Shown piece after piece: positions 1-39,536 of a stretch of DNA of 39,536 nucleotides. The position numbers and the translations under genes are program-made. Numbering within the stretch: the stretch's first letter is position 1; each line of letters opens with the position of its first letter. The notes below the pieces were generated by a model. It was not told the DNA's origin. It made no database searches and saw only the letters and a list, made by a program, of their open reading frames with translations. Source of the DNA: Planctomycetaceae bacterium (GTDB lineage Bacteria; Planctomycetota; Planctomycetia; Pirellulales; UBA1268); assembly GCA_947459185.1 (NCBI GenBank), contig CANHCU010000022.1, positions 1 to 39,536 of the forward strand, given 5' to 3'.

Positions 1-596
1 CGCAGCGACTCGATCGTGCTGCGGCTCATCCGCGAAAGGTCGTCGATGAGGAACCAGCTGGCCCCAGACTCCTGCCGCCGCTCCACGAGGGCCTTGGCGA
101 TCGTGTATCCCCGGCGGCAGGCCAGCGTGCCGCTGACGGCCGCGTCGGCCAGCACATACTCCCAAGGCACGTACACCCCTTCCCGTCGGGCCCGGGTCAG
201 CACGTTGATGAGCTGCTGGGCCAACGACCGGGGGTTGGAGCCCTCGTCTGAAAACCGCAGATAGACGATACCGAGCGCGGACCACGGCCTCGCGCCGCCG
301 TTCGGCCGAAATACCTCCACAGCCTGCGCACGAAACCTTCGCTCGAAGGCCTCGGCCATCGGTTGGATCGTCGCCGGCATTGACACGGGCACGGCTGGCG
401 TGCCCACCAAGTCCGGCCACAGCCGGGCCTGAATATCCAGATAGGTCGCCGCCAGATCAACCAGCGTCTCACGATCGGGCAGGCCAAAATCGTCGCCCCG
501 AGCCCTTCCGCGGCCCTGGTGACGGCCATTCGCGTTGTCCTGAAAACCAAAAGAATCCTGGCCGGGAACACCGGCGTCGTTATTGGAACGAAACAT
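1..596 (-). CDS. Serine site-specific recombinase (resolvase/invertase family), N-terminal part, cut by window edge
   Basis: The frame opens with ATG at 596 and runs off the left edge; 198 codons are visible. Residues 108-198 match the serine-recombinase catalytic domain. They show YLRFSDEG with candidate nucleophile Ser116 and Arg114, then SLAQQL, then DAAVSGT followed by an Arg pair, then DDLSRMSRS with the expected Arg189 and Arg192. Family members cut and rejoin DNA at specific sites through a phosphoserine link. About 105 residues precede the catalytic domain, whereas most resolvases and integrases begin with it. That extension is low in complexity at first (Gly, Arg, Asp, Asn) and matches nothing I recognise. 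A GAGG lies about nine bases before the ATG. The DNA-binding part lies outside the window, so resolvase, IS607-like transposase or large integrase cannot be told apart. Confidence 0.85.
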   Translation of the reverse strand, partial: MFRSNNDAGVPGQDSFGFQDNANGRHQGRGRARGDDFGLPDRETLVDLAATYLDIQARLWPDLVGTPAVPVSMPATIQPMAEAFERRFRAQAVEVFRPNGGARPWSALGIVYLRFSDEGSNPRSLAQQLINVLTRARREGVYVPWEYVLADAAVSGTLACRRGYTIAKALVERRQESGASWFLIDDLSRMSRSTIESL

Positions 597-607
597 AGGA
601 AAAACCT

Positions 608-630
608 CGGAGGCGAAGGAATTGCCTCCG
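608..630 (-). promoter_or_regulatory. Hairpin abutting the ribosome binding site of the serine recombinase
   Basis: A perfect 7-bp inverted repeat, CGGAGGC and GCCTCCG, with a 9-base loop lies in the leader of the recombinase. On the minus strand its last base touches the GAGG (plus 605-608) that serves the ATG at 596. It could influence ribosome access, but this is only inferred from position. Confidence 0.35.
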
Positions 631-668
631 GGATGGGCAGTCCGGCGGGGCACGAAGCCCCGATCCGC

Positions 669-770
669 TCAACGGCCTCGGCGGTAGTGCCCGCGGACCG
701 TCCTCACCCGCACCGCATCCCCCTCAAACCAAATCTGGTAGGGGAACGGGTACGGGCAGAGACCGGCTGT
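669..770 (-). pseudogene. Possible remnant of a ParE/RelE-type toxin C-terminus
   Basis: A short minus-strand frame ends at 669 and its last ~28 residues read FPYQIWFEGDAVRVRTVRGH then an Arg-rich tail. This resembles the C-terminal strand pattern of ParE toxins (FPYxIxY, acidic turn, VxVxAVxHxxR). No full toxin frame is present: the upstream residues are not ParE-like in this frame. A neighbouring frame carries a plausible LAEFPRKQPV piece, so a frameshifted relic is possible. No antitoxin is seen. Chance similarity cannot be excluded. Apart from the hairpin at 608-630, I see nothing else convincing between 597 and 898. Confidence 0.22.
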
Positions 771-898
771 TTCCGCGGGAATTCCGCCAGAATGCCGAGT
801 CGTACCGGAAGTGTCGTCGGGAGTCGCCCCGACTTCAATTCGCTGCGTGCAGTGGCAGCAGCGCGACAACCGCCCCTCATCTCCACGCCCGACCCGGC

Positions 899-904
899 TA
901 TACT
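899..904 (+). promoter_or_regulatory. Candidate -10 box for the small RNA
   Basis: TATACT differs from the sigma70 consensus TATAAT by one base and stands out in very GC-rich surroundings. No good -35 hexamer lies 16-18 bases upstream. Transcription would start near 911 and run into the terminator at 1097-1129. Confidence 0.35.
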
Positions 905-1006
905 CAAGGCGTCGTTCCCCGGTGACGGCTGGGGAGAAAACAGCCCGGCGGTGATCTCGCAGTGATCACGACGGCTGGGATTCCTTCAACGAGAGGAGGT
1001 GGTCTA

Positions 1007-1045
1007 GTGACGCAAACTGACTGTACGGGAGGGCTGCGCCGATAG
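1007..1045 (+). CDS. Possible 12-codon small ORF inside the small RNA
   Basis: AGGAGGT at 994-1000 is a near-perfect Shine-Dalgarno sequence, six bases before a GTG at 1007. The frame reads MTQTDCTGGLRR and stops at TAG 1043-1045, within the stem region of the three-way junction. No similarity is recognised. Purine-rich runs can arise by chance in such DNA. Confidence 0.25.
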   Translation: MTQTDCTGGLRR

Positions 1046-1096
1046 CGGCGAGTCGACGGGCCTGCCGTTGATGCAGCCCACCAAATGGTTCCTACG

Positions 1097-1129
1097 GCTG
1101 CCGCCCCTTCGGGGGCGGCAGCTTTTTTT
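1097..1129 (+). terminator. Strong rho-independent terminator
   Basis: An 11-bp perfect stem (1097-1107 with 1112-1122) is capped by a TTCG tetraloop and followed by seven T at 1123-1129. The T-tract is only on the plus strand, so it ends a plus-strand transcript. It cannot serve the GYF_2 gene, which reads leftward. Confidence 0.9.
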
Positions 1130-1151
1130 GTTGACCGCTTGCACACCGGAC

Positions 1152-1559
1152 TCAGTGCGGCCCAAATACGATCGACAGTGCCAGCATCGCCAAGGCGATC
1201 AGCAGCATGCCCCCAAGGGCATACATCAAGGGCCGGAACGGCTTGCGAAACGGGTCTTCGCCCTCCAGCCACGTCTGCAGCGATGCCTGCCATTCGCGGA
1301 CCGGCTGGCCTCCAGAACCCATCTCGTCGGCCGACGGCACCAGCCCCGAATCCTGGTTCCAGATGCCGCTGTCAAGTTGCGGGACATCGTCGCCGCCGCC
1401 AATCACCTCCTCTCTGAAGTCTCGGAATGGCAGCCACGGGCCGTCCGCAGACTCGGAGACCTCGTCCCGCATCCGGAGCCGCCGTTCCTGCCGCAAGGTG
1501 CGGAGCTTGTCCCGGGTCAACGGTCCTTTGATACGGCCATCCCGCCTCACGTAATACAT
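1152..1559 (-). CDS. GYF_2-domain protein with C-terminal membrane anchor
   Basis: This 135-residue protein begins MYYVRRDGRIKGPLTRDKL, and residues 1-48 follow the GYF_2 (DUF4339) pattern. That pattern is an aromatic start, a basic turn, GP, a leucine-rich helix and then PWLPF near residue 43. GYF_2 domains are thought to bind proline-rich or other peptides. Residues ~50-105 are a polar linker. Residues ~110-132 form one hydrophobic membrane segment (YALGGMLLIALAMLALSIVF), giving a tail-anchored layout with the domain probably cytoplasmic. The Shine-Dalgarno sequence is weak. It is a single-gene unit, with the small RNA beyond its stop and the glucan synthase diverging upstream. The partner is unknown. 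Confidence 0.75.
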   Translation of the reverse strand: MYYVRRDGRIKGPLTRDKLRTLRQERRLRMRDEVSESADGPWLPFRDFREEVIGGGDDVPQLDSGIWNQDSGLVPSADEMGSGGQPVREWQASLQTWLEGEDPFRKPFRPLMYALGGMLLIALAMLALSIVFGPH

Positions 1560-1773
1560 TCAGTCTTCTTCGACCCCACGACTGCCGGAGCCCCGCCTCA
1601 AAAAACACGAGTGTCGGCTTCCCGTGAACGACTGAAGCTCAGTATGACAGTTTGATCGTCAGGACCGCGACCCCGCTGCCAGGCGGGCAAGATACCGTTT
1701 CAGCGGTGCAGCCCCGCCGATGCCGTCCCAGACCGCCATTGGCTTTTCGTACGTCACGGTGCGAGAGTAGAGC

Positions 1774-1803
1774 TTGGCCATCCTTCCCCGGGAGGATGGC
1801 CAA
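1774..1803 (+). promoter_or_regulatory. Long perfect hairpin over a candidate start codon of the glucan synthase
   Basis: TTGGCCATCCT (1774-1784) pairs perfectly with AGGATGGCCAA (1793-1803) and can close further to 12-13 bp. The right arm contains the in-frame ATG at 1796. No T-run follows, so a simple terminator is unlikely. It could mask the 1796 start or act in the leader if translation begins at GTG 1820 or ATG 1838. Confidence 0.5.
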
Positions 1804-1819
1804 TCTTCGGAGCCCCACC

Positions 1820-4800
1820 GTGCATGTTCCATCATTGATGGACATGGTCCGCCGGCTCGCGCCGCGGATCATCGCGGACAAGGACGCCATACAACTCGTC
1901 GCTCCATTCGCCCCGACGGGAGTCGGTTCGCCGCTGCGCGAAAACCGCGAACGTGCCGATCAACGGCCTCTTCGCGGGGAACTGCTGTCCACGGAACAGT
2001 TGCAGCGATATGCCCGCACAATGGCCGGTGCGCATCGCCTCACACAGCACCGCACGTCCGGAAGGCTGCTCACACGGCTGGCTGACAACGAACGAGTGCT
2101 GGCTGAAACCTACAAACTCCTCGCCGCTGCGACCCGGCGGGGCAGACGCATCGCGCCGGCGTCGGAGTGGCTGCTCGATAATTTCTACCTGATCGAGGAG
2201 CAGATCCACTCCACACGCCGCCTCCTGCCCCGCTCCTACCTCGACCAGCTGCCCGGCCTCGCCTCCGATTGCCCGCGGACCTATGCCATCGCGATGGAGC
2301 TGATCGCGCATGCAGACGGCCGCGTGGACTCGTCGGCACTCGACGCCTTCATCGCCGCCTACCAGTCGGTCTGCCCACTCACACTCGGCGAACTCTGGGC
2401 CATGCCGCTTATGCTGCGGCTCGCCCTGATCGAGAATCTTCGCCGCGTTGCCCAGCGGCTCGCGACCGCCCGACATCAACGCGACATCGCCGCTGACTGG
2501 TCCGAGCGGATGCTCGAAGCCGCGGAGAGGCGGCCCGCTGACCTCGTCGCCGTCTTGGCCGACATGACACGGGCCTCCCCTCCCCTGTCCGGCGCCTTCC
2601 TCGCCGAGTTCACGCGGGCGTTGCAGGGCCACTCGCCTGCCTTCGCGCTGGCCGGCACCTGGCTCGAGCATTGCCTCGCCGGACAGGGCCTCACGATCGA
2701 GCAGATGGTGCTGGCCGAAGGGCAGGCGCAGGCCGCCGATCAGGTGTCGGTTGGCAACAGCATCGGCAGCCTGCGGTTCCTCGCGGTGCACGACTGGCGC
2801 GACTTCGTCGCCGAGCACAGCATCGTGGAGCAGACGCTCAACAATGATCCTGCCGCTGTGTATGGCCGGACCGATTTCGCCACCCGTAACCGCTACCGCT
2901 CGGCCGTCGAAACCATCGCCCGGCGGACGGGGCGATCCGAAGAAGAGGTCGCCGAGCGGATCGTGACGCTCGCGCACGAGGCCAGTGTCAGCGGATTCCA
3001 CACGTCGCCTCCGCGTGAATCACACGTCGGCTACTGGCTGGTCGATGGGGGCCGCGACCGCCTCATGCACGAACTCGGCTGTCGCTTTGTCGGAGTGGCC
3101 GCCTGGTTCGCGCCGTGGCGTTCGTGCATCGCGGCAGCGCAGCGGAGCACGCTGGGCCTCCTGCTGGCCGCCATCACGATGCTGACCGCCGCCGGTGTGC
3201 TCACGTTTCTGGAGGCGGCCGGCCTGGAGGGCAGGTCGTGGCCCCTCGTCGTGCCCATGCTGATGGTTGCCCTGCATCTTGCCGTGGGGCTGGTCACCTG
3301 GGCGGCGACGGTCGTCGTCCGGCCACACCCTCTTCCGCGGCTTGATTTCAGGGAGGGCATCCCACCCGATCAGCGCACCCTCGTCGCCGTGCCTGCCATG
3401 CTCACCGACGCGGCCACGGTCGATCGACTCCTCGAAGGCCTGGAGATCCGCTTCCTCGCCAACCGCGATCCGCACCTGCATTTCGCCCTGCTCTCCGACC
3501 TCCCCGATGCCGCGGCGGAATCGCTCCCCTCCGACGAGCCGCTGATCCGGCAGGCCGTTGCCGGGATCGATGCGCTCAATCGGCGTTATCCATCCGATCG
3601 CCACGATTCCTTCCTGCTGCTGCACCGCAGCCGCGCATGGAACGCTCGCGACGGCGTCTGGATGGGCCGCGAACGCAAACGCGGCAAGCTCGCCGATTTC
3701 AACGCCGTGCTCCGCGGAGCTGCCCTCACCGGCCCCGCCGGACGCTTCTCTCACGTGGCTGGAGACGTCGAGTTCCTGCCGCAGGTGCGATTCGTCATCA
3801 CGCTCGACGCCGACACCGACCTGCCCCGCGACGCGGCACGCGAGATGGCGGGCGCCATGGCACACATCCTCAACCGGCCCGTGCCCCACCCCACGCAGCC
3901 CCGCATCATGGCCGGGCATGGCATCATCCAGCCACGTGTGGCGGTGAGTCTGCCAAGCGCGCAGCGGTCGCGTTTCAGCCGCCTCACCTCGGGCACCCCA
4001 GGCATCGATCCCTACACGCGGGTCGTCTCCAACCTCTACCAGGACCTTTTCGACGAGGGGTCCTTCATCGGCAAGGGCATCTACGATGTCGATGCCTTCG
4101 AGCACTGCTGCGGCGTATTTCCCGATCACACGATCCTCAGCCACGACCTGCTCGAGGGCTGCCACTGTCGCTCTGGATTGGAGAGCGACGTGGTGCTGCA
4201 CGAAGACCATCCTTCCAGCTATCTCACCGACGCGCGGCGACGGCACCGCTGGATTCGCGGCGACTGGCAGATCCTCTGGTGGCTGCTCCCGCGCGTCCCG
4301 AATCATGGCGTGGCAGGTGTGAAGAACCCCTTGTCATCCCTCTCCCAGTGGAAGATCTTCGACAATCTCCGGCGGAGCCTCGTGCCTCCGGCGATGCTCG
4401 GCCTACTCATCGGGGCCTGGCTATCGGGCTCGTTGCGGCAGGGCATGGCCGCTGCGGGGCTGGTCGTTCTGGCGGCGCTGCTACCCCCCTTGCTGGCCTG
4501 CCTGCTCGACTTTCTGCGAAAGCCCCACGACGTGCCGCTCTCGACACACCTTGTCGAGGCCGCTCGGTCGGCGACGAGGCCACTGATGCAGGGGCTGCTC
4601 CAGCTTGCCATGCTGCCCTACGAGGCGGGCATCGCGATCGACGCCATCGCGCGGACGCTGGTACGGATGTTCCTCACCCATCGCCGCCTGCTGGAATGGC
4701 GCACCGCAGCCGACACCGAGCGAACGGCGGCGGGCGATCTACCCGGTTTCATTCGCGCGGTGGCCGTCAGCCCGCTGATGGCCATTCTCCTGGCCGCGGT

Positions 4801-7800
4801 TCTCTTCGCATCGGGTCATCCTGACATGCTCGTGGCTGCATGTCCCTGGCTCGTGGCATGGCTGCTCGCGCCGCTCATCGCCTGGTGGATCAGTCTGCCG
4901 CTGCCGCCGCGGACCATCCGACTCTCGGGCCCTGAGCAGCAGTTCCTGGCCACGGCCGGAAGGCGCACCTGGCGGTACTTCGAGGAATATGTGACGGCCC
5001 ATACCAACTGGCTCCCACCCGACAACGTGCAGATGAACGGCGAGTTGGTCGTCGCAGCCCGCACCAGTCCCACCAACATCGCGATGGGATTGCTCTCCGA
5101 TCTGGCTGCCTGCGACTTTGGCTGGTGCTCCGTCGCGCAGCTCGTCGGCCGCGTCGGCCATACGTTCGACACGCTCGGCAGCCTCGAACGGCACCGTGGT
5201 CACCTGTTCAACTGGTACGACATCCACACGCTTGCGCCGCTCTCCCCGCGCTACGTCTCCACGGTCGACAGTGGCAACTTTGTCGGCAGCCTCCTCGTGC
5301 TCGCCGGAGGGCTCGACGAACTGCGGGACGCGGCCGCGGTGTCGCCACGGCTCTTCGCCGGCCTCCAGGACACGCTGCGTGTCCTGACCGAATCCCGCCA
5401 TGGATCGCCGACCGGCAACAGTCGTCAGCGTGATGGTGCGGCCTGCTGGCCCGGGATTCCCGACGAACTCCTACGGGAGTCTGTCACGGTGGCTCGTGCC
5501 GCGGCGGCGCTGCCTCGCCTGATTGCGGCCGGCGCGGCGGCCCGCGGTGATCTCGCCGCCGCCAACGACGCCGAGTGCCGCTGGTGGACAGAGGCCGTGA
5601 TCCACGCCGCCGTCGACCAACTCGCCGACCTCCATCATCTCGCACCATGGACGACGCTGCCGCCGCCGCCCGAGCATTTCTGGCAGCGGGTCACTGCGCA
5701 GTCGAACCCGCGGGCGACCAGTCTCCGCGCGATGCTGGACCATCTCAACGGCAGCCCCACCCTGCGGGAGATCGTCGACCTGCCCGAAGCGGTGCTGCCC
5801 TTGGTGGCGGAAGTGGCGCGGGCGAACGACACCAACCATTCGCCCGATGCCCCGGCCTGCTCGCGCTGGCTGCGACTGCTGCATGCATCGCTCGAGACCG
5901 CCACGCTTCACGCCAGCGAGCGGCGCGACGAACTCGGACAGCTCGCGGACGCCTCCCGGGCGCTGGCCGACATCGACTTCCGATTTCTTTACGATCCGTC
6001 GCGACGGCTCTTCGCCATCGGCTTCAATGCCACCGAGCATCGGCTCGACGCGGGCTACTACGATCTGTTGGCGTCGGAGTCGCGACTGGCCAGCTACGTG
6101 CTCGTCGCCCGCCGCCAGTTCGAACAAGATCACTGGTTTGCGCTCGGCCGACTGCTGACGACCACCGACAGCACACCGACGCTGCTCTCCTGGAGTGGCT
6201 CGATGTTCGAATATCTGATGCCGATGCTTGTGATGCCATCATGGAGCGGCACACTGCTCGACCATTCCTGCCGCGCGGCGGTGCACCGCCAGATCAGCTA
6301 CGCGGAGCAGCGCGGGGTGCCGTGGGGCATCTCGGAATCTGGTTACAACGCCCACGATGTGCAGATGAACTATCAGTACAGGGCCTTCGGCGTGCCGGGG
6401 CTGGGACTGAAACGCGGGCTGGCCGACGACATCGTGATCGCGCCCTACGCCAGCGCCCTGGCGTTGCTCGTCGCGCCGCGAGAGGCCTGCAGCAACCTCC
6501 GGAGAATCGCCGCAGACGGGGGCATGGGTACGTGCGGCTTCATCGAAGCGATCGACTACACGCCCTCCCGCCGCGTGCCCACCAGCACCAGCACCAGCAC
6601 CGGGCGGACCGACTCAGCCGAAACCGAAGCCGCAGCCGGCGGCGGCTTGAGCTTCGCAGGAGGCGTGCCTGTGCGGCAGTTCATGGCCCACCATCAGGGC
6701 ATGAGTCTGCTCGCCTTCGCTTCCGTGCTGCTCGACAGCCCCATGCAGCGGCGATTTATGGCCGATCCGGCGCTCAAGTCGGCGACGCTGCTCCTGCAGG
6801 AGCGGATCCCGAAACTCACGGTCACGGTCTTCCCGCATACCGGCGAGGCGGCCATGGCCCGCGGAATCCCTGCCGCACAGCCAAATGCAATCCGCGTGGT
6901 GACCGACTTCGACGGCCCGCTGCCGGAGGTACACCTGCTCTCCAACGGCCGCTACCACGTCGCCATCTCTGCCGCCGGCGGAGGCTGGAGCCGATGGCGC
7001 GGCCTCGCCGTCACCCGTTGGCGCGAAGACGCCACCCGCGACCACTGGGGACAATTCTGCTACCTGCGGGATCTCGATAGCGGCGCCGTCTGGTCGAATA
7101 CCTGGCAGCCGACGACCCGTGGGAGTCGCCGCGGCGAGGCGGTCTTCATGCAGTCACGGGCGGAGTTCCGTCGCTTCGACGAGCAGATCGAGGCACACAC
7201 GCTCGTCAGCGTATCCACCGAAGACGACGTGGAACTCCGCCGCCTCTCCCTTACCAACCACTCCGAACGCCGCCGCTCGATCGAGGTCACCACCTACGCG
7301 GAGGTGGCGCTCGCCCCGCAGGGCCAGGACGAGTCGCATCCAGCCTTTTCCAACCTCTTCGTGGAGACCGAGATCCTCGCCGGGCGGCCCGCGCTGCTGG
7401 TCACCCGCCGGCCCCGCAGCCCGGAGGAGCGGCCGCCGTGGCTGTTGCACGTCGTCACCGGCAGCTGCCCGACGGAAGCGTGTACGCACCCCGTCGGCAA
7501 GCCTTCGTTCGAGACCGATCGCGGGATCTTTCTCGGCCGCGGCCGCACGCCCCATGATCCCGCCGCCTGCACGAGCGAATCGCAGCACAGGAGCACGCTC
7601 TCCGACACCACCGGCGCCACGCTCGATCCTGTGGTGAGCATCCGTCGCACGGTCGTGCTCGCGCCGGGCGAGACGGTGCGGCTCGACATCGTCACCGGCA
7701 TCGCCGAATCACGCGATCAGGCCGCAGAGATCGCCGTCAAATATTCCGATCCGTGCCTCGCCGATCGCATCATCGAACTGGCCTGGACGCGGGGCGCGAT

Positions 7801-10800
7801 CATGCTGCAGCAGCTTGCGATCTCGGAGCAGGAGGCGCAGGCCTACGGAAGGCTGGCTGGGTCGCTGATCCACGCGTCTCGGCTGCGACGCACGAGCCCG
7901 GCGGTGATCGCCCGCAACCGCCGTGGCCAGTCGGGGCTGTGGGGGCATGGTATCTCGGGTGACCTGCCGATCGTGCTGGTTCGCATCCGTGATCGCCACC
8001 AACTCGAGCTCGTGCAGCAGGCGATTCGCGGGCACGCCTGGTGGCGGATGCACGGCCTCGACGTGGACCTCGTCATCTGGAACGAAGACGACTCCGTCTA
8101 CCGTCAGGTGCTGCACGAGTCGATCCTCGACCTGGTCTCCGCCAGTCCGGAGGCCGGGCTCATCGACCGCCCAGGCGGTATCTTTGTGCGCCGAGGTGAA
8201 CAGCTCTCCGAGGAAGACCGGGTGCTGCTGCAAGCCTCCGCCCGCATCATGCTCACCGACGAAGCTGGCACGCTGGTCGAGCAGGTGGAGAAGCGTGGCC
8301 GATCGGAAATCACGCCCCCCCCACTCAGGCCGCGGCGGCGGCGTGCACAGCCTGCATCGGCTGCCACCGCCGCCGACCTGGAGCCGGGGCCGAAACCGTC
8401 CGAGCTCCACGCCTTCAACGGCCTCGGCGGCTTCACGGCTGATGGGAGCGAATATGTGATCCTGCTCCGCCCGGGCGCCTGCACGCCCGCACCATGGGTC
8501 AATTGCCTGGCCAATCCCCGGATTGGCACCGTGGTCTCCGAATCGGGCAGCGGCTGCACGTGGGTGGACAACAGCCACGAGTTCCGGCTCACACCCTGGA
8601 CCAACGATCCGGTCTCCGACATGGGCGGCGAGGCGATCTACATTCGCGACGAAGACAGCGGCCGCTTCTGGTCGCCCACGCCTCAGCCGGCCCGCGGTCG
8701 CGGCACCTATGCCGTGCGGCACGGGGTCGGCAGCACCGTCTTCGAACATGCCGACGACGGACTCGCCTCCGAACTCACGCTCTTCGTCGCCGAGCACGAA
8801 CCGGTGAAATTCGTGCGACTCACGATCACCAACACCTCCGGCCGGCCGCGGGCCTTGTCGATCACGGGCTACTGGGAGTGGGTACTCGGTGAAATCCGCA
8901 CCCGGTCGCTGATGCAGGTCGTCACCGAGATCGATCAACTCACCGGCGCCCTGTTCGCCCGCAACGCGTTCACTGGCGAATTCGCCGGCATGGTCGCCTT
9001 CGTCGATGCGAGCGAGCTGGCTCGCACCGTGACCGGCGACCGCACCGAGTTCATCGGCCGCAACGGCTCGCTCGCGGCGCCGGCGGCGCTCGAGCGGATG
9101 CGGCTCTCCGGCCGCGTGGGGGCGGGCTACGACCCGTGCGCGGCGATGCAGGTGCAGGTGCTGCTCGACGAGGGTGAGTGTCGCACGGTCGTCTTCACGC
9201 TCGGCGCGGCACAGGGCGTGGCCGAGGCGCAGCGGCTCGTGCAGCAGTTCCGCGGGGAACTGGCGGCGGAGCAGGAATGCGTCGCGATGCGGGAGGGGTG
9301 GCGGCATCGGCTCGCGGCGGTGCAGATCGAGTCGCCCGACCCGGCTGTCGATGCGCTCGTCAACCACTGGCTGTTGTACCAGGTCGTCTCGTGCCGGCTC
9401 TGGGGTCGAACATCGCTCTATCAGTCATCGGGGGCTTACGGCTTCCGCGATCAACTCCAGGATGCGATGGCGCTCGTGCACACCGCCCCCGAACTGCTTC
9501 GCGAGCACCTGCTCCGCGCTGCGGGCCGACAGTTCGAGGAGGGCGACGTGCAGCACTGGTGGCATCCTCCGGAGGGCCGCGGCATCCGCACGCACTGTTC
9601 CGACGACTTCCTCTGGCTGCCGGCGGCGGTCTGCCGCTACGTGCAGGCGACTGGCGACACGGGCGTGCTCGACGCGCCGGTGCCCTTCCTGCAAGGCCGC
9701 GTGCCCCGGGCCGACGAGGAATCGGTCTACGACATGCCCCAGTCGGGCCCCACCACCGCTTCACTCTACGACCACTGCGTTCGGGCGATCGAACGCGGGC
9801 TCCACTTCGGCGTCCACGGCCTGCCGCTCTTTGGCGGCGGCGACTGGAACGATGGCCTGAACCTCGTGGGGCACAAGGGCCACGGCGAGAGCGTCTGGCT
9901 GGCGTTCTTTCTCTACGACGTGCTCAGTCGCTTCGCTGACATTGCCGAACAGCGTGGCGACGTCGTCATGGCGGATCGCTGCTCCATCGAAGCGGGTCGT
10001 CTACGGGGCAATGTGGACGACACCGCCTGGGACGGATCCTGGTATCGCCGCGGCACGTTCGACGACGGACTGCCGCTCGGGTCGGTCAGCTCGACCGAAT
10101 GCCGGATCGACTCTGTCTCGCAGAGCTGGGCGGTGCTGTCGGCCGCGGCCCCACAGGCGCGGGCCGCGGAGGCGATGGCCAGCGTCGATGCGTTGCTCGT
10201 GTCGCGGTCCGATCGACTGGTGAAGCTCCTCGCTCCCCCCTTCGACACCGCACCGCTCGAGCCTGGTTACATCAAGGGCTATCCACCGGGAGTCCGCGAG
10301 AACGGAGGCCAATACACCCATGCTGCCGTCTGGACGGCGATGGCCTTCGCGGCCCTGGGCGACCACGCCCGCGCCTGGGAACTGTTCCAGCTCATGAACC
10401 CGGTGAACCACGGCGACAGCGCCGAAGCGATCGCCACCTATCGCGTCGAGCCCTACGTGGTCGCGGCCGACATCTATGCCGTCACGCCGCACACCGGCCG
10501 TGGCGGCTGGACCTGGTACACCGGCTCGGCCAGCTGGATGTATCGGCTGCTCGTCGAGTCGCTGCTGGGCATCGAACGGGAAGGCACGGTGCTCAGACTG
10601 TCGCCCCATCCGCCCCGCGACTGGCCCAGCTTTACAGTCCGTTACCGCTATTATGAAACGACCTTTCGGATCACGGTTCGCCATCCGGGGCACGGCGTCC
10701 GTGAGGCCGGACCGATCCGTACCATGGTGGTCGATGGCGTTCCGCAGGCCAACCATGCGATCCCGCTCGTTGATGACCGCCAGGAACATGTGATCGACAT

Positions 10801-10813
10801 CGAATTGGCATGA
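1820..10813 (+). CDS. ndvB: Cyclic beta-1,2-glucan synthase (NdvB/Cgs family, GT84 + GH94)
   Basis: This giant inner-membrane enzyme is expected to prime, elongate and cyclise beta-1,2-glucan from UDP-glucose. In other bacteria the product is a periplasmic osmoregulator. Numbering here is from ATG 1796. An N-terminal region has the family motif EWLLDNFYLIEEQI, then two membrane spans near 440-505. The GT84 domain has DADTD (671-675), Glu803-Asp804 in place of the usual TED, and the RxxRW-type motif RRHRW about 15 residues later. More membrane spans follow. The second half carries the glucoamylase-like and glycoside phosphorylase-like (GH94) parts, with GGGDWNDG at 2680-2687 and candidate acid Asp2686. 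Starts are possible at ATG 1796 (inside a hairpin, no spacing from GGGAGG), GTG 1820 (GGAG seven bases upstream, preferred) or ATG 1838. The frame is open back to 1652, but that part is not family-like. The stop overlaps the next start. Confidence 0.93.
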   Translation: MHVPSLMDMVRRLAPRIIADKDAIQLVAPFAPTGVGSPLRENRERADQRPLRGELLSTEQLQRYARTMAGAHRLTQHRTSGRLLTRLADNERVLAETYKLLAAATRRGRRIAPASEWLLDNFYLIEEQIHSTRRLLPRSYLDQLPGLASDCPRTYAIAMELIAHADGRVDSSALDAFIAAYQSVCPLTLGELWAMPLMLRLALIENLRRVAQRLATARHQRDIAADWSERMLEAAERRPADLVAVLADMTRASPPLSGAFLAEFTRALQGHSPAFALAGTWLEHCLAGQGLTIEQMVLAEGQAQAADQVSVGNSIGSLRFLAVHDWRDFVAEHSIVEQTLNNDPAAVYGRTDFATRNRYRSAVETIARRTGRSEEEVAERIVTLAHEASVSGFHTSPPRESHVGYWLVDGGRDRLMHELGCRFVGVAAWFAPWRSCIAAAQRSTLGLLLAAITMLTAAGVLTFLEAAGLEGRSWPLVVPMLMVALHLAVGLVTWAATVVVRPHPLPRLDFREGIPPDQRTLVAVPAMLTDAATVDRLLEGLEIRFLANRDPHLHFALLSDLPDAAAESLPSDEPLIRQAVAGIDALNRRYPSDRHDSFLLLHRSRAWNARDGVWMGRERKRGKLADFNAVLRGAALTGPAGRFSHVAGDVEFLPQVRFVITLDADTDLPRDAAREMAGAMAHILNRPVPHPTQPRIMAGHGIIQPRVAVSLPSAQRSRFSRLTSGTPGIDPYTRVVSNLYQDLFDEGSFIGKGIYDVDAFEHCCGVFPDHTILSHDLLEGCHCRSGLESDVVLHEDHPSSYLTDARRRHRWIRGDWQILWWLLPRVPNHGVAGVKNPLSSLSQWKIFDNLRRSLVPPAMLGLLIGAWLSGSLRQGMAAAGLVVLAALLPPLLACLLDFLRKPHDVPLSTHLVEAARSATRPLMQGLLQLAMLPYEAGIAIDAIARTLVRMFLTHRRLLEWRTAADTERTAAGDLPGFIRAVAVSPLMAILLAAVLFASGHPDMLVAACPWLVAWLLAPLIAWWISLPLPPRTIRLSGPEQQFLATAGRRTWRYFEEYVTAHTNWLPPDNVQMNGELVVAARTSPTNIAMGLLSDLAACDFGWCSVAQLVGRVGHTFDTLGSLERHRGHLFNWYDIHTLAPLSPRYVSTVDSGNFVGSLLVLAGGLDELRDAAAVSPRLFAGLQDTLRVLTESRHGSPTGNSRQRDGAACWPGIPDELLRESVTVARAAAALPRLIAAGAAARGDLAAANDAECRWWTEAVIHAAVDQLADLHHLAPWTTLPPPPEHFWQRVTAQSNPRATSLRAMLDHLNGSPTLREIVDLPEAVLPLVAEVARANDTNHSPDAPACSRWLRLLHASLETATLHASERRDELGQLADASRALADIDFRFLYDPSRRLFAIGFNATEHRLDAGYYDLLASESRLASYVLVARRQFEQDHWFALGRLLTTTDSTPTLLSWSGSMFEYLMPMLVMPSWSGTLLDHSCRAAVHRQISYAEQRGVPWGISESGYNAHDVQMNYQYRAFGVPGLGLKRGLADDIVIAPYASALALLVAPREACSNLRRIAADGGMGTCGFIEAIDYTPSRRVPTSTSTSTGRTDSAETEAAAGGGLSFAGGVPVRQFMAHHQGMSLLAFASVLLDSPMQRRFMADPALKSATLLLQERIPKLTVTVFPHTGEAAMARGIPAAQPNAIRVVTDFDGPLPEVHLLSNGRYHVAISAAGGGWSRWRGLAVTRWREDATRDHWGQFCYLRDLDSGAVWSNTWQPTTRGSRRGEAVFMQSRAEFRRFDEQIEAHTLVSVSTEDDVELRRLSLTNHSERRRSIEVTTYAEVALAPQGQDESHPAFSNLFVETEILAGRPALLVTRRPRSPEERPPWLLHVVTGSCPTEACTHPVGKPSFETDRGIFLGRGRTPHDPAACTSESQHRSTLSDTTGATLDPVVSIRRTVVLAPGETVRLDIVTGIAESRDQAAEIAVKYSDPCLADRIIELAWTRGAIMLQQLAISEQEAQAYGRLAGSLIHASRLRRTSPAVIARNRRGQSGLWGHGISGDLPIVLVRIRDRHQLELVQQAIRGHAWWRMHGLDVDLVIWNEDDSVYRQVLHESILDLVSASPEAGLIDRPGGIFVRRGEQLSEEDRVLLQASARIMLTDEAGTLVEQVEKRGRSEITPPPLRPRRRRAQPASAATAADLEPGPKPSELHAFNGLGGFTADGSEYVILLRPGACTPAPWVNCLANPRIGTVVSESGSGCTWVDNSHEFRLTPWTNDPVSDMGGEAIYIRDEDSGRFWSPTPQPARGRGTYAVRHGVGSTVFEHADDGLASELTLFVAEHEPVKFVRLTITNTSGRPRALSITGYWEWVLGEIRTRSLMQVVTEIDQLTGALFARNAFTGEFAGMVAFVDASELARTVTGDRTEFIGRNGSLAAPAALERMRLSGRVGAGYDPCAAMQVQVLLDEGECRTVVFTLGAAQGVAEAQRLVQQFRGELAAEQECVAMREGWRHRLAAVQIESPDPAVDALVNHWLLYQVVSCRLWGRTSLYQSSGAYGFRDQLQDAMALVHTAPELLREHLLRAAGRQFEEGDVQHWWHPPEGRGIRTHCSDDFLWLPAAVCRYVQATGDTGVLDAPVPFLQGRVPRADEESVYDMPQSGPTTASLYDHCVRAIERGLHFGVHGLPLFGGGDWNDGLNLVGHKGHGESVWLAFFLYDVLSRFADIAEQRGDVVMADRCSIEAGRLRGNVDDTAWDGSWYRRGTFDDGLPLGSVSSTECRIDSVSQSWAVLSAAAPQARAAEAMASVDALLVSRSDRLVKLLAPPFDTAPLEPGYIKGYPPGVRENGGQYTHAAVWTAMAFAALGDHARAWELFQLMNPVNHGDSAEAIATYRVEPYVVAADIYAVTPHTGRGGWTWYTGSASWMYRLLVESLLGIEREGTVLRLSPHPPRDWPSFTVRYRYYETTFRITVRHPGHGVREAGPIRTMVVDGVPQANHAIPLVDDRQEHVIDIELA
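6580..6612 (+). repeat. ACCAGC hexamer microsatellite inside the glucan synthase gene
   Basis: Alternating ACC and AGC codons give a TSTSTSTG stretch followed by a Glu/Ala/Gly-rich run. The segment sits between the conserved EAIDYTPSR and FMAHHQGMSLLA blocks of the family, where homologues normally have a short loop. It is an in-frame, low-complexity insertion that is probably surface exposed. Confidence 0.6.
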
Positions 10814-13611
10814 CGCCCTCTCCAGCAGCCGAATTGCAACGACGCCCGCCTCTTCCCAACGAGCCCTGGCATGTGCTCGCTTTGGACGATGTGCTCCGCA
10901 GCCTCGCGAGCGGTCGCGAGGGGCTGTCGTCCGATGAGGCGACCCGGCGACTCGCCAGCTTCGGCCGCAACACCCTGCCCCGCGAGCCGCCGCCGCCCCT
11001 CTGGCGACTGGCGATCGGGCAACTGGCCAATCCGCTCATGCTCCTGCTGGCGGCGGCGGCCGCCGGCTCGATCGTCCTCGGCGACATCAAAGACGCGGCA
11101 ATAATCCTGGTAGTGATCGCGATCGACGCCTGCCTCGGCACATGGCAGGAGGCCAAGGCGCACCGCTCCAGCCGGGCGCTGGAAAGACTGCTCCATATCC
11201 GCGCCGCCATCAGTCGGGATGGCACGGTCCGGGACATTCCTGCCGAGGAGGTCGTGCCGGGCGACCTCCTCTGGATCGAATCGGGCAATCGAGTGCCGGC
11301 TGATGCCAGGCTCATCTCCGCATATGGTCTCGAGATCGATGAGTCACTCCTCACGGGCGAATCGCTGCCAGTGCGAAAGGACGCCGCTTGGAGCGGTCCG
11401 TCCGAGTCGGCCCTTGCCGACCGGCTCGACATGGTCTACGCGGGCTCGATCGTCACCCGCGGGCGGGCATCGGCCGTCGTCGTCGCCACCGGACTGCGGA
11501 CGAGCGTGGGCGAACTGGCGATCGATGTCGCCACGCGGCCTGCCGGGAAGCCGCCGCTGGTGGCCCGCATGGAGCGGTTCACTCGCTCGATCGCGGTGGC
11601 GGTCGTCGCCGCCGCCGCCCTGATCGGCCTTCTCGGCGTGGCGGTCGGCCATCGGCCGCAGGAGATGTTTCTGTTCGCGGTGGTGCTCGCGGTGTCGGCG
11701 ATACCGGAGGGCCTGCCGGTGTCACTCACGATCGCCCTGGCCATCGCCACCGGCCGGATGGCGGCCCGCGGCGCCATCGTGCGCCGACTCCCGGCGGTCG
11801 AGGGACTCGGCAGTTGCACGCTGATCGCCACCGACAAGACCGGCACACTCACCTGCAACGAACTCACGGCTACGGTCGTCGCGTTGCCGGCCGGCGCGGA
11901 CGACACCGCTCCCGCTGAACGCCTCGTCGTCAGCGGACAGGGATTCGCCCCCGCCGGCGCCGTGCTCCGCGACGGACTGCCGATACCACTCGAACAATCC
12001 CCCCCGGCCACCACGAAGGAGCCACGGCTCCGCGCGCTGGTCACCTGCGGCCTGCTCTGCAACGAGGCCACGCTCCATCATCGCGACGGCGATTGGGCCT
12101 GGCGGGGCGACGCGGTCGATGTCGCGCTGTTGTCACTGGGCGTGAAACGGGGCCTCGAACGCGAACCGCTGCTGGTGGAGATGCCGCAGTGCGACGCACT
12201 GCCGTTCGAAGCGGAGCACCGCTTCGCGGCGACGTTTCACACGGTGCCGGGCGGACGGCTGGCCTACGTCAAGGGTGCGCCGGAGGCCGTGCTGCCGATG
12301 TGTCGTGGTGGGGAGGCAGAGATGACCGCCTGGCATGCGCAGGCCGCCGCACTGGCCGCCGAAGGCCTGCGGGTGCTGACACTGGCCAGCGGCAAGATGC
12401 CCTCCACCAGCTCGATACCAACTCCGAGGCCGACGCTCGCAGACCTCGATTTCCTGGGATTCGTCGGGCTTACCGACCCGCTTCGGCCGGCCGCACGGGA
12501 GGCCATCCGGCGGTGTGGAACCGCCGGCATTCGGGTGGTGATGATCACCGGCGACCACCGGCTGACGAGCCTGGCCATCGCCCGCCAACTCGACGTGGCG
12601 CATGACGACACCGATGTGATCACCGGCCGTGAACTGGCCGACCTCTCTCCCGAGCGGTTCGCCGCGAGCGTCGGCACCGCGCGGGTCTTCGCCCGTGTCA
12701 CGCCGCGGCAGAAGCTGCAGATCGTCGAGGCCGCCCGGGCGGCCGGGCACTTCGTGGCCGTCACCGGCGACGGCGTCAACGATGCACCCGCGCTCCGCGC
12801 CGCTAACCTTGGCGTCGCCATGGGCAAGGGTGGCACCGACGTGGCTCGGGAAGCGGCCGGGCTCGTGATCAGCGACGACAACTTCGCCACGATCGTCGCC
12901 GGCATCGAGGAGGGACGCATCGCCTACGACAACGTTCGCAAGGTGATCTTCCTGCTCGTGAGTACCGGGGCGGCCGAGATGGTGCTCGTCACGCTGGCGG
13001 TGGCCACGGGCTCGCCGCTGCCGCTCACGGCGGTGCAACTCCTCTGGCTCAATCTCGTCACCAACGGCATCCAGGACGTGGCCCTGGCGTTCGAGCCCGG
13101 GCAGGGGGACGAACTCGACCGCCCCCCCCGACCGCCCGATGAGTCGGTCTTCGATCGGCTGATGATCCAGCGGATCGTGATCTCCGCGCTCGTGATGGGC
13201 GTGGCATCGTTCCTCATCTTTCGCCTCTGGCTCGGCGACGTCTCGGCCGCCGCCGCGGATCATGACGCCGCGGCGGCCGCCACGCTCGCCGCGGCCCGCA
13301 ATGCCACGCTCCTGGTCATGGTGCTCTTCGAGAATGTGCACCTGGCGAACTGCCGCTCCGAGACCCGTTCTGCCTTGACACTCCCGCTGCGGCGGAGTCC
13401 GCTCCTGCTCGCAGGCACGCTCACGGCGCTGGCCGTACACCTGCTGGCAATGCACTGGCCACCGGCCCGCGGACTGCTCGATGTCGCGCCAGTGAACAGC
13501 CGCGAGTGGCTCATCCTGATGGCCGTGGCCGTCACGATCCTGCCGGCCATCGAACTCCACAAGTGGTGGTGCCGACGACGCACCACGACCCTTACGGCAC
13601 ACGCCGCCTGA
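10810..13611 (+). CDS. P-type cation-transporting ATPase (P2-like, Ca2+/Na+-type)
   Basis: This 933-residue ATPase has every core motif. They are an N-terminal cation-ATPase domain, TGES (182-185), the membrane motif PEGLP (299-303), DKTGTLT with phosphorylated Asp342, and the hinge GDGVNDAP near 655. Hydrophobic spans cluster near 75-120, 255-320 and 715-920. It exports or exchanges a cation at the inner membrane. The M4 PEGLP and M6 NLVTNG motifs place it near PacL/SERCA-like pumps. However, Asn752 stands where SERCA-type calcium pumps have the ligand Asp (NLVTDG), so the ion is uncertain. Its ATG overlaps the glucan synthase stop in an ATGA, so the pair is translationally coupled and probably shares an osmotic or ionic stress role. 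Its 3' end overlaps the convergent rhomboid gene by 20 bases. Confidence 0.9.
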   Translation: MTPSPAAELQRRPPLPNEPWHVLALDDVLRSLASGREGLSSDEATRRLASFGRNTLPREPPPPLWRLAIGQLANPLMLLLAAAAAGSIVLGDIKDAAIILVVIAIDACLGTWQEAKAHRSSRALERLLHIRAAISRDGTVRDIPAEEVVPGDLLWIESGNRVPADARLISAYGLEIDESLLTGESLPVRKDAAWSGPSESALADRLDMVYAGSIVTRGRASAVVVATGLRTSVGELAIDVATRPAGKPPLVARMERFTRSIAVAVVAAAALIGLLGVAVGHRPQEMFLFAVVLAVSAIPEGLPVSLTIALAIATGRMAARGAIVRRLPAVEGLGSCTLIATDKTGTLTCNELTATVVALPAGADDTAPAERLVVSGQGFAPAGAVLRDGLPIPLEQSPPATTKEPRLRALVTCGLLCNEATLHHRDGDWAWRGDAVDVALLSLGVKRGLEREPLLVEMPQCDALPFEAEHRFAATFHTVPGGRLAYVKGAPEAVLPMCRGGEAEMTAWHAQAAALAAEGLRVLTLASGKMPSTSSIPTPRPTLADLDFLGFVGLTDPLRPAAREAIRRCGTAGIRVVMITGDHRLTSLAIARQLDVAHDDTDVITGRELADLSPERFAASVGTARVFARVTPRQKLQIVEAARAAGHFVAVTGDGVNDAPALRAANLGVAMGKGGTDVAREAAGLVISDDNFATIVAGIEEGRIAYDNVRKVIFLLVSTGAAEMVLVTLAVATGSPLPLTAVQLLWLNLVTNGIQDVALAFEPGQGDELDRPPRPPDESVFDRLMIQRIVISALVMGVASFLIFRLWLGDVSAAAADHDAAAAATLAAARNATLLVMVLFENVHLANCRSETRSALTLPLRRSPLLLAGTLTALAVHLLAMHWPPARGLLDVAPVNSREWLILMAVAVTILPAIELHKWWCRRRTTTLTAHAA

Positions 13612-14368
13612 GCACGACCAGCGGGTCGGCCCCATCGCGAACATCCCGATGGCTCATCGGCTTGGCGAGGATCATGCCCGCCACAAAACCCGCCACGTGG
13701 GCCGAGTAAGCCACGCCGCCGCCGCCGCCCTGATCGAGGAATCCGCTCACGAGCTGAAACAGAAACCAGATGCCCACCGCCACGTAGCCCGGCACGTCGA
13801 TCATCATCCGCAGCAGGATCACGCTCACGCGGCGGTGCGGATGGAGTACGAGATAGGCCCCCAGCACGCCCGAGATCGCGCCCGATGCCCCCAGGCAGGG
13901 CGTCAGCGACGCCTCGCCCGAGCTGTTGAGCGCCACGAAGGCCAGCGACGCGATGATGCCCGTGGCCAGGTAGAAGAGCAGGAATTTGACGTGCCCCATG
14001 TCGTCCTCGACGTTGTCGCCAAAGATCCACAGAAACCACATGTTGCCGGCGAGATGCATGATGCCGCCATGCATGAAAATCGCCGTCAGCAGTGTCATCC
14101 AGGGGGGGACCGGCGTCGCCTTGAGGCCGGGGTCGGGAACCTGAACCACGCCCTCGGGCGTCTGGACCATCCGCACCGACGGCTCGGTGATGACATCTCG
14201 CCCCGAGATGATCTCGGCCGGCACCTGGCAGTAGGCGAGGGTGAAGTTGTCGTTGGCCCCCATCTGCTGGAGCACCACAAACACGAAGACGTTCGCCAGC
14301 AACAGCGCGATCGTCACATACGGAAAGATCGTGCGGTCGGAATTGTCATCGCCAACGGGAAAGACCAT
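13592..14368 (-). CDS. Rhomboid-family intramembrane serine protease
   Basis: This 258-residue polytopic protein cleaves transmembrane substrates within the membrane. The catalytic dyad is visible: GASG with Ser162, and His224 in YSAHVAGF. The HGGxxHLxGNMWFLWIFG block (100-117) supplies the conserved His/Asn of the oxyanion region. Six or so hydrophobic helices are present. A ~50-residue loop (40-90), rich in polar residues, separates helix 1 from the rest. The ATG has an AGGAGG six bases upstream. It runs convergent to the ATPase gene, overlapping it by 20 bases, and diverges from the subtilisin gene. The substrate cannot be told from sequence. Confidence 0.92.
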   Translation of the reverse strand: MVFPVGDDNSDRTIFPYVTIALLLANVFVFVVLQQMGANDNFTLAYCQVPAEIISGRDVITEPSVRMVQTPEGVVQVPDPGLKATPVPPWMTLLTAIFMHGGIMHLAGNMWFLWIFGDNVEDDMGHVKFLLFYLATGIIASLAFVALNSSGEASLTPCLGASGAISGVLGAYLVLHPHRRVSVILLRMMIDVPGYVAVGIWFLFQLVSGFLDQGGGGGVAYSAHVAGFVAGMILAKPMSHRDVRDGADPLVVLRRRVP

Positions 14369-14430
14369 ACAAAACCTCCTGAAACCATCCCTGCGGCTCG
14401 CGCCAGCGCACCGAATACCAACTGTCCTAC

Positions 14431-14467
14431 AGCATGAACCTCACGCATGAAAATGGAGCATGAACCT
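14431..14467. repeat. Two direct copies of AGCATGAACCT
   Basis: The 11-base word occurs at 14431-14441 and 14457-14467, a 26-base period, in the divergent gap between the rhomboid and subtilisin genes. The placement suits a regulator binding to two helical faces, but no regulator is suggested. Confidence 0.35.
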
Positions 14468-14516
14468 GCAACCAGCCCCATGACTTCATGTTCTGGTCGG
14501 ATGAGGCAGGACATGC

Positions 14517-14598
14517 GGGCAGTATCGTAACCGACCTGACCGGTCGCTGCATGGCGACTGGACATTCGCCCGCCTCGGGACGATACTGCTCTCCGCAG
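14517..14598 (+). promoter_or_regulatory. Structured leader (three-way junction) upstream of the subtilisin gene
   Basis: GCAGTATCGT (14519-14528) pairs perfectly with ACGATACTGC (14580-14589), extendable to 12 bp with one wobble. It encloses two 5-bp hairpins: CGACC/GGTCG (14532-14546) and GGCGA/TCGCC (14553-14570). The CTGC of the closing stem can alternatively pair with GCAG at 14595-14598, giving two exclusive folds, as in regulatory leaders. The element ends 43 bases before ATG 14632. The protein frame is also open across it (from 14488), so coding DNA with chance pairing is the alternative. It matches no riboswitch class I know. Confidence 0.4.
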
Positions 14599-14631
14599 GG
14601 GCAGAACGCATCAGCATGGAAGGCAGCAACC

Positions 14632-16653
14632 ATGAGTCGCCCCCTCTTTCTGCGCCGACTGTCCCATGGCAGTCGCGTACGTTTTGCAGCCGTTCGCGGT
14701 CTGCGTGCTTCGACGTGCACGGCCGAACTCCTCGAATCGCGGCTGACGATGTCCGCCGACGTCGCCGCAACCGCGCTCAGACAGATTGAATGGCAGGGTC
14801 AGACCGCCACTGCGCGGTCCGATGCCTGGATCGTGCGGGCACCCGCGACGGCGGCCACAACCGGCTGGAACCTCGCCCCGACCTGGCAGACGGCATCCTT
14901 GGGCGACGGCTTCCATGCGCTCTCCACCCCCGGAGCATCGACGCAGGACGTGCTCGGCTGGGCCGCACGGACGACCGGCGTGACCTACGTCGAGCCCGAT
15001 TTCGTCATCGCGCCCACCATCGCCGCCAACGATCCATCACGCGGCCAGCTCTGGGGCCTCGACAACACCGGACAGTCGGGCGGCATCGTCGATGCCGACA
15101 TCGATGCCCCCGAGGCATGGAACACGACCACCGGCTCGCGCAGCGTGGTCGTCGCCGTCATCGACACGGGCATGGACTACAACCACCCCGATCTGGCTGC
15201 CAACACCTGGCGTAACCCCGGCGAAGTGGCAGGGGACGGCATCGACAACGACCGCAACGGATTCATTGACGACGTCCGGGGTTGGGACTTCGCCAATAAC
15301 GATGCCAACCCGATGGATGACAACGGCCACGGCTCGCACGTGTCGGGCACGATCGGCGCAGTGGGCAACAACGGCGTGGGCGTGGTGGGGGTCAATTGGC
15401 AGGTCTCCATCATGCCGCTGAAGTTTCTCGACGCCGCGGGGAGTGGCAGCACCAGTGCCGCGATCGCAGCCATCAACTACGCCACCCGGATGCGTCGTGA
15501 TTTCGGCATCAACGTCGTCGCCACCAACAATAGCTGGGGCGGCGGCGGGCTCTCGACGGCCCTCCGTGACGCAGTCGACGCCGGCGCAGGGGCCGGGATT
15601 CTCTTCGTGGCCGCTGCGGGGAACGAGTCGAACAACAACGACGCCACTCCCTCCTACCCGGCCAGCCATCCGGGCACGTCCGTGATCTCGGTGGCGGCGA
15701 CCGACCGGTCCAACCGTCTGGCGACCTTCTCGAACTACGGCGCCACGAGCGTCGACCTTGCCGCTCCCGGCGTGGCGATCCTCTCGACGACTCCGAACAA
15801 CTCCTACGCCTCCTACAGTGGCACGTCGATGGCGACGCCCTCCGTGACCGGCACCGTCGCCCTGCTGGCGGCGGCCAACCCGCAGGCCACGGCGGCACAG
15901 ATCCGCACCGCGATCCTGTCGAGCACGACGCCGGTTGCCGGTCTCTCCGGCAAGGTGGCTACAGGTGGTCTGCTCAACGCGGCTGCCGCCCTGCAGGCTT
16001 TGGGAGCAACTGCGCCCGCACCAACCCCGACCCCGACTCCCACGCCAACCCCAACGCCGGTTCCCTCGCCCGTCGACGCTGGTGACACGCTGGCGGCTGC
16101 CGTGGCTGTGACGGCCTCGTCGGGCAGCGTGCGTTTCCCCGGCCAGATCGGTGACGGTCAGTCCGGCAGCCGCGACGTCGATCTCTTCAGGGTGGCGCTC
16201 CGGGCCGGCCAGAAACTCACGATCGACGTCGATGCCCGCTCGCTGCCGTCGTCATCCACGCTCGACAGCGTCGTCCGTCTCTTCGATTCCCGGGGCCGCG
16301 AACTCGCCCGCAACGACGACGCCAACGGCTCGCTCGACAGCCTCTTGTCGGTGATCACGCGGACGGCAGGCACCTTCTACGTCGGCATCTCTGGGTATGG
16401 CAACTCGGCCTACACGGCGACCCGCGCCGGTTCGGGCCGCGCCGGTTCGACAGGGATGTACGAAGTGGCCTTTAGCTTCGGTGCGGTGGCACAGCGCACG
16501 GGGGCGAAGGCCGCCGCCATGCGAATGATGGGTGCGGCGGATGCCACGCAGCCAATGCTCCAGCCGATGTTTCAGGCGTGTGGAGCGGGCCAGCAGCAGG
16601 GCATCCTCGCTCAGCGATCCGCCTTGAAGCGGTGGACCATGGTGTGGCGATAG
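14632..16653 (+). CDS. Secreted subtilisin-like serine protease (S8) with LEPR-like N-terminus and PPC domain
   Basis: The 673-residue protein is expected to be exported and degrade proteins outside the cell. The catalytic triad is plain: Asp178 in AVIDTGMD, His233 in NGHGSHVSGT and Ser399 in YSGTSMATP, with the oxyanion Asn in NNSWGG. The N-terminus is Arg-rich and contains ELLESRLTMSAD. This resembles the LEPR-XLL segment at the start of many planctomycete surface proteins and supports ATG 14632 over the in-frame ATG at 14488. A propeptide-like region precedes the catalytic domain. A (TP)n linker (DNA 16018-16070) joins it to a C-terminal PPC (pre-peptidase) domain, with DVDLFRVALRAGQKLTIDVD and a DD-rich loop. 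The 3' end overlaps convergent galM by 43 bases. Confidence 0.92.
   Translation: MSRPLFLRRLSHGSRVRFAAVRGLRASTCTAELLESRLTMSADVAATALRQIEWQGQTATARSDAWIVRAPATAATTGWNLAPTWQTASLGDGFHALSTPGASTQDVLGWAARTTGVTYVEPDFVIAPTIAANDPSRGQLWGLDNTGQSGGIVDADIDAPEAWNTTTGSRSVVVAVIDTGMDYNHPDLAANTWRNPGEVAGDGIDNDRNGFIDDVRGWDFANNDANPMDDNGHGSHVSGTIGAVGNNGVGVVGVNWQVSIMPLKFLDAAGSGSTSAAIAAINYATRMRRDFGINVVATNNSWGGGGLSTALRDAVDAGAGAGILFVAAAGNESNNNDATPSYPASHPGTSVISVAATDRSNRLATFSNYGATSVDLAAPGVAILSTTPNNSYASYSGTSMATPSVTGTVALLAAANPQATAAQIRTAILSSTTPVAGLSGKVATGGLLNAAAALQALGATAPAPTPTPTPTPTPTPVPSPVDAGDTLAAAVAVTASSGSVRFPGQIGDGQSGSRDVDLFRVALRAGQKLTIDVDARSLPSSSTLDSVVRLFDSRGRELARNDDANGSLDSLLSVITRTAGTFYVGISGYGNSAYTATRAGSGRAGSTGMYEVAFSFGAVAQRTGAKAAAMRMMGAADATQPMLQPMFQACGAGQQQGILAQRSALKRWTMVWR
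16018..16070 (+). repeat. CCNACN codon repeat encoding a Thr-Pro hinge
   Basis: About eight Thr-Pro pairs are encoded with varied third bases, so the protein hinge rather than the DNA repeat seems conserved. It lies between the protease and PPC domains. Such hinges are common in secreted multidomain hydrolases. Confidence 0.7.
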
Positions 16654-17840
16654 GTCTGCCCCGGATCGAGCCGGACGGCCGGCCAGTCGGCCTGGCCGGC
16701 ATGGTGGATGCCGTCGGGATACTTCTGCGTCTCCAGGCAGATGGCGGCCTGCTTCGCATAGGCCGTCCCACCCTTGCCCGAGACCGAGCCATCGAGATAG
16801 TTGCCGGTGTAGACCTGGATGCCGGGCTGATCCGTGAGGATTTCCATGCTGCGGCCACTGGCCGGATCCCGTAGCAGAGCCACACTCCGCAGGCCGCCGT
16901 CGGGCTTCCAGTCGCGGACCACGTAGTTGTGGTCGATGCCACCCGGATTCTTGCCATCGGCCGAGGCCGGCAGCGCCTTGATCGCCTCCCCGAGCACGGC
17001 CACCGGCTGGCGTTCGGGCCGGAGGTCGAACGGCGTGCCCGCCACCGCGGCGAACTCACCCGTCGGGATGCCGCCGGCATCGACCGGCAGATAACGGTCG
17101 GCGGTCACTGATAGCGTGTGCCCGTGTATCGAGCCTGAGGCCTGCCCGGCGAGATTCCAGTAGGAGTGATGGGCCATGTTCACGATCGTGGGAGCATCGC
17201 AGGTCGCCGACATCTCGACCCAGAGTTCACCGTCGGGCGTGAGCGTGTAGGTAGCTTTCGCCGTGAGCTGCCCCGGATAGCCCTCGTCACCGTCGGGAGA
17301 CACCATCTCGAAGTCAACCGCCGGCCCCCTGTCCGATGTCCGCGGCGTAGCCTTCCAGAGCTTCTTATCGAAGCCGACCAGACCACCATGGAGATGGTTG
17401 GGCTCGTTGTTCGTCGCCAACGTGTAGGCCTTGCCATCGAGCTCGAATCGTCCGGCAGCGATGCGGTTGGCGACCCGGCCACAGGTCGCGCCGAAGTAGG
17501 GATGCTTGGCCGCGTAGCCATCGAGCGAGTCGAAGCCGAGGACGACGTCCACCGGCTTGCCGTCCTTCCCGGGCACGTGCAGGCTCGTCAGGATCGCACC
17601 GAAGTCGGTGATGGTCGCCTTCCAGCCCCCGGGAACTTCGAGCGTATAGAGGTGCGCCTCTCGACCATCGGGCAGACGGCCGAACGGGCTCACCGTCGGC
17701 AGGCGAAACACAGCAGCGGGCATGGACGCGGCAACTCCCTGAATCGAGGTGGACAAAGACGAGGCCGTTGGCTCGGCTACCGCTGCGGCACAGGGCAGGA
17801 CCACGATCAGAACCATCGCCGACAGTCGCACCCACGCCAT
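16611..17840 (-). CDS. galM: Aldose 1-epimerase (mutarotase), exported
   Basis: GalM interconverts alpha and beta anomers of free aldoses. The 409-residue protein starts MAWVRLSAMVLIVVLPCAAA, a signal peptide with likely cleavage after AVA near residue 22, so this copy acts in the periplasm. The family core begins at ~50 with FGRLPDGREAHLYTL. Hallmarks are GATCGRVANRIA, NHLHGG (substrate His), MAHHSYWNLAG (catalytic His) and CLETQKYPD (catalytic Glu) near the end. It lies 33 bases downstream of the doxX-like gene, likely in one transcript. Exported mutarotases fit extracellular polysaccharide use, common in planctomycetes. Confidence 0.93.
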   Translation of the reverse strand: MAWVRLSAMVLIVVLPCAAAVAEPTASSLSTSIQGVAASMPAAVFRLPTVSPFGRLPDGREAHLYTLEVPGGWKATITDFGAILTSLHVPGKDGKPVDVVLGFDSLDGYAAKHPYFGATCGRVANRIAAGRFELDGKAYTLATNNEPNHLHGGLVGFDKKLWKATPRTSDRGPAVDFEMVSPDGDEGYPGQLTAKATYTLTPDGELWVEMSATCDAPTIVNMAHHSYWNLAGQASGSIHGHTLSVTADRYLPVDAGGIPTGEFAAVAGTPFDLRPERQPVAVLGEAIKALPASADGKNPGGIDHNYVVRDWKPDGGLRSVALLRDPASGRSMEILTDQPGIQVYTGNYLDGSVSGKGGTAYAKQAAICLETQKYPDGIHHAGQADWPAVRLDPGQTYRHTMVHRFKADR

Positions 17841-17873
17841 GGCTTCAACTCCACCGGATATGAATGGCTCGGA

Positions 17874-18368
17874 TCAACCGCGTTCCGCCGGCTTGGCGGT
17901 GACCCGCGGCTTGGCGGGCGCTCCGTTCTCGGCTTCCTCGCGTTTCATGCCGATCCAGCCATCGATGCTCCATGGACCGCCACCGAACGCCATCAGCGAG
18001 AGCAGGCCGCCGGCGATCGCCATGTTCTTCATGAACTGGATCGTCTGCAACTGCCGCTGACCGGCATCGGCGACCGACCAGAAGTCGTGGAAGTAGTAGG
18101 TGGCCGCGAGCAGGAAGACGAGCAAAAACGCCGCGCCGATCCGGGTCCAGGCGCCGAGCACGACGCTCAAGCCGCCGATCAACAGAAGTCCGATGGCGCC
18201 GAATAGGGCAAACTTGGGATTGGGTACACCTTCGGAGGCCATGTAGGCCGCGGTCGCCTGGAACTGTGGAATCTTGTTGGCAACAGCGCTGACCACAAAG
18301 ATTGCGGCCAGGAGCAGCCGTGCGACGAGCGCGATGGCGCCCTGCATGATCGAGGCAAGCTGTTCCAT
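17874..18368 (-). CDS. DoxX-family membrane protein
   Basis: This 164-residue protein has four hydrophobic helices (about 10-30, 55-75, 80-98 and 115-133). It carries the DoxX signature of an N-terminal LLAAIFVVSAVANK helix and GLLLIGGLSVVLG. The C-terminus is a charged tail rich in Ala, Lys and Glu. DoxX proteins are linked to redox and membrane stress functions, but the biochemical role is unsettled. AGGAG lies about ten bases before the ATG. It precedes galM by 33 bases and follows aguA by 133 bases. A perfect dyad at 18403-18419 lies 35 bases upstream. Confidence 0.85.
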   Translation of the reverse strand: MEQLASIMQGAIALVARLLLAAIFVVSAVANKIPQFQATAAYMASEGVPNPKFALFGAIGLLLIGGLSVVLGAWTRIGAAFLLVFLLAATYYFHDFWSVADAGQRQLQTIQFMKNMAIAGGLLSLMAFGGGPWSIDGWIGMKREEAENGAPAKPRVTAKPAERG

Positions 18369-18402
18369 GATGGGTGTTCTCCTGATGGCGTGTCGCGCGG
18401 GG

Positions 18403-18419
18403 CGCTGACCCGGTCAGCG
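18403..18419. promoter_or_regulatory. Perfect dyad upstream of doxX, operator candidate
   Basis: CGCTGACC-C-GGTCAGCG is a perfect 8-bp inverted repeat with a 1-base centre. The spacing is too tight for a full RNA hairpin, and no T-run follows on either strand. It lies 35 bases upstream of the doxX start, a place suited to a repressor site. Confidence 0.4.
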
Positions 18420-18466
18420 TCGGCCATGATCGTCGCGAACCGACCGCCCCCCGGCAAGAGCGGATT

Positions 18467-18511
18467 GGCCGGCTGTGAGGGCCGTTGACGCCCGAATGGC
18501 CTCAGCCGGCC
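18467..18511 (-). terminator. Imperfect GC-rich hairpin at the aguA stop, possible terminator
   Basis: GGCCTCAGCCGGCC (18498-18511) pairs with GGCCGGCTGTGAGGGCC (18467-18483), with small bulges. It begins at the aguA stop codon and ends the glyA-aguB-aguA unit. No T-tract follows (AATCCGCTCTT), so termination would be weak or rho-dependent. Confidence 0.3.
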
Positions 18512-19539
18512 GGCTGGTCTCGCGTGATGCAGTGGAGGGCTCCGCGACCGCGAACGAGCTCCTGGCAGTCCACCGGCACGATCCGCCGACTCGGAAAACA
18601 GGCGGCCAGCGTGCGGATTGCCGCCTCGTCGGTCGGTCCGCCAAACACAGGCACCATCACGGCCCCGTTGGCCACATAGAAATTCAGATGGCTGGCCGGC
18701 AACTGCGTGCCCGCGAAGGCGAACCGCGCCGGGATGTCGATCGGGATCACCTCCAGCCGGCGGCCACGGGCATCGACAGCCGCCTCAAGCAGCGCGAGGT
18801 TCTCAGCGAGTGATAAGGAGTTGGGGTCGAGCCGATCGGACTGCCGGGCCGCCACGACGCGGCCGGGGGCAACGAATCGGGCCAGCTGGTCGATATGGCC
18901 ATCGGTGTCGTCGCCGGCGAGGTCGCCGCCCAGCCAGATCACGCGGTCGATGGAAAGCTGCTGCCTGAGAACCTGCTCGAGTTTGCCGCGCGGGAGGTCG
19001 GGATTCCGTTTGGGATCATCGACGCAGCGGTGGTTCACCAGCAGCGTGCGCTCGCCGTCGGTCTCGATCGCGCCCCCTTCGAGCACGACACCGGGCGACA
19101 CGACCGTCATGCCGAGCCGGCCAGCAATAGCCCGCGACACGCTCGCATCGAGATCCCAGGGCGGATACTTCCCGCCCCACGCATTCCACTCCCAGCAGAC
19201 AGCCACGGGCCGGCTGGCCCCCTGCCCCTTCGTCCCCTGCTCGAGCGGCGTGAGAAACACCGGTCCCGTATCGCGGAGCCACGAGTCGTTGGTGGGAATG
19301 TCGACACACTCCACATTGGCCAGGCCATGGAGCCGATCCTGTGCGTCGGCGAGCGCTGCTCCGCTGGCGATCACCTTCACCGGCTCCCATGGGGCCAACA
19401 GGCGAATGAACCGCGTGAAGAACTCCGGGATGACGGCGAAGTCTCCCAGAAACGTCGCCCGCCGGTGCGGCCAGGCAATCCACGTGGCCGCATGCGGCTC
19501 CCACTCCGCCGGCATCCGATAACCGTCCACGTGCGACAC
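18502..19539 (-). CDS. aguA: Agmatine deiminase
   Basis: AguA hydrolyses agmatine to N-carbamoylputrescine and ammonia in the cytoplasm. The 345-residue product begins with the family motif MPAEWEPHAATWIAWPH. It continues with NDSWLRDTGPVF, the substrate-contact EGGAIETDGE, DDTDGHIDQLARF, and ends with GRGALHCITRDQPAG carrying the catalytic Cys337. The start is GTG at 19539, eight bases after GGAG and two bases after the aguB stop. The open frame reaches back to 19644, but only by reading through the aguB coding region. It is the last gene of glyA-aguB-aguA and acts directly before AguB in the agmatine route to putrescine. Confidence 0.94.
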   Translation of the reverse strand: MSHVDGYRMPAEWEPHAATWIAWPHRRATFLGDFAVIPEFFTRFIRLLAPWEPVKVIASGAALADAQDRLHGLANVECVDIPTNDSWLRDTGPVFLTPLEQGTKGQGASRPVAVCWEWNAWGGKYPPWDLDASVSRAIAGRLGMTVVSPGVVLEGGAIETDGERTLLVNHRCVDDPKRNPDLPRGKLEQVLRQQLSIDRVIWLGGDLAGDDTDGHIDQLARFVAPGRVVAARQSDRLDPNSLSLAENLALLEAAVDARGRRLEVIPIDIPARFAFAGTQLPASHLNFYVANGAVMVPVFGGPTDEAAIRTLAACFPSRRIVPVDCQELVRGRGALHCITRDQPAG

Positions 19540-19541
19540 GG

Positions 19542-20453
19542 CTATTTCTCCCACCGCTTCAGCAGGCTGCCGTAGGCGTCGATGCGGCGATCGCGGAAGA
19601 AGGGCCAGCGGGTCCGCGACCATTCGATCCGGGCAAGGTCGCACTCCACCACGATTGTCTCAGGGGTCTCATGGCCCGCCGTCACGAGCCGCTCGCCATT
19701 GGGGGCGTAGACGACACTCGCGCCCCAGAACCGCAAGGGGCCCTCGCGACCTGTGCGGTTCACCGCCACGACGAACACGCCGTTGGCGATCGCGTGGCTG
19801 CGGAGCATCGTGTCCCACGATTCATACTGCTCGCGATGCAGGTTCTCCTCGCCGTCGAGCCAGCCGATCGCCGTCGGATAGAAGAGCACCTCCGCGCCGG
19901 CCATGGCCGTCAGGCGAGCTGCTTCGGGATACCACTGGTCCCAGCAGACGAGCGGGCCGACCTGCAGCCGGCTGGTCGGTACCGACATGAATCCGGTGTC
20001 GCCCGGCGCGAAGTAGAACTTCTCGTAGTAGTGGGGGTCATCGGGGATGTGCATCTTGCGGTAGAAGCCCGCAGTCGAGCCGTCGCGATCGAAGACGACG
20101 GCCGTGTTGTGGAAGAGGCCGTGCGACCGCCGCTCAAACACGCTCCCCACGAGCACCACATCATGCTCACGTGCCGCCGCGGCAAGCCGTTCGGTGAGCG
20201 GCCCGGGCACGACTTCCGCCTCGGTGAACTTTCCATGGTCTTCGGCCTGGCAGGGATACTGCCCGGCGAAGAGTTCCTGCAGGCAGACGACCTCAGCGCC
20301 GCCGCGGGCCGCCTCGGCGATTCCGGCCAAGGCCTGCGCGATGTTGTGGTCGCGGTCCGTCGTGCATGCCGACTGCACCAGCCCGATCCGCACAAAGCGT
20401 CCGCCGGCGTCGCCCACCTTCGGGTGCGGTCGCTGCGTGCTATGGAGGCTCAT
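19542..20453 (-). CDS. aguB: N-carbamoylputrescine amidase
   Basis: AguB, a nitrilase-superfamily amidase, hydrolyses N-carbamoylputrescine to putrescine, CO2 and ammonia. The catalytic triad is clear in the 303-residue product: Glu60 in CLQELF, Lys133 in YRKMHIPDD and Cys170 in [12 protein letters not shown]. The [18 protein letters not shown] stretch is typical of the carbamoylputrescine amidase branch. The ATG overlaps the glyA stop (ATGA at 20450-20453) and the stop lies two bases before the aguA start, so all three are probably co-translated. No agmatine-making arginine decarboxylase is in the window. Confidence 0.95.
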
Positions 20454-21733
20454 CTTCCAGCCACTTCCACAGCCGCGTCGAGCTTCGCCGCCGGAACAGG
20501 AAACTGTTCCGCAAGCTCGGCCACGTCGCCTTTGGTCGTCGCGATCACCTGCTGGTCACTGGGCGACTTGAGCACGCGAAGGATCCAGGCCGCGATCTGC
20601 TTCATTTCAGATGTGCCCATGCCGCGGGTGGTGAGGGCGGGCGTGCCGAGGCGAATGCCGGACGGGTCCATCGGCTTCCGCTCGTCGAACGGGATCATGT
20701 TCTTGTTGCAGGTGATGCCGCAGCGATCGAGCACCTCCTCGGCCAGCTTGCCGCCGATGCCCAGCGGCGTCACGTCCACGAGCATAAGGTGGTTGTCGGT
20801 GCCGCCGCTGACGAGCTTGACGCCGCCCGAGGCGAGCGCCGCAGCCAGGGTCCGGGCGTTGTCGACGACGTTCTGGCCATACCGCTTGAACTCTGGCTTG
20901 AGCGCCTCGCCGAAGGCCACGGCTTTACCGGCGATCACGTGCATGAGCGGGCCGCCCTGCGTCCCGGGAAACACCGAACGGTCGAGCGCCTTGGCGTTCT
21001 CCGCGCGGCACATGGCGATGCCACCACGCGGACCACGGAGGGTCTTGTGGGTGGTGCTCGTGACGAAGTCGGCGACTGGCACGGGATTGTCGTGGATGCC
21101 CGCGGCGACGAGCCCCGCGTAGTGGGCCATATCGACCATCAGCTTCGCACCCACCTCGCGGGCGATCTCGGCGAACCGGCCGTGAGGAATCTCACGGGGA
21201 TACGCGCTCGCGCCGGCGACGATCAGTTTCGGCTTGTGCTCCCGCGCCAGGCTCACGATCTGGTCGAAGTCGAGCAGTTGGTTGTCGCGGCGGACGCCAT
21301 AGTGGACGAACTTGTAGAAGATGCCCGAGCTGTTGAGCTTCATGCCGTGCGTGAGATGGCCGCCGTGGGCCAGGTCAAAGGCGAGCACGGTGTCGCCCGG
21401 CTGGATGGCGGTGAGGTAGACGGCCGAGTTGGCCTGACTGCCTGAGTGGGGTTGCACGTTGACGTGCTCCGCGCCGAAGACGGCCTTGAGCCGGTCGCGG
21501 GCGAGGTCCTCGACCTTGTCAACGAACTCGCAGCCGCCGTAATAACGGTGGCCGGGGTAGCCCTCGGCGTATTTGTTGGTGAGCACGCTGCCGACCGCCT
21601 GCATGACGGCGGCGCTCGTGAAATTCTCGCTGGCGATCATCTCCAGGCCATCCTGCTGCCGGGTCTGTTCCGCGGCCATGGCCGACCAGACCTCGGGATC
21701 ATCCTGTTCGACGAGATTGGGGGTACCGTTCAT
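20450..21733 (-). CDS. glyA: Serine hydroxymethyltransferase
   Basis: This PLP enzyme interconverts serine plus tetrahydrofolate with glycine plus 5,10-methylene-tetrahydrofolate, the main source of one-carbon units. The 427-residue product has [10 protein letters not shown], the [15 protein letters not shown] block, [15 protein letters not shown] and [13 protein letters not shown] with the PLP lysine Lys230. The ATG at 21733 has GAGGAG seven bases upstream. An open frame extends to 22069, but that part is promoter DNA. glyA leads an operon with aguB and aguA, with a stop/start overlap into aguB. It is divergent from the XylR-type regulator. Confidence 0.97.
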
Positions 21734-22043
21734 GGGTTTTCTCCTCTGGGGTGTCCTGGCGGGACGAGAGCGGAACTCTAGCGGGGCGAGCCTCTGCGGA
21801 CGAGCACCTGAATTGTGGGCAGCGGCAGCGGGAGCGTCAACGAAGCAACGTGGCCGCCACGCTTTCCGCCAGGCGCCACCGTTCGGCCCATACCGAGCGG
21901 TGCGTCGATTCTTCCAAGCTTCGACAGTTTTGTGCCTTGCCGAGCCTTCCGTCACGCGGGTACGGTGCCTCGGATGGCTTCTTCCACAGTCATTGTGGGC
22001 TTCCTCGTTCCAGATCGATATCCTTCGACGATGCGGGCATGTC
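21734..22043. other. Divergent intergenic region, glyA and xylR-type regulator
   Basis: The 310-base gap holds the glyA promoter (21812-21840). A dyad CCACA-N5-TGTGG at 21984-21998 lies ~45 bases upstream of the regulator. The word ATTGTGGGC occurs twice, at 21812-21820 (over the glyA -10 box) and 21992-22000 (overlapping the dyad). These could be sites for the divergently encoded regulator. I see no riboswitch. Confidence 0.4.
21812..21840 (-). promoter_or_regulatory. Sigma70-type promoter of glyA-aguB-aguA
   Basis: On the minus strand TTGACG (21840-21835) and CACAAT (21817-21812) are separated by exactly 17 bases. Transcription would begin near 21805, giving a leader of ~70 bases before the ATG at 21733. 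Confidence 0.65.
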
Positions 22044-23246
22044 ATGAAGGCAACTGCTCCCAAACGCATCGCGCTCCTCGTCGAGTCGTCTCACGGCACC
22101 GGCAGGGATATCGTTCACGGCGTCGCGGCGTTTCTCCGGGAACAGGGCTGCGACTGGCTGGTCGACCATGAGACGCAGCGGCTCGAGGGCAGTCCGCCGG
22201 CATGGCTGGCGAAGTGGCGAGGAGACGGCGTGATCGCCCGCCTCCATTCGGAGCGGGTGGCGAAGGCCGTCTCCCGGCTGCGAGTGCCGGTGGTCGATGT
22301 GCTCAACGCGTTGCCCCCTGCCCCGGGCGTGCACCAGGCGCACGTCGATGAAGCCGCCATTGCCAGGCTCGCCTTCGAACACTTGCGTTCGCTGGGATTA
22401 CGGCAGTTTGCGTTCTGCGGTCCGACCGACCGTGTCTGGGCCTTGCAACGCCGTGACGTGTTCACGGCCGCGGCCACCGAGGCGAACATGCCCGTGCATG
22501 TGTACGAGTTTTCCAGACACCTTCGCACCCAGGAGCTGGCGAGCCGGCGGGCCGAGCGACTGGTGAAGTGGCTGCAGACATTGCCCCGGCCCATCGGCGT
22601 GCTCGCCGCCAATGATTCGTATGCGTGGCTGGTCTCGACAGCCTGCCGGCTGGCAGGCCTGACGGTGCCGGCCGATGTGGCGATTCTCGGCGTCGACAAC
22701 GACGAGGTCTTCTGTTCGCTCGCCCGACCGCCCCTTTCGAGCATCGTCACCGCGACGGGGCGACTCGGGCTTGAAGCTGCGAGGATGATGGACGCCATCC
22801 TCAACGAGCGCGACGCCGGCAAGCGACGACATATCATGGTGCCGCCGCTGGGCGTCAAGATCCGCGCGAGCACCGACACACTGGCCACCGACGACGAGGA
22901 TGTCACGGCCGCCGTGCAGTTGATCCGCGGGCTCGGCCCCGAAAAGCTCTCCGTTGCGGCCATCGCCGAGGCCGTGGGCGTCTCGGTGAGCACACTCCAG
23001 CGGCGCTTTCGCGAGACGGTCGGCCACAGCGTGCACGAGGAGTCGATCCGGCACCGGCTGCGGATCGCGATGCGGTTGCTCTCGGAGACCGATCTCTCCA
23101 TCCTCGCCGTGGCCCATCGCGCCGGCTTCGGCCATCAGGAATATCTTGGCCGGGTGTTCAAGTCCCGCCTGCGTGTCACTCCAGCCGAGTATCGCAAGTC
23201 CGCCCTGAGTCGCTCCGCCGAGGCACTCAGCCAATTTCGCGGATGA
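22044..23246 (+). CDS. XylR-type transcriptional regulator (sugar-binding domain + AraC HTH)
   Basis: This 400-residue cytoplasmic regulator is close in length and layout to E. coli XylR. Residues ~8-270 form a LacI-like periplasmic-binding fold ([20 protein letters not shown], then [11 protein letters not shown], then [17 protein letters not shown]). Residues ~290-390 form an AraC-type double HTH ([21 protein letters not shown], then [20 protein letters not shown], then TPAEYR). In planctomycetes such proteins usually sit by sugar genes, and the ligand is probably a sugar. Here the downstream convergent gene is a TIM-barrel sugar epimerase and the divergent gene is glyA. The ATG at 22044 has no clear Shine-Dalgarno sequence. 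The open frame upstream is not family-like. Confidence 0.88.
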
Positions 23247-23259
23247 TCAACGACTCCAC

Positions 23260-23284
23260 AGCACGACTAGCGTGCGTGCTTTGG
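23260..23284 (+). terminator. Weak hairpin between convergent genes
   Basis: AGCACG (23260-23265) pairs with CGTGCT (23275-23280) around a 9-base loop, followed by TTGG on the plus strand. It overlaps the stop of the convergent epimerase gene and could end regulator transcription. The T-run is poor. Confidence 0.3.
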
Positions 23285-24208
23285 TTCGATAACCGAGGCC
23301 AGGAAATCGCCGTCGCGTCGCAGTCGCGGGACGGCGAGCGCCCGTCGCTGCGGGATCGGCAGGCTCGCCTCTGCCTCATCGAAGAGCGGCCATTCGCAGT
23401 GGACCGACATCGGCATGTCGACGTGCAGGGCCGACAGCAGCGTGAGAAATTTCTCCCACGGCACGATGCCCTGGCCGGCAGGCACGTCGACGGGCTGCGC
23501 GGATTTAACGGACGCCCAGCGGAAGTCCTTGAAGCAGAGGCTGCGGATGAAGGGGGCGATCCGGCGCAGGCCCACGTCCCAGGAGCCGGTCGCCTCGGCG
23601 ACGGCGTGCCGCACGTCGTATTGGCAGCCGATCGAGCGAGGGTCGCGGTCCTCGAGAATCTCGCGGATGTCCCAGACGGAGCCCCCAACGCGGCCGCCCG
23701 AGGATCCATGGTGATTCTGATAGCAGCCGGTGATGCCGCACCGCTGGTTGAGTTTCTCGAGCGCCGCCATGTGTCGGCGGAGCGAGTCGAGCGAGCGATC
23801 CATGCCGAGCGTGTCGTCATACTGAAGATACGCCATGCGGTAGACGGCCACACCCTCCGCAGCCGCAGTCTTGAGCACCGGCTCCGCAGCCGGATCGTCC
23901 GCCGACTTGATCGCGGTCACGATCATGCCAATCGACAGTCCCTGCCTGCGGGCGGCGGCCGCCGCGCGGGGGAGATCGGTGGCGACGCGTTCCGGCTCGA
24001 CATGGCCTCCCGGCCGCACCGTTAATTCGATGCCGCCGTATCCGGCTTCGGCCGTGGTCTCCGCCAGAGCGTCGTAGTCGAGCCACTGCAGCGGCTTGGA
24101 AAAGAGATGCAAGCTCGAACGCGCTGCAGCCGGTGCATCGCCGCGCACCGGCACCGCATTGACGACGGCCGCTGCGATCCCTAAACGAAGGAAATCCCTC
24201 CGCAGCAT
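23267..24208 (-). CDS. Exported sugar phosphate isomerase/epimerase-like TIM-barrel protein
   Basis: The 313-residue product starts MLRRDFLRLGIAAAVVNAVP, a twin-arginine (Tat) signal, so it is exported folded, likely with a bound metal. The rest fits the AP-endonuclease-2/xylose isomerase-like barrel: AETTAEAGYGGIELTVRPGGH, then a CYQNHHGS block, GCQYDVRHA and SVHCEWP, whose His, Asp and Glu residues are likely metal ligands. Its substrate is unknown. The ATG lies two bases after the MFS transporter stop, so the pair is one translation unit. Periplasmic epimerases of this family are frequent in planctomycete sugar loci. Confidence 0.85.
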   Translation of the reverse strand: MLRRDFLRLGIAAAVVNAVPVRGDAPAAARSSLHLFSKPLQWLDYDALAETTAEAGYGGIELTVRPGGHVEPERVATDLPRAAAAARRQGLSIGMIVTAIKSADDPAAEPVLKTAAAEGVAVYRMAYLQYDDTLGMDRSLDSLRRHMAALEKLNQRCGITGCYQNHHGSSGGRVGGSVWDIREILEDRDPRSIGCQYDVRHAVAEATGSWDVGLRRIAPFIRSLCFKDFRWASVKSAQPVDVPAGQGIVPWEKFLTLLSALHVDMPMSVHCEWPLFDEAEASLPIPQRRALAVPRLRRDGDFLASVIEPKHAR

Positions 24209-24210
24209 GG

Positions 24211-25731
24211 CTACTTTCGCTCCTCGAGACCGGTCGTCTCAGGACAGAACCAGATGAACACGACGCCCAGCAGGTAGATGGCCGAGAGAATCGAGCCCGC
24301 CGCAGGAAAGCTGCCTCCGAAGAGCCCCATCAGCTGAGCCGTCTGCAGCGTGCCGATCGCCGCGAGCACGCGACCGAAGTTGTAGGCGAAGCCCTGGCTG
24401 GTGGCCCGGATGGCCGTTGGAAAGAGCTCGGGCAGGTAGAGCGGAAACCATCCATAGAAGGCGGCCGTCACACCACCGGCAAGGCAGACCGCCGCCAGGA
24501 AGCCGGAGGTGAATGCGGTGTGGCCCTGATAGAGCCAGAGCAGCGATGCCACCGATCCCAGGCACAAGAGGGCGTAGGTCAGGCGGCGGCCCAGCCGTCC
24601 GGCCAGAAACGCCGCGGCGATGGTGCCGATCACCGCGCCGATCGCGGAGGCGAGCTGCGTGTATTCCTTGGCGAACTTCTGCGGCGTGTCACGCGATAGT
24701 TCGATCGCCCAGCTCGGCGCCCACTGGAGCGATCCCCACGTGCCGAGGAGCGCCACGCCGGCGAGCATCGCCCCCTGCAGCAGCCGACGCTTGAGCGTGG
24801 CCACCTCGCTGGCGCGAATCTCGCCCGCGGCCATCGCGCGGGAGAGATACATCAGCACCGGATGGAGGAAGCCGCGAAAGGCGGCGAGGATGCCCAGCGG
24901 GGTCACCACCGCCCGCAGCAGCCGCGAATCGACCGCCGGCGACCAAACGGCGATCACGGCCGCAGCCCCAACCGCGCCAGCCAATGTCGCCAGCAGGTCG
25001 CGGCCGGCCCAGTGGGTCGTCCGGCCGCTCCGCTTCTCTTCTTCCCAGCGGTGCGACTCGGGCACGCAGGCACGGATGAAAAACACCAAGAGCGCCGGCA
25101 ATGCACCAGCGATCATCAGGAATCGCCAGGCCTGATTCGCCAGCAGCGATTCCACCCACGGCGCTGGCAGCACCTCCCCCAGTCCGCCGCGCACGCTCGT
25201 GATCAGCGTGCCGAGCATGATGCTCACCACGGGCACCAGACCGATGCCAACGTTCGACGCCGCACCGATCAATCCGGCGATCCAGCCACGTGAACGCTCC
25301 GACCACATCTCGTTGACGAGCGCCACGCCGAGCGACCACTCGCCCCCCATGCCCAGTGAGGCGATGAACCGCAGCACGGCGATGTGCCAGGCCTCGGTGG
25401 CGAGTCCACAGGCCCCGGTGAACAGTGCATACGTAATGATGGAGAGCGACATCGCACGGACGCGGCCGATCCGGTCGCCCAGCCAGCCGAACACCACGCC
25501 GCCGGTGGCCGCGCCGATGAGAAAGACCGCCATGATCACGCCGAACCAGCCGTCGATGTCGGCCTTCGAGGCGCCGGCGAGCAGTTCGCCAAGCGCCGGC
25601 CGGCCTACGAGTGGAAACATGCCGATCTCGAAGCCGTCGAACATCCAGCCGAGCAACGCGGCCACAAGGGCCATCCAGCGGCCACGGGCGGTGGCGTGAT
25701 GCGTGGCGGCATTCAATTGGGCGTGGTCCAT
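24211..25731 (-). CDS. MFS transporter, sugar/organic acid type
   Basis: This 506-residue inner-membrane carrier has 12 hydrophobic helices. The first is LVAALLGWMFDGFEIGMF, a pattern seen in the sialate/lactate/sugar-acid branch. The loop 2-3 motif GWLGDRIGRVRAM is the MFS signature A. A long central loop carries a charged KRRL stretch between helices 6 and 7. It probably imports a small acid or sugar derivative by proton symport. It directly precedes the exported epimerase gene. Upstream is the structured 25.84-25.97 kb element and then the enolase-superfamily gene on the same strand, suggesting one pathway. Confidence 0.9.
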   Translation of the reverse strand: MDHAQLNAATHHATARGRWMALVAALLGWMFDGFEIGMFPLVGRPALGELLAGASKADIDGWFGVIMAVFLIGAATGGVVFGWLGDRIGRVRAMSLSIITYALFTGACGLATEAWHIAVLRFIASLGMGGEWSLGVALVNEMWSERSRGWIAGLIGAASNVGIGLVPVVSIMLGTLITSVRGGLGEVLPAPWVESLLANQAWRFLMIAGALPALLVFFIRACVPESHRWEEEKRSGRTTHWAGRDLLATLAGAVGAAAVIAVWSPAVDSRLLRAVVTPLGILAAFRGFLHPVLMYLSRAMAAGEIRASEVATLKRRLLQGAMLAGVALLGTWGSLQWAPSWAIELSRDTPQKFAKEYTQLASAIGAVIGTIAAAFLAGRLGRRLTYALLCLGSVASLLWLYQGHTAFTSGFLAAVCLAGGVTAAFYGWFPLYLPELFPTAIRATSQGFAYNFGRVLAAIGTLQTAQLMGLFGGSFPAAGSILSAIYLLGVVFIWFCPETTGLEERK

Positions 25732-25841
25732 GCGTGAGCCTCGGAGTGAATCTCAGGGGATAATCGAAGTGTGGAGGCGGCGTGCCGGAGATAATACCGG
25801 GCGCATGTTTGGGTTTACGTTTTCTTTTCCGCAATGTGCGA

Positions 25842-25972
25842 GGGGCTGCCCATGCCTCGAGAGCCGGCGTTGCTGACCAGCGCAGGCAGGATGCCGGAGC
25901 GCAGTCAGCATCGAGTGAGCGGAGGCCAGGATGGCCGGAGCGAACGTCCGGCGAGGAGGCGTGGGCAGCCCC
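25842..25972. repeat. Large inverted-repeat element with nested hairpins (131 bp)
   Basis: The outer arms are 17 bases each (25842-25858 and 25956-25972) and complementary at 16 positions, with a G-U at the last. Inside are CCGGC/GCCGG (25864-25868 with 25893-25897), GGCC-AGGAT-GGCC (25924-25936) and GCCGGA/TCCGGC (25934-25952). The motif AGGATG(G)CCGGAGCG occurs twice (from 25888 and 25928), suggesting internal duplication. No T-run follows on either strand, so it is not an ordinary terminator. It fills most of the 297-base gap between the enolase-family and MFS genes. It may be a repeated intergenic element or an RNA processing or stability structure in a minus-strand operon. Confidence 0.6.
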
Positions 25973-26028
25973 GACGTGTCGCCATCACAGTGTCAATCAT
26001 TGGGTGCTCTCGGTAGATAGCCAGCCTG

Positions 26029-27525
26029 TCAGGTACCGCGCGACGCCATCCAGCCTCCGGCCGCGAGTGATCCAGTCGCCAGGAACGGCTCGGGGAGTAT
26101 CCGCGGGATCTCCTCGACCCGCATGCCGAATCCTGACCCGGCCAGCGAGCGGAGGTCGATCCTGCCGTTTCGCCGCCGGTAGATGCCGGGATGCACGGTC
26201 GCCTCCGGGATCGAGGCCGCGGGATAGAACTGCGGCGCGTTGGTCTCCACGCCCGCGAGCGTGCCGGCATGGGCCGCCAGCCGCGCGTGTGGCAGCATCG
26301 CCAGCATCGGGTTGGTGAGATCCTGCACCATGATGTCCATGCCGTGCGAACGTGCCCACGCGAGAGAGAGGAGGGCACCCGACATCGTCTTGCAGGTCTT
26401 CAATGCCACGCCGTTCCAGCCCAGCGTCCGGCCGGCAGCCACGTGCCGCCAGTCGTGCCCGCTCTCGTCGAGGAACAGCCGCGTGCGACCGGCGATCGAG
26501 TGGACGTCGATCGGATTGGCCGCGAGGTCATACGGGAACGGCTGCTCGACGTAGAGTAGCTGACGGGCCAGCGTGGGATCATCCGCCGCGATCGCATCGA
26601 GCACCTCGTGCACGTAGGCCGGCTCGGAGACCGTGCAGTTGAAGTCGGCACAAAACATCGTCACGCCATGGGCGAGCCCGATCCCGCCCACGCGAAGGAG
26701 TCTTGCAATGTCCCAGTCGATGTCGTCGCCGCGGAGTTTTATTTTGAGGCACGTGAGGCCGTCTCGCTGGATCCAGTCGGCGAGCACGAGCGGATGGCCG
26801 TCGTCAGGCTCCTGCCCGGTGAGATCGGACGCCTCGAGCGGATCGAGGCCACCCACGAGGTGCCACGCGAGCAGTTGAGTCGCAGGCTTGGCCGCCAGAA
26901 AATCGGCCGGATACCGGCCCGTGAACAGTCCGCGATCGGCGTCGTCGGGCGGCATTCCAGAGTCGCCGAAGAGGTCGGCCAGATCGCGGCTGAGATACTC
27001 AGCCGTGTAGCTCGTGAATGTGTCGATGCCGTGCACCTTGCCGAAGGCGTCGTGGATGGCGAGGTCGAGCGGGCTCAGGCAGATCAGGGCTGCGAGTCTC
27101 GGGATGGATTCGTTGCTCTCGCCAGTGGCAGTGCGGACAAGCTCTTCGAGGCGTTCCACCTCGAATGCGTGGCCGATCTCCATCGCGTGGCCCGACCCGG
27201 GCCATTCGCAGATCGCCTCCGCGCAGGCCGCGGCCAGCCGGACCATGGCATCGTGCCGCACCGCGTGCGGGAGGCTTGACGGCCAGCCCCACTGCACAGA
27301 CAGCGGCGTTTCACCCCAGCCGACCGCCCGCACTCCCTCCGCCGTTTGCACCTCTGCCGCCACGCGGGCGCACGTCACCTCGTCGACGATCTGGCCGCCG
27401 AACTTCAGCGGTATCCGCAGCTTCACGGGGAGCAAAAAGACTGCTGCGCCCGTGACCCGCACGTCGGTGGCCCGCGATGACGACGGCTTCTGCTGCCTGC
27501 GACCAAGAGTGCTCGCATGGTTCAT
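26029..27525 (-). CDS. Enolase-superfamily enzyme (mandelate racemase/muconate lactonizing type)
   Basis: These enzymes abstract a proton alpha to a carboxylate with Mg2+ bound, as in sugar-acid dehydration, racemisation or cycloisomerisation. In the 498-residue protein the active-site set is visible: LKIK with Lys261/Lys263, metal ligands Asp294 (CADFN), Glu327 (VEQPF) and Asp353-Glu354 (LDES), and a far-side lysine, Lys376 or Lys379 (LKTCK). A Lys on both sides is characteristic of the MLE subgroup. It is longer than the usual ~350-400 residues because of a segment at ~170-255. There is no signal peptide, so it is cytoplasmic. The ATG overlaps the LRR-protein stop (ATGA). The substrate is unknown. 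Confidence 0.85.
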   Translation of the reverse strand: MNHASTLGRRQQKPSSSRATDVRVTGAAVFLLPVKLRIPLKFGGQIVDEVTCARVAAEVQTAEGVRAVGWGETPLSVQWGWPSSLPHAVRHDAMVRLAAACAEAICEWPGSGHAMEIGHAFEVERLEELVRTATGESNESIPRLAALICLSPLDLAIHDAFGKVHGIDTFTSYTAEYLSRDLADLFGDSGMPPDDADRGLFTGRYPADFLAAKPATQLLAWHLVGGLDPLEASDLTGQEPDDGHPLVLADWIQRDGLTCLKIKLRGDDIDWDIARLLRVGGIGLAHGVTMFCADFNCTVSEPAYVHEVLDAIAADDPTLARQLLYVEQPFPYDLAANPIDVHSIAGRTRLFLDESGHDWRHVAAGRTLGWNGVALKTCKTMSGALLSLAWARSHGMDIMVQDLTNPMLAMLPHARLAAHAGTLAGVETNAPQFYPAASIPEATVHPGIYRRRNGRIDLRSLAGSGFGMRVEEIPRILPEPFLATGSLAAGGWMASRGT

Positions 27526-28415
27526 GGTGAGGGTCTTCCGGCAACGGGCCGCACGTCAACGCCTCGCATGAGGTGCAGCCGGCCGCGATGGGCCGCCAAG
27601 GCCGTGGCCGCCTCTGGCGAAAGATCGCGCAGGCCCCGCAGCGCGATCTCGCCGTCGTAGGCAGCGAGGGCCGCCGCTGTCTCAGGCGAGAGCCGCTCGA
27701 GGCCGTTCAAGATCAGCGAGCCGCCTTTGCGGCGGGCGAGCGCTGCGGCGGCCTCCGGACTCAGTTCCGTCAACTCGTTGAGCACAAGGACTCCCTGATG
27801 GCCCGCCAAGGCAACCGCCGAGGCGGGTTCGAGCGTCTTCAAGCCCGCGAACCACAGCACCGAACGCGACTGGTCGGCCCGGCGGGTGACCACGTTGGGC
27901 CGCGAGCGGTCCTCGAATACTCCTTCGTTCGTTGCCAGGATCGCTGCGATCTCTGGCGCAAGCTCCGTGACGCCCACCTTCAATTCGCCCCACTGCCCCG
28001 CGAGCTTGCGGGCCAACTCCGGTGAGTCGAGCCGCTCGAGCGCGGGGAGGCGGAGATTGCCGACATGGGCCGTGAGTGCCGCGGCGGTTTCCGGCGTGAT
28101 CTGCCGCAGCGCCCGAAAGTCGAGGTCGAACTGGCCGAATCCCTTCACTGGCTTATGCGCCGCGAGGGCCCGGGCCGCCTCTGGCGATAGTTCGGCGATG
28201 GCCGCGAAGCAGATCGCGCCTTCGTGCGCCGCCAGTTCGGCAGCGGCCGCCGGGTCGAGCGAGACCAGGGCGTCGAACCGCAGTGGCGCCTTGCGGGCGG
28301 CATACTCCCGGGCCTGTTCGACGGTGATGGACGTGATCTTCTCCGGGGCGGGCAACGGCGCAGCGGCAGCCACGCTGGCGATCACCGCCACGAGCACGGC
28401 GATGGCTACTTGCAT
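27522..28415 (-). CDS. Secreted leucine-rich-repeat-like protein (LSPEAAxALA repeats)
   Basis: The 297-residue product begins MQVAIAVLVAVIASVAAAAP, a signal peptide. The rest is built of ~23-24-residue units of the form LSPEAAAALAxxxGxLxLxGLxx, clearest in the last three (about 210-285) and more decayed in the first half. This is a planctomycete LRR-like repeat, probably a solenoid for binding. No enzyme residues are evident. The start at 28415 overlaps the DUF1592 gene by 10 bases; 28436 is an alternative ATG. The stop overlaps the enolase-family start. Its place between a cytochrome-like protein and a catabolic enzyme suggests an extracytoplasmic accessory role. Confidence 0.75.
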   Translation of the reverse strand: MQVAIAVLVAVIASVAAAAPLPAPEKITSITVEQAREYAARKAPLRFDALVSLDPAAAAELAAHEGAICFAAIAELSPEAARALAAHKPVKGFGQFDLDFRALRQITPETAAALTAHVGNLRLPALERLDSPELARKLAGQWGELKVGVTELAPEIAAILATNEGVFEDRSRPNVVTRRADQSRSVLWFAGLKTLEPASAVALAGHQGVLVLNELTELSPEAAAALARRKGGSLILNGLERLSPETAAALAAYDGEIALRGLRDLSPEAATALAAHRGRLHLMRGVDVRPVAGRPSP

Positions 28416-31066
28416 ACAAACATCTCGCTTTCGCAACAGAGCGCGACGAGGTCCCGCAGGCGATAGCCATCTGGAGCGGCCGCCGCCAGGATCTTCCGGA
28501 TCGCCGGCTGGTCGGCCACGTCGAGCTCGCGGCCGAGGGCCATGACGAGCAGCTTTTCCACGAGGCAGCGGGCAAACCGTTCCGGCTGCTCGACGAGCAG
28601 CTTCTTGAATTCGGTGACGTTCTTGAACGCCGCGCCGGAGAGCTCTCCGCTCGGATCGACCGGGGGCTTTTTCTCAGTGTCGTTGTAGGCGTCACGCCAG
28701 CGGCCGATTGCGTCGAATGATTCGAGAGCGAAGCCGGGCGGGTCGATGAGTGCGTGGCAGGTGGCGCAGGCGGCGTTGCTGCGGTGCTTCTCCAGCCGTT
28801 CACGGATCGTCGTCGCCCCGCGGATGTCGGGCTCGATCACCGGCACGTTCGCCGGCGGCGGGGAAGGCGTCGTGCCCAAGATGTTTTCGAGCACCCATGC
28901 GCCGCGGATCACGGGCGACGTGTCGACGCCGTTGGCCGTGAGCGTGAGGATGCTCGCCTGACCGAGGAGGCCGCCGCGGCGACGGTCGGTGAGCGACACC
29001 CGCGCAAAGCCGGTCTGCAGCCGCGAACGCGACGGCGCGGTGCCGAGGGAGTCGGGAGTGAGGTCCGTCGCAGAGAGGCCCTCGACGGGTTTCCCCAATG
29101 CTGCCTCGAACGCGTTGGCAGGGATGCCGTAGAGCCGAGCGAGGCCGGCGTTGACGATCGTCTCGTCGGCATCGAGCAGCCGCACAGCCGGGCCGTTGGT
29201 GGCCAGGAGCTGCTGGAAGACGAGCCGGGTCTCCCGCCGCATCGCCGGTTCGAGATCATCGTCGTAGTAGGCCCGGAATTTCGCCCGGTCGGGAGCCATC
29301 GAGCCGAGCTTCCAGAGGGCCAGCCAGCCGTCGAGAAAGGCGTCGAGAAATCGGTCGCTCGTGACGGCGGCTGTAAGCAGCCGCTCAGCCTCGGCACGGC
29401 GAACCTCAGGCCGCTCGAGACGGTGATCGGCCGCGAGCTGCAGCAGCCGCTCGTCGGGCTGCGACACGGCGAGGAAGTAGGAGAGCCGCGAGGCAATCTC
29501 ATGGTCGTCAAGCTGCGGTCCCTTCTCCTCGCGGTAGAGGAAGCCGGGCGAGCAGAGCACGCCCACGAGTCCCTGCTTGATCGCCTCTTCGGGCGGCTCG
29601 CCCGAAGCCTCGGCCGACCGCACGAGCGCCACGAGCGGCGCGACCTCCTCGCGGCCGACCGGCCGCCGCCAGGCCCGCGTCGCGAAGGCGTGGATCACCG
29701 TTTCCGCCCGGTCGCTGCGGTAGGGCTCGGCGCCGAAGATCTCCCGGTGGCTCTTCGGCGGCCACTCCGGTTCGAGCGGCCCCTCGACCACGATCTGCAT
29801 GACCCGGATCTGCGGCATCTCCACCCACATCGGGATCGTGAAACCACCGCCACGTTCGACGTTGTCCTCGAACCGGGCGAGCGCCTCCTTGTCGAGCAGG
29901 GCGAAGCGGTTCTCGTGGAAATAGTGGTTGATCCGATAGTTGCCCCCGTTCAAGCCGTTGGGAAACACGAACCGGGGATATTCCCCCGCGTCGAGCCAGG
30001 CCTCGCACTCGACCCACCGCTTCTCGTCGTCTGGCAGATCCCAGTGCCCGATCTCCCGCTCCCGCTGCTGCTCGTGCGTGGCGATGAACTCGGCCGTGCC
30101 TTGATTATCTGGGTTCGTGAGGTCGAGTCCGCGGAGCGACCCCGAAACGAGCTGTAGCCGAAGGGGCTTGCCATCCTGCCACTCCCCCGTCGGACCGAGC
30201 GGGAACCTCGTCGGCAGACTCATGTCCGCCTTGCGAAACTTCGCCTCCGCCTCGATCCGGATCCGATACCGGCCCGCGAGCGGCACGCCCTCCCGTAGGT
30301 CATCGATGGGCACATAGCCTACCAGCGGTGAATCGCCGGGCCGCTCGAGCAGCGTCTGCCAGGGCTGCGGTTTTTTCTCGATTCGCGCATACCACTGCGC
30401 CTCGGCCATCGGGTAGGAAAACTTCGTCTTGTAGAACGGCGGCCGCAGATCCCATGTTCGCACCTCCGGCCGCGGCTCGAAGTGGACGGCCCGGTCGATC
30501 GCGGTCTCGGCCGCCTCGACCGCCCGCCGCAGAAGAAACCCCGACGTCACGAGTGATTCGCCGTTGGTGGCGAAGCCGTGCGTGCGGACGTCGCTGGGAA
30601 ACCCGTCGGCGGGATCGAACCCGGGCGCGTCGAGATGGAGCAGGTCTTTGATCGTGTTGTGGTATTCGTCGCGGTTGAGGCGACGAAAGACGGTCGGATG
30701 ACGGGAACCTGCAGCCTTGGCATGCGCGGCCAGCCGGTTCTCGAGGTCGAGCACCGCGGCCTGCCGCTCGTCGGCCGTCGGCCGCTCGCCGTCGGGCGGC
30801 GGCATCCGCTCGGTGTCGAGTTCGTCGAGCACCTTCCGCCAGAGGTCGAAGTTTTTGGGTGTGATTGCGGCGTCGAGCCCTTCGAGAGACAGGTTTGCCT
30901 CTTTGGTGGCTGCGTCATGGCAGTCGAGGCAGCGGGCGGCGACGATCCGGGCCGCGGGGGTGTCTTCGCCCGCAGCGATCAGTGCGGTGGTCGCGACGAG
31001 GCAGGCCGCGCCGACGAACGGCCACCACGCTCCGCTTGAGTCCCTCCACATGGCGGCCGTCGTCAT
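28406..31066 (-). CDS. Planctomycete cytochrome-like protein (DUF1587-DUF1592-DUF1588-DUF1585)
   Basis: The 886-residue protein has an N-terminal hydrophobic export segment (13-32). A first c-type heme motif CLDCH (46-50) follows in a PSCyt1-like domain with ERMPPPDGERPT. Then come DUF1587 (FRRLNRDEYHNTIKDLLHL), DUF1592 and DUF1588 (RRGGLLGQASILTLTANG, then SPVIRGAWVLENILG). A second heme motif CATCH (767-771) is followed by IDPPGFALESFDAIGRWR, and DUF1585 ends the protein. This is a known planctomycete/Verrucomicrobia set, thought to be periplasmic, with no proven function. The start at 31066 overlaps the DUF1552 stop (ATGA); an in-frame ATG at 31153 lies inside that gene and is unlikely. 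It pairs with DUF1552 as usual. Confidence 0.9.
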   Translation of the reverse strand: MTTAAMWRDSSGAWWPFVGAACLVATTALIAAGEDTPAARIVAARCLDCHDAATKEANLSLEGLDAAITPKNFDLWRKVLDELDTERMPPPDGERPTADERQAAVLDLENRLAAHAKAAGSRHPTVFRRLNRDEYHNTIKDLLHLDAPGFDPADGFPSDVRTHGFATNGESLVTSGFLLRRAVEAAETAIDRAVHFEPRPEVRTWDLRPPFYKTKFSYPMAEAQWYARIEKKPQPWQTLLERPGDSPLVGYVPIDDLREGVPLAGRYRIRIEAEAKFRKADMSLPTRFPLGPTGEWQDGKPLRLQLVSGSLRGLDLTNPDNQGTAEFIATHEQQREREIGHWDLPDDEKRWVECEAWLDAGEYPRFVFPNGLNGGNYRINHYFHENRFALLDKEALARFEDNVERGGGFTIPMWVEMPQIRVMQIVVEGPLEPEWPPKSHREIFGAEPYRSDRAETVIHAFATRAWRRPVGREEVAPLVALVRSAEASGEPPEEAIKQGLVGVLCSPGFLYREEKGPQLDDHEIASRLSYFLAVSQPDERLLQLAADHRLERPEVRRAEAERLLTAAVTSDRFLDAFLDGWLALWKLGSMAPDRAKFRAYYDDDLEPAMRRETRLVFQQLLATNGPAVRLLDADETIVNAGLARLYGIPANAFEAALGKPVEGLSATDLTPDSLGTAPSRSRLQTGFARVSLTDRRRGGLLGQASILTLTANGVDTSPVIRGAWVLENILGTTPSPPPANVPVIEPDIRGATTIRERLEKHRSNAACATCHALIDPPGFALESFDAIGRWRDAYNDTEKKPPVDPSGELSGAAFKNVTEFKKLLVEQPERFARCLVEKLLVMALGRELDVADQPAIRKILAAAAPDGYRLRDLVALCCESEMFVCK

Positions 31067-32364
31067 CCCAACTCCGTAAACGTGCTCGTGCTGCGGTTGA
31101 ACCGGTCGGTCTCCACGCCAAACCGCTGGGCCATCGTCAGATAGAGGTTGCACAGCGGCACCTTCTTGCCCACTTCGGCCGGTGCGACCACGTGGGTGCG
31201 ATGGCGATACCCGCCGCCTGCCACGAGGATCGGCAGGTCGACGTTTGTGTGTGCGCTGCCGTCGCCCATGCCGCTGCCAAAGAGCACCTGGGTCGAGTCG
31301 AGCAGATCGGCCGCCGCGAGCCGGTCGAGGAACCGCGCGAGCTGCTCCATCTGGAACCGCTCGATCTTTCGCATGCCGGCCATGAGCGTCGGATCCTTGC
31401 CGTGGTGCGAGCAGCCGTGATAGCTGCTCTCACCGCCGACGGCGGCAGTGTCGAACGATCCCGGCACCTCGATCGTGGCCACGCGAGTGGAGTCGGTCTG
31501 CAGCGCGAGCAAGACAAGATCGAAGAGGATCGGCACCTGCTGGGTGACGCTGCCGTCGCGGGGCTCCGTGATGCCGGCCGCCGGCCGCGGCCGCGACAGC
31601 CAGGCCTTTTCCTGCTGCAGCGTGGTCTCCACTTCTCGGATGGAGCTGAGATACTTGTCGAACTTGCGTCGGTCGTCCGCCGAGAGCCGCGGCTCCATGC
31701 CGTGGGCCTGATCGAGGACGGCGTCGAGGATCGAGCCGCGACGGTCGTAGGCGGCGATCTGCCGCGTGGTGGCCTCCGGCGGGTCGTCGCGAAAGAGCAG
31801 CCGAAACACCTCGCTCACCTTCTGGATCGGCGGCACGAGCACGCCGCTGCGGGTCCAGGAGAGTTCTGCGCTCCCGGTGCCAGCGGGGCCCGCGGCCGTG
31901 TTGAGCACCGGAAACCGTGTCTGGCCGACGACCGAACGGCCGAGGAACTGGTCGAGCGTGATGTTGCCGTCGGGCATCGTGGCGGCGTCGGCCGACTTGA
32001 CCCCGGAGAGGAACGTGTGCGTGAGTCCGTGGCCGCCGTTCGCGCCGTGGTCGAGGTTCGAGAAGACGGTGAAGCGGCCGCGGTGTTTTTCGAGTGGGGC
32101 GAGGCTGGCCCGCAGCTTCGCGTCGGGCCCGTCGCCAACCGGAAAAAAGTCGTCCTTCAGCATGCCGAAGGGATTCGCGATGCAGACGAATCGCCGAGCA
32201 GCCGGGCCGGAAGCCTCGCCGCCGAGCGACTCCCCGAGCGATTCAAAGAACGGCAGCGCAAGGCACACGCCGCCGGCCCGCAGCACGCGGCGGCGGCTCA
32301 TCGCAGGGCCGGTCACTGGGACTGTTGGGACTGTTGGGACTGTTGTCATCGGGACTGTTGTCAT
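31063..32364 (-). CDS. DUF1552 protein, Tat-exported
   Basis: The 433-residue protein has a twin-arginine-like segment SRRRVLRAGGVCLALPFFES after ~17 residues. The DUF1552 core follows: FVCIANPFGM, NLDHGANGGHGLTHTFLSG, then SILDAVLDQA, YLSSIREVE and FGSGMGDGSAHTNVDLPILVAGGG near the C-terminus. The last block is reminiscent of the alkaline-phosphatase-like DUF1501 family. It partners the DUF1592 cytochrome-like protein, whose start overlaps its stop. GAGGAGG lies six bases before ATG 32364. The first residues are MTTVPMTTVPTVPTVP, coded by tandem DNA repeats, and contain a second in-frame ATG. Confidence 0.88.
   Translation of the reverse strand: MTTVPMTTVPTVPTVPVTGPAMSRRRVLRAGGVCLALPFFESLGESLGGEASGPAARRFVCIANPFGMLKDDFFPVGDGPDAKLRASLAPLEKHRGRFTVFSNLDHGANGGHGLTHTFLSGVKSADAATMPDGNITLDQFLGRSVVGQTRFPVLNTAAGPAGTGSAELSWTRSGVLVPPIQKVSEVFRLLFRDDPPEATTRQIAAYDRRGSILDAVLDQAHGMEPRLSADDRRKFDKYLSSIREVETTLQQEKAWLSRPRPAAGITEPRDGSVTQQVPILFDLVLLALQTDSTRVATIEVPGSFDTAAVGGESSYHGCSHHGKDPTLMAGMRKIERFQMEQLARFLDRLAAADLLDSTQVLFGSGMGDGSAHTNVDLPILVAGGGYRHRTHVVAPAEVGKKVPLCNLYLTMAQRFGVETDRFNRSTSTFTELG
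32317..32364 (-). repeat. Short tandem repeat at the start of the DUF1552 gene
   Basis: Copies of the 9-base word GGACTGTTG (plus strand) occur four times, two separated by an extra TCATC(G) that supplies a second ATG. On the coding strand this yields MTTVP twice and then TVP twice. Both ATG codons are in frame, and the better Shine-Dalgarno spacing favours the outer one. Confidence 0.65.
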
Positions 32365-32395
32365 TGCCAACCTCCTCACCGACCCTATCACACGC

Positions 32396-32469
32396 CCGGC
32401 CTGGCCGGTCTGCCTGACCCAAAACATCCAAAAAATGACCGAAAATGTTTCGGACGATCGGCTATCGTC
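32396..32469. promoter_or_regulatory. Three dyads between divergent DUF1552 and DUF1559 genes
   Basis: CCGGCC-T-GGCCGG (32396-32408), CCGAAA-ATG-TTTCGG (32439-32453) and GACGAT-N5-ATCGTC (32453-32469) lie in the ~190-base divergent gap. They are operator candidates. No clear promoter pair was found. Confidence 0.35.
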
Positions 32470-32553
32470 GTTTCATGCAGTTGATGTGGAGGGGACTCGC
32501 TGACTCGCCAGCCGTGCCTCCCCGCAAGAAGCCACGAACGAAGGATGAGTGCC

Positions 32554-33678
32554 ATGCGATCTGACACGAGTACCTGCCGCCCCGAATCAGCAGATCAAGC
32601 CCGCTACGGCCGCGCTGCCGATGGTTTTGCGCTCGGTTTTACGCTCGTTGAACTCTTGGTGGTCATCGCGATCATCGGCACGCTCGTCGGCCTGCTCCTG
32701 CCGGCCGTGCAGGTGGCGCGGGAGTCGGCCCGTACAACAGCATGTGCCAACAAGCTCCGGCAAATTGCACTCGGCGTGATCAACTATGAAGACGCGAGGA
32801 AGTGGTATCCGCCAAACGGCACGAACCCTCAATGCCACAATACCTTCTCATTTTTTCCCGAGATCCTGCCCTACATCGAGGAGCAGGCGACGTCCGACCG
32901 TATCTATAAGATGCTGTACACGGACAAAGTGACAACGAACACTACTACGCCGGTCAATCTCCGCGGCCTCGCGATGCCGGCATTGCGATGTCCGTCGGAT
33001 GTGCTCGACCGAGACCCCGATTTGAGTGGTGAGCCGACCAACTATCGCTGCAGTGTTGGAGACATCTTTGATCAGAACAGGGCTGCCCGGCGTGGTCCGT
33101 TCGGTGGGAATGGGACGGCCCCCGGCGGATGGCAATGGTCCAAGGCGTCGATGGTGACCGACGGTCTCTCGAATACCGTCCTGCTGGGCGAAGCCACGAT
33201 CTACAGGCTGAACTCGCCGAACGTGCGGAGGGGCATGCTGCAGTTCAGCGGTTTTACCAGCACATCCCAACCGCTGGCCTGCCTTCAGGCGCTCGCAAGC
33301 CCGAGCTGGGATACGCTCAGCAATGACTTCACTGGCGCCGTGTTATCCGGCACTCGCTGGCTGCATAACGATTACGTCCGCTTCCAGACGGTGTTGCCGC
33401 CCAACGCGCCGACCTGCTCCACGTCGGCCACGGGTTTGGCCGGCGGTTTGCTGCCATCGGCGAGCAGCTACCACACTGGCGGAGCGAACGTGGCGATGTG
33501 CGATGGCTCGACCAGGTTCGTCGACGAGACGATCGACACCGGTGACCTTTCTTTGACACTCAAGCCGAGTGGCACCACGGATCCCCACTTCGTAAACAAC
33601 TACATCGGCACGTCACGCTGGAACGGCGTCTGGGGTCGGTTGGGCAGCCAGAAGGGCGGCGAGGTGATCAATCAATGA
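32554..33678 (+). CDS. DUF1559 protein with prepilin-type N-terminal cleavage/methylation signal
   Basis: The 374-residue product carries the type IV prepilin signal [26 protein letters not shown]. Cleavage would follow Gly28, with Glu33 at position 5 of the mature form. The DUF1559 (SBP_bac_10-like) body has [17 protein letters not shown], then [12 protein letters not shown], and ends with [15 protein letters not shown], the family hallmark. Planctomycetes have dozens of these major pseudopilin-like surface proteins, whose role is largely unknown. Start 32554 is preferred because AAGGA lies eight bases upstream; ATG 32545 has no spacing. The stop overlaps the lipoprotein start (ATGA). Confidence 0.93.
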
Positions 33679-34268
33679 TCCCTCGGCGACGACGCTTCCT
33701 GATCGAGCCAGTGCAGGCACCGCTTCTCGTGCTCGTCGCCATCGGCCTGCTGGCGACAGGCTGCAGTCGGGGTGGCAATCGGCCGATCGTGCATCCCGTG
33801 AAGGGGCGAGTGACGCTCGAGGGCCAGCCGCTCGAAGGAGTGGGCGTGTCGTTTAGTCCGGTCGTCAAGGGCCAGGGTGCCACGGCCTTCGGTAAGACGC
33901 TCGCCGACGGGAGCTACACGCTGACCTCCACCCGCGGCGGCACCCTGGGTGCCGGGGCCGCGGCCGGTGAGTATGTCGTGATGCTGCAAAAGTTCGTAGA
34001 GGTGGCCCCCGATGCCGTACCGCCCGAGTTTTCAGCCGCGGCGGGTGACTCGTCGCGACAGGTGCAGCAGTGGTTTTCCAAGCAGGAGACGAGCCGCCTC
34101 GAGGACGAAAAGACGGTGCGGTATGTCATCCTCGGCCTCCTGCCCGAGGCCTACGGCAACGCGGAAACGTCGGGCCTGCGGGTGACCGTCAAGCCGGGCG
34201 TTCATTCTGGTCCGACGTTCGAGTTTGATCTGCAGCGAGACTTCCGCGGCACGACACCCCAGAAATGA
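33675..34268 (+). CDS. Lipoprotein paired with DUF1559 gene (carboxypeptidase regulatory-like fold)
   Basis: The 197-residue product has a basic N-terminus and a hydrophobic segment ending in LLATGC, a lipobox with Cys30. Next is [23 protein letters not shown], the beta-sandwich start usual in planctomycete lipoproteins next to DUF1559 genes, then DGSYTLTS and EYVVML. Its C-terminal half is polar. It is presumably an outer- or inner-membrane-anchored partner of the pseudopilin-like protein. Stop/start overlaps on both sides couple it to DUF1559 and to the following DUF1080-like gene. Confidence 0.82.
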
Positions 34269-35074
34269 AATCACTTGCGAAACAAGGTGCCGTGGCGTTG
34301 CTGCTCGCAGCCGGGTGCCTGCGGCTGAACGCCGAGGAAGCGACGCCTGTCGCTGGCTGGACCGAAGACTTCAACACGAAGTCGTGGGTTGAACGCTGGG
34401 TGCCGTATGGACGCCTGGCGGATGGCACGTGGGCCCAGGGCATCGAGGGCCACTGGCCGAAAGGAGAGAAATCGATCTTCTCCCGGCGGGAATGGTGGCA
34501 GCTCGAAGAGGGCATGATCCGCGGCACGAATTTCCCCAACGAGTCCCACGCCGCCGGCCTCTCGCGGCGAGACAAGTTTCCGCGGCCGTTCCAGCAGACC
34601 GGCGTGAGGGTGCGGTGCCGGCTGCGGCTCGGTGACGCGACGACCGCGCGGATCCGGATCGGCGGCACGTCGCCCGGCATCAAGCCCGACGAGGCGACGG
34701 ACAACCATGTGGCCGTGGTCGACGTGCGGCCCGCCGGCATCCGGTTCTGGAATGGCAACCGCGTGCTTATGGCCGAGGAACCACAGACCGATCCGGCGGC
34801 TGGCGTGAAGGCGAAGCCCAAACGGCAATTCAAGAACGACGTGCTCGAGCAGGTGTCGGACCGGCCGATCGCACCGCTCGAGTGGCACGATGTGCTCTAC
34901 GAGGTGAAGCAGCGGGACATTCGGGTGGTGGTCGATGGCGAGGAGGCACTGACCTACCAACTGCCACACGAACAGCCGATCCAAACGTTCAGCCTCGAAG
35001 TCGACGGCGACAAACGCTCCGTCGGCAAGGCCTGGTTCGACGAGGTGTCGGTGGAACCGCTGCCGCGGGAATGA
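34265..35074 (+). CDS. Exported DUF1080/LamG-like jelly-roll protein
   Basis: The 269-residue protein has a signal peptide with LLLAAGC near residue 18, which could also be a poor lipobox. The body has WTEDFNTKSWVERWVPYG, WWQLEEGMIRGTN, alternating strands and a final FSLEVDGDKRSVGKAWFDEVSVEPL. This matches the concanavalin-like fold of DUF1080 (3-keto-disaccharide hydrolase-like) proteins seen widely in planctomycetes. Catalytic residues cannot be assigned. The start overlaps the lipoprotein stop (ATGA), making it the third gene of a coupled unit. A carbohydrate-binding or lyase-like role is inference. Confidence 0.65.
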   Translation: MKSLAKQGAVALLLAAGCLRLNAEEATPVAGWTEDFNTKSWVERWVPYGRLADGTWAQGIEGHWPKGEKSIFSRREWWQLEEGMIRGTNFPNESHAAGLSRRDKFPRPFQQTGVRVRCRLRLGDATTARIRIGGTSPGIKPDEATDNHVAVVDVRPAGIRFWNGNRVLMAEEPQTDPAAGVKAKPKRQFKNDVLEQVSDRPIAPLEWHDVLYEVKQRDIRVVVDGEEALTYQLPHEQPIQTFSLEVDGDKRSVGKAWFDEVSVEPLPRE

Positions 35075-35121
35075 AGGCCTGACATCGCCCTCGTCCAAGA
35101 GCGAGCTGCTCCAAGATCGCC

Positions 35122-36039
35122 CTAATCCAGCAGCAACGGCTCGGGCATAAAAGTCACGATCGGAATCAGAAACGAGAGCACCCCGAGCACCGTGCGGGCC
35201 AGGCCCAGCGGCCGGCCGTCGGAGCGGATCGGAGGGTGATCGGTGCCTAGCAGCGTCACGATCACCACCATCGCGACCCAGTTGGTGCGACCGAGGATCA
35301 CGATCGCGGCGATCGACGCGATGAGCACGCTCCGTGCGATCCAGTGAGCCCGTCGCCCGAAGATGGCGTAGCTCACGTGGCCGCCGTCGAGCTGGCTGAT
35401 CGGAATCATGTTGAGTCCCGTCACGAGCAGGCCCACCCAGCCGGCCATGAAGAGCGCGTTGGGAGCGATGGTCGCGTCGGCGGCGATGTCGGGGCGGACC
35501 AGCCCGAGAATGCCGCGGGCCAACGGCGGCATGGCAAAGGGACTATGCTTCGCCGGCTCGCCAGCCAGCAGGCCGACGGCCAAAACGGGAAGGGCGATCA
35601 CGAGCCCGGCCAGCGGCCCAGCCAGCGCGATGTCGAAAAGTTGCCGACGGTTGGCCCGGGAGCCCTCCATCCCGATCACGGCCCCCATCGTGCCGGTGAG
35701 CAGCACCGGCACCGGAATGAAGAACGGCAGCGTGGCCGGAATCCCGTGCAGTCGGGCGGCGATAAAGTGCCCCGCCTCGTGGGCCCCGAGCACCGCCATC
35801 ACCGCTGCCATATAAAGCAGCCCCCGTTGCCAGTGCTCCGCCACCTCGAGGCCAAACTGGTCGTCGAAGCCGAGCAGCTCCGCCTCCCAGCCCGATACGC
35901 CCGCCGCGAAGGTGGTGATGCAGGTGAGCAGAAAGAGCAATGCCTGCAGCCGCATCGGCTGCCGCCGCATCGGCAACGCAGCGGGCCCCGCTGTATACGG
36001 CGGGGAACCGGGCTCGAAACCGTGGGAAAGCGGCTGCAT
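35122..36039 (-). CDS. Site-2 protease family (M50) membrane metalloprotease
   Basis: The 305-residue membrane protein has the zinc motif HEAGH (87-91) in a transmembrane helix. The second motif NMIPISQLDGGH supplies ligand Asp218. About six hydrophobic helices are present, with no PDZ domain visible. M50 proteases cut membrane-anchored substrates, often anti-sigma factors. This one resembles the plant/cyanobacterial EGY-type layout with GTMGAVIGMEGSRANRRQLFDIALAGPLAG between motifs. Start 36039 follows TGGAG closely. The open frame extends to 36279 but overlaps the divergent neighbour's leader. It is convergent with the DUF1080-like gene. Confidence 0.88.
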   Translation of the reverse strand: MQPLSHGFEPGSPPYTAGPAALPMRRQPMRLQALLFLLTCITTFAAGVSGWEAELLGFDDQFGLEVAEHWQRGLLYMAAVMAVLGAHEAGHFIAARLHGIPATLPFFIPVPVLLTGTMGAVIGMEGSRANRRQLFDIALAGPLAGLVIALPVLAVGLLAGEPAKHSPFAMPPLARGILGLVRPDIAADATIAPNALFMAGWVGLLVTGLNMIPISQLDGGHVSYAIFGRRAHWIARSVLIASIAAIVILGRTNWVAMVVIVTLLGTDHPPIRSDGRPLGLARTVLGVLSFLIPIVTFMPEPLLLD

Positions 36040-36148
36040 CGACTCCACAATACAGGTTTTGTGACTCGGCTGGTAAGCTGCGGTCAGCCGGAAGCTCCGC
36101 GGAGTTGCGGAGCGCCGAACCCACTTGATCGCTCGCGAGGGAATTTCG

Positions 36149-37858
36149 ATGTCGTTCCTGCCTGTCAGCTGTCGTGGTCTGCGAAGGACAGTGGCCGCCT
36201 GTGCCGTGGCTGCCACCCTCTGCGTGGGCGGCCTCGTGCCGGCACACGCCGACGAGCGGACGGTCTTGGCCGTCGTCACCTGCGACAGCTATGCCGACCT
36301 CAAGAGACAGTTCGGCTGGCTCGGGGCCCAGGTCGGCCAGCCTGGCCTGCCCGGCATGCTCGAGTCGGTGCTTCTCATGGCCACACAGGGCCGGGGCCTG
36401 GCCGGGCTCGATGTGAAGCGGCCGCTGGGCGCGGTGCTGACGACCGACGGCGGCGACATCGCCGTGCACGGCTTCGTGCCGGTCAAGAGCCTCGACAAGC
36501 TGCTCGATTCACTCCAGGCCGTAACCGGCCCCACCGAACAGTCGGGCGAGACCCGCAGCCTCACGCTTCCCAGCGGTGTCGCGCTCACCGTGCTTGAGAA
36601 GAATGGCTGGGCCGTCGTGTCGCCGCAGGGCATCGACGCCGAGGCGGTCGATGATCCCGCGCCGCTGTTCGCCCCGCTCTCGGAGAACTACACGCTCGGC
36701 ATCGAGCTGTTTCCCCACCGGTTGCCGGACTCACTTCGCCAGCAGCTCCGCATGCTGATCGAACAGGGGGCGGCCGCCGCAGGCGAACAGGGCCAGCAGC
36801 TGGATGGCCGCGCAGTCGCCGCCGCGCTTGACAGCCTGGGCAACACCGAGTCGCTGGCCCTGGGCATCGCGATCGACAGCGAAAAGGATCGGCTCTTCAT
36901 CGAGAACCGCACCGTGGCGGTGCCGGGCTCTCCCATGGCCCAGGCCATGGAAGGCTCCGACAAAGGGCAGTCAACCGTGCCCATGCCGCCGGCCGTTGAC
37001 GGCAAACGCCACGCAGTCAATGGGCATTTGGTGCAGTCGGTACCCGCTGCCTCCCGTGAGGAGGCTCAGATCATGCTTGATCAGGCTCTCCCTCCCGGCA
37101 GTAACGATCCGCTGACGAAGACCTTGTCACTGTTGTTGAGGGAGTCGCTGGCGTCGGTGCTCGCTACCGGCGGCATCGATGCGGCGGTCTGTATCGACAA
37201 GATCGCTGCAGCGAAGCCGACTGCCCTGCCCTCCATCACGGCGGGACTGCGGGTGAAGGATGGCGCGGCCCTGGAGAACCGCATCAAGCAGTCGTTCGGC
37301 GGTCTGAACACTGGAAAGACCCCGCTGCCCCCGGGCGTGGACGTCGCCTTCAACTCGGGCAAGGTCGGCGCAGCCAATCTGCACACGATCACCATCGACC
37401 TGAGCGAGACCGACGCCGCCGAGAGCCTCGGCAAGTCGCTCGAACTCACCCTGGCCGTTGCGCCGGACTATGCCTTTCTGATGGCGGGCGGCGATCCGCG
37501 ACAGCGGCTGGCAACCGCGCTTGGGCCAGAGGGCAAGGCCGATTCGCAGGCCAAACCGATCGTCGGCCTCGACGTGTCGGTGAATCGCGTGCTGGCCTAC
37601 GCCGCCGACCGGGGAGCCCTGCCCGCCGAGGCGGTTCCCGCTGCGGAAGAGAACGACAGCGACAAGCAGGATGGCAACGTGAAGCTGCTCATCCGTCCGA
37701 TTGAACGGGGCGTGGCGACCAGACTATCGGCCGACGGCAGCGCGGTGCGGGCACTCGCAGCCGGCGCCGGTGCCGGGGCTGCCAATGCCAACGGTCAGGC
37801 GATCCCGCCGGGACTGCCAATTCCGAATGGGTTTCCGGTCCCGGCGCCCGCGCGATGA
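36149..37858 (+). CDS. Secreted protein of unknown function
   Basis: The 569-residue protein has a signal peptide (RRTVAACAVAATLCVGGLVPAHA) and then DERTVLAVVTCDSYADLKRQFGWLG. Repeated blocks look like an internally duplicated alpha/beta fold: SLDKLLDSLQAV with GWAVVSPQ, later GLRVKDGAALENRIKQSFGG with DYAFLMAGGDPRQRL. The C-terminus is Gly/Ala/Pro-rich (AGAGAGAANANGQAIPPGLP). It resembles large planctomycete periplasmic proteins without assigned function, and no catalytic motif is seen. GAGGGA lies six bases before ATG 36149, preferred over 36125. A dyad follows at 37895-37922. It appears to be a single-gene unit. Confidence 0.7.
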   Translation: MSFLPVSCRGLRRTVAACAVAATLCVGGLVPAHADERTVLAVVTCDSYADLKRQFGWLGAQVGQPGLPGMLESVLLMATQGRGLAGLDVKRPLGAVLTTDGGDIAVHGFVPVKSLDKLLDSLQAVTGPTEQSGETRSLTLPSGVALTVLEKNGWAVVSPQGIDAEAVDDPAPLFAPLSENYTLGIELFPHRLPDSLRQQLRMLIEQGAAAAGEQGQQLDGRAVAAALDSLGNTESLALGIAIDSEKDRLFIENRTVAVPGSPMAQAMEGSDKGQSTVPMPPAVDGKRHAVNGHLVQSVPAASREEAQIMLDQALPPGSNDPLTKTLSLLLRESLASVLATGGIDAAVCIDKIAAAKPTALPSITAGLRVKDGAALENRIKQSFGGLNTGKTPLPPGVDVAFNSGKVGAANLHTITIDLSETDAAESLGKSLELTLAVAPDYAFLMAGGDPRQRLATALGPEGKADSQAKPIVGLDVSVNRVLAYAADRGALPAEAVPAAEENDSDKQDGNVKLLIRPIERGVATRLSADGSAVRALAAGAGAGAANANGQAIPPGLPIPNGFPVPAPAR

Positions 37859-37894
37859 GCGGAGCTCGGCCGCTTCAACAACAGTTCCACCGAG

Positions 37895-37922
37895 GCGTTG
37901 AACCGAACGGTTCGTTCAACGC
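37895..37922 (+). promoter_or_regulatory. Dyad between secreted-protein gene and lysA
   Basis: GCGTTGAAC (37895-37903) and GTTCAACGC (37914-37922) are perfect 9-bp arms around a 10-base centre that itself contains GAAC/GTTC. A weak T-rich stretch follows (TTCGTCTTTTATC). It could be a terminator for the upstream gene or an operator for lysA. Confidence 0.45.
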
Positions 37923-37973
37923 GGTCCTTCGTCTTTTATCCTCACACGCCTTCACACCACACACCTTTACACC

Positions 37974-39332
37974 TTGATCACCAATAACACGACATCCTCC
38001 GGTTCCCAGGCATCTGCGCACGCATCAGGCAGTTCCACTCCGTCCAGCATCCGCACGCAGATCGCTGGCGTGAACGTGGCCGACCTGGCCCGCGAGCACG
38101 GCACGCCTCTCTATGCCTACGACGCCGACATGATCCGGCAGCGCTGCCGCGACCTCGCCGCCTGGGACACGGTCCGCTTCGCTCAGAAGGCCTGCTCGAA
38201 CCTTGCCGTGCTCGATCTGATCCGCCGCGAGGGCGTGGTGGTCGATGCCGTGAGCACCGGTGAGATCCACCGGGCTCTCAAGGCCGGCTACTCCGCGCAC
38301 GCCGACCGTGCTGCCGCAGCCGATGGCCTGCCGCCGGTGCACCCGATCGTCTATACGGCCGATATCTTCGACCGGGCGAGTCTCGACGCAGTCGCGAAAC
38401 TTGGGATTCACGTCAACTGCGGCTCGGCCGACATGATCGAGCAATTGGCCGAACGCGTGCCAGGGGCAAACATCACGCTGCGGGTGAATCCCGGCTTTGG
38501 CCACGGCCATAGCCAGAAGACCAACACCGGCGGTGAGGGCTCGAAGCACGGCATCTGGCACGAAGACATCCCCGAGGTGCTCCGCCGCGCCGAGTGGGCG
38601 GGGCTGTCGGTGAGCGGCCTCCATATGCACATCGGCAGCGGCACCGATCTGGAGCATCTGGCCGAGGTGGCCAGCGCGCTCGAGCGGGTGGCGATCGAGA
38701 TTGGCCGTTCACTCACGATGGTGAGTGCCGGCGGCGGCCTGCCGGTGCCCTACAAACCGGGCGAGGTCCATGCCGATCTGGGCGGCTATTTTCAGCTTTG
38801 GGATGGGATGCGAAAGCGGCTCGAAGAACGCTTCGGCCACCGCATCCGTCTGGAGATCGAGCCGGGCCGTTATCTCACGGCCGAGTCAGGATACGTGGTC
38901 ACGGAGGTTCGCGCCATCAAGCGGCAGGGCTCGCGGAAATACCTGCTCGTTGACGCCGGTTTCAACACACTTGCGCGGCCGGTGCTCTACGGCTCCTACC
39001 ATCCGATGAGCCTCTGCCCGGCGAAGGCTGAGTCGGCCGCTGACTTGGTCGCCGGGGCCGCCGCAGAGGAGGTGGCGGTGGGTGGACCGTTGTGCGAATC
39101 GGGCGACATCTTCACGCAGACCGATGGCGGCTTCGTGGCCTCGCGGGCGTTGCCGCCGGCACAGGTGGGCGACCTGCTCGTGATCGAGATCGCCGGTGCC
39201 TACGGCTTCGTGATGGCGAGCAACTACAACTCGAAACCCTTGCCGGCCGAGGTGCTGATCGACGGCGGCAAGGCGAGGCTCGTCCGCGCCCGGCAAACCC
39301 CCGAGGACCTTGTCCGCGGCGAGACCGTCTGA
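37974..39332 (+). CDS. lysA: Diaminopimelate decarboxylase
   Basis: LysA removes CO2 from meso-diaminopimelate to give lysine, the last step of lysine synthesis, using PLP. The product is ~452 residues from TTG 37974. The PLP lysine is Lys72 in FAQKACSNLAVL. Other marks are VNPGFGHGHSQKTNTGGEGSKHGI, HMHIGSG, SAGGGLPVPY, EIEPGRYLTAESG, the active-site Cys374 in LCESGD, and GAYGFVMASNYNSKP. The start is uncertain: no Shine-Dalgarno sequence precedes TTG, the leader is almost free of G, and the first ~28 residues are a Ser/Thr-rich tail not shared by the family. GTG codons near 38069-38081 are alternatives. A terminator follows at 39362-39386. Confidence 0.92.
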   Translation: MITNNTTSSGSQASAHASGSSTPSSIRTQIAGVNVADLAREHGTPLYAYDADMIRQRCRDLAAWDTVRFAQKACSNLAVLDLIRREGVVVDAVSTGEIHRALKAGYSAHADRAAAADGLPPVHPIVYTADIFDRASLDAVAKLGIHVNCGSADMIEQLAERVPGANITLRVNPGFGHGHSQKTNTGGEGSKHGIWHEDIPEVLRRAEWAGLSVSGLHMHIGSGTDLEHLAEVASALERVAIEIGRSLTMVSAGGGLPVPYKPGEVHADLGGYFQLWDGMRKRLEERFGHRIRLEIEPGRYLTAESGYVVTEVRAIKRQGSRKYLLVDAGFNTLARPVLYGSYHPMSLCPAKAESAADLVAGAAAEEVAVGGPLCESGDIFTQTDGGFVASRALPPAQVGDLLVIEIAGAYGFVMASNYNSKPLPAEVLIDGGKARLVRARQTPEDLVRGETV

Positions 39333-39361
39333 AAAGGTGACGTCAACGAATAACCGCAGAT

Positions 39362-39386
39362 CCCCCGGCTCACGCCGGGGGCTTTT
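39362..39386 (+). terminator. Rho-independent terminator of lysA
   Basis: CCCCCGGC-TCAC-GCCGGGGG (39362-39381) is a perfect 8-bp stem followed by CTTTTAT. It begins 30 bases after the lysA stop. Confidence 0.85.
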
Positions 39387-39395
39387 ATAAAAATT

Positions 39396-39512
39396 CCATA
39401 CAAGCCCGGAGCGCAAGCGATGGGATTCCCCAACCGTCCATACAAGCCCGGAGCGCAAGCGATGGGATTCCCCAACCGTCCATACAAGCCCGGAGCGCAA
39501 GCGATGGGATTC
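39396..39512. repeat. Tandem array of a 42-bp repeat (2.8 copies)
   Basis: Two full copies (39396-39437 and 39438-39479) and a third of 33 bases (39480-39512) are identical. The core CCCGGAGCGCAAGCGATGGG can fold into a hairpin: CCC/GGG, one G-U, two adjacent G-A/A-G pairs, GC/GC and a GCAA tetraloop. The period is a multiple of three, so all frames stay open and repeat peptides appear in translation, but no start signal or gene is supported. Sequences with this core are, as I recall, scattered through planctomycete genomes. There are no spacers, so it is not a CRISPR array. The array may continue, or related copies may lie, beyond 39536. Confidence 0.85.
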
Positions 39513-39536
39513 GCGGCCAACAAAAAATCACCGGGC

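Follow-up and report, generated by a model that had tools for sequence, protein, structure and literature searches.

A conserved structured RNA of Planctomycetota with an extended Shine–Dalgarno sequence and a candidate mini-ORF

Introduction

Two Rfam families of bacterial small RNA resemble the locus described here. The consensus of the CC2171 sRNA (RF01867), found in Caulobacter and other Alphaproteobacteria, contains GAAAGGAGGUGAUCCAGUG and has a terminator at its end, as does our locus, while that of the actinobacterial Ms_IGR-5 sRNA (RF02471) opens with the Shine–Dalgarno-like GGAAGGAGGUGGUCC and continues into structure and a terminator, again much as here. Dual-function and leader-peptide RNAs form a further point of reference; one of them, rnTrpL/peTrpL of Sinorhizobium, is leaderless and belongs to the trp attenuator (PMC10117765). 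The Rhodopirellula-1 motif, reported from Proteobacteria and, like our RNA, from Planctomycetes, is of uncertain RNA status, marked as cis-regulatory and listed in the published table without an Rfam accession (Weinberg 2010, PMC2864571); our comparison with it is by description only. A search of the literature did not find a planctomycete RNA of the present type described.

We analyzed a locus in a 39,536-nt stretch of DNA from a Planctomycetaceae bacterium, the whole of which we call the window. A preliminary description had proposed that the locus encodes a small structured RNA of a new type, belonging to none of the known classes and equipped with a promoter and a terminator of its own, and the analysis supports that proposal: the planctomycete RNA is a real, new RNA family that is absent from Rfam. 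What that description did not contain is a mini-ORF preceded by an unusually extended complement of the 16S rRNA 3′ tail, and this element dominates the comparison below.

Results

Transcript signals and genomic surroundings

The whole predicted RNA covers about 219 nt of the plus strand (911–1129). A −10 element, TATACT, is present at 899–904 (+), as originally noted, and would place the transcription start near 911. Of 26 family copies, 14 have a box that matches TATAAT at 5/6 or 6/6 positions (A required at position 2, T at position 6) and lies 24–25 nt before the loop of the first hairpin; shuffled sequences give 0.31 (maximum 2) at equal distance, so that the box exceeds chance expectation. 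The remaining 12 copies have no TATAAT-like box at this distance, and a consensus scan found no promoter with a −35 element. At the 3′ end lies an intrinsic terminator (1096–1129, +) with a UUCG loop and seven T, as claimed; its stem is 12 bp (10 of them G-C), not 11 bp. The terminator, GGCTGCCG...T(n), is conserved in the 26 aligned copies, and the linker between core and terminator is very variable in length. The stable hairpins that had been pointed out are present. The predicted fold energy of 911–1130 is −106.9 kcal/mol vs −88.7 ± 4.9 kcal/mol in dinucleotide shuffles (z = −3.7), a difference of 18 kcal/mol, and it is better than that of 200/200 shuffles.

The left neighbor of the RNA encodes a Resolvase-domain protein (3–653, −), the right one a GYF_2-like protein whose match is below the curated cut-off (1152–1559, −). 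Neighbors are not the same among carriers, and from genus to genus the downstream genes change in both identity and orientation. Because the neighbors differ, the RNA is tied to no single gene, and it would therefore act on its own or in trans. A phage or plasmid origin was rejected, as no matches were obtained. Three further features of the surroundings may be recorded. The leftmost frame (3–653, −) carries a long extension ahead of the Resolvase N-terminal domain and runs off the contig end; a 3053-aa open frame at 1652–10813 (+) looks, by eye only, like cyclic beta-glucan synthases; and in family f36 (L063, L064, L091) the RNA sits between GluQ-like tRNA synthetase and release-factor-2-like genes, both recognized by eye.

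Distribution and novelty

The core of the RNA (913–1080) is conserved across most genomes of the host family, and a BLAST query with 890–1135 gave full or core-length matches in most of them. Two covariance models were used, R1 built from 26 copies and R2 from 45 diverse copies. R1 finds the RNA in most of the family, with weak matches elsewhere in the order and in other classes. R2, at E ≤ 0.001, finds it in 106/197 sampled genomes of the order and 76/294 of the phylum, nearly always once per genome; the E-values of both models are rough, and the weakest counts are slightly inflated since some weak R2 matches are antisense to the 16S 3′ end (G044, G057). Conservation over a large part of the phylum, usually as a single copy, suggests an important function. 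A second, nearly identical copy of the core lies near a contig end in the bacterium's own genome (C14:70–237), and one other genome (G017) also has two copies.

Two of the checks that the preliminary description had suggested, a comparison among relatives and a search of Rfam, thus come out in its favor: conservation of the RNA extends far outside the strain, and no Rfam covariance model reaches its gathering score anywhere in the window. A tRNA and tmRNA search also found none there.

A covarying fold

The 5′ part folds into two domains. The first is an 8-bp hairpin at 916–935 (+) with the loop GACG (924–927), helix 1 of A2, in which both sides vary in 8/8 pairs and 97.2% of cells are paired. 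Domain 2 (944–979, +; helices 2 and 3 of A2) consists of a helix, 944–949/974–979, around a hairpin, 951–956/964–969, leaving GACG 970–973 unpaired, and has both-side changes in 12/12 pairs. Further downstream, an outer helix at the end of the ORF (1031–1037/1073–1079, +) is nearly invariant within the family; phylum-wide, 6/6 modelled pairs vary on both sides and 98.4% are paired. Across 77 copies, 96.5% of cells are paired in the model structure, compared with 26–52% when the structure is slid along the alignment, and both-side change occurs in 37/39 pairs, the changed cells numbering 329 vs 58 ± 9 in shuffles. Since the alignment was made to fit the model, the percentage paired is biased towards it; the count of both-side changes carries more weight. 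Read from this model-fitted alignment, the covariation of the two 5′ domains and of the helix around 1031–1079 is overwhelming.

The region enclosed by the outer helix is less clear-cut. It had been described as a closed three-way junction with inner hairpins at 1038–1049 and 1054–1070. These helices can be drawn as proposed and the outer one is well supported phylum-wide, but the inner hairpins compete with a rod-like hairpin, 1044–1053/1060–1069 (+), closed by the loop CGACGG (1054–1059). Eight of the ten rod pairs are kept in 34/34 copies, four of these eight with variation, and the remaining two are disrupted in 10 and in 20 of the 34. The CGACGG loop reappears 3′ of the stop codon in most distant copies. 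Hairpin 1038–1049 loses its two end pairs in L085 and is interrupted by a 79-nt insertion in L105, where the rod sequence can be read intact downstream. The rod thus appears to fit the variation slightly better, a moderate preference, and the view that the three-way junction is the sole fold has been set aside. The two are not fully separable because most of the bases concerned are invariant in the family, and they may alternate. With the loop of the rod, GACG recurs three times in the RNA, at 924–927, at 970–973 and within 1054–1059. The L105 insertion itself (about 2310–2390) contains an inverted repeat, TGACTC...GAGTCA, immediately 3′ of the mini-ORF stop.

An extended Shine–Dalgarno sequence and a mini-ORF

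Between the 5′ domains and the outer helix lies an extended Shine–Dalgarno (SD) sequence, AGAGGAGGTGGTC (992–1004, +), with a predicted 13-nt pairing to the 16S rRNA 3′ tail (GAUCACCUCCUUU), nearly all of whose single-stranded part it complements. The bacterium's own assembly holds no exact match to the tail pattern, and the tail was taken from relatives, in which it reads CTGGATCACCTCCTTT. In 11/11 distinct family variants all 13 SD positions pair with the tail, every change being G-U compatible, and in many copies the complementarity extends to the start codon. Parts of the SD fall in weak local hairpins in some lineages. We also considered an upstream SD-sequestering hairpin as a common switch and rejected it, the CCTT/AAGG pairing being absent in some lineages (L017, L026).

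The preliminary description saw no convincing plus-strand gene in this stretch. That view does not hold: the exceptional ribosome-binding site is followed by a 12-codon mini-ORF, MTQTDCTGGLRR (1007–1045, +), starting with GTG (1007–1009) and ending with TAG (1043–1045), whose start, stop and frame are kept. All 38 family copies measured stop at codon 12 or 13 (TAG 24, TAA 10, TGA 4) and start with GTG (36) or TTG (2), their length varying by exactly one codon through a 3-nt in-frame indel; a 39th copy, L053, was left out of this count for its shorter spacer. Among 40 further phylum matches, drawn from genomes outside model building, 39 have an ORF of 10–22 codons after a GGAGG element (36 of them within 10–15), with all three stops in use and a GUG or UUG start in 34/39. 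The insertion in L105 falls right after the stop and leaves its position unchanged; L022–L025 carry a 1-nt insertion 3′ of the stop, which likewise stays in place. The encoded peptides diverge strongly between lineages (e.g., VSDCTKGLHS, VEYVCTSRRGGSA and MIVRGSIRRWVR); recurrent in many lineages are a Cys codon around codon 5 and an end rich in Gly/Arg. Judged by these comparisons, start, frame and stop are maintained and most of the peptide sequence is not. TGG was never found at the stop position; within the rod the bases of the stop are able to pair (T-R-R vs U-U), so that the TAG/TAA/TGA pattern could be partly structural.

Comparison with described RNAs

The AAAGGAGGUGAUCCAGUG element with a downstream terminator that marks RF01867 is found here as the variant AGAGGAGGTGGTCTAGTG at 992–1009, followed by the terminator at 1096–1129, and the best RF01867 match in the whole genome of the bacterium is this RNA. 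Its score in the window, 22.7 bits, and the highest in distant copies, 37 bits (L057), do not reach the gathering cut-off of 75 bits. The closing helix of RF01867, CAUUGUC/GACAAUG, has its pairs mostly broken or missing in the planctomycete RNA alignments; conversely, the CC2171 consensus lacks the 5′ two-hairpin domain and the GACG hairpins, and its helices pair different regions.

A scan of bacterial genomes for AAAGGAGGTGATCCANTG returned at least 80 loci, mostly from Alphaproteobacteria among the matches listed, and at nearly all loci among the matches listed an ORF of 9–31 codons follows instead of a gene. Each of the 24 Rhodobacterales copies among the matches listed has an ORF of 18 codons, and all three stops occur in this set. 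The CC2171 cut-off is reached by 2/18 AAAGGAGGTGATCCANTG loci scanned. R1 gives scores of 21–23 bits to alphaproteobacterial copies, which we discarded as worthless for homology, the loci having been pre-selected for the SD. As far as their sequences tell, the planctomycete RNA and the CC2171 types share an SD-plus-mini-ORF design; common descent is unproven. This likeness suggests a new reading, as mini-ORF RNAs, of the ‘non-coding’ CC2171-type sRNAs found in Alphaproteobacteria, in species that are culturable and genetically tractable. At the CC2171-type loci of Alphaproteobacteria (L110–L189) a full-tail SD is followed by a mini-ORF, which in Bradyrhizobium is VSYLKRCHLAGIAR-like. Single AAAGGAGGTGATCCANTG-type loci occur, among the matches listed, in Krumholzibacteria, Myxococcota, Gemmatimonadota, Spirochaetia and Nitrospinota.

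For Ms_IGR-5 the likeness does not extend to the score, RF02471 giving the planctomycete RNA only 21.9 bits (in L063) against a cut-off of 45. With dual-function and leader-peptide RNAs such as rnTrpL it has in common a short transcript, a very short translated ORF and a regulatory structure, all predicted here; unlike rnTrpL it has a maximal SD, is a stand-alone gene and has no fixed downstream gene. The RNA is best filed with the short-ORF or dual-function kind, and its ribosome-directed design is unusual.

Discussion

The RNA probably works by engaging ribosomes, as its sequence features suggest. Direct ribosome sensing or buffering is what such a design points to, with its maximal complement of the 16S tail and a mini-ORF that terminates at a fixed RNA structure. 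We lean, with somewhat more than even confidence, towards a structured RNA that stands alone and has a translated mini-ORF at its center, and in which the ribosome opens the helix at the end of the ORF. On this model 30S subunits would be captured via the full-tail duplex and would initiate mostly at GUG. In many copies the full duplex runs as far as the start codon, and on that ground we propose that a short productive 16S pairing may alternate with a long non-productive one. The 70S ribosome would then translate about 12 codons, halt at the foot of the CGACGG hairpin and open the ORF-terminal helix (1031–1037/1073–1079). The RNA would thereby be a ribosome-gated regulator, ribosome traffic setting an exposed conformation with the three GACG sites. 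Its output would be trans-acting, and what it regulates is conjecture.

The same complementarity could instead let a non-coding RNA bind directly to the 16S 3′ tail, for instance to hold idle 30S subunits or to aid 16S 3′-end maturation, the ORF being incidental. A duplex of at least 13 nt is far beyond the needs of initiation and in many copies runs up to the start codon, the starts are mostly GUG or UUG (38/38 in the family, 34/39 in the further set), and the stop bases are able to pair in the rod. An incidental ORF does not, however, account for a frame, a length and all three stops kept in the family, the phylum and the 24 Rhodobacterales copies, nor for family indels in multiples of three, and we consider this explanation unlikely, if worth keeping in mind. 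If instead the RNA were a small mRNA whose 10–22 aa peptide is the functional molecule, the maintained translation signals and the recurrent Cys codon and Gly/Arg-rich end would fit. The peptide is almost wholly different between classes, though, while the SD and the helices persist; the sequence specifying the Gly/Arg end that recurs is a strand of an RNA helix; and the long conserved 5′ domain is left unexplained, all of which makes a functional peptide rather improbable.

Neighboring sequence bears on a leader-peptide attenuator, in which the position of the ribosome on the mini-ORF would decide whether transcription passes the terminator and enters a downstream gene. In the window GCAGCC (1073–1078) can indeed pair with the terminator arm GGCTGC (1096–1101), and f36 has its release-factor-2-like gene next downstream. 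The alternative terminator pairing is not seen outside the family, however, the next gene in the window (1152–1559) is on the opposite strand, and instead of a conserved co-oriented downstream gene we find neighbors whose identity and strand vary between genera, for which reason attenuation of a neighbor was rejected as a general explanation and is given very little weight. Less credible still, and close to negligible, is the idea that the RNA is 6S RNA or another known housekeeping RNA in diverged form. About one copy per genome, a length of 220 nt and the lack of a 6S match in most of these genomes would suit it; against this, the 6S covariance model (RF00013) has no match in the bacterium's own genome, a relative (G007) has a separate 6S-like match elsewhere, below the cut-off, the window has no tRNA, tmRNA or Rfam match, and the architecture differs.

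Returning to the RNA with a translated mini-ORF, a wider and distinctly tentative extension, which we think has a limited chance of being right, is a class of stand-alone RNAs spanning several phyla (Planctomycetota, Alphaproteobacteria and single cases in several others) that would capture ribosomes via the entire 16S 3′ tail and translate a throw-away mini-ORF. The act of translation, not the peptide, would be the signal, and the RNA a dedicated sensor or buffer of free ribosomes.

Three loci (L074, L075 and L306) show a further peculiarity: downstream of the ORF they carry a mimic of the 16S 3′ tail, GGATCACCT, which could pair with their own SD.
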